This document shows positions 1-64,000 of a DNA stretch of 64,000 nt, one piece after another (position 1 is the first letter of the stretch; each line of letters begins with the position of its first letter). Location: positions 496,001-560,000 of the forward strand of contig NZ_FMYZ01000002.1 of assembly GCF_900101625.1 (NCBI RefSeq), read 5' to 3'. The notes below the pieces were generated by a model, which saw only the letters and a program-made list of their open reading frames with translations, was not told where the DNA came from and ran no database searches. A program made the translations under genes and the position numbers. Origin of the DNA: Cupriavidus sp. YR651. GTDB taxonomy: Bacteria; Pseudomonadota; Gammaproteobacteria; Burkholderiales; Burkholderiaceae.

Positions 1-185
1 TTGACGACCTCAGGCGTCGCCTTGCGTTGCTGGGCGGCCGACAGGGCCTCCTCGTACAACTTCGGCGGCAAGACCTTGCTGCGCTTGAGGGAAAGAAAAC
101 GTTCGACGATCAGCGCAAGCGCGATGACCGAGGCGAGCAGCAGCGGCCAGATCGGCCAGCCGGCCGCTTGAATGATGGAAAACAC
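1..185 (-). CDS. exbB: MotA/TolQ/ExbB-family proton channel protein, N-terminal part
   Basis: This is the first 61 codons of a gene that continues beyond the left window edge. The protein begins (V/M)FSIIQAAGWPIWPLLLAS and runs into a hydrophobic helix ending IALALIVERF and then a basic stretch (SLKRSK). This is the N-terminal helix layout of ExbB/TolQ channel subunits, which use the proton gradient to energise outer-membrane transport with ExbD and TonB or TolA. The start is a GTG at 185, preceded by a GGGGG ribosome-binding sequence about 5 bases upstream. The gene is transcribed away from xseA, so the repeat block at 389-1160 lies between two divergent genes. Assignment to ExbB rather than TolQ/MotA rests on the short N-terminus and general neighbourhood and is an inference. 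Confidence 0.7.
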   Translation of the reverse strand, partial: MFSIIQAAGWPIWPLLLASVIALALIVERFLSLKRSKVLPPKLYEEALSAAQQRKATPEVV

Positions 186-835
186 GTGGACCCCCGAAAT
201 CTACACAACCAACGACAGACCCGAAATGGACTTGAAACAGCGGTGCGTGGCAGCCTTTGATGCGCGTCATCACGCCACGCGCAGCGGCAATGCTCGAAAA
301 ATGCAGGCGCCACTCTACCCCGGCCCTCGGCGCGCGGCAAGACACTCGCATACGTGCTGTCTCCGGCGCGCATCGCCGGCCCCGGGCGGCTGTCCACACA
401 GATACGGGACAGTGCTGTGGACCGGTTGTGGACAGCTGCCGGAAAAGCGCGCTAACCCCTTGATCGAAAAGGTAGTGGTCGCCTCTGCCACAAATTTAGG
501 CAATCGTGGCCAGGACGGGTAAACCGCTTGCTCGTGGCCTGCATGGTGCCGGTCCGCGCGGCGCGGCGGCTGGCAATCAGGTCTTTCCACAACCACGCGG
601 GACAGTGTTGTGGACCGGTTGTGGAAAGGTGGCTGAGAAGCCGCTCAAGTCATTGATCCGTAAGGGGGAAACTTCGGCTGCTTAAAAAACGTGCAAATGG
701 TCGCCGATGGCATGGCAGATGGCCCCTGGGCGGGCGACAGGGCTGAAAAAGGGCAGGTCGGTCGTTATCGATGAGGTGGCAATGGGAAAAGTCGCCCGCT
801 TTCCACACTGTTTCGGGACAGGACTGTGGAACGTC

Positions 836-844
836 TGTGGATAA
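836..844 (-). promoter_or_regulatory. Perfect DnaA box (TTATCCACA on the minus strand)
   Basis: The plus strand reads TGTGGATAA, the exact complement of the consensus DnaA box. It is the second TGTGGA motif of repeat unit 3, directly after a weaker TGTGGA at 825-830. Whether DnaA binds here is an inference. Confidence 0.5.
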
Positions 845-1045
845 AGCATGGAGAAGCGACGTAAACCATTGATCTGTATGGAGTGCCAGATTTTTGATTA
901 AAAAATAGGCAGAAATGGCCCTGGAAAACGGCAGTGCGGAGAGGTTGACATCGCTATCGCGGATCGTTGCTACAGCGCAAGTCGGGCACACTCGCGTGTA
1001 TTTTCCACAGCCCGGGCCCTTGACAGATGAATTATCCAAAGCTTC

Positions 1046-1054
1046 TGTGGATAA
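1046..1054 (-). promoter_or_regulatory. Perfect DnaA box in repeat unit 4
   Basis: The plus strand reads TGTGGATAA, followed by CTTTGTGAACAAG, which holds a weaker reverse box. TTTTCCACA at 1001-1009 in the same unit also fits the relaxed DnaA consensus, and TTATCC at 1032-1037 is inverted relative to GGATAA at 1049-1054. This is the densest group of DnaA-like sites in the block. Confidence 0.5.
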
Positions 1055-1274
1055 CTTTGTGAACAAGACTTGGGCGCTGGCGGTAAGTCGTTGACGCGTA
1101 AGGTTTTCTCTTCCGCTGCCACTTTTTTGGTCCGCCCGAAAAATCATAAGAATCAAAGGCTTGTACGGGTCCATGCGGGACTGGGCATAGCGCATGTGCC
1201 TTGCGCTATGCCTCTTGACATAGCGGTTATGCTGTGGACATGTCCATTCCACGCCGCCTGTGCGGCCGTGCGCC

Positions 1275-2660
1275 ATGCCAGACTTCGAGAACTCTTCGCG
1301 CCAGATGCCGTCTACGCTGCCCACCCGCACCCGGGAGGTGATTCCGGTGAGCGAACTGAATCACGCGATTGCCGGCGTGCTGGAGCGCAGCTTTCCGCTG
1401 GCATGGGTGAGGGGAGAAATCTCAAACTTCACGCGGGCGGCCAGCGGGCACTGGTACTTTTCCCTCAAGGACGCGCGTGCGCAGATTCGCTGCGTGATGT
1501 TCCGGGGACGCAACCAGCATGTCGACTTCACGCCACGCGAGGGCGAGGCCGTGGAAGTGCGCGCGGTGGTATCCATGTACGAGGCGCGTGGCGAACTGCA
1601 ACTCGGCGTCGAAGCCATGCGCCGCGCCGGCCTCGGCAATCTTTACGAGGCATTCCTCCGGCTCAAGGAAAAACTTGCACAGGCCGGGCTGTTCGCGCCC
1701 GAGCGCAAACGCCCCGTGCCCACGCATCCGCGCACGATTGGCGTGGTGACATCGCTGCAGGCCGCGGCCATGCGCGACGTGCTGACGACCCTGCAGCGTC
1801 GTGCGCCGCACGTGCCTGTCATCGTCTATCCCGTGCCGGTGCAGGGCGCCGGTGCCGCGGAGAAGATCGCGGCGATGCTGGACGTGGCGGCAGCGCGCGG
1901 CGAATGCGACGTGCTGATCTTATGCCGCGGCGGCGGCAGTATCGAAGACCTGTGGTCGTTTAACGAGGAAGTGGTGGCCCACGCGATTGCGCGAAGCACG
2001 GTGCCCGTTGTGTCGGGCGTAGGTCATGAAACCGATTTCACGATCGCGGATTTCGTTGCCGATGTGCGAGCCCCCACCCCCACTGGCGCGGCCGAGCTGG
2101 TCAGTCCGGACCGCGCGCACTTGCTGCAGGCGGCTCGCCGCGCGCGCGATGCGCTGGCGCAATGCATGGACCGCCAGATGGAACGCCGCACACAGCACCT
2201 GGACTGGCTGGCACGAAGGCTACGCAGCCCGCGGGCGCAGTTGCAGGAGCGGTTTGCCCAGGTCGACAATCTGGCCCGACATTTGCGTTCCGCATTGCGC
2301 GATACGGTGGCCGGTCACCGCCATCGGCACGAGATGCTGGCTATGCGCTGGCAGGCCTGCCGGCCGGATGTGGCCGCGGCGCAAGCGGACCTGGATCGCC
2401 TTGCCGCACGCATGGAAGCGGCGGCCGCGCGTCGGCAGGAGCGCGAGAGGTTGCACCTGGCGCGCGTGGCAGGCGCGCTGGAACTGCTCGCACCGCAGCG
2501 GACGCTGGAACGCGGCTACGCGGTATTGCTCGACAATCGTGGCCGCGCCCTGCGCTCGCCCACGGATTTGCGCGCGGGCAGCGTGGTGGAAGCGCATCTG
2601 GCCGAGGGTGTGGCCGATATCGAGATCGCCGGTGTGCAGGCCAAGCTTGCCGCGTTCTGA
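1275..2660 (+). CDS. xseA: Exodeoxyribonuclease VII large subunit
   Basis: XseA is the catalytic large subunit of exonuclease VII, which degrades single-stranded DNA in both directions with several copies of the small subunit XseB (not in this window). The protein has an N-terminal OB-fold (around [13 protein letters not shown] through the FRGRN region), then the catalytic domain with [10 protein letters not shown]-like and [12 protein letters not shown] motifs, then a GVGHETDFT motif and a long coiled-coil region that normally scaffolds the small subunits. At about 461 residues it is close to the usual family length. I chose the ATG at 1275; a GTG at 1260 and an ATG at 1305 are in frame and no site has a clear ribosome-binding sequence, so the start is uncertain. 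The gene follows the DnaA-box repeat block and precedes sodB, with 165 bases between them. Confidence 0.93.
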
Positions 2661-2683
2661 ATGCTGCGAATTCAGGCGCTCCG

Positions 2684-2700
2684 CGATTGATTCTCAATCG
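2684..2700. promoter_or_regulatory. 7-3-7 palindrome upstream of sodB
   Basis: CGATTGA-TTC-TCAATCG is a perfect inverted repeat between xseA and sodB, about 60-75 bases upstream of the likely -35 element. Its AT-rich core and position before an iron superoxide dismutase gene make an iron-responsive (Fur-type) operator possible, but it does not match the classical Fur box closely. The function is inferred. Confidence 0.35.
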
Positions 2701-2757
2701 ATCCGCCGACCGCTGCAGGGCAAACTAACATGACTCCAGGGGGCTTTGCGCGCGCGT

Positions 2758-2786
2758 TTGCGCGGGTCTGGCAAGTCACCTACAAT
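2758..2786 (+). promoter_or_regulatory. Candidate sigma-70 promoter for sodB
   Basis: TTGCGC (2758-2763) and TACAAT (2781-2786) are separated by 17 bases and lie 40 bases before the sodB start. The -10 element is good and the -35 element matches three of six positions. Confidence 0.4.
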
Positions 2787-2825
2787 CGGCAACTCCCCAC
2801 CACTCAAATCCGCTGAGACAGAACA

Positions 2826-3407
2826 ATGGAACATAAGCTCCCCCCGCTCCCCTACGCACATGATGCGCTTGCTCCCCACGTCTCCAAGGAGACCCTGGAG
2901 TTCCATCATGACAAGCACCACCAGACGTATGTCACGAACCTGAACAACCTGATCAAGGGCACCGAATTCGAGAACGATTCGCTCGAAGCCATTGTCAAGA
3001 AGTCGTCGGGTGGCATCTTCAACAACGCTGCCCAAGTGTGGAACCACACGTTCTACTGGGAATCGATGAAGCCGAACGGCGGCGGTCAGCCGGCTGGTGC
3101 TCTGGCTGATGCCATCAACGCCAAGTGGGGCTCGTTCGACAAGTTCAAGGAAGAGTTCACGAAGGTCGCCGTGGGCACCTTCGGTTCGGGCTGGGCCTGG
3201 CTGGTGAAGAAGACCGACGGTTCGCTGGACCTGGTCTCCACCTCCAACGCCGCCACCCCGCTGACCACCGACGCCAAGCCGCTGCTGACGTGCGACGTGT
3301 GGGAACATGCCTACTACATCGACTACCGCAATGCCCGTCCGAAGTACGTCGAGGCATTCTGGAATGTCGTGAACTGGGACTTCGCGTCGAAGAACTTCGC
3401 CGGCTGA
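2826..3407 (+). CDS. sodB: Superoxide dismutase [Fe]
   Basis: This cytoplasmic enzyme converts superoxide to hydrogen peroxide and oxygen. The 193-residue protein has the full Fe/Mn-SOD layout: an N-terminal helical hairpin with the first metal ligand at His27 (LEFHHDKHH), the NHTFYW segment with the second histidine, and the C-terminal [13 protein letters not shown] motif giving the Asp and third His ligands. Iron preference is suggested by the [12 protein letters not shown] and FGSGWAWLV segments, as in bacterial iron enzymes. It is a single-gene unit with its own candidate promoter and a strong intrinsic terminator at 3496-3524. Confidence 0.96.
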
Positions 3408-3495
3408 TTCCCTGTTGTCGCGTGGCAAGATGGTTTGGAACGCGGCGCGATAGCCTGCAATCGGGCTACGCGCTGCGGCGAAGTCCAGGCCATCG

Positions 3496-3524
3496 AAAGA
3501 GTCCTTTTCCAAGGACTCTTTTTT
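3496..3524 (+). terminator. Intrinsic terminator after sodB
   Basis: A perfect 11-bp stem (AAAGAGTCCTT / AAGGACTCTTT, 3496-3506 and 3511-3521) with a TTCC loop is followed by TTTG and TTTTC. It sits about 90 bases after the sodB stop and also lies just past the end of the convergent SDR gene. Confidence 0.85.
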
Positions 3525-3554
3525 GTTTTCAGGACCGCGATTCGTGGCCGGCCA

Positions 3555-4379
3555 TCACATTACCGAGCCGCCATTCGGGCTGATGACCTGTCCGACCAGG
3601 TAGTGCTCGTCGCTGGCGAGGTGTAGCACCGTTGCGGCGTATTCCTCAGGCGTGCCGAAACGTCCCGAGGGGCAGCCCTGCCATAGCCGGTTGCGGCCGG
3701 TGTCCCCGATCTGGTCGAGATAAGCGTTGAAATCGGGCGTTGCGACGCCGCCCGGTGCCATCACATTGACGTAGATGTTGGCGCCGGCCACTTCCATCGC
3801 CACCGAGCGGCTGAACGCGATCACCGCGCCCTTGGTCGCGCTGTAGTGCGGGCTATGCGCACTCTTGGGCGATGTGCCGGCAACCGACGCAATATTGACG
3901 ATGCGTCCGTAGCGTTGCGGTTGCATGAGCCTGAGTGCTTCGCGCGTGCAGAAGAACACGCCATGCACGTTGACACCCCAATAGCGCATCCATTCGTCAT
4001 CGGTGATTTCGCTGGTGAAGTTCAGCGTGTCACGTGCCACCGGCGTTTGCATGTAGGCGTAGAACCTGTTTCGGCGTTCGGTATCGATTGGCCGGTTCGG
4101 CACCAGCGCGGCGTTGTTGACGAGCACATGCACGGTGCCGAAGCGTGCCACCGCGGCTGCGAACATGTCGGTCACTTCGGCGCTCGAGGAGACATCGCAG
4201 CGCACGGCGAGGCAGGTACCACCTGCCGCCTCCACCGCGTCGCGGGCGTCGGCCAGCGAGGCCTCGTCTACGTCGCAGATCACGACGCGGGCGCCTTCGC
4301 GCGCGAGCGTGATGGCAATCGCCTTGCCCAGGCCCGGCCCGACGCCGGTCACGAGTGCAACCTTGTCCTTCATTCGCAT
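3555..4379 (-). CDS. SDR-family NAD(P)-dependent oxidoreductase
   Basis: This is a classical short-chain dehydrogenase/reductase of 274 residues. It shows the nucleotide-binding motif TGVGPGLG near the N-terminus, the acidic DVDE after beta-2 that suggests NAD(H) preference, the NNAA motif, a catalytic Ser region and the active-site YSATK, and ends with the usual PNGGSVM-type tail. An inserted segment after NNAALVPNRPIDTERR is longer than in typical 250-residue members. The substrate cannot be told from sequence. I chose the ATG at 4379; a second ATG at 4373 is equally possible and neither has a clear ribosome-binding site. It is a single gene, convergent with sodB. Confidence 0.85.
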   Translation of the reverse strand: MRMKDKVALVTGVGPGLGKAIAITLAREGARVVICDVDEASLADARDAVEAAGGTCLAVRCDVSSSAEVTDMFAAAVARFGTVHVLVNNAALVPNRPIDTERRNRFYAYMQTPVARDTLNFTSEITDDEWMRYWGVNVHGVFFCTREALRLMQPQRYGRIVNIASVAGTSPKSAHSPHYSATKGAVIAFSRSVAMEVAGANIYVNVMAPGGVATPDFNAYLDQIGDTGRNRLWQGCPSGRFGTPEEYAATVLHLASDEHYLVGQVISPNGGSVM

Positions 4380-4813
4380 AGGAACAACTTCATGTTGAGG
4401 TAAGGCCGGTTCTCGCGCCAGCGGCGTGTGCGAGGTCTCGGCGGATGAAGCCGCGAGCGCGGGAACAGGTTGTTCCCTTCCGATCGACCTGACCGTTTGG
4501 TCGGCCCCGGTGGCTTGCGGGACGCAATGATTGCGCGCCAGCCTGTTGCTCAGATCCGGGTCACTGTCGGTATCCTGAGAAGTGTCCCGGACCATGCGGG
4601 ATCGGATTTGCAGAGCCCTGTCGGTTGGCTGTCGCGCATGTCGGGAATTATGAGCGCGAAGAGGCGATGCGATTTATCCCGGCGTCACTCGTTATTGTCT
4701 TGCTCGCATATTCGGCGTTAACCCCGAGCGAGCGTCGCCACCGTGCGGCGGCACATCGGATGACATGCAGGGTGAATGGGCTGTGGAGGCAGTTTGCCGA
4801 AGCCCGGAATGGA
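4380..4813. other. Intergenic region with two operator-like palindromes
   Basis: No gene is well supported in this stretch upstream of the SDR gene. It contains a perfect 7-3-7 palindrome, GGGAACA-GGT-TGTTCCC (4461-4477), and a smaller dyad GACC-GTTT-GGTC (4491-4502). Both lie within 125 bases upstream of the SDR start and may be regulator sites. A short reading frame from 4670 has a hydrophobic start but runs through the downstream terminator hairpin. Confidence 0.4.
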
Positions 4814-4852
4814 AAAGGGCTGAGTCCCCTGCGTTGCAGGACTCAGCCCTTT
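4814..4852 (-). terminator. Intrinsic terminator of the cold-shock gene
   Basis: A 14-bp perfect stem (4814-4827 with 4839-4852, GGGCTGAGTCC core) has an 11-base loop. Read on the minus strand it ends in TTTTCC, 35 bases after the cold-shock stop codon. Confidence 0.8.
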
Positions 4853-4887
4853 CTGTCATCCATCAGCTCGCGCTGATTTCAGAGCGT

Positions 4888-5091
4888 TCAGATCGGCTCG
4901 ATCTTGGTTGCTGCCGGGCCCTTTTGGCCGACGCCCACCACGAAACGCACCTTCTGGCCTTCTTGCAGCGACTTGAAGCCGCTGCCTTGAATTTCGGAGA
5001 AGTGTGCGAAGAGATCCTCACCGCCTGCGTCAGGGGTGATGAAGCCGAAGCCCTTGGAGTCGTTGAACCACTTTACGGTACCGGTTTCCAT
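4888..5091 (-). CDS. cspA: Cold-shock protein, CspA family
   Basis: This 67-residue single OB-fold protein binds single-stranded RNA and DNA and acts as an RNA chaperone. Both RNA-binding motifs are present: KGFGFIT (RNP1) and DLFAHFSEI (RNP2-type), together with the start [14 protein letters not shown] typical of the family. The ATG at 5091 is preceded by AAGGAATTCCAGC, a good ribosome-binding site; an upstream in-frame ATG lies in the leader and is unlikely. A strong terminator follows, and about 400 noncoding bases lie upstream, leaving room for the long leader often found in cold-shock mRNAs. Induction by cold is not visible in the sequence. Confidence 0.95.
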
Positions 5092-5523
5092 GCTGGAATT
5101 CCTTTTTGAGTTCTGAATGGACGAGAAATTGCCCATCAGGCATGACTATCAAGGAAGGCACATGGAGCAATGAATCGCACGTAGACGACCCACAAACATC
5201 TAGGTGTAACTGCTTGAAGGGTCCTGCACAACCACTTATACAGCCTCCATGGTGGGGCGTCAATGCAAGTCTGTCGGTCGCCTGGTCTGTGCCGGGCGGC
5301 GGTTTTAACCTTGGGCGCACATGCCCCCGACGCATCGCATTTGGCGCAGTCGCCGCATTTGCTACGCATCCCGCTGAAAGCCCGCCTCGTCAAATTGGTG
5401 GAGCAATGTGCCGGAGACCCGTCAACGAAAGAACGGACACTCGATGGCAATCAGGGTATGCTGCCTCAAGGCCCGCGAAAGATAAGTCTCAAATCAATAC
5501 TTACTGAAACCAGGGAGGCAAGT
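5092..5523. other. Noncoding region between divergent csp and small gene
   Basis: I see no convincing gene here. On the minus side it must hold the csp promoter and leader; on the plus side it must hold the promoter of the gene at 5524. No promoter stands out clearly. Confidence 0.4.
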
Positions 5524-5772
5524 ATGGCGAGACAGATTAAGAACAAGGCGGAATTGCGCGCGATGATCCGCGCGGCACAAGAGAAGCTGCCGGCATGCAC
5601 AGGCACTTGCTTTGGCGATGTCTGTTGGCACCAACCCGACGCGGATGGCTGCAACTGGAGTTTGTCCCGGATGGAAGGGGAAAACAGCGCCGCCTGCGTG
5701 GATGCCATCCAACCCCTGGTCATCTCCTTGCAGCAGCAATTCAATATTCCGGAAGAGAGTAGTCGCGGTTGA
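5524..5772 (+). CDS. Small protein of unknown function, cysteine-containing
   Basis: The 82-residue product is not recognised. It begins with a basic helical stretch (MARQIKNKAELRAMIRAAQEK) and then has a cysteine-rich middle: CTGTCFGDVCWHQPDADGCNW, plus a later Cys in SAACVDA. Five cysteines and one histidine within about 40 residues could bind a metal or form disulfides. The C-terminal half looks helical. The start is well defined: AGGGAGG lies 6 bases before the ATG. It opens a run of small unknown genes in this interval. Confidence 0.6.
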   Translation: MARQIKNKAELRAMIRAAQEKLPACTGTCFGDVCWHQPDADGCNWSLSRMEGENSAACVDAIQPLVISLQQQFNIPEESSRG

Positions 5773-6371
5773 GATTGCTCATGGGGTTTGTCCGATAGCG
5801 TTCTCCGAATTAAGCGGGCCATTGGGCGGCGAGAATCAGTCGGCGCCGATTGGCATTGGACGTGACGAAACCCCGTGTCGATCGCCCGGATCATGGTCGA
5901 CGAATCAACGCGGCGCGTCTGTCCGACGTGCGCTCTGGAATTCGATCCGGCATGAGGCCCCTTCATTGACGCCCTACCGGTGGCCCTGTATAAGCGTAGA
6001 TACAGGGATGGCCAGCGCTCGCGTGAACGTGGTCTGGCCCTTCCACAGCATTCAACCCTATTGCTACGGCTCGGGCGGAACACGAGGATTCCTCCTGCCG
6101 TCCACGCCTGATGTTCGTCTGGCGCGTGGTGCTGGTTTAGTGTGATGGGGTCGTGTCACCGCGATCAGCATTGCGCGAAGTCTCGCTGGCACTGACGCAG
6201 ACAAGCGCCGGATCGCATTCGGCGCAGCGGCAATTGGCCCTGCTTGCTTCGGCCGGCCGCGTACGCCTCCGGCTTGTTTGCGGCGGCGCCGGATCCCAGT
6301 CAAGCAACAGAACTCAACAGCCGCGCAGCATGTGCCGCGTGGCGAACCCCTTACGCATCCTGGAGCTGATT
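5773..6371. other. 600-base noncoding stretch with an internal promoter
   Basis: No coding sequence is supported here, although reading frames pass through it. The notable elements are a strong sigma-70-type promoter at 5966-5994 and an inverted repeat CCCTGTAT / ATACAGGG (5984-5991 and 6000-6007) overlapping its -10 and start region. Confidence 0.45.
5966..5994 (+). promoter_or_regulatory. Strong sigma-70-like promoter, about 380 bases before the next gene
   Basis: TTGACG (5966-5971) and TATAAG (5989-5994) are separated by exactly 17 bases. An 8-bp inverted repeat straddles the -10 and the expected start near 6001, which would allow repressor control. A transcript from here would have a leader of about 370 bases before the gene at 6372, or could be a separate small RNA. 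Confidence 0.5.
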
Positions 6372-6659
6372 TTGGATAACAAACCGTCGGCAACTTACAA
6401 AGGTTTCGACCTCTATCCGTTGGTGTATCGGATTCCCCCCGTCGCGTCGTGGCCTCGCACCAAGCCGGACCGCACGTTCAACGCCTCCGTGGTGATTTGC
6501 CGGGAGGGGGGGCGCCCCGATGGCGAGGACCCCACACGCGTATTCCGGATCGAGAGCGCCCCATGGGAGAACATCGGTTCGGCGCGACGCGGCGCGATCG
6601 AATTCGGGCAGCGCGTGATCGACGGCCTGGTGCCGGGCGAATCCGTGTCCGCGTTGTAA
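6372..6659 (+). CDS. Small protein of unknown function, paralog of the protein at 7918-8202
   Basis: The 95-residue product is not recognised, but it is clearly related to the protein encoded at 7918-8202 on the other strand. Both share MD..PSA.YKG(F/Y)D(L/I)YPL(V/I)Y at the N-terminus, PDRT(F/Y).ASVVIC(R/K)EG in the middle and ARR.A...G..(I/V)IDG.VPG(E/Q)S at the C-terminus. The alignment fixes the start as the TTG at 6372, which has a GGAG site at 6362-6365; longer frames upstream have no counterpart in the paralog. The fold is probably a small alpha/beta domain with a conserved hydrophobic core. No TM segment or signal peptide is seen. Confidence 0.7.
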   Translation: MDNKPSATYKGFDLYPLVYRIPPVASWPRTKPDRTFNASVVICREGGRPDGEDPTRVFRIESAPWENIGSARRGAIEFGQRVIDGLVPGESVSAL

Positions 6660-6775
6660 TCATCGGGCGATCCATGCCTGCCAGCGGTTTCCACCTCTTG
6701 TCAGGGACCCAATGGCTTTCCAGGCCGGGCTGGCAGGTTATTCCGGCCAATGTTTGTCGATAGAGGGACTTCAGC

Positions 6776-7147
6776 ATGGAAGCATCGCGCTCTTCACCGA
6801 CCTTCATTTGCGATTTGCCTGGCCCGAGCGGGAACATTGCCTATCACCTGGCAGTCCTGCTTGATGACGCCCGGCCCACGAAGGTTATTTTCACGAGCTT
6901 TGTGGGCGCCGGCAGGCGTTCCTTCGAAGTCCAGGCATCCGACGTAACGCTTCCCCTTGAGCCAGGCGCAGGCAATTACGAAGCGATTTGTCGCATCGCG
7001 ATCGGCCAGGTCATCCGGGACAACCTGCACGACAAACTCGGCGTAGGCAATTTTGTTCTGGACCTTTCCTCCGAGCGTTGGACGGGGGAGCTCAAGGCAG
7101 TGGGCAAGCATGTCCGCACGAGTGTGAATCTGCCGAATCGATTCTGA
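6776..7147 (+). CDS. Small protein of unknown function
   Basis: The product has 123 residues with no motif I can name. The ATG at 6776 is preceded by GAGGGA, 7 bases away. The sequence looks like a soluble globular domain with alternating strands (VIFTSFVGAGRRSFEVQ) and a helix (YEAICRIAIGQVIRDNL). That helix is placed like the conserved C-terminal helix of the two paralogs nearby. No signal peptide is seen. It lies 116 bases after the 6372 gene. Confidence 0.55.
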   Translation: MEASRSSPTFICDLPGPSGNIAYHLAVLLDDARPTKVIFTSFVGAGRRSFEVQASDVTLPLEPGAGNYEAICRIAIGQVIRDNLHDKLGVGNFVLDLSSERWTGELKAVGKHVRTSVNLPNRF

Positions 7148-7334
7148 TCGGGCTCCGGCTATTCGGGCGGGCAGCACTCCGGGTGCAGACGTGGTCAATG
7201 CAGGATTCAATGTACGACACAGGCAATCACGCGAATGTCGCAGTCGTTTGAGTAGGACACCATCGCATGAATAAACCTGCAAGCCAGCGCTCCATGCCCC
7301 TCCGGCGGGAGCGACGCCAAGCTGGGGGAACATC

Positions 7335-7580
7335 GTGACGTACTGCGATGAATGCCGGGCGATCAGGCAGGGGGAAATCGGTGCGCCGGGTCACGTGGGG
7401 CTGCGCATCACGGATACCCAACGGCGCAAGCTGAGCAAGGCGCGCGCTGTGACAATCAGCACGTTCGTCTGCGGCACGTGCGGCGCCACGTGGGTCTATC
7501 GCGACCGGCCCGACGGCAACCTTCAGGGCTGGACCGATCTGCGGACGTTGCCCGCCGACAGCCAGATTCAGGCGCCCTGA
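7335..7580 (+). CDS. Small zinc-ribbon-like protein
   Basis: The 81-residue product has two CxxC pairs: CDEC near the N-terminus (residues 4-7) and CGTC about 40 residues later. This spacing is typical of a zinc ribbon, so metal binding is likely but the role is unknown. The start is a GTG at 7335 preceded by GGGGGAACATC. A 23-codon reading frame (7267-7338) ends over the start codon, which could couple translation, but it has weak support as a gene. The protein is one of the small genes between csp and the ZntB-like gene. Confidence 0.6.
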   Translation: MTYCDECRAIRQGEIGAPGHVGLRITDTQRRKLSKARAVTISTFVCGTCGATWVYRDRPDGNLQGWTDLRTLPADSQIQAP

Positions 7581-7621
7581 CGCCGCCATGGCCGATATTG
7601 CCCCGATGCCAGAGGCCGTTC

Positions 7622-7891
7622 ATGAGCGAAGATCCGCGCTGGGTCACTGAGCCCTATCGTGGCATGTATGCCCACGGGCTCGCCATCCGGATCGACGAGG
7701 AGCGGGAGAGCGCAACGCTGCCTGGGCAACGATGGGGCTACGTCCTGGCGATCAGCTTTAGCGCGCGGCCATCAGACCGTGGGATCGGATTGGAGCAGGA
7801 CCAGGACGACTACTACACCGCGGAGGCTGCGGAGCAGGCCGCACTGCACTATGGGAAGCTTGCGATAGATGTGCTTCGTGACATGCACTGA
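7622..7891 (+). CDS. Small protein of unknown function
   Basis: The 89-residue product is acidic and not recognised. The ATG at 7622 follows AGAGG with good spacing. Its C-terminal helix (AAEQAALHYGKLAIDVL) resembles the ARRGAIEFGQRVIDG helix of the protein at 6372 and its paralog at 7918, so it may be a distant member of the same small family. It ends 26 bases before the stop of the convergent gene at 7918. Confidence 0.6.
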   Translation: MSEDPRWVTEPYRGMYAHGLAIRIDEERESATLPGQRWGYVLAISFSARPSDRGIGLEQDQDDYYTAEAAEQAALHYGKLAIDVLRDMH

Positions 7892-7917
7892 ACGGAGCGT
7901 GCGGCACGCCGCTCAGC

Positions 7918-8202
7918 CTACAGCCCTGTGATCGACTGTCCGGGCACAAAACCGTCAATGATGTCCTCGCCGGCTTGCACCGCTGCACGTCGTGCGCCGC
8001 CCAGGCTATCCCATTGGTTGGAGAGCATCGGAAAGAGCCTGACCTGATCCGAGGCGGGATCCTGGCCTTCCTTGCAAATGACGACAGACGCGCTGTAGGT
8101 GCGATCCGGCCGTCGTTCATACCACTCGCGTGTCGCGTGGTAGGTGTAGATCAGTGGATAGATGTCATAGCCCTTGTAGTTGGCGCTGGGTGATGTGTCC
8201 AT
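7918..8202 (-). CDS. Small protein of unknown function, paralog of the protein at 6372-6659
   Basis: This 94-residue protein is about half identical by eye to the product of 6372-6659 and faces the opposite way. Shared blocks are the YKGYDIYPLIY start, PDRTYSASVVICKEG and the ARRAAVQAGEDIIDGFVPG end. The ATG at 8202 has GGAGAG 8 bases upstream. Two inverted paralogs with unrelated small genes between them suggest duplication or rearrangement. No function can be assigned from sequence. Confidence 0.7.
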   Translation of the reverse strand: MDTSPSANYKGYDIYPLIYTYHATREWYERRPDRTYSASVVICKEGQDPASDQVRLFPMLSNQWDSLGGARRAAVQAGEDIIDGFVPGQSITGL

Positions 8203-8460
8203 GGCCGCTCTCCGATGAGGGTATTCGGTCACTGTACGCCCCTTGAATCACCGCACTGCTGATTATTTTCCGCATGATGTGTCGAACACGCTTTTGCCTC
8301 GACCTGAACGTGAGAGGGGCTTCTCATGTACGTCATGCGGGGCACGCGTTCCCATCGGGCAGGCATGCTTTCTTCCGAGGATCTCCAGCACTGTCATCGA
8401 GCTGTGCTAGCGTCGCGCGCTGGCGCGTATCGTTTCAGGCATTCTCAGGTGGGAGACTTC

Positions 8461-9522
8461 ATGCAATCCGGCATTGTCGAATCCGGCTATGGTTCCGATC
8501 CGGTCGGGATGGTCAGCGGTTTCTTGTTCGCTCCCGGGCAGCCGACCCGGGAAATCGACTCCCATGCCGCGGTGGCGTGGTTGCGGCAACAGGATGCCGG
8601 ATCGCAAGCCGCGTCCGCCGCGTCTGATGTGGCGGCCACGCACGATCGCCCTTTCCTCTGGCTCCACTTCAACCTTTCCCACAGTGCCTGCGAGCGCTGG
8701 ATGCGGAGCCAGCTTGACCTGCCTGACGATTACTTCGAGGCCCTGCGCCAGGGCTCGCGATCGACGCGTATCGAGCGTCAGGACAGGGCCCTGCTGGCCG
8801 TGGTCAACGACGTCATCTACAACTTCGGTGTCACGTCCACCGACATCTCCACGCTCTGGGCAAACGCCGACCACCGGTTGCTGGTGACAGCGCGTGCCCG
8901 GCCGCTACGCTCGGTCGACAGGTTGCGCGCCGCCGTGCGTCGCGGAGAGGCCTTCCGGTCGCCGTTGGATCTCGTCGTGCACTTGCTGCGCGACCAGGCT
9001 GACGTGCTGGTGCAGATCGTGCGGGAGACGGGGAGCGGCGTTGACCAGATCGAGGACCAGTTGCTGTCGCAGCGCCTGAAGGGCAACCGCGCGGACCTGG
9101 GGGCAATGCGGCGCGGACTGGTGCGATTGCAGCGGCTGCTGGCGCCGGAGCCGGGCGCGCTGTTTCGGCTGCTGAATCGCCCGCCGGCCTGGCTGCAGGA
9201 AGGGGACTTGCAGGAGTTGCGTGAATCCACTGAAGAGTTCTCGCTGGTGCTCAACGATCTGGCCGCGCTGGTGGAGCGCATCAAGCTGTTGCAGGAAGAA
9301 ATTGCTGCCAAACTGAATGAGCAGACCAACCGTACGCTGTTCACGCTGACGCTGGTGACCGTGCTCGCACTGCCGATCAACATCGTGGCGGGCTTTTTCG
9401 GGATGAATGTCGGCGGCATTCCGCTGGCCGATCATCCGCACGGTTTCTGGGTGCTGGTGGTGCTGGTGGCCAGCTTCACGGTGCTGGCGGGGCGGTGGGC
9501 GTTCCGCAAGCAGACGGAGTGA
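8461..9522 (+). CDS. zntB: CorA/ZntB-family divalent metal transporter
   Basis: This 353-residue membrane protein has a large N-terminal cytoplasmic domain and two C-terminal TM helices. The loop after TM1 carries the family signature GMN, here as GMNVGGIP; the GGIP continuation matches ZntB-type zinc transporters rather than Mg2+-type CorA (GMNFxxMP). Members form pentamers, with the long helix before TM1 (around the LLQEEIAAKLNEQTNR stretch) lining the pore. I chose the ATG at 8461, which has GGGAG 6 bases upstream; longer frames start in noncoding-looking sequence. It is a single gene upstream of ppk2. Whether it imports or exports Zn2+ is not shown by the sequence. Confidence 0.85.
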   Translation: MQSGIVESGYGSDPVGMVSGFLFAPGQPTREIDSHAAVAWLRQQDAGSQAASAASDVAATHDRPFLWLHFNLSHSACERWMRSQLDLPDDYFEALRQGSRSTRIERQDRALLAVVNDVIYNFGVTSTDISTLWANADHRLLVTARARPLRSVDRLRAAVRRGEAFRSPLDLVVHLLRDQADVLVQIVRETGSGVDQIEDQLLSQRLKGNRADLGAMRRGLVRLQRLLAPEPGALFRLLNRPPAWLQEGDLQELRESTEEFSLVLNDLAALVERIKLLQEEIAAKLNEQTNRTLFTLTLVTVLALPINIVAGFFGMNVGGIPLADHPHGFWVLVVLVASFTVLAGRWAFRKQTE

Positions 9523-9625
9523 CGTCCGCCGTGCTTTTTCATGCAATTGCCACAGCACGGGCGTACGATATCTGGTCACTGCTGTGCGATCGGCAATCGA
9601 CCCGATCCCCGTGACGGAGCAAAAC

Positions 9626-10576
9626 ATGGATTACAACGACGAGGCGCTGATCCGGCGCATTCACCGCGAGGTGGCGGACTACTACGACGAGGAACTCGAG
9701 CTGGAGCTCGAGGACCGCGATCCGAGCCTCGTCCAGAGCTTGTTGTCCGGGGAGTCGGGTGGCCCTGGCGACAACAGCGATATCGGCGACACCGACGCCG
9801 AGCGTGCCGAACGGCACATGTACTTCCGCGAGTTGTTCCGCTTGCAGGGCGAACTGGTCAAGCTGCAGAGCTGGGTGGTAGCCACCGGGCACAAGGTCGT
9901 GATCCTCTTCGAAGGGCGCGATGCCGCCGGCAAGGGCGGGGTGATCAAGCGCATCACGCAGCGCCTGAATCCGCGCGTGTGCCGCGTGGCCGCGCTGCCG
10001 GCGCCGAACGATCGCGAGCAGACCCAGTGGTATTTCCAGCGTTACGTATCGCACCTGCCGGCGGCCGGCGAGATGGTGTTGTTCGACCGCAGCTGGTACA
10101 ACCGCGCCGGCGTGGAGCGCGTGATGGGCTTCTGCTCGGACGACCAGTACGAGGAATTCTTCCGCTCCGTGCCGGAATTCGAGCGCATGCTGGTGCGTTC
10201 CGGCATCCAGGTCATCAAGTACTGGTTTTCGATATCGGACGAGGAGCAGCACCTGCGCTTCCTGAGCCGTATCCATGATCCGCTCAAGCAGTGGAAGCTG
10301 AGCCCGATGGACCTGGAGTCGCGCCGTCGCTGGGAAGACTACACGCGCGCCAAGGAAATCATGCTGGAGCGCACCCATATCGCGGAGGCGCCGTGGTGGG
10401 TGGTGCAGGCCGTGGACAAGAAGCGCGCGCGCCTGAACTGTATCCATCACCTGCTGCAGCAGATGCCCTACGTGGAACCGCCGCAGCCGACCATCGTGCT
10501 GCCCGAGCGCGAGCGCCACGCCGACTACACGCGTCAGCCCGTGCCGGCGAGTTTGATCGTGCCTGAAGTCTATTGA
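9626..10576 (+). CDS. ppk2: Polyphosphate kinase 2
   Basis: PPK2 uses inorganic polyphosphate to phosphorylate nucleotides (or the reverse) in the cytoplasm. The 316-residue protein has a Walker A motif GRDAAGKGG at about residues 96-104 and the PPK2 Walker B/lid segment FDRSWYNRAGVERVMGF at about 153-169, followed by the WKLSPMDLESRRRW block. An acidic N-terminal extension of about 60 residues (EELELELEDRD) precedes the domain. One-domain length points to a class I or related PPK2; whether it makes ADP/GDP or ATP/GTP cannot be decided. The ATG at 9626 follows GGAGCAAAAC. A weak hairpin lies downstream. Confidence 0.92.
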   Translation: MDYNDEALIRRIHREVADYYDEELELELEDRDPSLVQSLLSGESGGPGDNSDIGDTDAERAERHMYFRELFRLQGELVKLQSWVVATGHKVVILFEGRDAAGKGGVIKRITQRLNPRVCRVAALPAPNDREQTQWYFQRYVSHLPAAGEMVLFDRSWYNRAGVERVMGFCSDDQYEEFFRSVPEFERMLVRSGIQVIKYWFSISDEEQHLRFLSRIHDPLKQWKLSPMDLESRRRWEDYTRAKEIMLERTHIAEAPWWVVQAVDKKRARLNCIHHLLQQMPYVEPPQPTIVLPERERHADYTRQPVPASLIVPEVY

Positions 10577-10608
10577 CGACTGTCAACCCTACTCGCGTGC
10601 AATGCGCG

Positions 10609-10641
10609 GACGGACCCCGAACATATTGTGCGGGGTTCGTC
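10609..10641 (+). terminator. Possible weak terminator hairpin after ppk2
   Basis: GACGGACCCCG (10609-10619) and CGGGGTTCGTC (10631-10641) pair over 11 bp with one G-T pair and an 11-base loop. No T-run follows directly, so termination is doubtful. The rest of 10577-10847 shows no gene. Confidence 0.35.
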
Positions 10642-10847
10642 ATGTCCAATAAAATTCATTTTCGATACTTTTTGCGTGCGAAGCACTAATGCCGGATGCG
10701 GCGCGCGCGATGCCCCACTTGCGTGGGGCGTCGAAAAGTCATCTCAAGCGCGTCTTCGCGCGCGCCGATAAATCGGGACGTTCCCCGGATTGGTGCGTGT
10801 AGCGCGCCATAACACCGGTGCTCAATACTTTTGACGGAGTGTTCCTG

Positions 10848-12590
10848 ATGGGTCGCATTGCTGCGCGTACGTCTACCCGTACGTCTTCCCGTATTTTTTC
10901 CCGAGATTTGTTGTCTCGCGCCTTGCCGGCGCTCACGGCCGTGGCCGCGTTGACCCTGGCCGCCTGCGGCGGTGGTGGTGACAGCGGATCGTCGACGCAG
11001 GGTCCTGCCGGGTCGCCGGGCTCGAGCGGTCCGCTGCTGGTCAACGGCCTGGACCAGGCCTGCAGCGCCGGTGGCCAGTGCAGCGCGGCCACCGCCGCCA
11101 GCTATTCCGGCTCCGGCACCGGCATCTGGGGCCGCGCCAACGCGTCCACCGCCGCCCAGGACGTGCAGTATTCGATCTCGGGTGTGGCCGGCAAGTCCAT
11201 CGCGATGATGCTGACCAACCTGACGGGCCAGTCGGTCGCCATGCCGTCGGTGCCGCTGTCGAGCATGGTCGACGCATCGTCGCTGGCACGGCTGTCGCCG
11301 CAGGCGCTGACCGCCGAGGCCGACGACGAGGCCTCCCGGCGCGCCATCGGCGATTTCAACCGCACGGGCTGGATCGACGCGATTCAGGCATCGCAGCCGA
11401 TGCTGCGTTCGATGAGCGCGCCGCCGGTACAGCAATCGACGGCAGGGCTGGGCGTGGGCGCCACGAAGACCTGGTATCACACCGATACCACCATGCGGCT
11501 GGCCACGCTGCAGCAGCAGGTGACCGCCACCGACGGGACCATCGTCAACCTCTGGGTGGAAAACTCGCAGTTCGGTGCCGGCGCCAACCAGATCAGCCTG
11601 ACCACGGTTGGCACGCTGGCGACGGCCTTCGCCGGGACCGGCCAGATCTACGACATGCTGAAAGACATTGGCGGTCCGGTCTGGGGTCCGAACAGCTACG
11701 GCACGCAGGTGGTGCCGGCTACCGGCCAGCCCATCGACATCGTCATCCTGAACTTCAATAACGACGGCAAGCCGTACGGCAGCGTGGCCTATTTCTGGGG
11801 CCTGCACAACCTGTCGAAGACCACGGATCCGCGCAGCAACGAGTCGATCTCGCTCTACCTGGACAGCGAAACGCTGGCGCTGGGCGGCGCCGCCGGCATG
11901 CAGGCGATGAAGGTGACCATGGCGCATGAAGGCACGCACATGCAGAACTTCTACCGTCGCGGCATCATGATGGGCCCGTCGTACGTGTATGCCGACTGGC
12001 TCGAGGAAATGACGGCGATGCAGATGGAGGACTTCCTGAGCCACAGCATCGACCCGACCTTCAATGCCATCAGCAATGTGCGCTTCCCGGACTTCTATCG
12101 CTACAGCAGCTACAACTGCAACATCCTGCAGTTCACGGGCTTTGGCACGCCGTGCGAGAGCTATTCGGTGTCCGGCAGCTTTGGTGGCTTCCTGGATCGC
12201 CAGCTTGGCCTCGCGTTCTACAAGGACCTGCTGACCCGCCGGACGGCGGATTCGAAGACGGCACTGAACCAGGCGATCGTCGCGGCGCAGGCGGGCTCCA
12301 GCTTCGAGCAGCAGTTGCTGCGCTGGAAGGTGACGACCAGCAGCGGCATGCCGGCGGCCAAGTCTCCGACTGGCTATGGCTATCCGGCACGCACCGATGG
12401 CACGTATGTGCTGCCGGAGATCGATCCGTCGGCATCGGTGTATGCGTCGCTGCGCAAGCTGCCGGTGGTGCTGCCTTCGTTGCTGGAAGCGTATGGCACG
12501 TTCCCGGTCGCTCGCAGCGCGACCAACGGCGTGTACAGCGACAAGGTACGCGTCCCGGCCGGCGCGACGCTGTCCGTGGTGGTGTACTGA
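10848..12590 (+). CDS. Large lipoprotein with zinc-metalloprotease motif (M30/hyicolysin-like)
   Basis: The 580-residue protein has an N-terminal signal ending in a lipobox (ALTLAAC followed by GGGGDSGSS), so it is probably a membrane-anchored lipoprotein. Around residues 360-370 it carries HEGTHMQNF, an HExxH zinc site, followed about 25 residues later by DWLEEMTAMQMEDF with possible third-ligand glutamates. This arrangement resembles M30 (hyicolysin-type) peptidases; protease activity is an inference. The early sequence has a 12-base repeated element coding RTSTRTSSR. The ATG at 10848 has GGAG about 10 bases upstream. It is a single gene with its own terminator. Substrate is unknown. Confidence 0.7.
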   Translation: MGRIAARTSTRTSSRIFSRDLLSRALPALTAVAALTLAACGGGGDSGSSTQGPAGSPGSSGPLLVNGLDQACSAGGQCSAATAASYSGSGTGIWGRANASTAAQDVQYSISGVAGKSIAMMLTNLTGQSVAMPSVPLSSMVDASSLARLSPQALTAEADDEASRRAIGDFNRTGWIDAIQASQPMLRSMSAPPVQQSTAGLGVGATKTWYHTDTTMRLATLQQQVTATDGTIVNLWVENSQFGAGANQISLTTVGTLATAFAGTGQIYDMLKDIGGPVWGPNSYGTQVVPATGQPIDIVILNFNNDGKPYGSVAYFWGLHNLSKTTDPRSNESISLYLDSETLALGGAAGMQAMKVTMAHEGTHMQNFYRRGIMMGPSYVYADWLEEMTAMQMEDFLSHSIDPTFNAISNVRFPDFYRYSSYNCNILQFTGFGTPCESYSVSGSFGGFLDRQLGLAFYKDLLTRRTADSKTALNQAIVAAQAGSSFEQQLLRWKVTTSSGMPAAKSPTGYGYPARTDGTYVLPEIDPSASVYASLRKLPVVLPSLLEAYGTFPVARSATNGVYSDKVRVPAGATLSVVVY

Positions 12591-12597
12591 TCGTCTG

Positions 12598-12624
12598 ACG
12601 TTCCCGCGCGAGCGGGAACGTCTT
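12598..12624 (+). terminator. Intrinsic terminator after the lipoprotein gene
   Basis: A perfect 10-bp stem ACGTTCCCGC / GCGGGAACGT (12598-12607 and 12612-12621) with a GCGA loop is followed by CTT. It starts seven bases after the stop codon. The T-run is short. Confidence 0.6.
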
Positions 12625-12677
12625 GCGGAGTCTTCCTCCATTGCACGGCCCGCCGCCCGGCGGGCCGTGTCCCGGTA

Positions 12678-13769
12678 CTACAGCGGTATGCCGGGAAACG
12701 CTTCCCCAAAGGTCTGCACGACGCCGGTCAGTTCGGCCTCGTAGCCGGGCAGGGCATCCACCCGCTCCCGGAAATTCCTGTTATTCATGGCCGAGACGGC
12801 GCCCACCAGTGCCGGGCTCTCCAGCATCCTTTTCTCGATCGCGAAGAAATACCGCTCCTTCAGCACGGGCACGAATTCGAGCCCGAATCGTCGCGCCGCG
12901 GTTTCCACGCCGAAGCCGACATCCGCCATCCCGCTGCCGATGTAGGCGGCCACTGCGGCATGGGTGAACTCGCCATTGCTGAAGCCCTCGATCCGGTTGG
13001 GATCGATCCCCCGCCGCGCCAACATGAGATCCAGCAGCAGCCGCGTGCCGGAGCCAACCTGCCGATTCACGAATCGCACATCGGATCGCACCAGGTCGTC
13101 CAGCGAATGCACACCCAACGGGTTTCCGGGCCGTACGAACAGGCCTTGGGAGCGCACCGCCAGATGGATCAGGCAATGGGTTTCCGGCCGCAGCCAGGCA
13201 GTGAAACGCCGCAACGTTTCCTGCTCGAACTCGCCGATCGGCACGTGGAAGCCCGCCACGTCGCAAGCGCCCTCGGCCAGCGCCGCCACGGCCTCCAGGC
13301 TGCCGCAGTACTTGAGGTCGTGCCGCACTTTGTGCTCGTCCAGGAAGTCCCGCAGCGCGGCCACCGCAAATCCATGGCTGGCGTGGATGCGCACCGCGGG
13401 GTCGGATTCGGCCATCAGCTTCTTCAGCTCGATTTCCAGCTCTGATGCCAGACTGTCCAGCGTCGGCGACAGGCGCGCCGCAATCCGCTTGCTGGCCCAG
13501 ACCAGCTGCTGCGCCAATGGCGTCAGCGTGGACCCGCGCCCACGGGTCTTGGCGATCAGCGCGCCGCCGAACAGGGTTTCGGCGTCGCGCAAGATGCCCC
13601 AGGCGTAGCGATATGACAACGCCACGGCCTCGGCCGACTGCGCGATGTTGCCGGTGGCCTCGATATGGCCCAGCAGGGCGACCAGACGCGATACATCGAG
13701 GCCCGGCGCGGGCGTCGGGGCAGTGTCGTCACGGATCTGGAGATGGGGAAGAATCGAGATGCGTAGCAT
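12678..13769 (-). CDS. fdsR: ModE/LysR-like regulator of formate dehydrogenase (FdsR-type)
   Basis: The 363-residue protein has a ModE-type winged helix at about residues 20-110 (SRLVALLGHIEATGNIAQSAEAV, then RGRGSTLT), followed by a periplasmic-binding-protein-like effector domain to the C-terminus. In C. necator the gene at this place next to fds encodes FdsR, which controls the operon; the same role here is inferred from divergent position. The ATG at 13769 has no ribosome-binding site and overlaps one of two TAGCATAT repeats (13764-13771, 13780-13787), so the mRNA may be nearly leaderless and autoregulated. An upstream TTG extension would add sequence that contains these repeats and is unlikely. 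The effector could be formate or an oxyanion. Confidence 0.8.
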   Translation of the reverse strand: MLRISILPHLQIRDDTAPTPAPGLDVSRLVALLGHIEATGNIAQSAEAVALSYRYAWGILRDAETLFGGALIAKTRGRGSTLTPLAQQLVWASKRIAARLSPTLDSLASELEIELKKLMAESDPAVRIHASHGFAVAALRDFLDEHKVRHDLKYCGSLEAVAALAEGACDVAGFHVPIGEFEQETLRRFTAWLRPETHCLIHLAVRSQGLFVRPGNPLGVHSLDDLVRSDVRFVNRQVGSGTRLLLDLMLARRGIDPNRIEGFSNGEFTHAAVAAYIGSGMADVGFGVETAARRFGLEFVPVLKERYFFAIEKRMLESPALVGAVSAMNNRNFRERVDALPGYEAELTGVVQTFGEAFPGIPL

Positions 13770-13787
13770 ATGCGAAAAATAGCATAT
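13764..13787. promoter_or_regulatory. Direct-repeat operator candidate between fdsR and fdsG
   Basis: TAGCATAT occurs at 13764-13771 and again at 13780-13787, 16 bases apart, so both copies lie on about the same face of the helix. The second overlaps the -35 of the fdsG promoter and the first overlaps the fdsR start codon. This fits a site for FdsR acting on both genes. Confidence 0.45.
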
Positions 13788-13815
13788 TGAATGGGCCAAA
13801 TCACCCGCCTATAGT
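13787..13815 (+). promoter_or_regulatory. Sigma-70-like promoter for the fds operon
   Basis: TTGAAT (13787-13792) and TATAGT (13810-13815) are separated by exactly 17 bases and point towards fdsG. The expected start near 13822 gives a leader of about 140 bases. Confidence 0.55.
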
Positions 13816-13856
13816 CGCACAAACAGGCCAAAGAGCCCGCTGCAACGCCCCCGAAT

Positions 13857-13904
13857 ATGAAAAAAAAAGCCTATATCGTGTCAGCAGGCGACACGTACGG
13901 CTAG
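13857..13904 (+). CDS. Possible 15-codon leader peptide in the fds 5' region
   Basis: An ATG followed by nine A residues opens a short frame (MKKKAYIVSAGDTYG, then TAG) inside the predicted fds leader. No ribosome-binding site precedes it, so translation is doubtful. The A-tract and position make a regulatory leader worth testing. Confidence 0.2.
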   Translation: MKKKAYIVSAGDTYG

Positions 13905-13962
13905 CGGGTTGGCGGGTCAGCATGGGCTCGCCAGACCACGACGATATAAGCACGGAGACACC

Positions 13963-14487
13963 ATGCCAGACATCGCCACCCCCACTGCGCCGGCTGACGG
14001 CGACGCCATCGCGCGCATCGTTGCCGCACGGCGCGACATGCCCGGCGCATTGCTGCCGATTCTGCACGACATCCAGGACAGCCAGGGATTCATCCCCGCC
14101 GAGGCGGTGCCGGTCATTGCCAAGGCTCTGAACCTGTCGCGCGCCGAGGTGCACGGCGTCATCACCTTCTATCACCACTTCCGCGACCAACCGGCCGGCC
14201 GTCACGTCGTGCAGGTCTGCCGCGCCGAGGCGTGCCAGTCCGTCGGCGCCGACGCACTGGCCGCGCACGCCAGCAAGGCGCTCGGTTGCGATTTCCACGA
14301 GACCACGGCCGACGGCCAGTTCACGCTGGAGCCGGTCTACTGCCTGGGCCAGTGCGCATGCGGCCCCGCCGTGATGATTGGCGACCGGCTCCACGCCCGC
14401 GTCGACGCCCGGCGCTTCGACGCCTTGACCGGCGCGCTGCGCGAACCGGCGGTACAGCCCGCGCAATCCGTGGAGACCCAGGCATGA
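13963..14487 (+). CDS. fdsG: NAD-dependent formate dehydrogenase gamma subunit
   Basis: FdsG is the small [2Fe-2S] subunit of the soluble molybdenum formate dehydrogenase, homologous to NuoE of complex I. The 174-residue protein has the NuoE-like helical N-terminus (LLPILHDIQDSQGFIP) and the thioredoxin-like domain with the four cluster cysteines arranged as C-x4-C (VCRAEACQ) and C-x3-C (CLGQCAC). It passes electrons between FdsA and the FMN/NAD subunit FdsB. The ATG at 13963 has CGGAG 5 bases upstream. Its stop overlaps the fdsB start (ATGA at 14484-14487), so translation is probably coupled. Confidence 0.95.
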   Translation: MPDIATPTAPADGDAIARIVAARRDMPGALLPILHDIQDSQGFIPAEAVPVIAKALNLSRAEVHGVITFYHHFRDQPAGRHVVQVCRAEACQSVGADALAAHASKALGCDFHETTADGQFTLEPVYCLGQCACGPAVMIGDRLHARVDARRFDALTGALREPAVQPAQSVETQA

Positions 14488-16040
14488 GCACCACGATCTT
14501 CGTTCCCCGCGATTCCACCGCGCTGGCGCTTGGCGCCGACGACGTCGCGCACGCCATCGCCCAGGAGGCCGCCAAACGTGGCGCCGATGTCCGCATCGTC
14601 CGCAATGGCTCGCGCGGCATGTTCTGGCTTGAACCACTGGTCGAAGTGCAGACCGATGCCGGCCGCGTCGCCTACGGCCCGGTGACGGCGGAGGATGTGG
14701 GCGCGCTGTTCGACGCCGGATTCCTCGCCGGCGGCACGCACGCGCTGGCGCATGGTCCCACCGGCGAGATTCCGTTCCTGAAGAAGCAGGAGCGGTTGAC
14801 CTTCGCGCGCGTCGGCATCACCGATCCGCTGTCGCTGGACGACTACATCGCGCACGAAGGCTATGCCGGCCTGACGCGCGCGCTGTCGATGGCCCCCGCG
14901 CAGATCGTGCAGGAGGTCACCGACTCCGGCCTGCGGGGACGCGGCGGTGCGGCGTTCCCCACGGGCATCAAGTGGAAGACTGTGCTGGGCGCGGCCTCCG
15001 ACATCAAGTACATCGTTTGCAACGCCGATGAGGGCGACTCCGGCACGTTCTCCGACCGCATGGTCATGGAGGACGATCCGTTCATGTTGATCGAGGGCAT
15101 GACGATTGCGGGGCTGGCCGTCGGCGCCGAGCAGGGCTACATCTACACGCGCTCCGAGTATCCGCACGCGATTGCCGCCACCGAGGCCGCCATCGAGATC
15201 GCGACCCAGGCCGGCTGGCTCGGCGACAACATCCGTGGCAGCGGCCGGCGCTTCCGGCTGGAAGTGCGCAAGGGTGCCGGCGCCTACGTCTGCGGCGAAG
15301 AAACCGCGCTGCTCGAAAGCCTGGAGGGCAAGCGCGGCGTGGTGCGCGCCAAGCCGCCGCTGCCGGCGCTGGAAGGGCTGTTCGGCAAGCCGACCGTCAT
15401 CAACAACGTGATTTCGCTGGCCACGGTGCCGGTGATCCTGGCGCGCGGCGCCACGTTCTATCGCGACTTCGGCATGGGCCGCTCGCGCGGTACGCTGCCA
15501 TTCCAGCTTGCCGGCAACATCCTGCAGGGCGGTCTGGTGGAGAAGGCGTTCGGCATCACGCTGCGTGAACTGCTGGTCGACTTCGGCGGCGGCACGCGCA
15601 GCGGCCGCGCGATCCGCGCCGTGCAGGTGGGTGGCCCGCTGGGTGCCTACCTGCCCGAATCGCGCTTCGATACGCCGCTGGACTACGAGGCCTACGCGGC
15701 ATTTGGCGCGGTTGTGGGCCACGGCGGCATCGTGGTGTTCGACGAAACCGTCGACATGGCGAAGATGGCGCGCTACGCGATGGAGTTCTGCGCGATCGAG
15801 TCGTGCGGCAAGTGCACGCCGTGCCGGATCGGCTCCACGCGCGGCGTGGAGGTGATCGACCGCATCATCGCGGGCGAGGCGCCGGTGAAGCACGTGGCGC
15901 TGGTTCGCGATCTCTGCGACACCATGCTCAACGGGTCGCTCTGCGCGATGGGTGGCATGACGCCCTATCCGGTGCTGTCCGCGCTGAACGAGTTCCCAGA
16001 GGATTTCGGCCTGGCCGCCAAGCCGGCCCGGGCAGCCTGA
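14484..16040 (+). CDS. fdsB: NAD-dependent formate dehydrogenase beta subunit
   Basis: FdsB carries FMN, the NAD-binding site and a [4Fe-4S] cluster and reduces NAD+ with electrons from formate; it is homologous to NuoF. The 518-residue protein has an N-terminal thioredoxin-like part, then the NuoF domain with GLRGRGGAAFPTG and NADEGDSGT (FMN/NAD contacts), GAGAYVCGEETAL, and the C-terminal cluster motif ESCGKCTPCRIG with a later Cys in LNGSLCAMGG. The start overlaps fdsG by four bases. A short perfect hairpin (16065-16083) lies in the gap before fdsA. Confidence 0.96.
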   Translation: MSTTIFVPRDSTALALGADDVAHAIAQEAAKRGADVRIVRNGSRGMFWLEPLVEVQTDAGRVAYGPVTAEDVGALFDAGFLAGGTHALAHGPTGEIPFLKKQERLTFARVGITDPLSLDDYIAHEGYAGLTRALSMAPAQIVQEVTDSGLRGRGGAAFPTGIKWKTVLGAASDIKYIVCNADEGDSGTFSDRMVMEDDPFMLIEGMTIAGLAVGAEQGYIYTRSEYPHAIAATEAAIEIATQAGWLGDNIRGSGRRFRLEVRKGAGAYVCGEETALLESLEGKRGVVRAKPPLPALEGLFGKPTVINNVISLATVPVILARGATFYRDFGMGRSRGTLPFQLAGNILQGGLVEKAFGITLRELLVDFGGGTRSGRAIRAVQVGGPLGAYLPESRFDTPLDYEAYAAFGAVVGHGGIVVFDETVDMAKMARYAMEFCAIESCGKCTPCRIGSTRGVEVIDRIIAGEAPVKHVALVRDLCDTMLNGSLCAMGGMTPYPVLSALNEFPEDFGLAAKPARAA

Positions 16041-16064
16041 GTTCGCTCCGGTCCATGACAACGA

Positions 16065-16083
16065 CGTGCCCCTCAGGGGCACG
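16065..16083 (+). other. Hairpin in the fdsB-fdsA gap
   Basis: CGTGCCCC (16065-16072) and GGGGCACG (16076-16083) form a perfect 8-bp stem with a TCA loop, 32 bases before the fdsA start. No T-run follows, so it is more likely an mRNA stability or processing element than a terminator. Confidence 0.4.
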
Positions 16084-16115
16084 CACCCTACAGATCTAGA
16101 AACGGGAGACATCCC

Positions 16116-18986
16116 TTGAACGCTCGCGACGATTTCGACTACGGTACCCCGCCCAGCGAATCCGAAACGCTGATCACGCTGGAGATCGACGGTGTGCCCG
16201 TCACCGTGCCGGCCGGCACCTCGGTCATGCGCGCCGCCGCCGAGGCCGGCGTGGGCGTGCCCAAGCTGTGCGCCACGGATTCGCTGAAGTCTTTCGGTTC
16301 GTGCCGGCTGTGCCTCGTGGAGATCGAAGGCCGCCGCGGCTATCCGGCCTCGTGCACGACGCCGGTGGAAGCGGGCATGAAGGTGAAGACGCAGAGCGAC
16401 AAGCTCGGCGACCTGCGCCGTGGCGTAATGGAACTCTACATCTCAGACCACCCGCTCGATTGCCTGACCTGTCCGACCAATGGCAACTGCGAGCTGCAGG
16501 ACATGGCCGGCGTGGTGGGGCTGCGCGAGGTGCGCTACAACGACGGCGCCGCGCCGATCGCCACGCATACGCAGCTGGCGAAGGACGAGTCGAACCCGTA
16601 TTTCACGTATGACGCGTCCAAGTGCATCGTCTGCAACCGCTGCGTCCGCGCGTGCGAGGAGACGCAAGGCACGTTCGCGCTGACGATCAGCGGCCGCGGC
16701 TTCGACTCCCGTGTGGCGGCAGGCACCAGCCAGTCGTTCATGGAATCCGATTGCGTGTCGTGCGGCGCCTGCGTGCAGGCCTGCCCGACGGCCACGCTGA
16801 CGGAAACCTCGGTCATCAAGCTGGGGCAGGCATCGCACAGCACGGTCACCACCTGCGCCTATTGCGGCGTGGGTTGCTCGTTCAAGGCCGAGATGAAGGG
16901 CAACGAGGTCGTGCGCATGGTGCCGTACAAGGACGGCCAGGCCAACGAAGGCCACGCCTGCGTGAAGGGCCGCTTCGCCTGGGGCTATGCCACGCACCAG
17001 GACCGCATCCTCAAGCCGATGATCCGCGCGAAGATCACCGATCCGTGGCGCGAGGTGTCGTGGGAGGAAGCGATCGGCTACGCCGCGTCGCAGTTCAAAC
17101 GCATCCAGGCCGAGCATGGCAAGGATTCGATCGGTGGCATCGTGTCGTCGCGCTGCACGAACGAAGAAGGCTACCTGGTGCAGAAGCTGGTGCGGGCGGC
17201 GTTCGGCAATAACAACGTCGATACTTGCGCGCGCGTCTGCCACTCGCCGACCGGCTACGGACTCAAGACCACGCTCGGCGAATCGGCTGGTACGCAGACC
17301 TTCCGCTCGGTGGCCAAGGCCGATGTGATCATGGTGATCGGCGCCAACCCGACCGATGGCCACCCGGTGTTCGCCTCGCGCATGAAGAAGCGCCTGCGCG
17401 CCGGGGCAAAGCTGATCGTCGCCGATCCGCGCCGCATCGACCTGGTTGATTCCCCGCATATCCGCGCCGATTACCACCTGCAGCTGCGCCCGGGCACCAA
17501 CGTCGCGCTGGTGACGTCGATGGCGCACGTGATCGTCACCGAAGGCCTGCTGGCCGACGCGTTCATCGCCGAGCGTTGCGAAGACCGCGCGTTCCAGCAA
17601 TGGCGCGATTTCGTCGCACTGCCCGAAAACTCGCCGGAGGAGATGGAGTCGGTGACCGGCGTGCCGGCGGACCAGCTCCGCGGCGCGGCCCGCCTGTATG
17701 CCACCGGCGGCAACGCGGCCATCTACTACGGCCTCGGTGTGACGGAGCACGCGCAAGGCTCGACGACCGTGATGGGCATCGCCAACCTGGCAATGGCCAC
17801 GGGCAATATCGGTCGCGAAGGCGTCGGCGTGAATCCGCTGCGCGGCCAGAACAACGTGCAGGGCTCCTGCGACATCGGATCGTTCCCGCACGAGTTGCCG
17901 GGCTATCGCCACGTGTCGGACTCCACCGTGCGCGGCGCGTTCGAGGCGGCGTGGAATGTCGAAATCAACCCGGAGCCGGGCCTGCGCATCCCGAACATGT
18001 TCGAGGCCGCGCTGACGGGCTCGTTCAAGGGCCTGTACTGCCAGGGCGAGGATATCGTCCAGTCCGACCCCAACACGCAGCACGTGGCGGAGGCGCTCTC
18101 GTCGATGGAGTGCATCGTCGTGCAGGACATCTTCCTGAACGAAACCGCGAAGTACGCGCACGTGTTCCTGCCGGGGTCGTCGTTCCTGGAAAAGGATGGC
18201 ACCTTCACCAACGCGGAGCGCCGCATCTCGCGCGTGCGCAAGGTCATGCCCGCGAAGGGCGGCTATGCCGACTGGGAGGCCACGATCCTGCTGGCCAATG
18301 CGCTCGGCTACCCGATGCACTACAACCACCCGTCCGAGATCATGGACGAGATCGCGCGGCTGACGCCGACGTTCGCCGGTGTGAGCTACAAGAAGCTTGA
18401 CGAACTGGGCAGCATCCAGTGGCCGTGCAATGCCGATGCGCCGGAAGGCACGCCGACCATGCACGTCGACGCCTTCGTGCGCGGCAAGGGCAAGTTCATC
18501 ATCACCAAGTACGTGGCGACCACGGAGAAGGTCAACCGCAAGTACCCGCTGATCCTGACCACGGGCCGCATCCTGTCGCAGTACAACGTGGGTGCGCAGA
18601 CGCGGCGTACGCACAACGTGCACTGGCACGATGAAGACCGGCTGGAAATTCATCCGCACGACGCCGAGGAACGTGGCATCAAGGATGGCGACTGGGTTGG
18701 CGTGCAGAGCCGGGCAGGGGAGACCGTGCTGCGCGCTATCGTCAGCCAGCGCATGCAGCCGGGCGTGGTGTACACGACGTTCCACTTCCCGGAGTCGGGC
18801 GCCAACGTCATCACCACCGACAACTCGGACTGGGCGACCAACTGTCCGGAGTACAAGGTGACCGCGGTGCAGGTGATGCCGGTGGCGCAGCCGTCCACGT
18901 GGCAACGCGAGTACCAGGCGTTCAACGAGGAACAGCTGGCGCACCTGCGCGCGGCCAGCGAGCCGGCGCAGGCTTCGGCGGAATAA
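16116..18986 (+). CDS. fdsA: NAD-dependent formate dehydrogenase alpha (molybdenum) subunit
   Basis: FdsA oxidises formate to CO2 at a bis-molybdopterin guanine dinucleotide Mo centre and contains several Fe-S clusters. The 956-residue protein has an N-terminal [2Fe-2S] ferredoxin/NuoG-like domain (CATDSLKSFGSCRLC, later CLTCPTNGNC), two [4Fe-4S] ferredoxin-like motifs (CIVCNRCVRAC, CVSCGACVQAC), then the molybdopterin oxidoreductase domain beginning with TTCAYCGVGC at about residue 246. The Mo-ligand cysteine is in ARVCHSPTG at about residue 375. The start is TTG at 16116 with GGGAG 8 bases upstream. It fills the middle of the operon; FdhD and FdsD follow and are needed for assembly in related systems. 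Confidence 0.96.
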   Translation: MNARDDFDYGTPPSESETLITLEIDGVPVTVPAGTSVMRAAAEAGVGVPKLCATDSLKSFGSCRLCLVEIEGRRGYPASCTTPVEAGMKVKTQSDKLGDLRRGVMELYISDHPLDCLTCPTNGNCELQDMAGVVGLREVRYNDGAAPIATHTQLAKDESNPYFTYDASKCIVCNRCVRACEETQGTFALTISGRGFDSRVAAGTSQSFMESDCVSCGACVQACPTATLTETSVIKLGQASHSTVTTCAYCGVGCSFKAEMKGNEVVRMVPYKDGQANEGHACVKGRFAWGYATHQDRILKPMIRAKITDPWREVSWEEAIGYAASQFKRIQAEHGKDSIGGIVSSRCTNEEGYLVQKLVRAAFGNNNVDTCARVCHSPTGYGLKTTLGESAGTQTFRSVAKADVIMVIGANPTDGHPVFASRMKKRLRAGAKLIVADPRRIDLVDSPHIRADYHLQLRPGTNVALVTSMAHVIVTEGLLADAFIAERCEDRAFQQWRDFVALPENSPEEMESVTGVPADQLRGAARLYATGGNAAIYYGLGVTEHAQGSTTVMGIANLAMATGNIGREGVGVNPLRGQNNVQGSCDIGSFPHELPGYRHVSDSTVRGAFEAAWNVEINPEPGLRIPNMFEAALTGSFKGLYCQGEDIVQSDPNTQHVAEALSSMECIVVQDIFLNETAKYAHVFLPGSSFLEKDGTFTNAERRISRVRKVMPAKGGYADWEATILLANALGYPMHYNHPSEIMDEIARLTPTFAGVSYKKLDELGSIQWPCNADAPEGTPTMHVDAFVRGKGKFIITKYVATTEKVNRKYPLILTTGRILSQYNVGAQTRRTHNVHWHDEDRLEIHPHDAEERGIKDGDWVGVQSRAGETVLRAIVSQRMQPGVVYTTFHFPESGANVITTDNSDWATNCPEYKVTAVQVMPVAQPSTWQREYQAFNEEQLAHLRAASEPAQASAE

Positions 18987-18998
18987 GCGAGCCACGCC

Positions 18999-19847
18999 AT
19001 GAAGCGCTGCATCCTGCCGCAGGAGGCCGAGCCGTCCGACGAGGCGTTGCCGGCCACGCGAAATACCTTCGCCGTCAACCGCTGGCGGAATGGCGCGGCG
19101 ATGGCCGAGATCGACCACATCGCCGAGGAAGTCCCGGTGGCGCTGGAGTACAACGGCGTCTCTCATGCGGTGATGCTGGCCACGCCGGCGGACCTGGAAG
19201 ACTTCGCGCTGGGCTTCAGCCTGAGCGAAGGCATCGTGGCCAGTCCGCGCGACGTGTATGGCATCGACGTGGAGGTCCGGCCGAACGGCGTGGCCGTGAA
19301 GCTGGAGATCGCGACGGAGGCCTTCGTCGGACTCAAGGCGCGGCGCCGCGCGCTGGCCGGCCGCACCGGATGCGGGCTGTGCGGCACGGAATCGCTTGAC
19401 GAGGTCATGCGCGTACCGGCCACGGTGCAAAGCGCGGCGTCGTTCGATCCTGCATTGCTGGACGCCGCCTTTGCACAGCTTCAGACGCGTCAGGCGCTGC
19501 AGCGCGATACCGGCGCCACGCACGCGGCGGGCTGGCTGCGTGCGGACGGCACGGTCGCGCTGGTGCGCGAGGACGTCGGCCGGCACAATGCGCTGGACAA
19601 GCTGGCCGGCGCGCTCGCCATCGGCAACGAAGATGTTTCGCGTGGCGCGGTGATCGTGACCAGTCGCGCCAGCTACGAGATGGTCCTGAAGACGGCGATG
19701 ATCGGCGCGGGCGTGCTGGCGGCGGTGTCCGGGCCGACCGCGCTGGCGGTGCGTCTGGCCGAATCCGCGGGCGTCACGCTGGCCGGCTTCGTTCGTGCGG
19801 GCAGCCTCGTTGCCTACGCCCATTCTCATCGACTAAAGATTTCCTAG
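18999..19847 (+). CDS. fdhD: Formate dehydrogenase accessory sulfurtransferase FdhD
   Basis: FdhD transfers sulfur to the molybdenum cofactor before insertion into formate dehydrogenase. The 282-residue protein includes the conserved TGCGLCG motif, whose two cysteines are the sulfur-relay site, and the EDVGRHNALDKL and TSRASYEMVLK blocks typical of the family. In the fds literature the gene at this position is called fdsC. It begins 12 bases after the fdsA stop and is followed 8 bases later by fdsD, so it belongs to the same transcript. Confidence 0.95.
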   Translation: MKRCILPQEAEPSDEALPATRNTFAVNRWRNGAAMAEIDHIAEEVPVALEYNGVSHAVMLATPADLEDFALGFSLSEGIVASPRDVYGIDVEVRPNGVAVKLEIATEAFVGLKARRRALAGRTGCGLCGTESLDEVMRVPATVQSAASFDPALLDAAFAQLQTRQALQRDTGATHAAGWLRADGTVALVREDVGRHNALDKLAGALAIGNEDVSRGAVIVTSRASYEMVLKTAMIGAGVLAAVSGPTALAVRLAESAGVTLAGFVRAGSLVAYAHSHRLKIS

Positions 19848-19855
19848 AGCCTGGC

Positions 19856-20101
19856 ATGCATATCGAAAACCTGATCAAGATGGCCAACCAGATCGGCGGC
19901 TTCTTTGAAGCGATGCCGGACCGGGACGAAGCGCTCGCGGACATCGCCAGCCACCTGAAGCGTTTCTGGGAGCCGCGCATGCGGCGCGCGCTGCTGGCCC
20001 ACGTGGATGTGCACGGTGGCGAAGGGCTGGATGCCATCGTACTGACGGCCATCGCACGCCACCGCGAGAAGGTTGAGGTCGCGCAGGCTGCGGCCGCCTG
20101 A
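19856..20101 (+). CDS. fdsD: Formate dehydrogenase delta subunit
   Basis: FdsD is a small protein associated with soluble formate dehydrogenases, thought to help maturation or stability. The 81-residue product has the family pattern IENLIKMANQIGGFFEAMPDRDEAL ... HLKRFWEPRMR. It has no cofactor motif. It is the last gene of fdsGBA-fdhD-fdsD. Its stop codon lies inside the first unit of a 12-base tandem repeat. Confidence 0.93.
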   Translation: MHIENLIKMANQIGGFFEAMPDRDEALADIASHLKRFWEPRMRRALLAHVDVHGGEGLDAIVLTAIARHREKVEVAQAAAA

Positions 20102-20156
20102 ACAGCGCCCTGAACAGCGTCCTGAATGGCACCCCGAATGGCACGCCGAATGGCAC
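20097..20156 (+). repeat. Five tandem 12-bp repeats at the end of the fds operon
   Basis: Five adjacent 12-base units follow the pattern CCTGAAyrGCrC: CCTGAACAGCGC, CCTGAACAGCGT, CCTGAATGGCAC, CCCGAATGGCAC, GCCGAATGGCAC. The fdsD stop codon is in the first unit and two further in-frame TGA codons follow in the next units. Such a tract could vary in copy number between strains. Confidence 0.8.
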
Positions 20157-20171
20157 CTGATTCCGGCCGCG

Positions 20172-20642
20172 CTATTTCTTGAGCCAGTAAAGCACTTGCA
20201 GGATCGTCAGCCCGAACAGCGTGGCGACGACCGCGGTGCTCTCCCGCCCCAGTCCGCAGGCGATGCCGATGGCGGCGACGGTCCAGATGCTGGCCGCCGT
20301 GGTCAGGCCGCGGATGTCTTCCTCGCTGTTGAGCTTGATGATGGCGCCGGCGCCCAGGAAGCCGATGCCAGACGCCAGCCCTTGCAGCACGCGGCTCATG
20401 TCCGGCAGTGGCACGCCTGCCTGGAGCGGCACCAGCACGAACAACGCCGACCCCAATGCGACCAGCATGTGCGTGCGCAGCCCAGCGGCCTTGCCGGCCG
20501 CCTCGCGCTCGTAGCCGATCATCCCGCCAAGCAATACGGCCAGCGTGAGCCGCAGCAGAATGCGGGTCAGCTCCTTGACGTCCGGCACGTCGGCAAACTC
20601 GGCGCGCAGCGTGCCGTAGACATCTCCCCACAGGCTTTCCAT
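20172..20642 (-). CDS. MgtC/SapB-family membrane protein
   Basis: The 156-residue integral membrane protein has four to five hydrophobic helices and the family motifs RLTLAVLLGGMIGYERE, AAGLRTHMLVALGSALF and GIGFLGAGAIIK. MgtC-like proteins are linked to growth at low magnesium and, in pathogens, to intracellular survival and ATP-synthase control; their exact activity is unsettled. This copy lacks the C-terminal soluble domain of long MgtC proteins, so it is of the short SapB type. The ATG at 20642 has GGGAGG upstream. It is transcribed towards the fds operon, which ends just before it. Confidence 0.88.
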   Translation of the reverse strand: MESLWGDVYGTLRAEFADVPDVKELTRILLRLTLAVLLGGMIGYEREAAGKAAGLRTHMLVALGSALFVLVPLQAGVPLPDMSRVLQGLASGIGFLGAGAIIKLNSEEDIRGLTTAASIWTVAAIGIACGLGRESTAVVATLFGLTILQVLYWLKK

Positions 20643-20791
20643 AGCGGCCTCCCGTCTGGCGTCTTCCGATGGTTGGCAAGCTAGCATGCGGCCGCGGCGC
20701 TCCGCAGTCGGGCGCCGGCTGACAAGCATCGGGGGAAAGGCGCGCGCAGGCCGCGAGAAAGCGGCGGAGGTGCGCGGGAAATGTGGCGTAC

Positions 20792-21487
20792 TCAGCGCAG
20801 CCGCAGAGGTTCCAATAGGGCCGCGTCGTACTGGGTGCGCGTGATGCGGCCCAGTTCCATCATGCGCAGCAGGATGTACGCCTGACGCTGGCGTGCGCGA
20901 CGGGGGTTGGCCACGGGATTGTTGGCCGAAGGCGCCTTGGGTAGGCCGGCCAGCATCGCGCATTCGGCCAGCGAGAGCTGCGCCACGGGCTTGCCGAAGT
21001 AGGTCTGCGCCGCTTCGCCAAAGCCGTAGGCGCCCTGGCCGAGGTAGATCTTGTTCAGATAGAGCTCGAGGATCTCGTCCTTGGTCAGCGACTGCTCGAT
21101 GCGATAGGCCATCAGCGCTTCATACAGCTTGCGCGTATAGGTCTTCTGGCGCGAAAAGAAGAAGTTGCGAGCCACCTGCATGGTGATGGTGGAGGCGCCC
21201 TGCGACAGATCGTCGGAGAGATTGGCGATGCCGGCGCGCATCACGCCCACATAGTCCACGCCATCGTGCAGGTAGAAACGGTCGTCCTCGATGGCGACCA
21301 CGGCCTCGGACAGCGCCGGTGGGAATTGTCTGAGCTGGATGTAGTCGGGCGTATCGCGGAATGCGGTGAGGGCATCGAGCGACGGCAATTGCCGGCTGGC
21401 CATGACGACCGCAAGGGTGGCCAGCAACGCGCCGCCGATGACGGCGAGCAGGACGAGCTTGACGAAGGCGGACCAGATACGTTGCAT
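20792..21487 (-). CDS. Monofunctional GT51 peptidoglycan glycosyltransferase (PBP1a-like)
   Basis: The enzyme polymerises lipid II into glycan strands in the periplasm while anchored by one N-terminal TM helix. The 231-residue protein contains only the GT51 domain: EDDRFYLHDGVD with the catalytic Glu, GASTITMQVARNFF, EILELYLNKIYLGQGAYGFGEAA and the LAECAMLAGLPKAPSANNPV block. These match the glycosyltransferase half of PBP1a more closely than MtgA proteins, and no transpeptidase domain follows. It may be a PBP1a-derived gene that lost its second domain or an independent short form. It is a single gene on the minus strand. Confidence 0.85.
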   Translation of the reverse strand: MQRIWSAFVKLVLLAVIGGALLATLAVVMASRQLPSLDALTAFRDTPDYIQLRQFPPALSEAVVAIEDDRFYLHDGVDYVGVMRAGIANLSDDLSQGASTITMQVARNFFFSRQKTYTRKLYEALMAYRIEQSLTKDEILELYLNKIYLGQGAYGFGEAAQTYFGKPVAQLSLAECAMLAGLPKAPSANNPVANPRRARQRQAYILLRMMELGRITRTQYDAALLEPLRLR

Positions 21488-21532
21488 GGCACGTATTGTG
21501 CCATCGCTCTGGACGCCGCCATCGGAAAACGC

Positions 21533-22582
21533 CTATTCCCTCGGCACCGCCACCCCCAGCGATAACGCCAGCGTTTCCAGATTTCGCCAGATGTTCGGGT
21601 TGATTTCCAGATGCGTGGCGGCCGCGGCCCGGTTGGCCGCTTCGTATTCGCCGGGATACTGCACCTGGTCGAAGCCGGGCGCGGTGGGTGTGTCATGCAG
21701 GTAGTTGATGAACGCTTCCACCTCGCCACGCTCCCAGTTCAGCCCGAGGTCGAACTGCGGGTTCAGCAGTACGGCGAACAGGTTGTTGGTGGCCACGCCG
21801 GCCCGCGGGTTCTCTGGCTGGATCGTGCCGCCACCGGACAGCACACCGGCCAGTAATTCCGCCACCACGCCCAGCGCGTATCCCTTGTGCGCACCGAACG
21901 GCAGCAGTGACCCGGGCCGCTCGCCGAACATGACCGAGGCATCGGTCGTCGGGTTGCCATCGGCGTCGATGATGCTGTGCTCAGGCGCCGGCTCGCCTTT
22001 TTCGGCCAGCACGCGCGCCTTGTTGATGGCGATCGCGCTGGTGGCAATGTCCACCACCAGCGGCGGCCGGCCATTTGGCATGGGGCCCGCAAAGCAGAGC
22101 GGGTTGGTGGTCAGCCTTGCCACACGTCCGCCGTACGGCGCCACCACGGGTGGGCGGTTGATGACATTGGTGAAACTGAGCAATACGAAGCCGGCTGCGG
22201 CGACCATCTCGCCGTAGTGGCCCATGCGGCCGAGGTGGTGAGACTTGCGCAGCGTCACGATGCAATGCCCATGCTGTCGCACGCGCTCGATGGCCCGGGC
22301 CATGACGACCTTGCCCACGTGCTGGCCAAAGCCGCCGTTGCCGTCGAAGACCATCAGCGTGTCCTTGTCCAGCACGCAGTCCGCGCGGCCATCGGGGTTG
22401 ACGCTGCCGCCATCGATGGCGCGGCGATAGTTCGGCAGGATCGACAGCCCGTGGCTGATGTAGCCGCAGCGGTCGGATTCGACCAGATGCTCGGCCACAT
22501 CGTCGGCAATGTCGGCGGGGACGGCTTGCGCGGTGAGGATGTCGCGCGCGAAGCGTTGTGCGGAGTCGAGGGTGATTTTCAT
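21533..22582 (-). CDS. Malate/L-lactate (Ldh2-family) dehydrogenase
   Basis: This 349-residue cytoplasmic oxidoreductase belongs to the Ldh2/sulfolactate/ureidoglycolate dehydrogenase family, which has its own NAD(P)-binding fold. Typical blocks are SDRCGYISHGLSILPNY, RKSHHLGRMGHYGE, TNPLCFAGPMPNGRPPLVVDIATSA and GAHKGYALGVVAELLAG. The substrate cannot be decided; malate, lactate, sulfolactate and related 2-hydroxy acids are all possible. It starts 25 bases after the stop of the DASS transporter gene in the same direction, so the imported anion may be its substrate. Confidence 0.82.
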   Translation of the reverse strand: MKITLDSAQRFARDILTAQAVPADIADDVAEHLVESDRCGYISHGLSILPNYRRAIDGGSVNPDGRADCVLDKDTLMVFDGNGGFGQHVGKVVMARAIERVRQHGHCIVTLRKSHHLGRMGHYGEMVAAAGFVLLSFTNVINRPPVVAPYGGRVARLTTNPLCFAGPMPNGRPPLVVDIATSAIAINKARVLAEKGEPAPEHSIIDADGNPTTDASVMFGERPGSLLPFGAHKGYALGVVAELLAGVLSGGGTIQPENPRAGVATNNLFAVLLNPQFDLGLNWERGEVEAFINYLHDTPTAPGFDQVQYPGEYEAANRAAAATHLEINPNIWRNLETLALSLGVAVPRE

Positions 22583-22607
22583 AAGGGGGCGGCGTAGTTG
22601 ATTGTGG

Positions 22608-24128
22608 TCAGACCCAGCCCAGCCAGCGCCAGTAGGTGGTGGCGAACACCAGCATCAGCACGTAGCCGATGATCGTGACCGGGATGCCGATGCGGGCGAA
22701 CTGTCGTCCGTTGAACGTGTCGGTGCCCAGGCAGACCATGTTCTGTGGCGCGTTGATCGGCAGGATGAAGCCGAAGCTGACCGTGTAGCCGAGCAACATG
22801 GTCATGCCGACCTTGTTCATGTCCCCGGGCAGCGTCTGCAGCACCGAGATGAGGATGGGCAGCAGCGCGGCGGTCAGCGCCGTCGCACTGGCAAAGCCCA
22901 GGTGAATCAGGATCAGGAACGCGGCAAGCACCGCGAAGACCATCAGCGTGCCGTGGTCGGCCAGGCCGGAATGCGTCACCACGAACTTGCCGAGCCACTG
23001 GCCGGCCTGCGTGGTCAGCAGCGCGGTCCCCAGGCTGATCCCCACGCCGAACACGATCAGCGTGCCCCAGGGCGTGCGTTGCTGCATGGTCTTCCAGTCC
23101 ATCACGCCGATACGCGGCAGCATCAGGATGACCAGCCCCACGAAGGTGATGCTTGCCGTGTCGAACTGATGCAGCTTGCCCTCGGTGGCCCAGAACAGCA
23201 GCAGGCCGATGGCGACGGCGGCCAGGCGCTTCTGCGGGGCGGTCATGGGACCGAGCGCCGCAAGTTCGCGTTGCACCGCTTCCTTGCCGCCGACGATGGC
23301 GTCGGTTTCGGGCGGAAGCAGCCAGCGCACCAGGAAGTACAGCACGGCCGACATCACGATGGCCCAGGGCGCACCGGCGATGAGCCATTGCAGCCATGTC
23401 ACGCGGTCCCCGAGCAGCTTGTCCATGAACCCGATGGTCAGGAGGTTTTGCGCGGCGGCCGTCTGGATGCCGACGTTCCACACACTGGTCGCCTGCGCCA
23501 CCATGATCATGATGCCGGCCGCGATGTTCGACTTCTTGTCCACGCCGAACGCCGCGATCACGCCCATCATGATCGGCACCGTGCAGGCGCTGCGCGCCGT
23601 GGCGCTGGGCACCACCAGGCTCAGCAGGATCGTGACGGCGATCGTGCCGATCAGGATGCGCCGCGTGCTGGTGCCGATGGCGGACAACGTGACCAGTGCG
23701 ATGCGGCGGTCAAGCCCCGTCACGGTCATCGCGGCCGAGATGAACAGCGCCGCCGCGACCAGCGCGAGCGCCGTGTTGGAGAACCCGGCCAGCGCCATGC
23801 CGAGCGCCTTCGACGTGCCATATTGCGTGGCGGGATCGTTGACTGTTGGCGAGAAGCCGACCAACGCGGCCATCAGCGACGTGATCATGATCGCGCTGGT
23901 CTCGTAGGTCACGGCCTCGGTGATCCAGACCACCACGGCGAAGGCCAGGATGGCGAGCATGCGGTGCCCGGCCACGGGAAGATCGGCGGGGGTAGGAATC
24001 AGCAGAACACCGATCAGTGCGGCGATAGCCAGAAACAGGCCCCAGTGCAGGGCGACCTTGGGAGCAAGGGGCTTGGTTGCCGCGGTGGATGGAAGGGCGG
24101 CGGGGGAAGTGTGCGAATCAGGCATCAT
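22608..24128 (-). CDS. DASS-family dicarboxylate/sulfate-type anion transporter
   Basis: The 506-residue membrane protein has about 12 hydrophobic segments and belongs to the divalent anion:Na+ symporter (SLC13) family. Diagnostic regions include VVPSATARSACTVPIMMGV (an SNT-like pore motif region) and the C-terminal GYTVSFGFILPINAPQNMV segment. These carriers import di- and tricarboxylates or sulfate with sodium. I chose the first of two adjacent ATGs (24128), with AGGGATTCC just upstream. The Ldh2-type dehydrogenase gene lies directly downstream, suggesting uptake and oxidation of one hydroxy-acid substrate. Which anion is carried is unknown. Confidence 0.85.
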   Translation of the reverse strand: MMPDSHTSPAALPSTAATKPLAPKVALHWGLFLAIAALIGVLLIPTPADLPVAGHRMLAILAFAVVVWITEAVTYETSAIMITSLMAALVGFSPTVNDPATQYGTSKALGMALAGFSNTALALVAAALFISAAMTVTGLDRRIALVTLSAIGTSTRRILIGTIAVTILLSLVVPSATARSACTVPIMMGVIAAFGVDKKSNIAAGIMIMVAQATSVWNVGIQTAAAQNLLTIGFMDKLLGDRVTWLQWLIAGAPWAIVMSAVLYFLVRWLLPPETDAIVGGKEAVQRELAALGPMTAPQKRLAAVAIGLLLFWATEGKLHQFDTASITFVGLVILMLPRIGVMDWKTMQQRTPWGTLIVFGVGISLGTALLTTQAGQWLGKFVVTHSGLADHGTLMVFAVLAAFLILIHLGFASATALTAALLPILISVLQTLPGDMNKVGMTMLLGYTVSFGFILPINAPQNMVCLGTDTFNGRQFARIGIPVTIIGYVLMLVFATTYWRWLGWV

Positions 24129-24556
24129 GGAATCCCTGGGTGGATAGATCCTGCCGGACGCGTTGCCACGCGCGAGTGCTGCGTTCGGCATGCACTTCAT
24201 TATGTGAAGCGCGATGAAGCGTGCCAAGGTGGCCACTGCCGCGCGAATGCCCCAGATCAAGACTCTGCGAAGTCAGTGGGAAACTCACGATTGAGACAGC
24301 GCAAAGGCTCGCAGACTCAGGCAGGCAAGTGACGCCCGCGCGCTCGCACGATCTGAAATAATTGGCATCGGTGTTGAAGGTTTTTAGTTTGCGGTACGCC
24401 GCATCGCCGTCGTGGCCTGCGCGCCACTTGCGGCAATTTGCCGGCCGCGGCTGTCGGCCAGCGCGTCGCACCGCACCGACCACCACATTGGCCCCAACGT
24501 ACAACGCATGGTGTCCACGAATCTGTCATCCGGGACGCCATCCACGAGAAAACGAC
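24129..24556. other. Divergent intergenic region with a small dyad
   Basis: No gene is supported between the DASS transporter and the phosphatase. CTTCA-TTATG-TGAAG (24195-24209) is a short perfect palindrome about 70 bases upstream of the transporter start and might be an operator. No regulator gene is adjacent. Confidence 0.35.
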
Positions 24557-25375
24557 ATGATCCAGACCTGGTGTGCGTGGCTGGCCCACGCGCTGATTCC
24601 CTTGCGAGCGATGTCGCCCGATAGCGCATCGTCCATCCGCCCGTGCCTGCCGCTGGAGACCATCAGCAATGCGCGCGATCTTGGTGGTCTGGTGGGCGTA
24701 TCCAACCGCCGCGTGCGCCACGGCCGGCTGTTCCGCAGCGGCAACCCCGCGCTGGCGAGCGCGGCCGATCTCGACCGCCTGCATGCACTGGGGCTCGACA
24801 TGGTGATCGACTTCCGCTCGCCGGGCGAGAAATCACCTGCGGAGTCGGCGTTCGGAGAGCGTTTCCACTGGGTGTCCGTGCCCGTGCTGGATGGCAGCAT
24901 GGCGATGGACGTGCTGATGCCGCGCCTGCGGGAAAGCACGCCGGCGCAGATGCATGCGTTCATGCTCGATGTGTACCGCGACTTTCCGGTGCGATACCGG
25001 GATGCGTTCGGCGGGTTCCTGCGCAACGCGGAGGCGGGCAAGACGCTCTACTACCACTGCACGGCCGGCAAGGACCGCACGGGCTTCGCATCGGTGCTGC
25101 TGCTGTCCGCGCTGGGCGTGTCGCAGGACGACATCGTCGCCAACTACCTCGAGTCAAACCACTGGAATCGTCGATTCAACGACGACGTGCTGGCACGGGT
25201 GGGCCCGATCGGCGTGCGACCGGAGGCGATCTTGCCGTTGCTGGAGGTCCGGCCGGAGTACCTGGAGGCGTCGATGTCGTCGATCAGTCAGACATACGGC
25301 AGCGTGGAGCGATTCCTGGCCGACGGCTTGCAGGTCGACGTCGACCGGCTACGCGCGCACTACCTCGAGGACTGA
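24557..25375 (+). CDS. Protein-tyrosine phosphatase family protein
   Basis: The 272-residue protein contains the CX5R phosphatase signature as HCTAGKDRTG, with NARDLGGL near the start and a DFRSPGEK general-acid region, typical of the bacterial Tyr_phosphatase_3 (LipA/PTP-like) family. Members hydrolyse phosphotyrosine or phosphoinositides. The first 20 residues are moderately hydrophobic (WCAWLAHALIPL) but do not form a clear signal peptide. The ATG at 24557 has only a weak GAGAA upstream; an ATG at 24611 is an alternative start. It is a single gene convergent with ackA. Confidence 0.82.
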   Translation: MIQTWCAWLAHALIPLRAMSPDSASSIRPCLPLETISNARDLGGLVGVSNRRVRHGRLFRSGNPALASAADLDRLHALGLDMVIDFRSPGEKSPAESAFGERFHWVSVPVLDGSMAMDVLMPRLRESTPAQMHAFMLDVYRDFPVRYRDAFGGFLRNAEAGKTLYYHCTAGKDRTGFASVLLLSALGVSQDDIVANYLESNHWNRRFNDDVLARVGPIGVRPEAILPLLEVRPEYLEASMSSISQTYGSVERFLADGLQVDVDRLRAHYLED

Positions 25376-25446
25376 GCCGCGACCCGGACGGGCGTCCGGC
25401 CCGCGCATCGGCGCGTCAAGAGTCAGGAACAGGGTCCGGGTCGGGC

Positions 25447-26691
25447 TCAGGGGCAGGGTCCGAGTCCCCCGCATTCGCGCAGGATGCGTGCCGTGGACAG
25501 CGCGATCATGCCTTCCTCGTCGGTCGGCAAGACCAGCACCGGCACGCGGCTCGCATCCTGGCTGACACGCTGGCAGTTTTCATTGTTCGCCGCGTCATCG
25601 AGCGCAACGCCGAACAGGCCGGTCAGATGGGCGCAGATGCGCGCGCGGACCTCTGGCGAATTGGCGCCGATGCCGGCCGTGAACACCAGCGCATCGAGCC
25701 CGCCCAACGTGACGGCGAGCTTGCCGATTTCCTGTGCGGCGCGGAAGGCGTAGAAGTCCACGGCCAGCTTCGCGCGCGGATCGTTGCTGGCCAGCAGTGC
25801 CCGCATGTCGCTACTGACGCCGGAGATGCCCTTGAGGCCGGACTGGCCATAGAGCATGTTCTGGATCGCATCGGCATCCATGCCCTGTGCGGCCAGCCAC
25901 AGGATCGCACCGGGGTCGATCGATCCGCACCGCGTGCCCATCGGCATGCCGTCGAGCGCGGTGAGCCCCATGGTCGAATCCACGCTCTTGCCGGCGCGCA
26001 TCGCACACAGGCTCGCCCCGTTGCCCAGATGCGCCACGACAACGCGGCCTTCCAGCAGGTCGGGCGCCACCTGGTGCAGCCGGCGCGCAATGTATGCGTA
26101 CGACAGCCCGTGAAAACCATAGCGGCGCACGCCGCGTTCGTAATACTCATAGGGCAGTGCCATCAGCTGGGCCAGCGGATCGTGACCCGCGTGAAACGCC
26201 GTGTCGAAGCAGGCCACCTGCAGCAGTTCCGGCACCGCCGCGCGCACCGCACGGATCGCCGTGAGGTTGTGCGGCTGATGCAGCGGGGCCAGCGGCACCA
26301 GCGCCTCCAGCTTCGCGATCACCTCGTCGTCGATACGCACTGCATCGGCAAAATCCGCACCGCCGTGGACCACGCGATGGCCGATCGCCACCGGTGGCGT
26401 GTCACGCAAGCCCACACTCAGCGTCAGACGGATCAGCCGGAACGCGGCGTCATGGTCCGAGATCTGTTCGACGGGAAAACGCTCGTCGGCGACGACTCGT
26501 CCATCGGCCATGCGCGCCATCAGCCGCGGTGCCACGCCGATGCCTTCGATCTGGCCGTGCGCGGAGAGTGTGGGCTGGATGTCGACGTTGTCGTGCGCGG
26601 AGTCCGGCACGGCATAGACGGAGACCTTCACGCTGGACGAGCCGGCGTTGACGACGAGGATGACGCGATTGGCGGGGTGTGGGGTACTCAC
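25447..26691 (-). CDS. ackA: Acetate kinase
   Basis: Acetate kinase converts acetyl phosphate and ADP to acetate and ATP. The 414-residue protein shows VVNAGSSSVK near the N-terminus, the GHRVVHGG motif, the active-site segment around FDTAFH, the nucleotide-binding VAHLGNGAS and the GMPMGTRCGSIDPG block, all standard for the ASKHA-fold kinase. The start is a GTG at 26691 preceded by AGGAG 10 bases upstream. The phosphotransacetylase-like gene lies 35 bases upstream in the same direction, forming a Pta-AckA pair. The C-terminal codons and the bases beyond the stop are GC-rich and repetitive. Confidence 0.95.
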   Translation of the reverse strand: MSTPHPANRVILVVNAGSSSVKVSVYAVPDSAHDNVDIQPTLSAHGQIEGIGVAPRLMARMADGRVVADERFPVEQISDHDAAFRLIRLTLSVGLRDTPPVAIGHRVVHGGADFADAVRIDDEVIAKLEALVPLAPLHQPHNLTAIRAVRAAVPELLQVACFDTAFHAGHDPLAQLMALPYEYYERGVRRYGFHGLSYAYIARRLHQVAPDLLEGRVVVAHLGNGASLCAMRAGKSVDSTMGLTALDGMPMGTRCGSIDPGAILWLAAQGMDADAIQNMLYGQSGLKGISGVSSDMRALLASNDPRAKLAVDFYAFRAAQEIGKLAVTLGGLDALVFTAGIGANSPEVRARICAHLTGLFGVALDDAANNENCQRVSQDASRVPVLVLPTDEEGMIALSTARILRECGGLGPCP

Positions 26692-26726
26692 GCTGACAAT
26701 GCTCCTGTCGAATGGGGACTGCCGGT

Positions 26727-27677
26727 TCAGGCCTTGACCGCGGCGTCGCCCGCGGTACGGCGCGCATGCGCGAGCAGGACCGCGATGGCACAGCTGCCGA
26801 TGCGAGCGCGCACGCTGTCGGCACGGCTCGTCAGGATGATCGGCACGCGCGCGCCAAGCACGATGCCGGCCGACTCCGCGCCCGCGAGGAAGGTCAGTTG
26901 CTTGGCCAGCATGTTGCCCGCTTCCAGGTCCGGGACCAGCAGGATGTCGGGGTCGCCGGCGACTTCGGAGCGGATGCCCTTGGTGTCCGCCGCCGCCCTG
27001 CTGATGGCGTTGTCGAACGCCAGCGGGCCGTCGAGGATGCCGCCCTCGATCTGGCCGCGCAGGCTCATCATGCAGAGCGCGGCGGCGTCGATGGTCGACG
27101 GGATCTTGTCGGTGACTGTTTCCACTGCGGAAAGGATCGCCACCTTGGGCCGTTCGACGCCAAGCACGCGCACGAGGTCGATCGCATTGCGGACGATGTC
27201 CGCCTTTTCGTTCAGCGTGGGGAAGATGTTGACCGCGGCGTCGGTGATGAACAGTGGCTTGTGGTAGTTCGGCACGTCCATCGCGAATACATGCGAGAGG
27301 CGCCGGCCGGTGCGCAGGCCACTGGACCCGCTGGCTACCGCGTGCAGCAGCTCGTCGCTGTGCAGACTACCCTTCATGAGCAGTTCGGCCTCGCCGTTCC
27401 GCACGGCCTCCACGGCGCGCAACGCGGCGGCATGACTGTGCGGGGCGTCTATGATGGGTGTGTCGCCCAGTGGCAGCCCGTGTTCCTGCGCGATCTGCCG
27501 GATGCGGACCTCGGGCCCGATCAGCAGCGGCGCGATCAGGCCAAGCCGGGCCGCTTCCAGCGCGCCGTCGAGCGACGAATAATCGCAAGGGTGCGCCACG
27601 GCGGTGGGAATCGGCGGCAGGCCCTCGCAGCGGGCCAGCAGCCTGGCGTACTTGTCGGTGGACGATGGTGTGAGCAT
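26727..27677 (-). CDS. pta: Phosphate acetyl/butyryltransferase (Pta/Ptb family)
   Basis: The enzyme exchanges CoA for phosphate on an acyl-CoA to give acyl phosphate, the substrate of the kinase encoded downstream. The 316-residue protein has the PTA_PTB domain with LLIGPEVRIR, LMKGSLHSDELLHAV, AMDVPNYHKPLFITDAAVNIFP, and a DNAISRAAADTKG segment near the C-terminus. It is the short form without the N-terminal regulatory domain of E. coli Pta. Acetyl specificity is inferred from the ackA partner; butyryl transfer is also possible. The ATG at 27677 follows AGGGA. It is divergent from the DUF3141 gene, and the two units may respond to a shared signal. Confidence 0.88.
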   Translation of the reverse strand: MLTPSSTDKYARLLARCEGLPPIPTAVAHPCDYSSLDGALEAARLGLIAPLLIGPEVRIRQIAQEHGLPLGDTPIIDAPHSHAAALRAVEAVRNGEAELLMKGSLHSDELLHAVASGSSGLRTGRRLSHVFAMDVPNYHKPLFITDAAVNIFPTLNEKADIVRNAIDLVRVLGVERPKVAILSAVETVTDKIPSTIDAAALCMMSLRGQIEGGILDGPLAFDNAISRAAADTKGIRSEVAGDPDILLVPDLEAGNMLAKQLTFLAGAESAGIVLGARVPIILTSRADSVRARIGSCAIAVLLAHARRTAGDAAVKA

Positions 27678-27952
27678 TGGCAGCGTTCCCTGGAACCGAA
27701 AACCTTCTGAAGGGCAGGCATCCTGAGGGCCACGGATGCTGCATTGCGCAAACGTCTGGGGCAAGTATAGGCCAATGTACAGCGCACGGCGATGACACGT
27801 GAACGTCATGTCTGGCACAGAGACTGCAATATTCCATTCCGTCGGTTGTCAGTGCCGGCGCAGGCTGATAGATTTTATGTGTTGCGTTGCAGCAGGCAAC
27901 CGCGCCGCTGCGACTATCTGACGAGTCTGACCTCTCGGAGGGGAGAACCGGA

Positions 27953-30205
27953 ATGAACGCACGCCAACCCGTGACCGGCATCCAGCCGGCCGACCAAGCC
28001 TCGCCCGCCACACCCGAATCCACCCCCATGCCGCCATCTCCACTTGCGCTGCCGCAGGCAGCCTGGGAATACGGCGTGGATTCCTGGCAGCGCGCGATCC
28101 TTTTCCTCGACATCCTGCGTCGCCGCGGCAACGAGTCCGCCGAACATGAGCGCGGCGGCATGCCACCCGTGCTGGTCTTCGACTACGAAGTGCTGATCGA
28201 TGGCCGCAACCTGCCCAAGCCCGTCAACTACGCGCTGCTGCGCATTGTCCCGCCAGAGGCGCACCCGACGGATCCGGAGAAACGCCCGTTCGTCGTCATG
28301 GACCCGCGCGCGGGTCACGGACCCGGCATCGGCGGCTTCAAGGCGGACAGCGAGATCGGCAATGCCATCCGCAGCGGACACCCGTGCTACTTCATCACGT
28401 TCTATCGCGATCCCTGCCCGGAACAGACCATCGAGGATGTGGCCCGCACGGAAGGAAGTTTCCTACGCGCGGTGGCCGAGCGACATCCCGATGCACCGGG
28501 CAAGCCATTCGTCGTGGGCAATTGTCAGGCGGGCTGGGCCTTGCTGATGCTGGCGGCCGCGGCGCCCGACGTGACCGGGCCGATCCTGCTGGCCGGCGCC
28601 CCGGTGGCGTACTGGTCTGGCGTACGCGGACGCAACCCGATGCGCTACAGCGGCGGATTGCTCGGTGGCTCATGGCTGGCTTCGCTGACGGCGGACCTCG
28701 GCAACGGGCGATTCGACGGCGCCTGGCTCGTGCAGAACTTCGAGAGCCTCAATCCCGCGAATTCGCTGTGGGAAAAGCTCTACAACGTCTACGCCAAGGC
28801 CGATACCGAGGGGCCGCGTTTCCTCGAATTCGAGCGCTGGTGGGGCGGACATTTCCTGATGAACCGCGCGGAGATCGACTGGATCGTCCAGAACCTCTTC
28901 GTCGGCAATCACCTGGCCGCGGGCGATGTGCACAGCGCCGATGGCAAGACCGTGGTCGATTTGCGCAACCTGCGCTCGCCGGTGATCGTGTTTGCCTCCT
29001 GGGGGGACAACATCACGCCGCCGCAACAGGCGTTGAACTGGATTCCGGACCTGTATGAGAGCGTCGACGACATCGTGGCCAACGAGCAGACCATCGTCTA
29101 CTGCCTGCACCCGTCGATTGGTCACCTCGGCATCTTTGTCTCGGCCAGCGTGGCCAACCGCGAACACACGGAACTCTTCTGCGCGCTGGACCTGATCGAC
29201 GTGCTGCCGCCCGGCCTGTACGAAGCGAAGATCGAGGACGTGGCGCCGGGCACCTCGCACCTGGACCTGATCGAAGGCCGCTATCTCGTGCGCTTCGAGC
29301 GACGGACGATCGACGACATTTTGGCGCTCGATGACGGACGCGACGACGAGAAACCGTTCGAGGTCGTGCGCCGCGTGGCCGAGATCAATCAGCACCTGTA
29401 CGACACGTTCGCCTCGCCGCTGGTGCGGGCGGCCTCCACCGAGGCCTCCGCGCAGGCCATGCGCGAGATGCACCCTGCGCGGCTGGAGCGGACGCTGGCC
29501 AGCGATGTCAATCCGTGGATGGCGTGGATCGGCGCCATGGCACCGGCCGTGCGCGACGCGCGCCAACCGGTCGATGACGACAACCCGTTCCTGGCGATGG
29601 AGCGCGTCATGTCCGACCATATCGTGCGCTCGCTGAACCAGTACCGCGACGTACGGGACGCCTGGCAGGAACAATTTTTCGAGTCGCTCTACGCCACGCC
29701 CTGGATGGCGGCGATGCTGGGCATGGAGGCCGCGACCGGGCGTGCGGAATCTCCCGCCGTCACCGCCCTGCGCAAGGAAGTGGCCGACCTGCGCCGGCGC
29801 GAGGCGCGGGCGCAAATCGGCGAGGGCACTTCGCTCGACGCGTTCCTGAGGATCCTCGCGTATGTCACGCAAAACCGGTCCGCCATCGAGGAGCGTCCGT
29901 TCAACCTGCTGCGCAAGCTGGCGCGCGAAAATCCGCCGGACAAGCGCGTCAGCCTGGCCGATTTCAAGAACGCCGTCCGCCGCCAGAGCTATGTGGTGAC
30001 CCTGGACCCCGAGGCGGCCTTGCAGTCGCTGCCGCAACTGGTGCCTGACATGAAGGAGCGCCGCCGCATCATGGTGCTGGCACACCGCGTGCTGACCGTG
30101 CGCGGCCCGCTGGAGACCGACTGGCTCGCGCGCTACCGCGAGGTGGCCGACGTGCTGGGCACCGACCACAGCCGCGCCGCACGTGGCGAGGAAGACGAAG
30201 CCTGA
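27953..30205 (+). CDS. DUF3141 protein with PHA-synthase-like alpha/beta-hydrolase core
   Basis: The 750-residue protein belongs to the DUF3141 family, related to PHA synthases. By eye it carries a PhaC-like catalytic set: a cysteine in VVGNCQAGWA (nucleophile elbow), an aspartate in FASWGDNITPP and a histidine in HPSIGHLGIF. A long C-terminal region follows the hydrolase fold. True PHA polymerisation is not established for the family. The ATG at 27953 has a GGAGGGGAG site. It lies opposite pta-ackA and 33 bases upstream of fabI, a neighbourhood that suggests acyl-CoA/acyl-phosphate metabolism. Confidence 0.8.
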   Translation: MNARQPVTGIQPADQASPATPESTPMPPSPLALPQAAWEYGVDSWQRAILFLDILRRRGNESAEHERGGMPPVLVFDYEVLIDGRNLPKPVNYALLRIVPPEAHPTDPEKRPFVVMDPRAGHGPGIGGFKADSEIGNAIRSGHPCYFITFYRDPCPEQTIEDVARTEGSFLRAVAERHPDAPGKPFVVGNCQAGWALLMLAAAAPDVTGPILLAGAPVAYWSGVRGRNPMRYSGGLLGGSWLASLTADLGNGRFDGAWLVQNFESLNPANSLWEKLYNVYAKADTEGPRFLEFERWWGGHFLMNRAEIDWIVQNLFVGNHLAAGDVHSADGKTVVDLRNLRSPVIVFASWGDNITPPQQALNWIPDLYESVDDIVANEQTIVYCLHPSIGHLGIFVSASVANREHTELFCALDLIDVLPPGLYEAKIEDVAPGTSHLDLIEGRYLVRFERRTIDDILALDDGRDDEKPFEVVRRVAEINQHLYDTFASPLVRAASTEASAQAMREMHPARLERTLASDVNPWMAWIGAMAPAVRDARQPVDDDNPFLAMERVMSDHIVRSLNQYRDVRDAWQEQFFESLYATPWMAAMLGMEAATGRAESPAVTALRKEVADLRRREARAQIGEGTSLDAFLRILAYVTQNRSAIEERPFNLLRKLARENPPDKRVSLADFKNAVRRQSYVVTLDPEAALQSLPQLVPDMKERRRIMVLAHRVLTVRGPLETDWLARYREVADVLGTDHSRAARGEEDEA

Positions 30206-30238
30206 CTCCATATTTCCGCCATCGAGGAGGAGCATCCC

Positions 30239-31018
30239 ATGGTGCAGGTACCCAACCCGCCGCTCGCCGGCGCCCGTGTGCTGGTGGTCGGCGTGGCCAA
30301 TGCAGAATCGATTGCGTGGGGTTGCGCGCGCGCATTCCGCGAACTGGGCGCCGACCTGGCGTTGACCTACCTCAACGACAAGGCGTTGCCACATGTAGCG
30401 CCGCTCGCCGAACAGGTCGGCGCGCCAATTCTGATGCCGCTGAACGTCGAGGACGATGCGCAGATGGACGCGCTGTTCGCGCGCATCGCGGAGGAGTGGG
30501 GGCGTCTCGATGCCGTCGTGCATTCGGTGGCATTCGCGCCCAAGGCGGACCTGCAAGGCGGCCTGCTGAATTCGTCGGCGGGCGGCTTCGCGCGCGCAAT
30601 GGATGTGTCGTGCCATTCGTTCATCCGCATGGCGCGCCGCGCGGTGCCGCTGATGTCGGATGGTGGCACGCTGTTTGCGATGAGCTATGACGGCGCCAAC
30701 CGCGTGGTGCCCAACTACAACCTGATGGGGCCCGTGAAGGCGGCGTTGGAGGCGAGTTGCCGCTACCTGGCGCACGAACTCGGCCCGCAAGGCATTCGCG
30801 TGCACGCGATCTCGCCGGGGCCGCTGAAGACGCGCGCGGCATCGGGTCTCAAGGACTTCGACCATCTGTTGGCGGAGGCCGCGGGCCGCGCGCCGCTGGG
30901 CGAGCTGGTCGACATCATGGACGTCGGCTTTGCCACGGCCTACCTGGCTACCCCGTACGCTCGCCGGCTATCGGGCAATACGGTGTACGTGGATGGTGGC
31001 GTGCACATCATGGCCTGA
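30239..31018 (+). CDS. fabI: Enoyl-[acyl-carrier-protein] reductase, FabI type
   Basis: FabI reduces the trans-2-enoyl-ACP double bond with NADH in fatty-acid elongation. The 259-residue SDR-like protein has the FabI nucleotide motif GVANAESIAWG, HSVAFAPK after beta-4, and the catalytic Tyr-x6-Lys arrangement in YNLMGPVKAALEA together with the upstream SYDGANRVVP. This copy sits with DUF3141 and near pta/ackA rather than in a fatty-acid gene cluster, so it is probably a second FabI with a specialised role. The start has GAGGAGGAG 5 bases upstream. It is translated just after the DUF3141 gene. Confidence 0.88.
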   Translation: MVQVPNPPLAGARVLVVGVANAESIAWGCARAFRELGADLALTYLNDKALPHVAPLAEQVGAPILMPLNVEDDAQMDALFARIAEEWGRLDAVVHSVAFAPKADLQGGLLNSSAGGFARAMDVSCHSFIRMARRAVPLMSDGGTLFAMSYDGANRVVPNYNLMGPVKAALEASCRYLAHELGPQGIRVHAISPGPLKTRAASGLKDFDHLLAEAAGRAPLGELVDIMDVGFATAYLATPYARRLSGNTVYVDGGVHIMA

Positions 31019-31136
31019 ATCGAAATACATCATTGCTGCGACGCATACCGCGACGCGGCCTACAATATTCGCATGGCCGGCGCGGCGACGCATGGTGCGC
31101 CACGGCAGGTTCCGGCCGCATCCAGGAGAGGCTGCA

Positions 31137-31379
31137 ATGCAGGTACTGATCCGCGGGCTGCATCGTGATGTGACCGAGGAAATGCTGCGGGACAAGCTGA
31201 AAGACTACGCACCGGTGAATTCCGTGGAGATCGTGCGGGAGGGTGACCCCGATCATCCGTGGGCGTGGGTGGATCTGGCGATCGACCCGTTCACCGCGTG
31301 GCGCCTGCTGCGTCAGTTCGACAAGCAGTACTTCGCTGGCAGCGTCATGCGCTGGTATATCCCGGCGCACCAGAGTTAG
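31137..31379 (+). CDS. Small RRM-like RNA-binding protein
   Basis: The 80-residue product begins MQVLIRGLHRDVTEEMLRDKLKDYAPVNSVEIVREGD, a beta-alpha-beta pattern like an RNA recognition motif with an RNP2-type VLIRGL strand and a later WAWVDLA strand in the RNP1 position. RNA binding is an inference from this pattern. The ATG at 31137 has AGGAGAGG 5 bases upstream. It follows fabI by 118 bases and may share its transcript. Confidence 0.65.
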   Translation: MQVLIRGLHRDVTEEMLRDKLKDYAPVNSVEIVREGDPDHPWAWVDLAIDPFTAWRLLRQFDKQYFAGSVMRWYIPAHQS

Positions 31380-31446
31380 CGGCGCCATCGGGCTGGCGGC
31401 GATTCGCATTACCATAGCCGTTCATCCGACTCTTCCTCATTCGCTC

Positions 31447-32253
31447 ATGCTCGAACTCGAAGGCGCCATCTGGTTTCGCGCCGGTGCCCAGGACTGGGGC
31501 GGCAAGGACCGCATCGCATTGCTGGCCGCCATTGGCGAGCACGGATCGATTACTGCCGCGGCGCGCGCGGTCGGCATCAGCTACAAGGCCGCCTGGGATG
31601 CCATCGACGCGATGAACAACAGTGCGGGCGAGCCGCTGGTCGTGCGCGCGGCGGGCGGCAAGGGCGGCGGCGGTACGCGCCTGACCGACCGGGCCGAACG
31701 GCTGATCCGCACCTATCGCGCGATGGCGGAGGAGCACCAGCGCTTCGTCGCATGGCTCGGCAAGGTGGGCAGTACGCTGTCCGATGCGGATGCCGACGAT
31801 ATTCACCTGATGAAACGATTCATGATCCAGACCAGTGCGCGCAACAAGTTGTTCGGCCGGGTGGAGTCCGTGCGTGGCGGCGCGGTCAATGACGAGATCA
31901 CGCTGGTGCTGCCCGGTGGCCAGCGCATCGTCTCCACGATCACGCATGAGAGCGTGGAGACGCTGGGCCTGATGGCCGGCGCCGAGGCTTTCGCGCTCGT
32001 CAAGGCCTCGTCCGTGATGATTGGCCTGCCGGACCCCGGCGTGCGACTTTCCGCGCGCAACCAGTTGCCGGGCGTGGTGTCGCGCGTGGTTCCCGGGGCT
32101 GTCAATGCGGAAGTCGTGCTGGACCTCGATGGCGGTGGCACCGTGGCGGCCATCATCACGAACACGGCGCTGACGGACCTCGGGCTGGCCGAAGGCATGC
32201 AGGCACTGGCTATCTTCAAAGCCTCGAGCGTGATCCTCGGGACGATGGCCTGA
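31447..32253 (+). CDS. modE: Molybdate-responsive regulator ModE
   Basis: ModE binds molybdate and represses the molybdate importer genes. The 268-residue protein has an N-terminal winged helix (DRIALLAAIGEHGSITAAARAVGISYKAAWDAID) and two C-terminal TOBE/Mop-type molybdate-binding repeats, at about residues 130-195 (TSARNKLFGRVESVRGGAVNDE) and 200-268 (LSARNQLPGVVSRVVPGAVNAE). The target is visible: a near-perfect ModE operator covers the modA promoter at 35833-35856. The gene is separated from modABC by two unrelated genes. A terminator follows it. Confidence 0.93.
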   Translation: MLELEGAIWFRAGAQDWGGKDRIALLAAIGEHGSITAAARAVGISYKAAWDAIDAMNNSAGEPLVVRAAGGKGGGGTRLTDRAERLIRTYRAMAEEHQRFVAWLGKVGSTLSDADADDIHLMKRFMIQTSARNKLFGRVESVRGGAVNDEITLVLPGGQRIVSTITHESVETLGLMAGAEAFALVKASSVMIGLPDPGVRLSARNQLPGVVSRVVPGAVNAEVVLDLDGGGTVAAIITNTALTDLGLAEGMQALAIFKASSVILGTMA

Positions 32254-32295
32254 GGACCGTGGCTCGCCGGAGCCGCGTGTAGAATGACCGGACTT

Positions 32296-32326
32296 CGGGC
32301 GCCTTGCGGGCGCCCGTTTCCTTTTC
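32296..32326 (+). terminator. Intrinsic terminator after modE
   Basis: CGGGCGCC (32296-32303) and GGCGCCCG (32309-32316) form a perfect 8-bp stem with a TTGCG loop, followed by TTTCCTTTTC. Confidence 0.7.
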
Positions 32327-32358
32327 ACCTTTCACCTTTCGCCTGGCTTGCCTCACTC

Positions 32359-32967
32359 ATGCACGCTGCCATCGCCGGCTTCAGCCTCGGGCTGTCGCTG
32401 ATTCTTGCCATCGGCTCCCAGAACGCCTTCGTGCTGCGCCAGGGTCTGCGCCGCGAGCATGTGTTCTGGGTCTGCCTGATCTGCGCGGCGTCGGATGCCG
32501 CGTTGATTTTCATGGGCGTATCCGGATTTGCCGTGATGATTCGCAAGCTGCCGTGGCTTGGCGATGCGATGCGTTACGGCGGCGCCGCATTCCTCATCTG
32601 GTACGGCGCGCGCAGCCTGTGGACGGCCTGGCGATCCCACGCCGCACTCGCGCCGGCCGACGCCGAATCGCGCCCGCTGGTCGCCACGCTCGCGATCTGC
32701 CTGGCCTTTACCTGGCTGAATCCGCATGTCTGGCTCGATACCGTGGTGCTGATCGGCTCCGTCTCCACGCAGTTCGCGGGCCATGAGCTGGCGTTCGCGA
32801 CGGGCGCGATGACCGCGTCATTCCTGTTTTTCTTCTCGCTCGGCTATGGTGCGGCGCTGCTGCGGCCGGTGTTTGCGCGGCCCCGCGCGTGGCAGGTGCT
32901 CGAGGTGATCGTCGGCTTGACCATGTGGGTCATCGCCGCCAGGCTCCTCATGGATGGAGGTCAGTAG
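32359..32967 (+). CDS. argO: LysE/ArgO-family amino-acid exporter
   Basis: The 202-residue membrane protein has five to six TM helices and the LysE/ArgO pattern GLSLILAIGSQNAFVLRQGLRREHVF near the start and TWLNPHVWLDTVVLIGS in the middle. ArgO exports arginine and LysE exports lysine or arginine; the exact substrate is inferred. The ATG at 32359 has no clear ribosome-binding sequence. The next gene (CYTH) begins five bases after its stop, so they are probably co-transcribed. Confidence 0.82.
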   Translation: MHAAIAGFSLGLSLILAIGSQNAFVLRQGLRREHVFWVCLICAASDAALIFMGVSGFAVMIRKLPWLGDAMRYGGAAFLIWYGARSLWTAWRSHAALAPADAESRPLVATLAICLAFTWLNPHVWLDTVVLIGSVSTQFAGHELAFATGAMTASFLFFFSLGYGAALLRPVFARPRAWQVLEVIVGLTMWVIAARLLMDGGQ

Positions 32968-32972
32968 GGATC

Positions 32973-33485
32973 ATGGCAAGGAACGTTGAAATCAAGGCGC
33001 GTATCGTCAGCATCGAGGCCCTGCTGCCGCGCGCGGCGGCGCTGGCGAACCACGGTCCGGAACGGATCGAGCAGGACGATACCTTCTTCACCTGTCCAAA
33101 CGGACGGCTCAAGCTGCGCGCTTTCCACGCTGGCAGCGGCCAGCTGATCTTCTATGCCCGGCCCGACCAGGCTGGCCCCAAGGAGAGCTTCTATATCCTC
33201 TCGCCCACGGCATCGCCGGATACGTTGCGTGCCGCGCTGAGTGCGGCGCACGGCGAAACCGGCCGCGTACGCAAGGTCCGCACGCTGTTCCTGGTGGGAC
33301 GCACGCGTGTGCACCTGGACCGCGTGGAAGGGCTCGGGGATTTTCTCGAACTGGAAGTGGTGCTGGCCGATGGCGAGCCGGTCGAGCATGGCGTGGCCGA
33401 AGCGCATGCGCTGATGGCCAGCCTTGGCGTGGATGCCGGCGCCCTGATCGAAGGCGCCTACGTGGACTTGCTGCGCGCGGCCTAG
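32973..33485 (+). CDS. CYTH-domain phosphohydrolase/cyclase
   Basis: The 170-residue protein has a CYTH (triphosphate tunnel) domain. The N-terminal VEIKARI matches the ExExK-type metal/phosphate motif, and later blocks include LKLRAF, KVRTLFLVGRTRVHLDRVEGLGDFLELEVVL, with paired charged residues lining the tunnel. Family members are class IV adenylate cyclases, thiamine triphosphatases or tripolyphosphatases; which applies here is not clear. It begins five bases after argO and its end overlaps the convergent modC stop by four bases. Confidence 0.8.
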   Translation: MARNVEIKARIVSIEALLPRAAALANHGPERIEQDDTFFTCPNGRLKLRAFHAGSGQLIFYARPDQAGPKESFYILSPTASPDTLRAALSAAHGETGRVRKVRTLFLVGRTRVHLDRVEGLGDFLELEVVLADGEPVEHGVAEAHALMASLGVDAGALIEGAYVDLLRAA

Positions 33486-34204
33486 ACCGCGTGCAGTGGC
33501 AGCGGGGCGTAGACCGGCGGATGCTGGCTGGCGCGGCCGCTGCCGTAGATGCGGCCGTCGCGGATTTCCAGCACATGGTCGCCCAGTACTTCCACATCTT
33601 CCGGGTCGTGCGAGATGACCACCATCGGCACGTCCAGGCTTTCCTGCAGCGCGCGCAGCTCCGCGCGCATGCGAACGCGCAGCGCCGGATCCAGCGCGGA
33701 GAACGGCTCGTCCAGCAGCACGATATCGGGCCGCGCCACCAGTGCGCGCGCCAGCGCCACACGCTGCTTCTGTCCGCCCGAGATCTGCGCGGGATACTGG
33801 CTCACGATGTCGCGTAATCCGAAGGCGTCGATCCAGCGAGCCGCCTCGGGCGGCATCGCCTGGCGTGCGGGATTGCGCCAGCCCCTGCTCAGTCCGAAGG
33901 CGATGTTCTGTGCCACGGTCAGATGCGGAAACAGCGCGTAGTCCTGGAACAGATAGGCCACGCGACGCTCCTGCGGGCGCACGTCGATGCCGGTCTCGCT
34001 GTCGAACAAGATACGGCCGTTGAGCACAATGCGCCCGCTGTCCGGCGCGAGCAACCCGGCGATGGCGCGCAGCGTCAGGCTTTTGCCAGCGCCGGACGGG
34101 CCGAACAGCGCAACCCGCCGGCTATCGGAATCGAACGCAATATCCAGTGCAAACTGCCGGTCGGCCGAAGTCATGCGCTTGCGGATGGTGACGTGCATGC
34201 TCAT
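33482..34204 (-). CDS. modC: Molybdate ABC transporter ATP-binding protein ModC (short form)
   Basis: ModC hydrolyses ATP to drive molybdate import with ModB and ModA. The 240-residue protein has Walker A GPSGAGKS at about residues 35-42, the ABC signature ISGGQKQRVALARAL, Walker B IVLLDEPFSALDP and the switch histidine in VISHD. It lacks the C-terminal TOBE molybdate-sensing domain of about 110 residues found in E. coli ModC, so feedback inhibition through that domain is absent. The gene begins seven bases after modB. Confidence 0.9.
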   Translation of the reverse strand: MSMHVTIRKRMTSADRQFALDIAFDSDSRRVALFGPSGAGKSLTLRAIAGLLAPDSGRIVLNGRILFDSETGIDVRPQERRVAYLFQDYALFPHLTVAQNIAFGLSRGWRNPARQAMPPEAARWIDAFGLRDIVSQYPAQISGGQKQRVALARALVARPDIVLLDEPFSALDPALRVRMRAELRALQESLDVPMVVISHDPEDVEVLGDHVLEIRDGRIYGSGRASQHPPVYAPLPLHAV

Positions 34205-34211
34205 GGTGCGC

Positions 34212-34928
34212 TCACTTCGTAACCGGGTCGCGGCGGAACGCGCGACGCTCGTAGACTTCGCCGACCCCGCGCGCGGTGGGCGGCACCAGCCGGCCCGCCA
34301 CCACCAGCAACACGATGCAGGTGACGGACGTCACCAGCACGAGCAGGTTGGCGGTGTTGTCGTCACCGGCCTGCACGGCCTCGTAGATGGCGACGGACAA
34401 CGTCTGCGTACGGCCGGGCAGGTTGCCCGCGATCATCAGCGTGGCACCGAATTCCCCCAGCGCCCGCGCAAAGGCCAGCAGCACGCCCGCCACGATGCCG
34501 CGGGCCGCCAGTGGCAGCGTGATGCGGAAGAAGATGCCGACTTCCGATACGCCCAGCACGCGCGCGGCGTTCTCCAGTTGATGATCCACGCCCTCGAATG
34601 CGGCGCGCGCCGACTTGAGCACCAGCGGAAACGCCACCACCGTGGACGCCAGCACGGCGCCCTGCCAGGTGAAGACCAGCGTGATGCCGACACTCTCCAG
34701 CCAGGCGCCAAACACGCCACGGCGGCCCACCAGCACCAGCAGGTAATAGCCGAGCACGGTGGGTGGCAGGACGAGGGGAAGGGTGAGGATGGCGTCGACG
34801 ACGTCGCGCGCCGACGACCGCCAGCGCGCGATGCCGTAGGCCGCGGCCACGCCGAGGACGGTGTTCAGCAGCGTGGCCCAGCCCGCTACCTTGAGCGAGA
34901 GCAGCAGGGGGACCCAGACGGCATCCAT
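34212..34928 (-). CDS. modB: Molybdate ABC transporter permease ModB
   Basis: ModB forms the membrane channel for molybdate. The 238-residue protein has five to six TM helices and the permease EAA-like loop DHQLENAARVLGVSEVGIFFRITLPLAARGIVAG that contacts ModC, plus ARALGEFGATLMIAGN typical of ModB. It lies between modA (upstream, 86 bases) and modC (downstream, seven bases), all on the minus strand and expected to be controlled by the ModE site before modA. Confidence 0.93.
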   Translation of the reverse strand: MDAVWVPLLLSLKVAGWATLLNTVLGVAAAYGIARWRSSARDVVDAILTLPLVLPPTVLGYYLLVLVGRRGVFGAWLESVGITLVFTWQGAVLASTVVAFPLVLKSARAAFEGVDHQLENAARVLGVSEVGIFFRITLPLAARGIVAGVLLAFARALGEFGATLMIAGNLPGRTQTLSVAIYEAVQAGDDNTANLLVLVTSVTCIVLLVVAGRLVPPTARGVGEVYERRAFRRDPVTK

Positions 34929-35014
34929 GGCAATTCCGGCAATCAGGTGAGTTGACAGCCGGCGCCCGGGTCAGCGGGCGCGCGGCAAGACTTTCGATCG
35001 ATCCTTTCGATCGG

Positions 35015-35791
35015 TCAGGGCTTCTGGAAGCCGTACTTCGACAACACCGCCTGGCCTTCAGGCGACAGCACGTACTGCACGAAGCTGTTGGCCTGCGGAC
35101 CCTGCTTCGTCTGCGCCGTCACGGCGATCGGATAGGTCACCGGCGTGCGGTTGGGCACGCGGACGGCCACCTTGACCTTGTCCGGCATGATCGCGGCATC
35201 GGTGGCGAACACGAAGCCGGCATCGACTTCGCCGCGCGCCACATAGTCCAGGCTCTGGCGCACGTTCTGCGCCGGCACGCCCTTGGCGGCTACGGCATCC
35301 CACAGGCCTTCGGCCTCGAGCGCGCCCTTGGTATAGCGGCCCACCGGCACCGACGACGGGTTGCCATACGCCACGCGCCTGACGTCCGCCTTGGTCAGGT
35401 CCTTCAGCGTGCCGATGCCCAGCTTGCTGTCGTTCGGGACGATCAGCACCACCTGGTTGGCGGCAAAGTCCTTGCGCGTGGCCGGTTGCACGACCTTCTC
35501 GGCCTCCGCCTTGTTCATGGCTTCCTGGTCGGCGGACGCGAACACGTCGGCCGGGGCGCCCTTGACGATCTGCTGCATCAGCACGTCCGACGCGCCGAAG
35601 TTCAGGATCACCTTGGTATCCGGATGCACCTTCTCGTATTGCTCGGCCAGCGTCTTGAAGGCGTTGGTCAGGCTGGCGGCGGCCGATACGATGAGATCCG
35701 CGGCGAACGCGGACGGCGCGGCGAAGGTCAGGACGGCGAGGGCGGCGCCGCAGACGGTGCGACGCAAAAAGGGCAGCGAACGTTGGGTCAT
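35015..35791 (-). CDS. modA: Molybdate-binding periplasmic protein ModA
   Basis: ModA captures molybdate in the periplasm for the ModBC importer. The 258-residue precursor has a cleavable signal peptide (RRTVCGAALAVLTFAAPSAFAA, cut near ADLIVSAAASL) and the ModA pattern ASLTNAFKTLAEQYEK, NFGASDVLMQQIVKGAPADVFASAD and GFVFATDA. I chose the ATG at 35791; a longer TTG-initiated frame would begin inside the promoter/operator. The first gene of modABC, with promoter and ModE operator directly upstream. Confidence 0.94.
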   Translation of the reverse strand: MTQRSLPFLRRTVCGAALAVLTFAAPSAFAADLIVSAAASLTNAFKTLAEQYEKVHPDTKVILNFGASDVLMQQIVKGAPADVFASADQEAMNKAEAEKVVQPATRKDFAANQVVLIVPNDSKLGIGTLKDLTKADVRRVAYGNPSSVPVGRYTKGALEAEGLWDAVAAKGVPAQNVRQSLDYVARGEVDAGFVFATDAAIMPDKVKVAVRVPNRTPVTYPIAVTAQTKQGPQANSFVQYVLSPEGQAVLSKYGFQKP

Positions 35792-35832
35792 GGCTTGGAG
35801 AAGGGGTGGAGTGAAATGCACACGCAACAATG

Positions 35833-35865
35833 CGCAATATAAGTTGGTATATAGCGAACCGTCAA
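35833..35865 (-). promoter_or_regulatory. modA promoter with overlapping ModE operator
   Basis: On the minus strand CGCTATATA-N6-TATATTGCG (35833-35856) matches the known ModE box, a near-palindrome of CGnTATATA halves separated by six bases. It lies over the promoter: TTGACG (35860-35865) as -35 and TATATT (35836-35841) as -10 with 18 bases between. Bound ModE-molybdate would block RNA polymerase. Confidence 0.75.
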
Positions 35866-36111
35866 TCGCCCGGACGGATAAGGTCTTTCAGCAGATCGAC
35901 ACCGCTTTCGATCTTGATTTGTGATATTTACGCCGCTTTTTGCTGGGTCGTTTTCCGTGGCACCGTGGGGTGTGACTGGCCTCGATCGCAGGGCAGTCAT
36001 GCCCCTGACACCGTATTGCCACTTTCCTGCCATCGCGGATTCGCATAATCGGCCGGTTGACCCAGGCGCCACTGACCTGAGCCTTTGATCCCGCACCTAA
36101 CGAATCCCACG

Positions 36112-36387
36112 ATGACGACGTCAGCCAGTTTCCCCGTCAGGATTGCCAGCCGATCGCCGCGCCGGCGCATCCATCCGCTGTTCGTGGCTGCCACGCTTGC
36201 CATCACGGTGGCCACGGCCGGCGTGGCGGGCGCCGCCGTGTGGCGACACCAGACCGGCACACGCCATGCGGAACTGGCGCAGCCGTCGCGCGACGGGTCG
36301 GATCGCGCACGCCCGGCCGATACCGAGCACGCAATAGCTGCAGCACCCGGCGCCCAATTACGGCCTGTCTCAAGCGCGGCGCACTGA
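36112..36387 (+). CDS. Small membrane protein of unknown function
   Basis: A possible 91-residue protein with a basic N-terminus (RIASRSPRRRIHP), one strong TM segment (LFVAATLAITVATAGVAGAAV) and a polar tail. This looks like a single-pass inner-membrane protein with the tail outside, but the ATG at 36112 has no ribosome-binding site and I recognise no family. It precedes the next gene by 46 bases. Confidence 0.4.
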   Translation: MTTSASFPVRIASRSPRRRIHPLFVAATLAITVATAGVAGAAVWRHQTGTRHAELAQPSRDGSDRARPADTEHAIAAAPGAQLRPVSSAAH

Positions 36388-36433
36388 GGTAAGCTGGCAT
36401 CCGGTTCCCCCGGATGCCCTTTCCCTACGCGTC

Positions 36434-36991
36434 ATGAAAACGATCTACCTCGCCGGTTTCGATGTGTTTCGCAAGGATGCGCTCGCCTACGGGGCGCAAC
36501 TCAAGGCGCTGTGTGCGGCGCATGGTTACGAGGGGCTCTACCCACTCGACAAGTCCGCGCCGCCGGGACTGTCCGGCCCGGATACCGCGCAGTGGATCTA
36601 TGAGGCCAACGTCGCGCTGATTCGCCGCGCGGACATCGTGATGGCCAACCTTGACGATTTCCGCGGCCCTGGCGAGCCGGACAGCGGCACGGCCTTTGAG
36701 GTCGGGTTTGCGGTGGCGCTGCAAAAGACGGTGTGGGGCTATTCCGCCGACGCGGGCACCTTGCTTGACCGCGTGCGCGCCGGTGCCGGCACGGATGCCG
36801 ACGGCGACGTGCTCGACGCCCGGGGCTACGTGGTGGAGAACTTTGGCTTGTCGAAGAACCTGATGCTGGCGTGCAGCGTGCGGATGGTGGCGGGCGGCCC
36901 TGCGGAGTGTCTGGCCGCGATGGCCGAGGCGGACCGTCGTCGCGCCGCGCGTCGCGCGCTGGCGCTGGAAGCCGCCGGCCCCGAAGACTGA
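36434..36991 (+). CDS. Nucleoside 2-deoxyribosyltransferase family protein
   Basis: The 185-residue protein starts with MKTIYLAGFDVFRKDA and contains ADIVMANLDDFRGPGEPDSGTAFEVGFAVAL, the conserved asp/glu-rich motif of the nucleoside deoxyribosyltransferase superfamily. Members exchange or hydrolyse the base of (deoxy)nucleosides or nucleotides; some clear damaged nucleotides. The specific activity is unknown. It is a single gene convergent with the pqi operon. Confidence 0.8.
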   Translation: MKTIYLAGFDVFRKDALAYGAQLKALCAAHGYEGLYPLDKSAPPGLSGPDTAQWIYEANVALIRRADIVMANLDDFRGPGEPDSGTAFEVGFAVALQKTVWGYSADAGTLLDRVRAGAGTDADGDVLDARGYVVENFGLSKNLMLACSVRMVAGGPAECLAAMAEADRRRAARRALALEAAGPED

Positions 36992-37006
36992 CTTGCCGGC
37001 GTGCCG

Positions 37007-37657
37007 CTAGCGGCGTAGCGACCGCACGCCCGCCGCGATGTCGGCCGCGGTCGTCGCCACGATCTGGCGATATGCGCTCACCATGCCGTCGACCTGTCCC
37101 GGTGCGGGCAGTTCGGCTTGCGTACGTCCGGTGAGTACCTTGCCGTCTGGCAGGCGGCGCACGGTCCAGGCGATCGTGGCACCGGCGCGCTGGTTCAGGT
37201 CGGCATCGAGCTGCACGACCTCCGTCGTCACGCGAAACACGGGCTCCACGCCCGACAATCCCTGCTGGTAAGTATCCACGGCGCCCAGGTTGGCCTGCAG
37301 CTGCTGCGAGAGCGCATCGCGCAGTTCATCCGGCAATGGCGACGTCCAGCGCGACAGGTCCAGCAACTTCACGCCCCCGGCGGTGCCATCGGCCACGACG
37401 AGCTGTTGCCGGTTCAGGCGTTCGGGCACGCGCACGGGCGCCACCTCGATCCAGACGGGGTTTGCCGCCGGTGCCAGCGCAGCGGTTTGCGCGGGGATAT
37501 TGGCGGTCTCCGGACCGGTGGCCAGCGTGTAGTAGCGGGGCTCCGGAGAGGCGCAGCCCGCCGTCAGGAAGGTCAGGACGGCCAGGGCCGCCAGCATTGA
37601 CACGGCCGCTGGCCGCGCGGCGGCGCCGAACCGGCGATTTTGCGAGCGATTCATCAT
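37007..37657 (-). CDS. pqiC: PqiC-type outer-membrane lipoprotein
   Basis: PqiC is the outer-membrane partner of the MCE-type lipid transport system PqiAB. The 216-residue precursor has an N-terminal signal with a lipobox (TFLTAGC, then ASPEPRYYTL), and the ABC_trans_aux/PqiC fold (WIEVAPVRVPERLNRQQLV and later LDADLNQRAGATIAWTVRR). The start overlaps the pqiB stop by four bases. It is the last gene of a five-gene minus-strand operon. Confidence 0.85.
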   Translation of the reverse strand: MMNRSQNRRFGAAARPAAVSMLAALAVLTFLTAGCASPEPRYYTLATGPETANIPAQTAALAPAANPVWIEVAPVRVPERLNRQQLVVADGTAGGVKLLDLSRWTSPLPDELRDALSQQLQANLGAVDTYQQGLSGVEPVFRVTTEVVQLDADLNQRAGATIAWTVRRLPDGKVLTGRTQAELPAPGQVDGMVSAYRQIVATTAADIAAGVRSLRR

Positions 37658-39285
37658 GGTTTCTCCGCCTTGCCGCGCAGCAGCGCCTCGGGATGGCGTT
37701 CGAGATAGTCGGTCAGCGCGCGCAGCGATACGGCCGTGCGCGTCAGTTCCTGCAGCATGCGCCGCGTGTCCTGCTGCAGCGGCGCATCGGACGCCAGCGT
37801 GCCATTGGCCGATGTCAGCGTGCGGCGCGCATCCTGCAGCGCGGCCAGCACTTGCGGCGCCACGTCGCCATTGAGCTGGTCCACCAGCTTGTCGGCCTTG
37901 ACGAGCATCGCGTTCAGCGATGCCACGGAGGTGCGCAGGTCCTGCCCGATCTGGTCGAACGGCACCCTGTCGATCCGGTTGACGATGTCGCCCAGCTTGG
38001 CCTGCAGCGTGTCGAAGGTGCCCGGCGTGGTCGGCAGCTCCGGCATCGAGGCGTCGAGGTCGACGCCCGTCGGGGCCGGCGCCTTCGGGAAGAAGTCCAG
38101 CGCCACGTACAACTGGCCGGTCAGCAGGTTGCCGGTGCGCAGCTGGGCGCGCAGGCCACGGTTGATCAGGGCCTGCACGGTGCTGCGCTTCTTGGCCTCG
38201 TCGGCGACGTCGCGCTCGCGGAAGCCCATGCGTGACGGGTAGAACTCCACCACCACCGGGAGTCGGAATGCCTTCTTGTCGCTCAGGTATTCGATGCCGA
38301 TCGACCGCACGACGCCCACGATCACGCCGCGGAAGTCCACCGGCGCGCCGGGGGACAGCCCGCGCACGGACTGGTCGAAGTTCAGCACGGCCAGCGTCGG
38401 CGCGAGTTCCTCGGGTTCCTTCATCGCCTCGGTCTGGTCGCTGGCCAGCAGGAACTGCGTGTTCTCGGCCGCCGCGTCACGGGCCGTGGTGTGTTCCGGC
38501 GCCTGGAAGGCCACGCCGCCCAGGAGCACCGTCACCAGCGACTGCGTGGAGAGCTTCAGGCCGCCGGCATCGAGCTTGAGGTCGACGCCGCTGGCGTGCC
38601 AGAAGCGCGTATCGGCGGTCACGAGCTTGTCGTACGGCTTGTTGACGAACACACGCAGCGTGATGTCGCGGCCATTGGGCTCGAGCTGATAGGCCACCAC
38701 CTGCCCCACCTGCACGCGCCGGTAGTACACCGGCGAGCCGATATCGAGCGAGCCCAGGTCCTGCGCGCGCAATACGAACTGGCGGCCGGACGCATCCGTG
38801 GTCACCACCGGCGGCACCTCCAGCCCGGTGAAGCTGCGCGTGCGCTCGCTGGACTTGCCCGCATCCACGCCGATATAGGCGCCGGACAGCAGTGTTTCCA
38901 GCCCGGACACGCCGCTGATGGCAAAGCGCGGGCGCACGACCCAGAAGCGCGTATCGGTCACCGCGAAGTTCTCGGCGTCCTTGGTCAGCTCGATGTTGGC
39001 CACCACGTGCGAGCGGTCCGACGCCAGCTTGACGGACTTGACGAGGCCGATTTCGACGTCCTTGTAGCGCACCACCGTCTTGCCGGGTGTCAGGCCCTCG
39101 GCCGTGCTGAATTTCACGGTGATCTCGGGACCGCGCGACGCCAGCGTGTTGATCAGCAGCGAGACGCCGACAATCGCCGCGACGATCGGAATCAGCCAGA
39201 CCAGCGACGGCAGCCAGCGCGTGCGACGCTTGCGCGCCGGCTGCGGGATGTCCTGGGTTGGGGGAGGAGTATCAGTCTCGGGCAT
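37654..39285 (-). CDS. pqiB: PqiB-type MCE-domain protein
   Basis: PqiB forms a periplasm-spanning tube that moves lipids between inner and outer membranes. The 543-residue protein has one N-terminal TM helix (WLIPIVAAIVGVSLLINTL) followed by three MCE domains: about residues 50-140, 165-245 and 290-390, each with a GLTPG-, LDIGSPVYYR- or LSPGAPVDFRG-type turn. The C-terminal region is helical. It overlaps pqiC by four bases and the second pqiA gene by 14 bases. Confidence 0.9.
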   Translation of the reverse strand: MPETDTPPPTQDIPQPARKRRTRWLPSLVWLIPIVAAIVGVSLLINTLASRGPEITVKFSTAEGLTPGKTVVRYKDVEIGLVKSVKLASDRSHVVANIELTKDAENFAVTDTRFWVVRPRFAISGVSGLETLLSGAYIGVDAGKSSERTRSFTGLEVPPVVTTDASGRQFVLRAQDLGSLDIGSPVYYRRVQVGQVVAYQLEPNGRDITLRVFVNKPYDKLVTADTRFWHASGVDLKLDAGGLKLSTQSLVTVLLGGVAFQAPEHTTARDAAAENTQFLLASDQTEAMKEPEELAPTLAVLNFDQSVRGLSPGAPVDFRGVIVGVVRSIGIEYLSDKKAFRLPVVVEFYPSRMGFRERDVADEAKKRSTVQALINRGLRAQLRTGNLLTGQLYVALDFFPKAPAPTGVDLDASMPELPTTPGTFDTLQAKLGDIVNRIDRVPFDQIGQDLRTSVASLNAMLVKADKLVDQLNGDVAPQVLAALQDARRTLTSANGTLASDAPLQQDTRRMLQELTRTAVSLRALTDYLERHPEALLRGKAEKP

Positions 39286-40036
39286 TGTCGGAATCCTGCG
39301 AATCGAGCGAGTCCCACAGCAGGCGCGGGTCGAAGCTCAGCGACGCCAGCATGGTCAGTACGACGACCGAGGCAAAGGCCAGCGCCCCCGCCCCGGGAAT
39401 AATAGTGGCGAGCGCCCCGGCCCGCACCAGTGACGCCAGCAGCGCCACCACGAAAATATCCAGCATCGACCATCGGCCGATGACCTCGACCAGCCAGTAG
39501 AGCCGGGTTTGCTGGCGGATGCGCCAGGTCGAGCGCAAATGCACCGACGCCAGCAACAGCGTCAGGATCATCATCTTGAGCATGGGTACCACGATGCTGG
39601 CCACCAGCACCACGCCGGCCAGCAGGTGCGACCCCGACAGCCAGAGGTAGATCACGCCGGACAGGATCGTGTCGCGCTGCGTGCCCAGGATCGACTGGGT
39701 CACCATCACCGGCAGCAGGTTGGCGGGGATGTAGAGGATGTACGCGGCCAGCAGGAACGCCCAGGTGCGGGCCAGGCTGCCCGGCTTGCGACGGTGGAGC
39801 GTGGCGCCGCAGCGCGGGCAGGGCTCGCCTTCCAGCGTGACCGGGCTGACCAGGTCGCAGGCGTGGCAGGACAGCAGGCCGCGCGATGCGGCGGTCGGGA
39901 CTTGCGGCAGCGGCGTCTGCTCGTCGTCGTCGGTCAACTCCGCAACCATCCCGGCGGCCATGCGGCGCGAGCGTTCCAGTTGCTCGCGTGCGGTGGCCGT
40001 GCGCGACGGGGACGGACGATCGGGCGGGGGCGTCAT
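39272..40036 (-). CDS. pqiA: PqiA-domain membrane protein (second half)
   Basis: In E. coli one PqiA protein carries two PqiA domains; here the domains are in two adjacent genes. This 254-residue one has a Cys4 zinc-ribbon-like start (LLSCHACDLVSP, PCPRCGATLHRRKPG), then four TM helices including AYILYIPANLLPVMVTQSI and YWLVEVIGRWSMLDIF. It is an integral inner-membrane partner of PqiB. The chosen ATG at 40036 overlaps the upstream pqiA gene by four bases; frames starting further upstream lie inside that gene. Confidence 0.85.
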   Translation of the reverse strand: MTPPPDRPSPSRTATAREQLERSRRMAAGMVAELTDDDEQTPLPQVPTAASRGLLSCHACDLVSPVTLEGEPCPRCGATLHRRKPGSLARTWAFLLAAYILYIPANLLPVMVTQSILGTQRDTILSGVIYLWLSGSHLLAGVVLVASIVVPMLKMMILTLLLASVHLRSTWRIRQQTRLYWLVEVIGRWSMLDIFVVALLASLVRAGALATIIPGAGALAFASVVVLTMLASLSFDPRLLWDSLDSQDSDNARD

Positions 40037-40731
40037 GGTGCGGCCTCCGGCGTGCGCGGCGGCGGTGTGCGGGATGGCGTTTCGTCGGCACCGGGCGCCT
40101 CCAGGTAATGCCAGAGGTCGCGCGGATCGAAGGAAAGCATCGCGGCCAGAACGACGACGAGCGCCCCGAACGACCACAGCGCCACACCGGGCAATACCTG
40201 CGCCATCGTGGACAGCTTCACCAGCGTGACCAGCACGCCGATCATGAAGACCTCGATCATGCCCCACGGACGGGTCTGGCGAATGCCACGCACGATCCGG
40301 TCAAAGCCGGGCGGCATCCTGCGGCGCGCCATCGGCACCAGCAGGTAGCACATCATCAGCATCTCGGAGAGCGGGAACAGGATGGTCGTGGCGAATACCA
40401 GGATGGCCACCAGCGCCATGTGGTCCGCATAGAGGGCCTGCACGGCGCCCCAGAGGGTGGTCTGCGTACGCACGCCCTTGAGGTCCATCTCCACGATGGG
40501 GTAGGTGTTGGAGATCAGGAACAGGATCAGCGCGGTGAACACCAGCGGCAGCAGGCGCCGGTAGGCCTGCGAGCTTTCGCGATAGAGCGGGCCGCCGCAG
40601 CGCAGGCACGTGGCACGCTCACCGGGCTCCAGCGCCGTGCGCGCGTACAGCGCATCGCAGTATTCGCAGGCCACAAGCCGGTGCAGATCCTGCGCCGGCG
40701 CATCCGTCGATACGGGTGTGTGCGACGTCAT
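40033..40731 (-). CDS. PqiA-domain membrane protein (first half)
   Basis: The 232-residue protein is the other half of a split PqiA pair. It has a Cys4 zinc-ribbon-like region (VACEYCDALY, ATCLRCGGPLYRES) followed by four TM helices (LLPLVFTALILFLISNTYPIVEM and others) and the RPWGMIEVFMIG block seen in PqiA. It begins four bases inside the end of the AI-2E transporter gene and ends four bases into the next pqiA gene, so the cluster is translationally coupled. Confidence 0.85.
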   Translation of the reverse strand: MTSHTPVSTDAPAQDLHRLVACEYCDALYARTALEPGERATCLRCGGPLYRESSQAYRRLLPLVFTALILFLISNTYPIVEMDLKGVRTQTTLWGAVQALYADHMALVAILVFATTILFPLSEMLMMCYLLVPMARRRMPPGFDRIVRGIRQTRPWGMIEVFMIGVLVTLVKLSTMAQVLPGVALWSFGALVVVLAAMLSFDPRDLWHYLEAPGADETPSRTPPPRTPEAAP

Positions 40732-41834
40732 GCGTCCGGGGTGAGTTGCGAGGGCGGCGGCGCCGTGACCGAGGCGATCGCCGCGGGTTCCTGCGTGCCG
40801 ATGGTCCAGTCACGCAGCAGCGCGTAGGCCACGGCCAGCACGGTCGGGCCGATGAAGACCCCGAGGAAGCCAAAGGCCAGCGCACCGCCCAGCACGCCCA
40901 TCATGATCCAGATCAGCGGCAGGCCCGTGCCCTTGCTGATCAGTAGCGGCTTGATGACGTTGTCGGCCATGCTGACCACAACGCCGCCCCAGACCACCAT
41001 GAAGATGGCCCAGCCGGTCTCTCCCGAGTGGTAGAGCCACAGCGCGGCCGGTATCCAGACCAGCGGCGGGCCCACCGGCACCACGGACAGGAAGAACGTA
41101 ATGAAGCCGAGGATGGCCGCGCCGGGCACGCCGGCGATCCAGAAGCCGATGGCGGCCAGCACCGCCTGCACGAATGCGGTACCCAGCACCCCGTAGACCA
41201 CGCCCTTGACGGTGCCGCCGGCCAGTGCCAGCAGATGGTCGGCGCGGTCGCCCGCCACGCGGCGCATGCCGCCGCGCAGCCAATCCACGGCCAGTTCGCC
41301 GCCCGTGTAGAAGAAGAACGCCAGCACGATCGACAACGCCAGTTGCCCGAGTCCGGCGCCGATTGACAGCCCGGCGCCCAGCAGCACATGCCCCACCGGG
41401 GCGATCAGCTTGCGCAGGTTGGCGACCATGTCCGAGTCGGCGGTGATCACCTTGTTCCAGGCGGATTGCAGTTGCGGGCCGACGTACGGCAGGCCGCCGA
41501 GCCAGTCGGGCAACTGCGGCAGGCCGCGTTCGGCGTAGCGATTGACCAGTGCGGTCAACTCGTCCAGGTGAGCCGAAAAGCTGGCGCCGGCGTAGACGAA
41601 CGGACCGAGGACGATCACCGTGGTGACCAGCACGCAGATCAGCGCGGCCAGTACGCGGCGATTGCCGAGCCAGCGCGACAGCACGGTGTAGGGGTACCAC
41701 GAACTGAAGGCGAGAATGGCACCCCAGATCAGCGCCGTGGCGAACGGGGCCAGCACGAGCAGCGAGCCGCCAATCAGCACGATCAGCGCAAAGACGGCGG
41801 CGAGCTTTTCAATCAGTTGTCCGGAACTCATCAT
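40728..41834 (-). CDS. AI-2E family (PerM/TqsA-like) transporter
   Basis: The 368-residue membrane protein belongs to the AI-2E/PerM family with about eight TM helices and the typical segments FFLSVVPVGPPLVWIPAALWLY, VVSMADNVIKPLLISKGTGLP and GVLGGALAFGFLGVFIGP. Some members export the AI-2 signal and others act as antiporters; this copy's substrate is unknown. The ATG at 41834 has AGGAG 8 bases upstream. It is the first gene of the operon that continues with pqiA, pqiA, pqiB and pqiC by four-base overlaps. Confidence 0.83.
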   Translation of the reverse strand: MMSSGQLIEKLAAVFALIVLIGGSLLVLAPFATALIWGAILAFSSWYPYTVLSRWLGNRRVLAALICVLVTTVIVLGPFVYAGASFSAHLDELTALVNRYAERGLPQLPDWLGGLPYVGPQLQSAWNKVITADSDMVANLRKLIAPVGHVLLGAGLSIGAGLGQLALSIVLAFFFYTGGELAVDWLRGGMRRVAGDRADHLLALAGGTVKGVVYGVLGTAFVQAVLAAIGFWIAGVPGAAILGFITFFLSVVPVGPPLVWIPAALWLYHSGETGWAIFMVVWGGVVVSMADNVIKPLLISKGTGLPLIWIMMGVLGGALAFGFLGVFIGPTVLAVAYALLRDWTIGTQEPAAIASVTAPPPSQLTPDA

Positions 41835-42045
41835 CGCGCAGATCTCCTCGGGCGGCCGTGTGACGAAAACGCCGTAAGCATAGCGGAAATCGATGACAGC
41901 CCCTTTCGCGGGCAGGACGTGGCCTCAGTGAGTAGTTATAGGCGGTGGGATGGGGGGGAGGCCGAGGTGGGACGGCGCGTGGCGATGGCGGCACCGCACG
42001 GCGCCGCTCCGATCCGGGCGAGCCGGATCTGCGGATTCAGCCGCC

Positions 42046-43176
42046 TCAGCTCGCCACCATGTTATTGCGCAGCAGTGCCGCCACGAGGTCCGATTGCGTG
42101 ACGATGCCCACCACGCGCCGGTTGTCGTCGAGCACCGGCACATGGTGCAACCCGCCGTCCGAGAACGCGCGCGCAAGTTCGACCATCGGCTGGTCGGCGC
42201 GGGCCGAGGTCACCGCGCGCGTCATGAGATCGCGCACATTGCCGCTGGCGCGGCGCGACCCCGTGCGCTGGGCGCGGAAGAAGTCACTTTGCGTGACGAT
42301 GCCGAGCAGCCGGCGTTGGCCATCCACCACGGGCAGCGCCTTGATGTGATGGCGCGTGAGCAGGGCGGCCGCCTCCGTGGAAGGCTGGCCGGGGCGCACC
42401 GTCACCACGTCGCGCGACATGATCTCCGCGCAGCGCACGTCGCCAAAGCGTCGGCGATAAGCGCGCAGCTCCGCCGCCACCAGGATGGCTTCCAGGTCAT
42501 CTTCCTCGATGTCGAGAAATTCGCCCCGGGCGGCCAGCACCGCGTCCAGGTCGGCGCGGGTAAAGCCCACGCGCTGGCTCGGCGGCACGTCGCGGGTGTG
42601 ATGCTGCGTGGCCGCCTCCGGCGGGCGGTGCGGATAGCGGCGCCGGGCGAGGTTGTTGAAAGCCAGCGCCATCAGCAGCAACAGCATCGAATTGATGGCC
42701 ACCGGCACCACGACGAAGCCGAAGCCCAGCGCCTGCACCGCTGGCCCGCCGAGCACCGCCGTCATGGCCACGGCGCCGCTGGGCGGGTGGACGCAGCGCA
42801 ACTGGAACATCAGCGCGATGGCCACGGCGACGGCCACGCCGGCCGCCAGGCCGGGGTCCGGGATCCAGCGCGCGCAGGCCACGCCTACGGTCGCCGCCAC
42901 CAGGTTGCCGCCGATGATCGACCACGGCTGGGCCAGCGGACTGGCTGGCACCGCGAACAGCAATACGGCGGAAGCCCCCATTGGCGCCACGAACCAGGGA
43001 TTGAATCCATGCAGGATGTGGCGACTGATCCACTCCGTGACGAACAGGCCGAGCAGCGCGCCGGCGCAACTCTTGATGCGCTCGTGGCGGCCGGCGGTGA
43101 TCGGCATGGGAACAAATGTGCGCAGCCAGGCGCGTGCCTGGGTCGCGGAGGCGGACAAGTCGAATGCTGTCGGCAT
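42046..43176 (-). CDS. HPP-family membrane protein with two CBS domains
   Basis: The 376-residue protein has an N-terminal HPP domain of about four TM helices, with the name-giving motif in CVHPPSGAVAM, and a C-terminal pair of CBS domains (MSRDVVTVRPGQPSTEAA and MTRAVTSARADQPMVEL regions). HPP proteins are linked to nitrite or small-anion transport in plants, and CBS pairs usually bind adenylates to regulate the membrane part. The gene is divergent from a ClC-type channel gene and the two share a perfect palindrome (43216-43238). Confidence 0.8.
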   Translation of the reverse strand: MPTAFDLSASATQARAWLRTFVPMPITAGRHERIKSCAGALLGLFVTEWISRHILHGFNPWFVAPMGASAVLLFAVPASPLAQPWSIIGGNLVAATVGVACARWIPDPGLAAGVAVAVAIALMFQLRCVHPPSGAVAMTAVLGGPAVQALGFGFVVVPVAINSMLLLLMALAFNNLARRRYPHRPPEAATQHHTRDVPPSQRVGFTRADLDAVLAARGEFLDIEEDDLEAILVAAELRAYRRRFGDVRCAEIMSRDVVTVRPGQPSTEAAALLTRHHIKALPVVDGQRRLLGIVTQSDFFRAQRTGSRRASGNVRDLMTRAVTSARADQPMVELARAFSDGGLHHVPVLDDNRRVVGIVTQSDLVAALLRNNMVAS

Positions 43177-43215
43177 GAATACGGGGGGCGCAGGGGGCGG
43201 TTGCGGGGGTCCGCA

Positions 43216-43238
43216 AATATATCATGGCGTGATATATT
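43216..43238. promoter_or_regulatory. Perfect 23-bp palindrome between HPP-CBS and ClC-CBS genes
   Basis: AATATATCA-TGGCG-TGATATATT (43216-43224, 43225-43229, 43230-43238) is a perfect inverted repeat in the 132-base gap between the two divergent transporter genes. It is extended by flanking GC bases and is far more AT-rich than the surroundings. A regulator that controls both genes could bind here. Confidence 0.55.
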
Positions 43239-43308
43239 GCGCCGCACACTGAACGGTAAGCCGCCCCCACGCCTCCGTTCCCATATCCCCGGCTGCGGAG
43301 GAGGCCCC

Positions 43309-45081
43309 ATGCATACCGATTCCACTCACGTCGAGAAGCGCGACTACGCCGTCAATCGCCGGCTGCTGATGCTGGCGACCATCGCCCTGGGCATCGGCGC
43401 GATCAGCACGGCCGCCGCCTTCGTCCTGGTCAACCTGATCCGCTTCTTCACCAACCTGTTCTTCTTCCAGACGTTGTCGTTTGCCGACCGCTCGCCGGCG
43501 CATCATGCGCTCGGCGCCTGGGTCATCGTGGTGCCAGCGGTGGGCGGGCTGATCGTCGGCCTGATGGCCAGGTATGGCAGCGACAAGATTCGCGGCCACG
43601 GCATCCCGGAAGCCATCGAGGCCGTGCTGTTTGGCAAGAGCAAGATGTCGCCGAAAGTGGCGGTGCTCAAGCCGTTGTCATCGGGCATTGTGATCGGCAG
43701 CGGCGGCCCGTTTGGCGCCGAGGGGCCGATCATCATGACGGGCGGGTCGATCGCCTCGCTGCTGGCGCAATACCTGCATCTGACCGCCGCGGAGCGCAAG
43801 ACGCTGCTGGTGGCCGGCGCTTGTGCCGGCATGACGGCGATCTTCGGCACGCCGGTGGCGGCGGTACTGCTGGCCATCGAGCTGCTGCTGTTCGAACTGC
43901 GCCCGCGCAGCCTGCTGCCGGTGGCGCTGGCCTGCGCGGTGGCTGGATTCCTGCGTCCGTTCGTGTTCGAAGCCGGCCCGCTCTTTCCCTTGCAGACCGC
44001 GCCGGCCAGCACCGTGGCGCTGGGCTCGTGCGTGCTGGCTGGCCTGCTGTGCGGCATTCTCGGCGCCGCGATGACCCTCGCGCTGTATCGGACGGAAGAC
44101 GCCTTCAGCAAGCTGCCGCTGCACTGGATGTGGTGGCCGGCCATCGGCGGGCTGGTGGTCGGCATCGGCGGATACTTCGAGCCGCGTGCGCTGGGCGTCG
44201 GGTACGACGTCATCGGCGACCTGCTGAACAACCGGATGGCGATCGGGCTGGCCGTGATGCTGCTGACGGTCAAGGCCGTGATCTGGATTGCCGCGCTGGG
44301 CTCGGGCACCTCCGGCGGTGTGCTCGCGCCGTTGCTGATGCTCGGCGCCGGTCTGGGCGTGGTGCTGGCGCCGATGCTGCCGGGGGGATCGCCCACGCTA
44401 TGGGCGCTGGTCTGCATGGCCGGCGTGCTGGGCAGCGTGCTGGGCGCGCCGCTGACCGCCATCGTGTTCGCGTTCGGGCTCACGCATGACAGCGAGGCGC
44501 TCCTGCCGCTGTTGCTGACCACGGCCGTGGCCTATGGCTTCTCGGTGCTGACGATGAAGCGATCGATCATGACGGAGAAGATTGCGCGCCGTGGCCTGCA
44601 TATCTATCGCGAATACGGCGTGGACCCGCTCGAGCGTGCCCACGTGGCCGAGCTGATGACGCGCGACGTGGTCGCGATCGACGGCGACCTTCCCGTGAGC
44701 GAGGCGATTCCGCGCTACTTTGGCGACCATGCCGCGCATCGCGCCTACCCGGTGGTCAGCGCAGGACGCGTGGTCGGCATGCTGCATCGCGCAGCCGTCG
44801 CGGCCACGGTGGCCTCCGGCGACGATCACGTCGGCCTGCGCTGTCGCGATCTGGTGGCGGCGTGGACCGCACCCGCGATCCTGTTGCCCTCGCAGACGGG
44901 CCGCTCGGCCGCCGGCAGCATGGCGGAGCTCAGCGTGGCGCGCCTGCCGGTGGTGGACAGCCTGACAACCATGCGCCTGGTTGGCATCGTCTCGCTACGC
45001 GACCTGCTGGGTCCGAGCGGACACGTGCTGCACGAGGAAACCCGTCGCGAACGCCTGCGTGGCGCCGCGGTCGCGACCTGA
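43309..45081 (+). CDS. clcA: ClC-family chloride channel/transporter with CBS domains
   Basis: The 590-residue protein has a ClC core of about 10-11 helices with the selectivity motif GSGGPFGAEGP (the gating Glu is present) and IGLGSGTSGGVLAPLLMLGAGLG, followed by two CBS domains (MTRDVVAIDGDLPVSEA and LSVARLPVVDSLTTMRLVG). ClC proteins with the gating glutamate are usually H+/Cl- antiporters. The ATG at 43309 has GGAGGAGG upstream. The gene is divergent from the HPP-CBS gene. Confidence 0.88.
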   Translation: MHTDSTHVEKRDYAVNRRLLMLATIALGIGAISTAAAFVLVNLIRFFTNLFFFQTLSFADRSPAHHALGAWVIVVPAVGGLIVGLMARYGSDKIRGHGIPEAIEAVLFGKSKMSPKVAVLKPLSSGIVIGSGGPFGAEGPIIMTGGSIASLLAQYLHLTAAERKTLLVAGACAGMTAIFGTPVAAVLLAIELLLFELRPRSLLPVALACAVAGFLRPFVFEAGPLFPLQTAPASTVALGSCVLAGLLCGILGAAMTLALYRTEDAFSKLPLHWMWWPAIGGLVVGIGGYFEPRALGVGYDVIGDLLNNRMAIGLAVMLLTVKAVIWIAALGSGTSGGVLAPLLMLGAGLGVVLAPMLPGGSPTLWALVCMAGVLGSVLGAPLTAIVFAFGLTHDSEALLPLLLTTAVAYGFSVLTMKRSIMTEKIARRGLHIYREYGVDPLERAHVAELMTRDVVAIDGDLPVSEAIPRYFGDHAAHRAYPVVSAGRVVGMLHRAAVAATVASGDDHVGLRCRDLVAAWTAPAILLPSQTGRSAAGSMAELSVARLPVVDSLTTMRLVGIVSLRDLLGPSGHVLHEETRRERLRGAAVAT

Positions 45082-45234
45082 AAAGGGCGTTTCCGGCGGC
45101 CGCTGGCAGATTGCCAGTGGCTACCGGCAAATTGGCATGCTGACGTAGCGATTTGTCCAGTTTGCTGGCTTTTCGTTGACGTGGGTCTTGACCAGAATTC
45201 AGTCACGGACACCCCAACAACGAGGAGAGCCACC

Positions 45235-46113
45235 TTGACTGATCGCCCCACCATCCTGCTGGTCGCACCGACCTTCTACGACGTTTCCTACAGCATCAAT
45301 CCGTGGATGGATCCCGATGCCTGGGCGCGCGATCCGCGCGGCATGCATCGCCATGCCATGACGTCATTCCAGGCCTTGCGCGATGCGCTCGACGCTTCTG
45401 GCTTTGCGGTGGAAGTCGCCGACGGTGCGCCGGGCCAGCCCGACATGGTCTTCCCGGCCAACGCCGCGGTGGTGCTCGATGGCAAGGCCGTGCTGGCGCG
45501 CTTCCGCTATCCGCAACGCCGGGGCGAGGAAGCCCCGTTCGAAGCGATCTTCGAAGGTCTTCGCGCACGCGGCCTGATCGACAGCGTGGTCACGCTGCCC
45601 GAGGGCTGCTTCCAGGAAGGTGCGGGCGACTGCATCTGGGATGTGCAGCGCGGCCATTTCTGGGCCGGCTTCGGGCCGCGCTCGTCGCGCGAGGCGGCCG
45701 ACGCCATGTCGAGCCACTTTGGGCAGGAAGTCGTGGCACTCGAGCTGGCCACCGCGCAAAGCTATCACCTCGATGTCTGCTTCTGCCCGCTGGCGGGCGG
45801 CGAGGTGCTCTACTACCCGCCGGCTTTCTCCGAGGCATCGCTGCAAGTGATCCGCGCCCGCGTGCCGGCCGGCTTGCGCATCGAAGCGAGCGTGGACGAT
45901 CTGCGCCACTTCAGCGTCAACGCCGTCAATCTCGACGACCACGTCGTCATGACATCCACCACGCCGCATCTGCGCGCCGAGCTGGGCCAGCGCGGCTATC
46001 GGCTGCACGAGGTCGACCTGTCGCCGTTCATGCTGTCCGGCGGTGGCGCGTATTGCATGACGCTGCGCCTCGACCGCTCCAGCATGGCCGCCCGGCGCGC
46101 CGTGGCCGCATGA
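45235..46113 (+). CDS. Amidinotransferase-fold arginine hydrolase
   Basis: The 292-residue protein has the amidinotransferase/DDAH fold: DMVFPANAAVVLDGKAVLARFRYPQR, GDCIWDVQRGHFWAG, YHLDVCFCPLAGGEVLYYP and the C-terminal SGGGAYCM, whose Cys is the expected nucleophile. Relatives include dimethylarginine hydrolases and arginine dihydrolases. Because an ornithine cyclodeaminase gene follows 15 bases later, arginine to ornithine conversion is the most likely role. The start is TTG at 45235 with GAGGAG 7 bases upstream; longer upstream codons have no such site. Confidence 0.8.
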   Translation: MTDRPTILLVAPTFYDVSYSINPWMDPDAWARDPRGMHRHAMTSFQALRDALDASGFAVEVADGAPGQPDMVFPANAAVVLDGKAVLARFRYPQRRGEEAPFEAIFEGLRARGLIDSVVTLPEGCFQEGAGDCIWDVQRGHFWAGFGPRSSREAADAMSSHFGQEVVALELATAQSYHLDVCFCPLAGGEVLYYPPAFSEASLQVIRARVPAGLRIEASVDDLRHFSVNAVNLDDHVVMTSTTPHLRAELGQRGYRLHEVDLSPFMLSGGGAYCMTLRLDRSSMAARRAVAA

Positions 46114-46128
46114 AACAAGGAGCCGATC

Positions 46129-47214
46129 ATGAAAGAAACGGCAATGACCCGGTTTCTCGATGCGAACGATGTGGCCGCGCTCGTGCGTGGCATCGGCGTG
46201 CAGCACGCGATCATGCAGATGGCCGACTACGTGCGTCAGGACTTCCTGCGCTGGAACGCGTTTGAAAAATCCGCCCGGCTGGCCAGCCATTCCCCGGTGG
46301 GGGTGATCGAGCTGATGCCGGTCACCGACGGGGTGCAATACGCGTTCAAGTATGTCAACGGCCATCCTCGCAACGCGCTGCATGCGTTGCCGACGGTGAT
46401 GGCGTGCGGCGTTCTGGCCGAGGTGCGCACCGGCTTTCCGCTGCTGCTGGCCGATCTGACGCTGGCCACGGCACTACGCACGGCGGCCACATCCGCGCTG
46501 GCGGCCCGTGCGATGACACAAGCGGGGGCGCAAGGCGCACGGACCATGGCGCTGATCGGCAACGGCGCGCAGGCCGAGTTCCAGTCCCTGGCCTTCCATG
46601 CCTTGCTTGGCGTGCGCGAGATCCGCGCCTACGACATCGACCCGGAGGCCACCGCGCGGCTGGTGCGTAACCTGGCCAGCGTGCCGGGGCTGACGATCAT
46701 GCCGACTACGTCAGTGCAGCAGGCGCTGGCGGGCGCGCAGATCGTCACCACGGTCACGGCCGACAAGACGCGCGCCACGATTCTCACGCCGGAGATGATC
46801 GCCCCCGGCATGCACCTGAACGCCGTGGGCGGCGACTGCCCGGGCAAGACGGAGCTGCATGTCGATATCCTGCGCGGCGCGCGCATCGTTGTGGAATACG
46901 CGCCGCAATCGCGTATCGAGGGTGAGATCCAGCAGTTGCCGGATGCACCGGTCAGCGAGTTGTGGGAAGTCCTGTCGGGTGCCGCACCGGGCCGCGTCGA
47001 CGCGAATGAGGTGACGATCTTCGATTCGGTGGGGTTTGCACTGGAAGATTATTCGGCCCTGCGCTGGCTTCATGCCGCCGCGCATGCGCGCCACGCGGGC
47101 CGGCACATCGAGCTGGTGGCAATGCCGCCCGATCCGCGCGATCTCTATGGCTGGATGATGACGCCCGACGTACCTGCGGCGTCCGTCCAGACCGCAGCAG
47201 TGCTCGAAGCATAA
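46129..47214 (+). CDS. ocd: Ornithine cyclodeaminase
   Basis: Ornithine cyclodeaminase turns ornithine into proline and ammonia with bound NAD. The 361-residue protein is in the OCD/mu-crystallin family, with GVIELMPVTDG, YAFKYVNGHPRNALHALPT, the NAD motif ALIGNGAQAEFQ and TTVTADKTRATILTPEMIAPGMHLNAVGGDCPGKTEL. It starts after an AAGGAG site and follows the amidinohydrolase gene by 15 bases. Together they resemble the two halves of cyanobacterial AgrE, which converts arginine to proline; the pathway here is inferred. Confidence 0.9.
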   Translation: MKETAMTRFLDANDVAALVRGIGVQHAIMQMADYVRQDFLRWNAFEKSARLASHSPVGVIELMPVTDGVQYAFKYVNGHPRNALHALPTVMACGVLAEVRTGFPLLLADLTLATALRTAATSALAARAMTQAGAQGARTMALIGNGAQAEFQSLAFHALLGVREIRAYDIDPEATARLVRNLASVPGLTIMPTTSVQQALAGAQIVTTVTADKTRATILTPEMIAPGMHLNAVGGDCPGKTELHVDILRGARIVVEYAPQSRIEGEIQQLPDAPVSELWEVLSGAAPGRVDANEVTIFDSVGFALEDYSALRWLHAAAHARHAGRHIELVAMPPDPRDLYGWMMTPDVPAASVQTAAVLEA

Positions 47215-47265
47215 GGGGCGTAGTGAACGGGGCACATACTTAAGAACCGAAGCCACTATGAAGAA

Positions 47266-47290
47266 CGGCCCGGACGCAATGTCCGGGCCG
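47266..47290. terminator. Bidirectional terminator between ocd and the HTH gene
   Basis: CGGCCCGGAC (47266-47275) and GTCCGGGCCG (47281-47290) form a perfect 10-bp stem with a GCAAT loop. On the minus strand it is followed by TTCTT, suitable for the HTH gene, and it lies about 50 bases after ocd. Confidence 0.65.
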
Positions 47291-47323
47291 CGAGGGGTTG
47301 GCACGACGCCGTGCCGGCAGGGC

Positions 47324-47953
47324 TCAGACGCCCGCGCGCCCCATCATCAGCTGCGCGCGCAGGAAGCCCTTGATCTCTTCCAGCGACGGCGTCTTCAGGA
47401 AGACCATGATGCCCCATTGCTGCAGCGCGTCGGCCACGCCGTCATAGGCCTGCCGATTCGTGATGACCGCAAAGATCACGCGCTGTCGTGCGAAGAAATT
47501 CTGCAGCTTCTCGATCGTGGCGGATTCCGCATCGTTGAGCTCTTCCACGTAGTAGAGCACCACGCGCGGCCTGGCATCGATGGACATGATGACGGTGTCG
47601 ACCACATCCTCGAGCACCTGGGTCTTCAGCGGGAGCGACCACTTGCCGAGCTGGGTGCTGATGCGTTGCGCTTCCTGGTGATTGGGGTGGAACACCACCA
47701 GGTCCAGGTCATGCTCGATGGCCGTATCGGGCGTCGAACGGCTTGCCAGCAGGCGATGGACGGTTTCCTTGTGGATGCGCCGATGGCCACCGTTGGTTTT
47801 CCACGCGCCCAATTCCCCGCGTTCGACCATTTTCTGGACGGTGCCGAGCGATACATTGAGAAGTTTTGCCGCAGTGCGTGTGCTGTAGTAGGGCTTGTCA
47901 GCCAGTTCCGGATCCAGTTTCATCCATTCACCCGTAGTGTCGTTCAGCAGCAT
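47324..47953 (-). CDS. Excisionase-type HTH protein with a receiver-like C-terminal domain
   Basis: The 209-residue protein has an N-terminal MerR/excisionase-type winged helix (YYSTRTAAKLLNVSLGTVQKMVERGELGAWKTNGGHRRI) and a C-terminal alpha/beta domain (DLDLVVFHPNHQEAQRIS ... PRVVLYYVEELND) that resembles a response-regulator receiver without a clear phospho-Asp site. It may bind DNA and sense a signal through that domain, but the target is unknown. An internal ATG at 47923 with a GGGTGA site is an alternative start. It is alone between the ocd operon and the dct genes. Confidence 0.75.
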   Translation of the reverse strand: MLLNDTTGEWMKLDPELADKPYYSTRTAAKLLNVSLGTVQKMVERGELGAWKTNGGHRRIHKETVHRLLASRSTPDTAIEHDLDLVVFHPNHQEAQRISTQLGKWSLPLKTQVLEDVVDTVIMSIDARPRVVLYYVEELNDAESATIEKLQNFFARQRVIFAVITNRQAYDGVADALQQWGIMVFLKTPSLEEIKGFLRAQLMMGRAGV

Positions 47954-48413
47954 GGCGCGACGCGCACGCCCCGTGACGCCCTCGGACGCGCCACGCCGGT
48001 TGATCCGGGCTGCCGGATTTTTACTGACCCTGCTGCTTGCGACCTGCTCCCCGGCCGGTCTTTGTTGCTTTGCATTTCATTGTGGGCGTGGCGCGGAGTC
48101 GGGCCCCGTGCACGCCATCGGTGCCGGCGGTCTGTGCCGCCTGGTCTCTGCCGCGCCAACCTCGCCCGGCAGTCCGAATGCCAATAGTAAGGTGTCAGGA
48201 CGAATCGTCGCTACAGGGAAAGCAATGATTCGAGTCACACTTTTGTTGTTTAACGTACATCAGGCAGGTTGCGTGGACAGTGTCACGATGAACGTCATGC
48301 CTGAACATTGCAGATTGAGTTGTTTCAGAGACAGTGGCGGTGCGTCACCAGTTCCCCCAGCTCCCCATCCAGCAGGCATTTGGCCTCTCGGCGACGCCCG
48401 CCGGCCATCATCG
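47954..48413. other. Noncoding region between the HTH gene and dctD
   Basis: I see no gene, clear promoter or terminator in these 460 bases. They hold the upstream region of the HTH gene and the end of dctD. Confidence 0.4.
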
Positions 48414-49736
48414 TCATGACAGTCCGTACTTGCGTACCTTGTCGAACAGCGTGGTCTTGGCGACGCCCAGCGCTTCGCCCGCGCGCGTCAGGCTGCCGTC
48501 GTGCCGCCGCAGCGCATCGGCGATCAGCGCGCGCTCGAACTGCTCCACGGCCTGGGGCAGCGGCAGGGCGGCGGGTGCGGTGCTGCCCTGGCCCGGATCG
48601 CAGCCCAGGCCCAGCACGTGGCGCTCGGCGAGGTTGCGCAACTCGCGCACATTGCCGGGCCACGGGTAGGCCACCAGCGTCGCCAGTTCCGCCGGCGTGG
48701 CGGGCAAGGCCTCGCGCTCGAAGCGCAGTGCCGCCTGGGCAACGAAATGCTCGAACAAGAGCGGCACATCCTCGCGCCTCTCGCGCAGCGGCGGCAGTTC
48801 CAGCGTCACCACATTCAGCCGGTAGTAAAGGTCCGCGCGGAACTGGCTGGCATCGGCAAGTGCACGCAGATCTGCCTTGGTGGCCGCCACCACGCGCGCG
48901 TTGACCGGCACAGGCTGGTTGGAGCCAAGGCGCTCCACCACCCGTTCCTGCAATACGCGCAGCAGCTTGATCTGCATCGGCATCGGCATGCTCTCGATCT
49001 CGTCGAGAAACAGCGTGCCGCCTTCCGCGTGCTCGATCTTGCCGATGCGGCGCTTGGCCGCGCCCGTGAACGATCCGGCCTCGTGGCCGAAGATCTCGGA
49101 TTCGAACAGTTGCTCCGGCAGCCCGCCGCAATTGATCGGCACGAAATGCCGCGCACGCCGGCCGCTGGCCTCATGCAGGCAGCGCGCCACCAGTTCCTTG
49201 CCGGTGCCGGTCTCGCCGTGGATCAGTACGTTGGCCGCCGTGTCGGCGAGGTCGGCGATCATCTGCCGCAACCGGTCGATGGCCGGCGAATGGCCGATCA
49301 GCCGGGCCGCCAGCGTCTCGCGTCCCGCCAGCCGCGCGCGCAAGTCCGCCACCTCCAGCGCCAGCCGGCGCTTCTCCAGCGCGCGCCGGCACGTGGCCAC
49401 CAGCCGCTCCGGGGAAAACGGCTTCTCCAGGAAGTCGTACGCGCCTTGTTTCATGGCCTGCACGGCCAGCGTCACATCGCCATGGCCGGTGATCATGATG
49501 ACCGGCAGGGCCGCGTCGCGCCCGACCAGCTCGCGCAGCAATGCCATGCCGTCGGCGCCGGGCAGATGGATGTCGCTGACGACGATGCCGGGATAGCCGG
49601 CTTCCACCTCGCGCAGTGCGGCCTCGGCGCTGCCCACCGCGCGCGCGGCGATGCCTTCCAGCCGTAATGCCTGCTCGCAGCCGAGCCGCACATCGGGATC
49701 GTCCTCGACGATCAGCACCGTCAGTTCAGCCGACAT
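48414..49736 (-). CDS. dctD: C4-dicarboxylate response regulator DctD
   Basis: DctD is the NtrC-type activator that turns on dctA from a sigma-54 promoter when phosphorylated by DctB. The 440-residue protein has a receiver domain (VLIVEDDPDVR, phospho-Asp in VVSDIHLPGADG), an AAA+ domain with Walker A GETGTGKE and Walker B GGTLFLDEI, and a C-terminal Fis-type HTH (GSLTRAGEALGVAKTTLFDKVRKYG). The sigma-54 contact loop reads GSFTGA rather than the common GAFTGA. The start at 49736 overlaps dctB by 11 bases. Confidence 0.9.
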   Translation of the reverse strand: MSAELTVLIVEDDPDVRLGCEQALRLEGIAARAVGSAEAALREVEAGYPGIVVSDIHLPGADGMALLRELVGRDAALPVIMITGHGDVTLAVQAMKQGAYDFLEKPFSPERLVATCRRALEKRRLALEVADLRARLAGRETLAARLIGHSPAIDRLRQMIADLADTAANVLIHGETGTGKELVARCLHEASGRRARHFVPINCGGLPEQLFESEIFGHEAGSFTGAAKRRIGKIEHAEGGTLFLDEIESMPMPMQIKLLRVLQERVVERLGSNQPVPVNARVVAATKADLRALADASQFRADLYYRLNVVTLELPPLRERREDVPLLFEHFVAQAALRFEREALPATPAELATLVAYPWPGNVRELRNLAERHVLGLGCDPGQGSTAPAALPLPQAVEQFERALIADALRRHDGSLTRAGEALGVAKTTLFDKVRKYGLS

Positions 49737-51639
49737 GCCGTGCCTCCTGGCGGGCCAGCGGCAGGGCCAGCGTGAAGCAGGCGCCACCGTCGGGATGATT
49801 GATGGCGGTCAGCGTGCCGCCGTTTTCATGGAGGATGCCGGCGGACAGCGTCAGGCCGAGTCCCAGTCCCTCGCCCGCCGGCTTGGTGGTGAAGAACGGC
49901 TCGAACAGCCGCGCGAACGCAGACTCCGACAAACCGGGCCCGTTGTCCCGCACGGTCAGGTGGGCGAGGCCGCCGCTCTCGTAGGCGTGCACCCACAGGC
50001 GCGGCGCGGGGCGTCCTGCCAGCGCGTCCAGGGCATTGCTCATCAGGTTGACCAGCACCTGCTCCAGCCGGTTGGGGTCGCAGGCCACGGCCAGGTGTGC
50101 ATCGATATCGCGCTCGATTGTCGGCGCCACGGCCGCGACACGCGTCTCCAGCAGAAACAGCGCGTTGTCCACGGCGTCGCCGAGGTTCGCCGAGGCGCGC
50201 TGGCCCACTGCCGGATTGCGCGCGAAGGACTTTAGCGCACCGGTGATGCGGCCCATGCGCTCCACCAGGCCGATGATCTTGCCGAGGTTGTCCTGCGCGG
50301 TGGCATAGTCGCCGCGCTCCAGGAACTTGCCGGTGTTGCCGGACAGCGTGCGCAGCGCGGCCAGCGGCTGGTTCAGTTCGTGCGCGATGCCGGTCGACAT
50401 CTGCCCCACGGCGGCCAGCTTGCCCGCCTGCATCAGCCCGTCCTGGGCCTGGCGCAGGAACGTCTCGGTGCGGGCGCGCTCGGCCACCTCCGCGTGCAAC
50501 TGCTGGTTGGCGGCCGACAGGTCGGCGGTCCGTTCCGCGACCTTGCGTTCGAGCTCGCTGTTGGCGGCTTCCAGCGCTGCGCGCGCCGCCAGCCGTTCGC
50601 TGACGATGCGCCGGCGCACGTTCCACGCGGCCGCCAGCAGCAGCACGAAGGCTGCCACCACGCCGGCCAGCGCGGCGCTGTTGAGCGCCGCCACGCGCGC
50701 CTGCGACGTGTTGGTCAGCAGCGTGAGATCCCAGTCGGTGCCGGGGAGCGCGGCATGCTGGGCCAGCATCGGCGGGCCCTGGCGCAACCGCACCAGTGCG
50801 TCGCCACCCGGACCAGGCCCGCCGCCCAGCGCGCGCACCGTGGACAGGGCCAGCAGCGGCAACGGCGCGCGGTTGTAGTGAAGGTTGCGGTCAAGCTTCT
50901 CGCGCAGTTCCGGCGTCAGCGGACGCAACGCCGCCAGCTTCCAGGACGGATCGGACGCCAGGATCACCACGCCGTTCTCGTCGGCCAGCAGCATCTGGCT
51001 GTCCGCGCCCTGCCAGCGGTTCTCCAGCGGCTCCAGTCCGATCTTGACCACCGCCACGCCGATGGGCTTGTCGCGGTCCCCAAGCGGGGCGGAAAGGTAA
51101 TAGCCCGATTCGCTGCGTGTGGTGCCCACGCCGTAGAAGCGGCCGAGCTGGCCTTCGATGGCGGTGTGGAAATAGGGGCGAAAGCTCAGGTCTTCGCCCA
51201 GGTAGCTGTCCGGGCGCTGGAAGTTGCTGGTGGCCAGCACCTTGCCGCGGGCGTCGAGCACATAGATCACCCGCGTGCCGGCCCGGCCGTTGAGCGCCGC
51301 CAGGTAGGCGTTGGCCTGCGCCACGCGATCGGGATTGCCCGGCTGGCGCAGCAGGGCCTCGATGCGCATATCCAGCGACAGCAGGCTCGGCACGTAGTCA
51401 TAGCGCGCCAGCTCCGACTCCAGCGCCTGCGCGTACAGCCGCAACTGCACCTGGCCACGCTCGGCCTGGCGCGCCAGGGCAGTGTCATAGGTGTACCGGT
51501 AGCCGAGCCAGCCCGCCAGGCCCACCAGCGCGGCGAGCGCCAGCAGGGCGAGGAGCGGGCCGGCGCGACGCCACATCGTGGCAGGAGCCGCGTCGTCTTG
51601 GGCGCGGGCGTCGGCAGGGGAAGGCAGGGGGCCGTTCAT
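49726..51639 (-). CDS. dctB: C4-dicarboxylate sensor histidine kinase DctB
   Basis: DctB senses C4-dicarboxylates outside the cell and phosphorylates DctD. The 637-residue protein has two TM helices (around LLALLALAALVGLAGWLGYRY and ALAGVVAAFVLLLAAAW) flanking a periplasmic PAS-like (dCache) domain, then a coiled coil, the H box STGIAHELNQPLAAL and the ATP-binding DNGPGLSESAFARLFEPFFTTK block. I chose the ATG at 51639; none of the candidate starts has a clear ribosome-binding site. It follows dctA, with a strong terminator in between. Confidence 0.88.
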   Translation of the reverse strand: MNGPLPSPADARAQDDAAPATMWRRAGPLLALLALAALVGLAGWLGYRYTYDTALARQAERGQVQLRLYAQALESELARYDYVPSLLSLDMRIEALLRQPGNPDRVAQANAYLAALNGRAGTRVIYVLDARGKVLATSNFQRPDSYLGEDLSFRPYFHTAIEGQLGRFYGVGTTRSESGYYLSAPLGDRDKPIGVAVVKIGLEPLENRWQGADSQMLLADENGVVILASDPSWKLAALRPLTPELREKLDRNLHYNRAPLPLLALSTVRALGGGPGPGGDALVRLRQGPPMLAQHAALPGTDWDLTLLTNTSQARVAALNSAALAGVVAAFVLLLAAAWNVRRRIVSERLAARAALEAANSELERKVAERTADLSAANQQLHAEVAERARTETFLRQAQDGLMQAGKLAAVGQMSTGIAHELNQPLAALRTLSGNTGKFLERGDYATAQDNLGKIIGLVERMGRITGALKSFARNPAVGQRASANLGDAVDNALFLLETRVAAVAPTIERDIDAHLAVACDPNRLEQVLVNLMSNALDALAGRPAPRLWVHAYESGGLAHLTVRDNGPGLSESAFARLFEPFFTTKPAGEGLGLGLTLSAGILHENGGTLTAINHPDGGACFTLALPLARQEARHVG

Positions 51640-51836
51640 GAGGGATTCGGTGAAGCCGGTGGCAATGCCGCCGTGTGGCGCGCGGGGCGTTTTCTTGCCG
51701 CCGCCGGGATCGCCGGGGCAAGGGTGTGCCGGCGCCACCGGCAAGGCTGACTTTGTACCACACCCCGCGCCGCGACCATCCCAGGAGGCTGCCAGCCAGG
51801 TCCGCTTCGCTTCATTTTGAAACCACCTCCAAACGC

Positions 51837-51871
51837 AAAAAGGCCCGGCTGCCTGATCGGCAACCGGGCCC
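51837..51871 (-). terminator. Intrinsic terminator after dctA
   Basis: On the minus strand a GC-rich stem (GGGCCCGGTTGCC / GGCAGCCGGGCC) is followed by TTTTTGCG. It lies about 20 bases after the dctA stop and should limit read-through into dctB. Confidence 0.8.
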
Positions 51872-51890
51872 TGGCACGCCTGGCGGCAGC

Positions 51891-53201
51891 TTACTTGCTG
51901 GCCAGGACCTGAACGGGTGTCAGGCCGGTGTTGCTGTCCGGGGAGGTGTCGTCCTCATCGGATAGTTCCGGCGCGCCGATCGCGCCTTCGCTTTTGGCGA
52001 CGACGGTCGTGGCAATGGCATTGCCAAGCACATTGGTCACGGTGCGGCCCATATCGAGGATATGGTCGATGCCCAGCACCAGCAGGATGCCGGCTTCCGG
52101 CAGCCCGAACATCGGCAGCACGGCCGCCACCACCACCAGCGAGGCGCGCGGCACGCCGGCGATGCCCTTGCTGGTGACCAGCAGCACCAGCAGCATGGTG
52201 ATCTGCTGCGTCAGCGACAGCTGGATGCCGTACACCTGCGCCACGAACAGCGCGGCGAACGAGGTGTACATGATCGAGCCGTCCAGGTTGAACGAGTAGC
52301 CCAGCGGCAGCACAAAGCCGGTGATACGCGGCTTCACGCCGAAGCGGGTCAGTTGCTCGATGACCTTCGGGTACGCCGATTCGCTGCTGGCCGTGGCAAA
52401 GCCGATCATCAGCGGCGCGCGCAACTGGCGGATCAGGCGGAAGATGTCGCGGCCCAGGAAGAAGTAGCCGCCGGCGATCAGCGCCACCCACAGCAGTGCC
52501 AGCGCCAGGTACAGGCTGCCCAGCAGCTTGGCGTAGACGGTCAGCACGCCCAGGCCCTGCGCGGTGATGACGGCGGAGATGGCGCCGAACACGCCGACCG
52601 GCGCGAAGGCCATCACGTAGTTGGTCACCTTCAGCATCACGTGGCCCAGGCCATCGATGCCTTGCAGCACGGGCTTGCCCACGCCGTCCTTGACGGTGCC
52701 CAGCGCAAAGCCGAAGAACAGCGAGAACACCACGATCTGCAGGATCTCGTTGGTGGCCATCGCTTCCACGAAGCTCTTGGGGAACATGTGGGCGATGAAG
52801 TCGCGCAGGTTCAGCGCACCAGTCTTCAGGCTGGACGCGGCGTCGGCGGCCGGCAGCGGCAGGTTCATGCCGTGGCCCGGTGCCAGCAGGTTGGCCATGA
52901 CCAGGCCCAGCAGCAGCGACGTGATCGACGCGGCCAGGAACCACGCCATGGCCTTCAGGCCGATGCGGCCCACGGCGCGGCCATCGCCCATGCCGGCGAT
53001 GCCCGAGACCAGCGTGGCAAAGACCAGCGGCCCGATGATCATCTTGATCATCCGCAGGAAGACGTCGGTCAGGATGGAAAGGTGATCCGCAATCGATTTC
53101 GCGGTGGCGGCGTCGGGCGCCAGGTGGTGCGCGGCGGTGCCGGCCAGCACGCCGAGCAGCATCGCGATGAAGATCAGCGTGGGAAGTCGTTTCATTGTCA
53201 T
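51891..53201 (-). CDS. dctA: C4-dicarboxylate transporter DctA
   Basis: DctA imports succinate, fumarate and malate with protons or sodium. The 436-residue protein is a DAACS-family symporter with eight to nine TM helices and the family signature ATASSESAYPKVIEQLTRFGVKP, the SFNLDGSIMYTS motif and DHILDMGRTVTNVLGN. The ATG at 53201 has AGGAGG about 11 bases upstream. A sigma-54 promoter lies about 90 bases upstream with a large inverted repeat beyond it. Order dctA-dctB-dctD on one strand. Confidence 0.94.
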   Translation of the reverse strand: MTMKRLPTLIFIAMLLGVLAGTAAHHLAPDAATAKSIADHLSILTDVFLRMIKMIIGPLVFATLVSGIAGMGDGRAVGRIGLKAMAWFLAASITSLLLGLVMANLLAPGHGMNLPLPAADAASSLKTGALNLRDFIAHMFPKSFVEAMATNEILQIVVFSLFFGFALGTVKDGVGKPVLQGIDGLGHVMLKVTNYVMAFAPVGVFGAISAVITAQGLGVLTVYAKLLGSLYLALALLWVALIAGGYFFLGRDIFRLIRQLRAPLMIGFATASSESAYPKVIEQLTRFGVKPRITGFVLPLGYSFNLDGSIMYTSFAALFVAQVYGIQLSLTQQITMLLVLLVTSKGIAGVPRASLVVVAAVLPMFGLPEAGILLVLGIDHILDMGRTVTNVLGNAIATTVVAKSEGAIGAPELSDEDDTSPDSNTGLTPVQVLASK

Positions 53202-53291
53202 CGTGGGTACATCCTCCTTTGTACTTCGCGTGAGCCGCGCCGGGTGGGGGCAGGCGTGGCGTCCTCTGTTGCCCTGACGGCGGCGCCTAGG

Positions 53292-53309
53292 TTTGCACGA
53301 GGCGTGCCA
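53292..53309 (-). promoter_or_regulatory. Sigma-54 promoter of dctA
   Basis: On the minus strand TGGCACG-CCTC-GTGCAAA has the GG (-24) and GC (-12) dinucleotides at correct spacing, with only one mismatch in the TTGC half. It lies about 90 bases before dctA. Confidence 0.65.
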
Positions 53310-53376
53310 GCGCCGGCGCCCTCGGATACAGATGTAAGCCGATGAATACAAAGGGGATTTGCGAGTGACGAAAACG

Positions 53377-53433
53377 CGCCGTTCGGATTTCCGGACGTAC
53401 GAACGCAAGCGCCGTCCGGAAATCCGAACGGCG
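53377..53433. promoter_or_regulatory. 20-bp inverted repeat upstream of the dctA promoter (likely DctD enhancer)
   Basis: CGCCGTTCGGATTTCCGGAC (53377-53396) and its perfect complement (53414-53433) flank a 17-base spacer. Each arm is itself nearly palindromic (TTCGGA-TT-TCCGGA), as expected for two protein sites about 100-150 bases upstream of a sigma-54 start. It could instead or also terminate the upstream gene, since CGTTTTC follows on the minus strand. Confidence 0.5.
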
Positions 53434-53485
53434 TTTGGTGAGGCGGCTAAGTGTTGTGACGACCCGGTCACCCGGGCGGTGGGGG

Positions 53486-56400
53486 TCAGGCGTCGGGCGC
53501 GTCGGCCGGCTGGCTTTCGCAGATGTCGAGGAAGGCTTCCAGCGGCATCGGGCGGCCGATGACATAGCCCTGCGCATAGTCCACGCCGATGGCGCGCAAT
53601 GCATTCAGGGTCTGCTCATTCTCGACCGATTCGGCGACCGTGCGCACACCCAGGCGGTGGCCGATGTCGTTGATCGAGCTCACGATCTCGCGGTCCACCA
53701 CGTTATCGGCCAGGTGACGAATGAAGCTCCCGTCGATCTTCAGGAAGTCCACCGGGAACTGCTTCAGGTAGGCGAACGACGACAGGCCGGCGCCAAAGTC
53801 GTCGAGCGCGACCGTGCAGCCGGCGCTGCGCATTTCCGCCACCAGCCGGCTGGCCGCGGCCATGTTGTTGATCAGCGCGGTCTCGGTGATTTCCAGCCGG
53901 ATGCGGTGTGCCGGCAGCACGGAATCCTGTAGCGCCGCGTGCAGGAACGGCAGCAGGAACGGCTCCCCGAGCGAGTTGGCCGACAGGTTGATGGCCACCG
54001 ACAGCCCCGGCACCGCGGCCAGGCGGTCGCCGTAGCGATGCAGCACCGTGCGGATCACCCAGCGGTCGATATGGCCCATCAGGTCGTAGCGCTCGGCGGC
54101 CGGGATGAACGCGCCGGGCATGATGAGCGCGCCTTGCTCGTCGACCATGCGCACCAGGATCTCGATATGGCACGTGTGCTCCTGGTCCGGCCGCAGCGCG
54201 CGGATTTCCTGGGCGAAGAGCCGGAAGCGGTTGCCGTCCAGCGCCGAGTGGATGCCCGCGGCCACTTCCAGTTCACGATGGTGGCGCCGCGCATCGCTTT
54301 CGTCGCGACGGTAGACCGACACCCGGTTGCGGCCGGCGGCCTTGGCGGCGTAGCAGGCCACGTCCGCGCGGCTCATCAGCTCGCCCACGGGCGGCGCGTC
54401 GTCGTCGATGGCGGCGATGCCGATGCTGGCCCCCACGTCATAGACGCGGCCATCCCACGGAAAGCGCCGCTCGCGAATCGCGTCGATGACCTTCTGGCAG
54501 ACGTGTTCGGCGTGGTCGACGGAGCAGTCCTTGAGCAGCAGGGCGAACTCGTCGCCGCCAAGGCGCGCCAGGAGGTCGTCGGGCCGCACGTGATGGCGGA
54601 TGACATAGCCCAGCTCGCGCAGCAGCACGTCGCCGGCGCCGTGTCCGGCCGTGTCGTTGACGATCTTGAAGCGGTCCAGGTCGATGAAGCACAGCGCGGC
54701 GCGGTGGCCGTGCAGGCGGGCATTCTCGCTGGCTTCGCGCAGGCGCTTTTCGAACCAGGCCCGGTTGGGCAGCCCGGTCAGCGCGTCGTGCGTGGCGGAG
54801 TGGGCCAGTTCACGCTGGAGCGCGCGGGACGTGGTGATGTCCTGGAACACCAGCACGGCGCCCAGCACGCTGCCGTCGTTGGTCAGCACCGGTGCCGCGG
54901 AGTCCTGCACATCGTGGCGCTCGCCCGTCAGGCTCTGCAGCACGGCGCCTTCCTGCAGGTACGCGGGACGCAGTGTTTGCAGGCATTGCTCGACCGGGCT
55001 CGGGATGCTGCCGCCCGTGATCTCGTCGACGATGCGGAAGACCTGCTCCAGTGGCTGGCCCATCGCGGCGTCCAGGCTCCAGCCCGTCAGCTGCTCGGCA
55101 ATCGGATTCATGAACGTGACGCGCATGATCCGGTCGGTGCAGATCACGGCGTCGCCGATCGAGCGCAGCGTGATGTGCAGGCGCTCCTTTTCCTCGTATA
55201 GCTGCGTGGTCAGCCGGCGCTGCTCGGTGATGTCCCAGTTGGTGCCCACCAGCGCGCGCGTCATGCCGCCCTCTCGTCCGCCTTCCTCGTGGCGGGACAC
55301 CATCGCCATGGCCCGCACGTGCCGGACCTCGCCGGTCGGGCGGACCACGCGGTATTCGGTGTCGAAGCGCTGGATTCCGCGGATGGCCTGGCGCATTTCC
55401 GTGCTGACGCGGCTCACGTCTTCCGGATGCAGCATGGCGATCCACTGCGCCAGCGTGGGCGCGCCCAGTTCCAGGGGCGTGCCGTGCAGCGCGTGCATGC
55501 GGGCATCCCAGGTAATGGCGGCGTTGGTGAAATCCCATTCCCAGATGCCGACACCGCCTGCCTCCACGGCCAGCTGGGTGCGGCGCGCGAACTGTTCCAT
55601 CTGTTCCTGGGCCAGCTTGCGCAGGTGGATATCCTCCACCTGCGAGATGAAGTGGTCGGGACGTCCGGTGTGTTCGTCGCGCACCAGCGAGACCGCCAGC
55701 AGGGCCCACAGATAGTGGCCGTCCTTGTGCCGGTAGCGCTTCTCCATCCGGTAGGTGTCGATCTCCCCCTGCAGCAGTAGCTGGAGATGATGCAGGTCGG
55801 CGGCCAGGTCGTCCGGGTGCGTTATCTGCTGGAACGGCAGGTCGCGCAACTCTTCGGCGGTGTATCCGAGCAGGTCGGTCATGGCCCGGTTGACGAGCTG
55901 CCAGCGTCCGTCCAGCCCGACCAGCGCCATGCCGATAGCCGAGTGCTCCAGCGCCTGGCGAAAGCGGCGTTCGCTGCTGCGCAGTTCGGCGCGGCCTTTG
56001 CGGTTCTGCTCGGTCATGAACGCGATGCAGATCGGGAAGACCATGATCAGCGCGCCAGACAGCGGCACGCTGCGGCTGGCGATGAACTGCACGCCGGCCA
56101 GCAGCGCGAGGGATTCGGTGGCCAGCATGCACACCAGCATCAGCAGCGCCGTGGCGAACGGATTGCTGACGAGCGCCACCACCACCAGCGGCAGCGACAT
56201 GGCCACGAACGGGTCATGTCCCGCCCTGACGGCCGCCGCGCCGATGGCCACGCAAAGCGCCAGCAGCCCGGCGAGCCGGAAGATCATCTGGCGCCGGAAC
56301 GTGGCGCGCATGCGCTCGCGCGTGGCCGACACCATCAGCGGCAACAGCATCACCATGCCGAGGGCGCCCGCATTCCACCAGGCCCACCAGACGCGCGAAA

Positions 56401-56884
56401 ACCGCGTGTCATAAGCCGCCGATAGCACCGCCGCCCCGACCAGACCGCCAAGGGCAGGCCCCACGATGGCCGCCACGCCGAGCGTCAGCGCGAACGTGGC
56501 CAGCGCGCCCGACCGCGCCAGTGCGCCCTGGCTTGCCATCAGCCGCAACAGCACGGCGGTGCTGCCGATCTCCAGCAGGTTGGCCAGCGACAGCAGCACG
56601 GACACACCGACCTGATCCCGTACCAGCCAGTTGGCCAGGATATTGGCGGCCAGCATGGCAGCCAGCAGCGGCGGGCCCTCCCTGCGCGGGCGGTTCAGCA
56701 TCAGGCCAAGGCCGAATGCATTGGCCAGCCAGAGCGCTGCCGCGTTGCCCGGCATGCGCGCCAGCCAGATGCCCGCCGAGGCCAGCACGAAAAATCCCAC
56801 GGCCGCCAGCAGCAGCGGGCGCCAGCGGGCTGCGGCGGGCGGCGGCAGGGTGGTCAGGGAAGTCGCGGCCGTCTCGGGCGTCAT
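53486..56884 (-). CDS. MASE1-PAS-GGDEF-EAL membrane protein (c-di-GMP turnover)
   Basis: This 1132-residue protein has a MASE1-type membrane domain of about eight TM helices (about residues 20-300), two to three PAS domains (EHSAIGMALVGLDGRWQLVN, then one ending YRHKDGHYLWALLAVS, then IRSIGDAVICTDRIMRVTF-type), a GGDEF domain with intact RLGGDEFALL at about residue 775, and an EAL domain. The EAL signature reads EIL at about residue 907, while DDFGAG at about 1028 and the AQEI motif are intact, so both cyclase and phosphodiesterase activity are possible. The chosen ATG at 56884 has no clear ribosome-binding site. The signal sensed is unknown. Confidence 0.9.
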   Translation of the reverse strand: MTPETAATSLTTLPPPAAARWRPLLLAAVGFFVLASAGIWLARMPGNAAALWLANAFGLGLMLNRPRREGPPLLAAMLAANILANWLVRDQVGVSVLLSLANLLEIGSTAVLLRLMASQGALARSGALATFALTLGVAAIVGPALGGLVGAAVLSAAYDTRFSRVWWAWWNAGALGMVMLLPLMVSATRERMRATFRRQMIFRLAGLLALCVAIGAAAVRAGHDPFVAMSLPLVVVALVSNPFATALLMLVCMLATESLALLAGVQFIASRSVPLSGALIMVFPICIAFMTEQNRKGRAELRSSERRFRQALEHSAIGMALVGLDGRWQLVNRAMTDLLGYTAEELRDLPFQQITHPDDLAADLHHLQLLLQGEIDTYRMEKRYRHKDGHYLWALLAVSLVRDEHTGRPDHFISQVEDIHLRKLAQEQMEQFARRTQLAVEAGGVGIWEWDFTNAAITWDARMHALHGTPLELGAPTLAQWIAMLHPEDVSRVSTEMRQAIRGIQRFDTEYRVVRPTGEVRHVRAMAMVSRHEEGGREGGMTRALVGTNWDITEQRRLTTQLYEEKERLHITLRSIGDAVICTDRIMRVTFMNPIAEQLTGWSLDAAMGQPLEQVFRIVDEITGGSIPSPVEQCLQTLRPAYLQEGAVLQSLTGERHDVQDSAAPVLTNDGSVLGAVLVFQDITTSRALQRELAHSATHDALTGLPNRAWFEKRLREASENARLHGHRAALCFIDLDRFKIVNDTAGHGAGDVLLRELGYVIRHHVRPDDLLARLGGDEFALLLKDCSVDHAEHVCQKVIDAIRERRFPWDGRVYDVGASIGIAAIDDDAPPVGELMSRADVACYAAKAAGRNRVSVYRRDESDARRHHRELEVAAGIHSALDGNRFRLFAQEIRALRPDQEHTCHIEILVRMVDEQGALIMPGAFIPAAERYDLMGHIDRWVIRTVLHRYGDRLAAVPGLSVAINLSANSLGEPFLLPFLHAALQDSVLPAHRIRLEITETALINNMAAASRLVAEMRSAGCTVALDDFGAGLSSFAYLKQFPVDFLKIDGSFIRHLADNVVDREIVSSINDIGHRLGVRTVAESVENEQTLNALRAIGVDYAQGYVIGRPMPLEAFLDICESQPADAPDA

Positions 56885-57190
56885 GTCGTTCGATGTCGAT
56901 GGCCGCCAAAGGGCAAGCCAGATCTGCTGCCGGCACGGGTGCGATGGCCGCACCCTGCCCAGCGTAGTGCGCACTGTAATCGCGCCAACGGATGTTTGAG
57001 TGCGGAGATAGGGGGTGGTGGTGGGCCCTGTTGGGGCTGGCGTTCGGGCGGGATTTTTGGTAGAGGCCCGCCAGGCAGAATCGTGACGCCAAATCGTGAC
57101 GATTACCTGATGCGTAATCGCGCGACGGTCGCCGGGCGCCGATCATGCAGTCATCCCGCATTCGCAACCGCCTTGATAAAGGAGCGCATG
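56885..57190. other. Divergent intergenic region with repeat and palindrome
   Basis: Between the GGDEF-EAL gene and the NTF2-like gene are two direct copies of AATCGTGACG (57079-57088, 57092-57101) and a perfect CGATTAC-N7-GTAATCG palindrome (57100-57120). These may be regulator sites for either gene. No additional gene is supported. Confidence 0.45.
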
Positions 57191-57580
57191 ATGACCGCAA
57201 CCCCCGCCAACCCAGCCCTGACCGACCTGGCCGACCGCTACCTGGCCGCGTGGAACGAGACCGATGCATCACGCCGCCGCGCGTTGATCGGCCGCACCTG
57301 GACCGAAACGGCGGTCTACGTGGATCCGCTGATGCGGGGCGAGGGCCATGCGGGCATCGACGCGATGATCGCCGGGGTGCAGGAGCGCTTCCCGGGCTTC
57401 CGCTTTACGCGGGTCACGCCGGTGGACGCCCACGGCGAGCACCTGCGCTTTTCGTGGGAGCTGGGCCCCGCCGGCGATGCCGCGCTGGTGGTGGGGACGG
57501 ACTTCGCCACGGTGTCGGCCGATGGCCGCCTGCAAGGCATGACCGGCTTTATCGACCGCGCGCCGGCCGGCATGGCCTGA
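57191..57580 (+). CDS. NTF2-like (SnoaL-fold) protein
   Basis: The product of about 129 residues has the NTF2-like pattern: an N-terminal helix (LTDLADRYLAAWNETDASRRRALIGRTW), then YVDPLMRGEGHAGIDAMIAGVQERFPGFRF and strands ending in a FATVSADGRLQGMTGFIDR tail. Such folds form small cone-shaped pockets and are enzymes or binding proteins; no substrate can be named. Two adjacent ATGs (57188 and 57191) are possible; the second has the better spacing from AAAGGAG. Confidence 0.75.
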   Translation: MTATPANPALTDLADRYLAAWNETDASRRRALIGRTWTETAVYVDPLMRGEGHAGIDAMIAGVQERFPGFRFTRVTPVDAHGEHLRFSWELGPAGDAALVVGTDFATVSADGRLQGMTGFIDRAPAGMA

Positions 57581-57703
57581 CGCGGCTCCGAAGCCCTTTC
57601 CCGTGGCGCCGCCGGTCTGTACTATCGCGCACAGACCGCGCGGGGGCCCACCGGCTGCAATCACCCCCGGTGCCGCGCGGCAGGCGGCATATCAGGGGAT
57701 CCC

Positions 57704-58591
57704 ATGGATATCGCGCGATTTTTCCGCATCAGCAGTTCGGCGCTCATTGCCTTCGTCGTGGTCGTGGTCGTGGCCGTCGGCAGCACGTGGTGGTGGGGCG
57801 GCCGCAAGCTCGAGCGCAAGATCGATGTCGAGGTCCAGCCGGTCGCCTTTCGCGACGACGCCGCATCCATCGCCCACGGCAAGTATCTGTATGAATCGCG
57901 CGGCTGCATGGATTGCCATGGCGTCAACGCCGCCGGGAAGCAGGTTTTCGACGAGCCTAACGGCCTGCGCGTGCGGGCGCCCGACCTGACGTCGGCCAAT
58001 CCCGCCATCGCCAGGTACCAGCCCGAAGACTGGGACCGCGCCATCCGCCACGGCGTGGCGCCATCGGGCCGGCCACTCCTCATCATGCCGAGCGAGGAAT
58101 ACAACCGCCTGAGCAACGACGACTTCGCCGCGCTGGTCGCCTACGTCCGCAGCCTGCCGCCGGCCAGGGGGCAGCCCGCCGAGATCCGGCTGCCCTGGTT
58201 CTTGCGCGGGCTCTACGGTGCCGGCGTGATCCAGGACGCCGCCGAAAAGATCGACCACCGCTTGCCGCCATCGGCGCCGATCGCGGCGACGGTCTCCGCA
58301 TCCTATGGCGCCTACGTGGCCAACGCCTGCATGGGCTGCCACGGCGCCGACCTGCGCGGCGGCAATATTCCCGGCGCGCCGCCGGACTGGCCGCCCGCGT
58401 CCGACCTGCGCCCGGGCGGGGTGATGAAGCGCTATGCCCAGCCCGGGCAGTTCGTCACCATGATGCGCACCGGCAAACGCCCGGACGGCACCGAAGTCAG
58501 CCGCGTGATGCCAATCGCGTCGTTTTCCAGGATGAACGATACGGACCTCAACGCGTTGTATCTCTACCTGACCGGGACGCAGCGACCTTAG
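57704..58591 (+). CDS. Membrane-anchored diheme cytochrome c
   Basis: The 295-residue protein has an N-terminal TM/signal segment (ALIAFVVVVVVAVGSTWWW) and two heme c motifs: CMDCH at residues 68-72 and CMGCH at about 209-213. It probably transfers electrons in the periplasm. The ATG at 57704 has AGGGG 5 bases upstream. A molybdenum hydroxylase operon (ior type) begins about 290 bases downstream, so it may be the electron acceptor for that enzyme; this is an inference from position. Confidence 0.85.
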   Translation: MDIARFFRISSSALIAFVVVVVVAVGSTWWWGGRKLERKIDVEVQPVAFRDDAASIAHGKYLYESRGCMDCHGVNAAGKQVFDEPNGLRVRAPDLTSANPAIARYQPEDWDRAIRHGVAPSGRPLLIMPSEEYNRLSNDDFAALVAYVRSLPPARGQPAEIRLPWFLRGLYGAGVIQDAAEKIDHRLPPSAPIAATVSASYGAYVANACMGCHGADLRGGNIPGAPPDWPPASDLRPGGVMKRYAQPGQFVTMMRTGKRPDGTEVSRVMPIASFSRMNDTDLNALYLYLTGTQRP

Positions 58592-58882
58592 TCCTTTGTC
58601 GACCGCCGGACCGTGCCACGGCACGCCCGGCCCGGTCTGATCCGGGCCAGCCAGGCCCGGCGTCATCCACGGCGGCGCCATCACGTCCATCGTCTCCCAT
58701 CGCCCCGTTTCGCCCCATTGCGGTGCATCGCGCGTGATGTGGACGGTGCAACGCACGAAATCCCGATTTGCACTATTCTCGTTGGGTTCCGCCGGTAGCC
58801 AGCGATGCCGAATCGCCATCGGCCCGGCGGTCCGCTCGAAAAAAATCTCGACGGGCAAAGCACCCAAGGAGTTGTCCCCAAA

Positions 58883-59341
58883 ATGACCACCCTCACCATC
58901 AACGGTAAAACCGTGGAGGTGGACGCCGATCCGTCCACGCCACTGCTCTGGGCCCTGCGCGACAACCTCGCGATGACGGGCACCAAGTTCGGCTGCGGCA
59001 TGGCCGCCTGCGGCGCCTGCACGGTCCACATCAACGGCCAGGCCACGCGCAGCTGCGTGACGCCGGTTTCCGCCGCCGCCGGCAGCAAGGTCGGCACCAT
59101 CGAAGGCATGCCGGACGACAAGATCGGCCGTGCCGTGCTCGCTGCCTGGATCCAGCATGACGTGGCGCAGTGCGGCTACTGTCAGAACGGCCAGGTGATG
59201 AGCGCCGTCGGACTGCTGCGCAGCAAGCCGCGTCCGACCGATGCGGATATCGACCAGGCCATGGCCGGCAACGTCTGCCGCTGTGGCACCTACCAACGGA
59301 TCCGCGCGGCCATCAAGGATGCCGCCCGGGCCATCGCCTGA
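58883..59341 (+). CDS. iorA: [2Fe-2S] subunit of an isoquinoline/aldehyde oxidoreductase (IorA-type)
   Basis: This is the small electron-transfer subunit of a xanthine-oxidase-family molybdenum enzyme. The 152-residue protein has a plant-type [2Fe-2S] ferredoxin domain ([17 protein letters not shown]) and a second helical [2Fe-2S] domain ([31 protein letters not shown]). The ATG at 58883 follows AGGAG by about 11 bases. It is followed 15 bases later by the large subunit. The substrate cannot be told. Confidence 0.88.
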
Positions 59342-59356
59342 TCCGGGGGAGCCATC

Positions 59357-61645
59357 ATGCGCATTCGTGACATCGAACATGGCATTGCGGCCCTCGCCGG
59401 CGGCAGCGGCGTTCATGCGGACCAGCCGGCGAGCGCCGCGCCCGTCGCACCGCTGTCCCGCCGCAGCTTTCTGAAACTGACCGGGCTGGCGGGTGGCGGG
59501 CTAGCGATCGGCATCGCGGGCGTGGGTGCCAGCGGCATGGCCCAGGCCCAGGAGGGCGGGGCGGCCAAGCCGCCGTCGCCGCCGCAGGCGTTCCTGATCA
59601 TCGCGCCGGACAACACCGTGACGATTGCCGTCAATCGGCTGGAGTTCGGCCAGGGTGTCCACACCGCGTTGCCGATGGCGCTGGCCGAAGAGCTGGACGT
59701 CGACTGGCGCAACGTACGCGCGACGCTGGCACCGGCCGGCGACGCCTACAAGGATCCCGCGTTCGGCATCCAGATGACGGGCGGTTCCACCGCGCTGAAC
59801 CACTCGTTCCAGCAGTACCGCGAACTGGGCGCCCGCGCCCGCGCGATGCTGGTGTCCGCCGCCGCGCAGCAGTGGAAGGTCGCCCCGGCCAGTTGCACCA
59901 CGTCGATGGGCGTGGTCACGTCCGGGTCCAACCGCGCCACCTATGGCGAACTGGCGCAGGCCGCGATGGGGCTGCCGGTGCCCGCGCAGGTCAGCCTGAA
60001 GGACCCGTCGCAGTTCCGCATCGTCGGCAAGCCCACGCCGCGGCTGGATTCGGCTTCCAAGCTGCATGGCGATGCCGTGTTCGGCATCGACACCCGGCTC
60101 AAGGACATGGTCGTGGCCGTGGTGGCCCGCCCGCCGCGTTTTGGCGGCAAGGTCAAGTCCTTCAATGCCGACCGCGCCCGCAAGATCAAGGGTGTGGTCG
60201 ACGTGATGCTGGTGCCCGTGGATCGCGGCGGCACCGGCGTGGCGGTGGTGGCCGACGGCTACTGGCCGGCCAAGACGGCGCGCGAGGCGCTGGAGATCGT
60301 CTGGGAAGACGCCGGCTCCACCGTCAGCACGGCCGCGCTGTACGACCAGTACAGCAAGCTGGCCGCGCAGCCGGGCACGGTGGCCCGGGCGCTGGAGGGC
60401 GGCGACATCAACACGGCGCTGTCCGGGGCCGCGAAGGTGATCGAAGCCGAGTACCGCGTGCCCTACCTGGCCCACGCGCCGATGGAGCCGCTGAACTGCA
60501 CGATGCAGGCGGAAGTGGCCGGCAACAAGGCCACCGCCGTGAAGGTGTGGGTGGGCTCGCAGTTCCAGACCATCGACCAGATGGCCATCGCGCGCACGCT
60601 GTCGCTGACACCGGACAAGGTCACGCTCAACACGATGATGGCCGGTGGTGGCTTCGGCCGCCGCGCGGTACCCACGTCGGACTACCTGGTGGAAGCGGCC
60701 GGCGTGCTGCGTGCATGGGTGGCCAATGGACATGCCGAGCCGCTCAAGGTGATGTGGAGCCGCGAGGACGACATCAAGGGCGGCTACTACCGTCCGCTGC
60801 ATGTGCACCGCGCTCGCATCGGGCTCGATGCGCAAGGCAAGGTCGTGGGCTGGCAGCACACCATCGTCGGCCAGTCGATCATCACCGGTACGCCGTTCGA
60901 GCCGATGATGGTCAAGAACGGCGTGGACGCCACGATGACCGAGGGCATCCTGGAGAACGACTACGCCCTGCCGCTGCAGCTGGCCGTGCATCACCCGAAG
61001 GTGGATGTGCCGGTGCTCTGGTGGCGGTCCGTGGGCAACACGCATACGGGCTTCGTCAAGGAGACCCTGGCCGATGAAATGGCCACCGCCGCGAAGCAGG
61101 ACCCCGTGGCATGGCGCATGGCGCAACTCGATGCCAGCAAGCACGCGCGGCATCGCGCCGCGCTGCAGCTGGCGGTGGACAATTCCGGCTACGGCAAGAA
61201 GAAGCTGCCCAAAGGCCATGCCTGGGGCGTGGCCGTGCACGAGTCGTTCGGCTCCGTGGTGGCGTACGTGGTGGACGTGTCGATCGTCAAGGGCGAGCCG
61301 CGCGTGCATCGCGTGACCGCGGGCGTGCATGCCAACCGCGTGGTCAACCCCTTGTCCGCCGAGGCGCAGATCCAGGGTGGCTGCGTGTTTGGCCTGGCGA
61401 TGACCCGGCCCGGGTTTGCCATCGAGATCGAGAACGGGGTGGTGAAGAACAGCAACTTCCCCGACTATCCGCCGCCGCGCATGCCGGACGCGCCGCGCGT
61501 GGACGTGTTCTTCGTGCCTTCCGATGACAACCCGACCGGCCTCGGCGAACCGGGCGTGCCCGCCATCGCGCCCGCGGTGGCCAACGCACTGTTCCGCCTC
61601 ACCGGCAAGCGCCAGCGTCAGCTGCCGTTCGTGCTGACAACCTGA
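59357..61645 (+). CDS. iorB: Molybdopterin-binding large subunit (IorB-type)
   Basis: The 762-residue protein is the large subunit of a xanthine-oxidase-family enzyme of the isoquinoline 1-oxidoreductase type. It has a twin-arginine signal (SRRSFLK, Arg35-Arg36) for export with its partner, and molybdopterin-binding blocks such as RLEFGQGVHTALPMALAEEL, YRVPYLAHAPMEPLNC, MAGGGFGRRAVPTSDYLVEAAG and the C-terminal GLGEPGVPAIAPAVANALF with the catalytic glutamate. Substrate is unknown. The strong hairpin at 61661-61697 ends the operon. Confidence 0.9.
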   Translation: MRIRDIEHGIAALAGGSGVHADQPASAAPVAPLSRRSFLKLTGLAGGGLAIGIAGVGASGMAQAQEGGAAKPPSPPQAFLIIAPDNTVTIAVNRLEFGQGVHTALPMALAEELDVDWRNVRATLAPAGDAYKDPAFGIQMTGGSTALNHSFQQYRELGARARAMLVSAAAQQWKVAPASCTTSMGVVTSGSNRATYGELAQAAMGLPVPAQVSLKDPSQFRIVGKPTPRLDSASKLHGDAVFGIDTRLKDMVVAVVARPPRFGGKVKSFNADRARKIKGVVDVMLVPVDRGGTGVAVVADGYWPAKTAREALEIVWEDAGSTVSTAALYDQYSKLAAQPGTVARALEGGDINTALSGAAKVIEAEYRVPYLAHAPMEPLNCTMQAEVAGNKATAVKVWVGSQFQTIDQMAIARTLSLTPDKVTLNTMMAGGGFGRRAVPTSDYLVEAAGVLRAWVANGHAEPLKVMWSREDDIKGGYYRPLHVHRARIGLDAQGKVVGWQHTIVGQSIITGTPFEPMMVKNGVDATMTEGILENDYALPLQLAVHHPKVDVPVLWWRSVGNTHTGFVKETLADEMATAAKQDPVAWRMAQLDASKHARHRAALQLAVDNSGYGKKKLPKGHAWGVAVHESFGSVVAYVVDVSIVKGEPRVHRVTAGVHANRVVNPLSAEAQIQGGCVFGLAMTRPGFAIEIENGVVKNSNFPDYPPPRMPDAPRVDVFFVPSDDNPTGLGEPGVPAIAPAVANALFRLTGKRQRQLPFVLTT

Positions 61646-61660
61646 CGCAAGCAGCAGGTT

Positions 61661-61697
61661 CGCGTTGCGCACCGGTGATCCGCCGGTGCGCAACGCG
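61661..61697 (+). terminator. Strong hairpin after iorB
   Basis: A perfect 15-bp stem (61661-61675 and 61683-61697, CGCGTTGCGCACCGG) with a 7-base loop lies 15 bases after the iorB stop and just past the convergent anti-sigma gene. There is no clear T-run, so it may act as a bidirectional barrier. Confidence 0.55.
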
Positions 61698-61723
61698 CGA
61701 CCCTTCGGTGCCGCCCTTCGGCG

Positions 61724-62527
61724 CTACCGTTCCCCGCCACCCTCCGCATTGCGCCACGCCTGCACGAAGGCGCGCAGATCGCCCGCCGACGCATCGGTCA
61801 CGGCCCAGTAGCGCATCCCCCGCGCCGCCCAGGACTCCAGCTGGTATCCCTGGCGCACCCGTTCCCCCAGATCGCCTGAACTGTCGCCCGGCATGACGAA
61901 CACGTCGACCGGATGCTGGTTGCGCCGGTACACGAGCACCGCCACGCGCTGCCCGTCGATGTAGTCGAGCCGGCCGCCCACCAGCGGGAAGCCCGCCGCG
62001 GACAGGTCGCGCACTTCGGGGGCGTAATCGATGCGGCCGTTGAACCACGGCTTGACGGTGTGCTGGTCGGACGATGCCACGTCGATCGCGCGCGTCGACA
62101 TCAGTGCGCGCACGTGGCTGGCGACGATGGCGTTGGCGGTGACGTCGCCCGGCGTTTCGCGCTGCGCGTACTGGGACAGGCCCAGCCCGACCGCTGCCAC
62201 CGTAACGACCGCCATCGCGGCATTGGCGGCGGGCGCCCACGTGAACCAGTTGCGCCAGCCCGCGGGGGCGGGCGGCGCGGCGAGATCGTCGAAGGTTTCC
62301 TGTGGTGCGCCCGGCAGCGCGGCCAGCACGCGCGCGCGCAATTCGGCGGGCGCGCGATGATAGGATGCGCCGTGACGCGTGGCCGCGCGCAGCGCCTGCA
62401 AATTGCGCAGGCTGGCGACGCAGCCGTCGCAGTCTTCGAGGTGTCGCTCCAGCCGCACGCTGTCCGCCGCGCCGACTTCGCCGTCGGCACAGGCCTGCAG
62501 CAGGTTCCTCGCGTCATTGCAGTCCAT
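61724..62527 (-). CDS. Anti-sigma factor, membrane-bound zinc-finger type
   Basis: The 267-residue protein has an N-terminal zf-HC2 anti-sigma domain (DARNLLQACADGEV and RHLEDCDGC with the H-x3-C-x2-C site), a single TM segment (NAAMAVVTVAAVGLGLSQYA) and a periplasmic domain. It is expected to hold the partner ECF sigma factor at the membrane until a signal releases it. Its start overlaps the sigma gene by 14 bases, as usual for such pairs. Confidence 0.88.
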   Translation of the reverse strand: MDCNDARNLLQACADGEVGAADSVRLERHLEDCDGCVASLRNLQALRAATRHGASYHRAPAELRARVLAALPGAPQETFDDLAAPPAPAGWRNWFTWAPAANAAMAVVTVAAVGLGLSQYAQRETPGDVTANAIVASHVRALMSTRAIDVASSDQHTVKPWFNGRIDYAPEVRDLSAAGFPLVGGRLDYIDGQRVAVLVYRRNQHPVDVFVMPGDSSGDLGERVRQGYQLESWAARGMRYWAVTDASAGDLRAFVQAWRNAEGGGER

Positions 62528-63164
62528 GGCCTGTCTCCCCCGCGGGACGCGTGGTGTTCACGCCCGTATCCGTACCCGAGTCCGCTCCTGTGTCATGACG
62601 CGCGGCGTTGGCCGTCGCGCGCGGCGCCGCGTCGTCGCGCAGCGCCACCACCGCGGCGGCCAGCATCCGCCGCCCACGGGCCAGCCGGGACATCACCGTG
62701 CCGACCGGAATATCCGCGATGCGGGCGATGTCGCGGTAGTGCAGTTCCTCCAGCTCGCGCAGTATCAGGACTTCACGGAAAGCCACCGGCAATTGTTCGA
62801 GCGCGGCGTGCACCAGCCGGACGTCTTCCTCGCGCAGCAGCCATTGCTCGGGGTCGGTCGGCGATCCGTGCCAGTCGGGCAGCGCCGTGTCGGTTTCCGC
62901 CGCCTCGTCGTAGCCGGTCTCGGCCGCCGTCTTGCGCTTTCGCCACGTCGTGAACCAGGTATTGCGGACGATGGCCAGCAACCACGGCCGTGGCTGGTCG
63001 CCCCGGAAGCTGCCGAAAAGCCGGAACGCGCGCAGGAAGGCCTCCTGCACCACGTCGTCGGCGTCACCCGTGTTGCCGCACAGCCAGCGGGCGAGGTTGT
63101 ACGCGGCATCCAGGTGCGGCAACACCAGGTCGTCGAATCGGCGGCGCGTGGCGGCGGCGTCCAA
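62514..63164 (-). CDS. ECF-type RNA polymerase sigma factor
   Basis: The 216-residue protein has ECF sigma regions 2 (LARWLCGNTGDADDVVQEAFLRAFRLFGSF) and 4 (EQLPVAFREVLILRELEELHYRDIARIADIPVGTVMSRLARGRRML) and a disordered tail. The start is TTG at 63164 with AAAGGA 6 bases upstream. It is paired with the anti-sigma gene. A GGGAATA-N15-CGGTAT promoter lies upstream, and the same promoter sequence stands before the divergent metallophosphoesterase gene, so both are probably its targets. Confidence 0.93.
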   Translation of the reverse strand: MDAAATRRRFDDLVLPHLDAAYNLARWLCGNTGDADDVVQEAFLRAFRLFGSFRGDQPRPWLLAIVRNTWFTTWRKRKTAAETGYDEAAETDTALPDWHGSPTDPEQWLLREEDVRLVHAALEQLPVAFREVLILRELEELHYRDIARIADIPVGTVMSRLARGRRMLAAAVVALRDDAAPRATANAARHDTGADSGTDTGVNTTRPAGETGHGLQ

Positions 63165-63222
63165 GTCAGTCCTTTGGGCGAGGCGTGAGGCGTGGGCGTA
63201 GAAGCATGGTGCGTTCTCCGAT

Positions 63223-63250
63223 ATACCGGCGCTGCGCCGATTCTATTCCC
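63223..63250 (-). promoter_or_regulatory. ECF promoter of the sigma/anti-sigma operon
   Basis: On the minus strand GGGAATA (63244-63250) and CGGTAT (63223-63228) are separated by 15 bases, about 60 bases before the sigma gene. The arrangement is identical to the divergent promoter at 63340-63367, which argues for autoregulation by this sigma. Confidence 0.6.
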
Positions 63251-63339
63251 GTCGCCGCCGCATCTGGCCGATTTTTTTCATTCGGACCGCCGGGCATCCT
63301 GCCGGCCGCGAAATCCGGCACCAGATCGTGCATCCAACC

Positions 63340-63367
63340 GGGAATAACACACGACCCCAGCCGGTAT
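63340..63367 (+). promoter_or_regulatory. ECF promoter of the metallophosphoesterase gene
   Basis: GGGAATA (63340-63346) and CGGTAT (63362-63367) with a 15-base spacer lie 35 bases before the gene. It has the same elements and spacing as the sigma gene's promoter. Confidence 0.6.
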
Positions 63368-63401
63368 GACAGGCACACCCACCTGAAGTATGGAGGCAGT
63401 C

Positions 63402-64000
63402 ATGCATGGAACCTGGAGTCGGCGCGATGTGCTGCGCCTGGCGGGCGCGGCCGGCGGCGCCGTGTTTGCGTCGGCCCTGCCCGGCTGGGCGGCGGGGCGC
63501 GACGAGGATTTCGTCTTCGTCCAGCTGTCCGATGCGCATTGGGGCTTCGAAGGCCCGCCCAATCCCGATGCGCGCGGCACGCTGCCCCGCGCGGTGGCGG
63601 CGGTCAACGCGCTGCCGCAGCCACCCGATTTCATCATGTTCACGGGCGACCTGACGCATACCACCGACGATGCCGGCGAACGGCGGCGCCGCATGCGCGA
63701 ATTCAAGGAGATCATCGCCCCGCTCAAGGCCGGCGCCGTGCACCTGATGCCCGGGGAGCACGATGCGAGCCTCGACGCCGGCGAGGCGTATCGAGAACTC
63801 TTCGGCCCCACGCACTACACGTTCGATCACAAGGGCGTGCATTTCATCGTGCTGGACAACGTGTCGGACCCGGCCGGCCAGGTCGGCGATGCCCAGCGCG
63901 CCTGGCTGCGGGAAGACCTCGGCAAGCGGTCGCGCGATGCCCGCATCGTCGTCTTCACGCACCGGCCGCTGTTCGATCTCTATCCGCAATGGGACTGGGC
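63402..64000 (+). CDS. TAT-exported metallophosphoesterase, N-terminal part
   Basis: The visible 199 codons continue past the window end. The protein starts with a twin-arginine signal (SRRDVLRLAGAAGGAVF) and then shows metallophosphoesterase motifs: QLSDAHWG, FTGDLTH, PGEHDAS and VVFTHRP, the usual series of metal ligands. It probably acts in the periplasm on phosphoester substrates. The ATG at 63402 has GGAGG 6 bases upstream. An ECF promoter precedes it. Confidence 0.8.
   Translation, partial: MHGTWSRRDVLRLAGAAGGAVFASALPGWAAGRDEDFVFVQLSDAHWGFEGPPNPDARGTLPRAVAAVNALPQPPDFIMFTGDLTHTTDDAGERRRRMREFKEIIAPLKAGAVHLMPGEHDASLDAGEAYRELFGPTHYTFDHKGVHFIVLDNVSDPAGQVGDAQRAWLREDLGKRSRDARIVVFTHRPLFDLYPQWDW

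Follow-up and report, generated by a model that had tools for sequence, protein, structure and literature searches.

An array of four modules upstream of xseA

The window, i. e. the whole stretch of 64,000 nucleotides from Cupriavidus sp. YR651 that was analyzed, contains a noncoding gap with a gene of the ExbB type on one side (PF01618, scored on the longer frame of locus L001) and xseA (PF02601) on the other. This gap contains an array of four modules at positions 389-1160 on the forward strand. The original prediction had described four diverged units with a common order of elements and a period of about 200 bp; all of this is present in the sequence, the unit-to-unit spacings being 193, 216 and 202. 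The same holds for the perfect DnaA boxes claimed for units 3 and 4: TGTGGATAA is located at 836-844 and 1046-1054.

The block contains 11 TCCACA/TGTGGA hexamers, compared to 14 in all the rest of the window (63,228 bases). When the block was simulated 2000 times with a first-order Markov model, such hexamers averaged 0.43 and never numbered more than 3. In addition, both strands of the whole window were compared with a three-box template of 24 scored letters, in which box II starts 14 nt after box I and box III 12 nt after box II; it was picked after the units were known. The four top matches were the four units, with scores of 20, 20, 19 and 19, and the next-best match, inside unit 4 on the opposite strand, scored 16.

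Unit 4 (boxes at 1032-1066, forward strand) closely resembles the core of the E. coli DARS sites. It consists of a reversed box I, TTATCCAAA at 1032-1040, box II, TGTGGATAA at 1046-1054, and box III, TGTGAACAA at 1058-1066, and thus has the layout TTATCCAAA-N5-TGTGGATAA-N3-TGTGAACAA. An IHF-like site, TAAGTCGTTGACG (1084-1096, forward strand), with seven of the eight letters of TAAnnnnTTGAT, follows 26 nt after box III. An extra DnaA box, TTTTCCACA, which fits TTWTNCACA, lies ahead of unit 4 on the reverse strand (1001-1009) and is found in part of the genus.

Units 1-3 share another order of boxes on the forward strand: a reversed box I, GGGACAG after 14 nt, a forward box III after a further 12 nt and a forward box IV after 11 nt (9-mers, start to start). 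In unit 1 (390-435) these are box I at 390-398, the box II-like ACGGGACAG at 404-412, which is named by its position only, box III at 416-424 and box IV at 427-435. The corresponding positions are 583-591, 597-605, 609-617 and 620-628 in unit 2 (583-628), and 799-807, 813-821, 825-833 and 836-844 in unit 3 (799-844), whose box IV is the perfect TGTGGATAA. Together with the two bases before it, GGGACAG agrees with TGTGGATAA in only four of nine letters, and for this reason the 14 and 12 nt steps of units 1-3 depend on naming it a box. If this naming is right, GGGACAG would be a degenerate but conserved box II, as suggested by its position and by Burkholderiaceae modules which bear TGTTGACAG there. 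A description of units 1-3 as a separate geometry with steps of 26 and 11 nt was dropped in view of these modules with a better box II at the place of GGGACAG.

The IHF-like site and the Fis-like dyad both lie at fixed distances within the units. From the start of the last box (III in unit 4, IV in units 1-3) to the IHF-like site the distance is 26 nt in all units, and in units 1-3 the Fis-like dyad follows 34 nt beyond the IHF-like site. The IHF-like sites of units 1-3, all on the forward strand, are TAACCCCTTGATC at 453-465, which fits TAAnnnnTTGAT except for its last base (C, not A/T), CAAGTCATTGATC at 646-658 and TAAACCATTGATC at 862-874. All three end in C, and none of the IHF-like sites in the window fits the strict consensus. 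At the Fis-like position, unit 1 has an AT-rich dyad (487-501) which matches neither Fis consensus; the dyad of unit 2, GCTTAAAAAACGTGC at 680-694, fits the looser GNNYRNNNNNYRNNC, and that of unit 3, GATTAAAAAATAGGC at 896-910, fits both this and the strict GNNYANNNNNTRNNC. The strict IHF and Fis strings are those reported for DARS2 in PMC4245941. Strong Fis sites are described as having Y-R steps, G/C ends and an AT-rich center (PMC4784862). The list of elements given in the original prediction can be refined accordingly: GGGACAG occupies the place of box II, CATTGATC is the 3' part of the IHF-like site, and the AT-rich tract with GGCA is the Fis-like dyad.

These distances were examined in 97 units, namely 89 from 30 loci of the genus Cupriavidus, six from two loci of another genus, g24, and two from locus L095; offsets are given relative to the second base of box I. 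At offset +62, the looser IHF pattern YAAnnnnYTGAT was present in 90 of the 97 units and the strict TAAnnnnTTGATW in 44; within 150 nt, the IHF-like pattern occurred at no other offset. The looser Fis pattern GNNYRNNNNNYRNNC was found at +96 in 87 units and 63 times elsewhere, and the strict GNNYANNNNNTRNNC in 43 units and six times elsewhere. The pattern used to collect units 1-3 prescribes most letters of the boxes, whose invariance is therefore partly due to selection, whereas the IHF and Fis columns were free; in one locus, L013, this pattern recovered two of the three units.

Conservation and related modules

A DNA search in 60 genomes of the genus detected the block in 59; the one genome missed is an assembly of 54% completeness. 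A model built from 59 units (R1; its E-values are rough) matched 40 genus genomes in a sample of the family, three times in 39 of them and twice in one. It also matched 16 genomes of g24 (three times in 14, twice in two). Conservation in relatives, one of the checks named in the original prediction, is strong. In the genome of the window itself R1 gave no further match below E 0.1.

Thirty loci from the 59 matching genomes were examined closely. Across them the internal spacing of units 1-3 is ungapped. TCCACA, GGA.AG, both TGTGGA motifs and the AA and TG of the IHF-like site are invariant in 89 units (the box letters partly by selection), and most spacer columns carry less than 0.6 bits. Of 15 named loci found with xseA, 13 belong to Cupriavidus. 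The unit 4 core lies upstream of xseA in all 13, with three further units in 12 and, by the pattern used, two in L168. For 91 of 96 units the nearest neighbor in another genome was the unit at the same position, from which it follows that the array predates the spread of the genus. The arrays of g24 are more similar within themselves (0.70-0.81) than to those of Cupriavidus (0.65-0.70 at best), which suggests that they were homogenized or amplified separately. The corresponding gap of Paraburkholderia rhizosphaerae contains no unit and only one pair of forward boxes. Close to the start of xseA, TGTGGACA is present at 1233-1240 of the window; in most related loci compared, this string or its reverse occurs about 187 nt from the unit 4 core.

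The proteins expected to act on such elements are encoded in the same genome: IHF alpha, IHF beta and a Fis of 77 aa, which scored above its cut-off and whose gene lies between frames reading by eye as dusB and purH. Distances between array and dnaA were tabulated for 15 of 23 genomes; the assembly of the window has dnaA on another contig. In 12 Cupriavidus genomes the array lies on the same contig as dnaA at a distance of 405-809 kb (0.22-0.37 of the half-chromosome), and in three g24 genomes at 976-1001 kb (0.56-0.57). In E. coli the respective positions are 0.20 for datA, 0.41 for DARS2 and 0.66 for DARS1. The array thus has a conserved place between oriC and terminus, as expected of a DARS site. 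It is not oriC itself, which in this bacterial group usually adjoins dnaA; dnaA lies elsewhere.

Weak R1 matches in other Burkholderiaceae turned out to be modules with 14 and 12 nt steps at other loci, mostly with an IHF-like tail and several of them in tandem. A second model, R2 (its E-values, too, are rough), is based on 29 modules of Burkholderiaceae and was made without E. coli DNA. The input comprised 38 sequences, i. e. 24 of 25 tabulated modules (L110, a near copy, was left out) and 14 unit 4 rows. Of these, 35 were aligned and 29 kept; the rows dropped were L095 (misaligned), L114 (one-base insertion) and the unit 4 rows of L003, L013, L018 and L027. R2 matched unit 4 in its own genome with E 2.5e-16, but a copy of unit 4 is among the rows that built it. 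At E<=0.001 and with stricter filters, the matches listed came from 350 of the 399 genomes sampled in the order and from 225 of 274 in the class; these matches were mostly uninspected and may include clusters of the oriC type. Among 40 inspected loci, 38 matched the three-box template in 20 or more of its 24 letters, and the other two, L161 and L164, were without a good box I or II. At least six of the eight IHF letters were found exactly 26 nt after box III in 22 of the 40 loci and were lacking in 18.

A further test used neither model. Perfect inverted pairs TTATCCACA...TGTGGANAA with a gap of 2-32 bp occurred in 135 of 300 genomes of the order, and a control with reversed pattern gave none among the matches listed. 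In 108 such pairs, tabulated from the listed matches in 87 of the 135 genomes, the gap was 5 bp 73 times, 17 bp eight times, 18 bp eight times and of another length 19 times; the genomes are related and not independent, and a binomial p is therefore no real probability here. A gap of 5 bp is that of DARS, and 17 bp corresponds to the step from box I to box III.

Several single loci may be mentioned. In the genome of the window a perfect inverted pair, TTATCCACA-N5-TGTGGATAA, lies upstream of a cardiolipin synthase gene (G000:C25:125053-125075; L203 3054-3076) and is followed by a dyad, GCGCCTAAAAATGAGGC, that resembles those of the array. Its R2 match has an E of 0.01, and it is possibly a second DARS-like site of this genome. 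In L185 (G069:C2:1877500-1888500), on a contig of 2.6 Mb which is not the dnaA contig, a class A-type beta-lactamase gene and a LysR-type regulator are flanked by two clusters with nine modules in all. L187 (G492:C1:3638876-3639739), from a different family of the order, has six tandem modules after a DUF3299 gene. In L095 (G062:C19:127000-133500) two units are about 3 kb apart, and the coding sequence between them resembles by eye a tripartite transporter operon. Eight genomes of family f28 (G565, G594, G506, G433, G391, G536, G345, G471) have in common a perfect inverted pair with an 18-bp gap, a fixed geometry of a different kind.

Geometry shared with the DARS sites of E. coli

DARS1 and DARS2 reactivate DnaA, and the reactivation of ADP-DnaA is a main step of the initiation cycle of E. 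coli. According to a review (PMC5742627), boxes I-III have one and the same spacing in the two sites, with box I opposite, whereas the essential boxes of datA share one direction. Boxes I and II are reported to support a head-to-head dimer of ADP-DnaA (PMC8682772), and PMC4245941 describes the DARS2 core as conserved in gammaproteobacterial relatives of E. coli.

In MG1655 DNA, DARS1 reads TTATCCACT-N5-TGTGGATAA-N3-TGTGTATTA. DARS2 has two triplets, not one, with equal 14 and 12 nt steps and 316 bp apart (L119 1136-1170 and 1452-1486): the first is TTATTCACC-N5-TGTGGATAG-N3-TGTGAAGAA and the second TTATCCCAG-N5-TGTGGATAA-N3-GGTGTAAGA. Boxes II and III of the first triplet are listed as a double box bound by DnaA in ChIP-seq (PMC11317965, Table 1). 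Steps of 14 and 12 nt are common to DARS1, both DARS2 triplets and, with GGGACAG taken as box II in units 1-3, all four units of the array. The arrangement characteristic of DARS, three boxes of which the first runs opposite to the other two, is present in unit 4 and, only if GGGACAG is box II, in units 1-3. The arrangement of datA, with the essential boxes pointing one way around an IHF site, is not found; box I is opposed in every unit.

R2 was also applied, without filters, to 18,305 bases of E. coli. It ranked the first DARS2 triplet highest (18.8 bits, E 1.6e-5), followed by DARS1 (17.2 bits, E 5e-5). Lower scores were obtained for a site upstream of dnaA (11.4 bits), the second DARS2 triplet (10.8 bits on the opposite strand, only 6.7 bits in its own orientation) and datA (9.9 bits, a partial match); the dnaA-upstream site and datA thus come fairly close to DARS1. 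There is no synteny between the array locus and the E. coli DARS sites; they have no gene neighborhood in common.

The original prediction had proposed, as one of several possibilities, a DnaA-linked replication-control site, for which datA was named as the model, and had known of no named element that matches. A control site of this kind is still the reading best supported, but the DARS core, with its opposed box I and equal spacing, matches more closely than datA. An element of similar anatomy thus has a name in E. coli; in the literature searched, which was mainly open-access, we found no description of a DARS, a tandem DARS or a DnaA-box array in betaproteobacteria.

Possible functions and comparison with known systems

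We consider it probable, at roughly 60%, that the four modules form a DARS-like tandem site which controls the replication initiator DnaA. ADP-DnaA bound to boxes I and II would meet head to head. IHF and Fis would bend the adjoining DNA and aid, or gate, the assembly. The ADP would then leave, DnaA would be recharged with ATP, and initiation at oriC would be promoted, with an effect on its timing. As a guess, the weak but conserved box II may make units 1-3 dependent on IHF and Fis, and unit 4 could act as a stronger core.

The main rival is a sink like datA, in which the array would titrate DnaA or, with IHF, drive the hydrolysis of DnaA-bound ATP and thus delay initiation. Many boxes occur together, each unit has an IHF-like site, and the pairs III-IV and II-III point the same way with gaps of 2 and 3 bp; boxes III-IV would suit oligomers of one orientation, and double boxes with these gaps are reported to be bound by E. 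coli DnaA (PMC11317965). The chromosomal place does not discriminate, for the range of 0.22-0.37 overlaps the position of datA (0.20) as much as that of DARS2 (0.41). However, box I is opposed in the units, unlike in the essential boxes of datA as summarized in PMC5742627, datA gave only the partial match of 9.9 bits with R2, and Fis-like dyads are a feature of DARS2. We therefore regard a sink as rather unlikely, albeit a serious competitor.

Less likely still is that DnaA, with IHF and Fis, controls the transcription of xseA or the ExbB-type gene here and the state of DnaA is left unaffected. The array is directly upstream of xseA, and TGTGGACA near its start is similarly placed in related loci. 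In E. coli, too, each DARS site is upstream of a repair gene, DARS1 of uvrB and DARS2 of mutH (PMC11317965). Yet four modules over 770 bp exceed the needs of a promoter, and similar modules adjoin unrelated genes in other genera. A simple scan of 150-1400, which is weak evidence, found no sigma-70-like site.

Two further explanations have little to recommend them. A secondary origin, or a site coupling chromosome 2 to chromosome 1 with a crtS-like effect, would fit the two large replicons of Cupriavidus and the location of the array on the dnaA contig at a set distance, but dnaA and its adjoining DnaA-box cluster lie elsewhere, and we judge this very improbable. Hardly credible is a structured RNA or a set of hairpin small RNAs, for which the original prediction had left room and which we rejected: the hairpins it noted in units 1 and 2 do exist as inverted repeats (arms of 14 nt at 93% and of 12 nt at 100%), but complementarity beyond the boxes is not preserved in relatives, the helix drawn on units 1 and 2 showed 70.6% pairing compared to 70.4% after shuffling (59 units), two-sided changes affected five pairs with 6.0 expected from shuffles and thus gave no sign of covariation, no Rfam family matched in the window at the gathering threshold, and a simple scan of 150-1400 found no terminator-like site.

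If the array works as a tandem DARS-like site, as proposed, the step of DnaA reactivation would be much more widespread, and it could be built from repeated DnaA/IHF/Fis modules and recognized from sequence. This suggests that timing sites exist beyond the relatives of E. coli and can be arrays. More tentatively, and with less than even confidence, modules of the DARS type could be general in DnaA control across the class of beta- and gammaproteobacteria. Most Burkholderiales would then have one to eleven of them, single or arrayed, located on the main chromosome and perhaps on secondary ones too. The ATP-DnaA cycle would be tuned through array length, strength of box II and placement, which may also couple the chromosomes; in Cupriavidus, three amplifiers gated by IHF and Fis would supplement a core module. 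If the array works as proposed, it would offer a natural series in which box number, strength of box II and gating by IHF and Fis can be related to initiation timing in bacteria with two chromosomes.

Among the known systems, oriC shares DnaA boxes and an IHF site with the array, yet the array is 405-809 kb away from dnaA in the 12 Cupriavidus genomes. In datA, too, DnaA boxes are clustered in noncoding DNA together with an IHF site (PMC4585315), but its essential boxes have one direction and its match to R2 is partial and weak. DARS1, upstream of uvrB, has the three-box core with identical steps and is the second-best R2 match; unlike the array it is a single core, and no IHF site was found in it at up to one mismatch. 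DARS2, upstream of mutH, differs in several respects: the array combines three modules bearing IHF- and Fis-like sites with a core in tandem, has an extra box IV and a degenerate box II, lies beside xseA in a betaproteobacterium, and keeps its IHF-like site at a fixed 26 nt after the boxes, whereas the single IHF near-match found in DARS2 is on the side of box I and on the other strand. On the other hand, DARS2 shares with the array the opposed box I and the forward boxes II and III at steps of 14 and 12 nt, and contains two such triplets. Its boxes are described as adjoined by IHF and Fis sites (PMC4245941), to which the IHF- and Fis-like sites of the array, of looser form in the window, may correspond.
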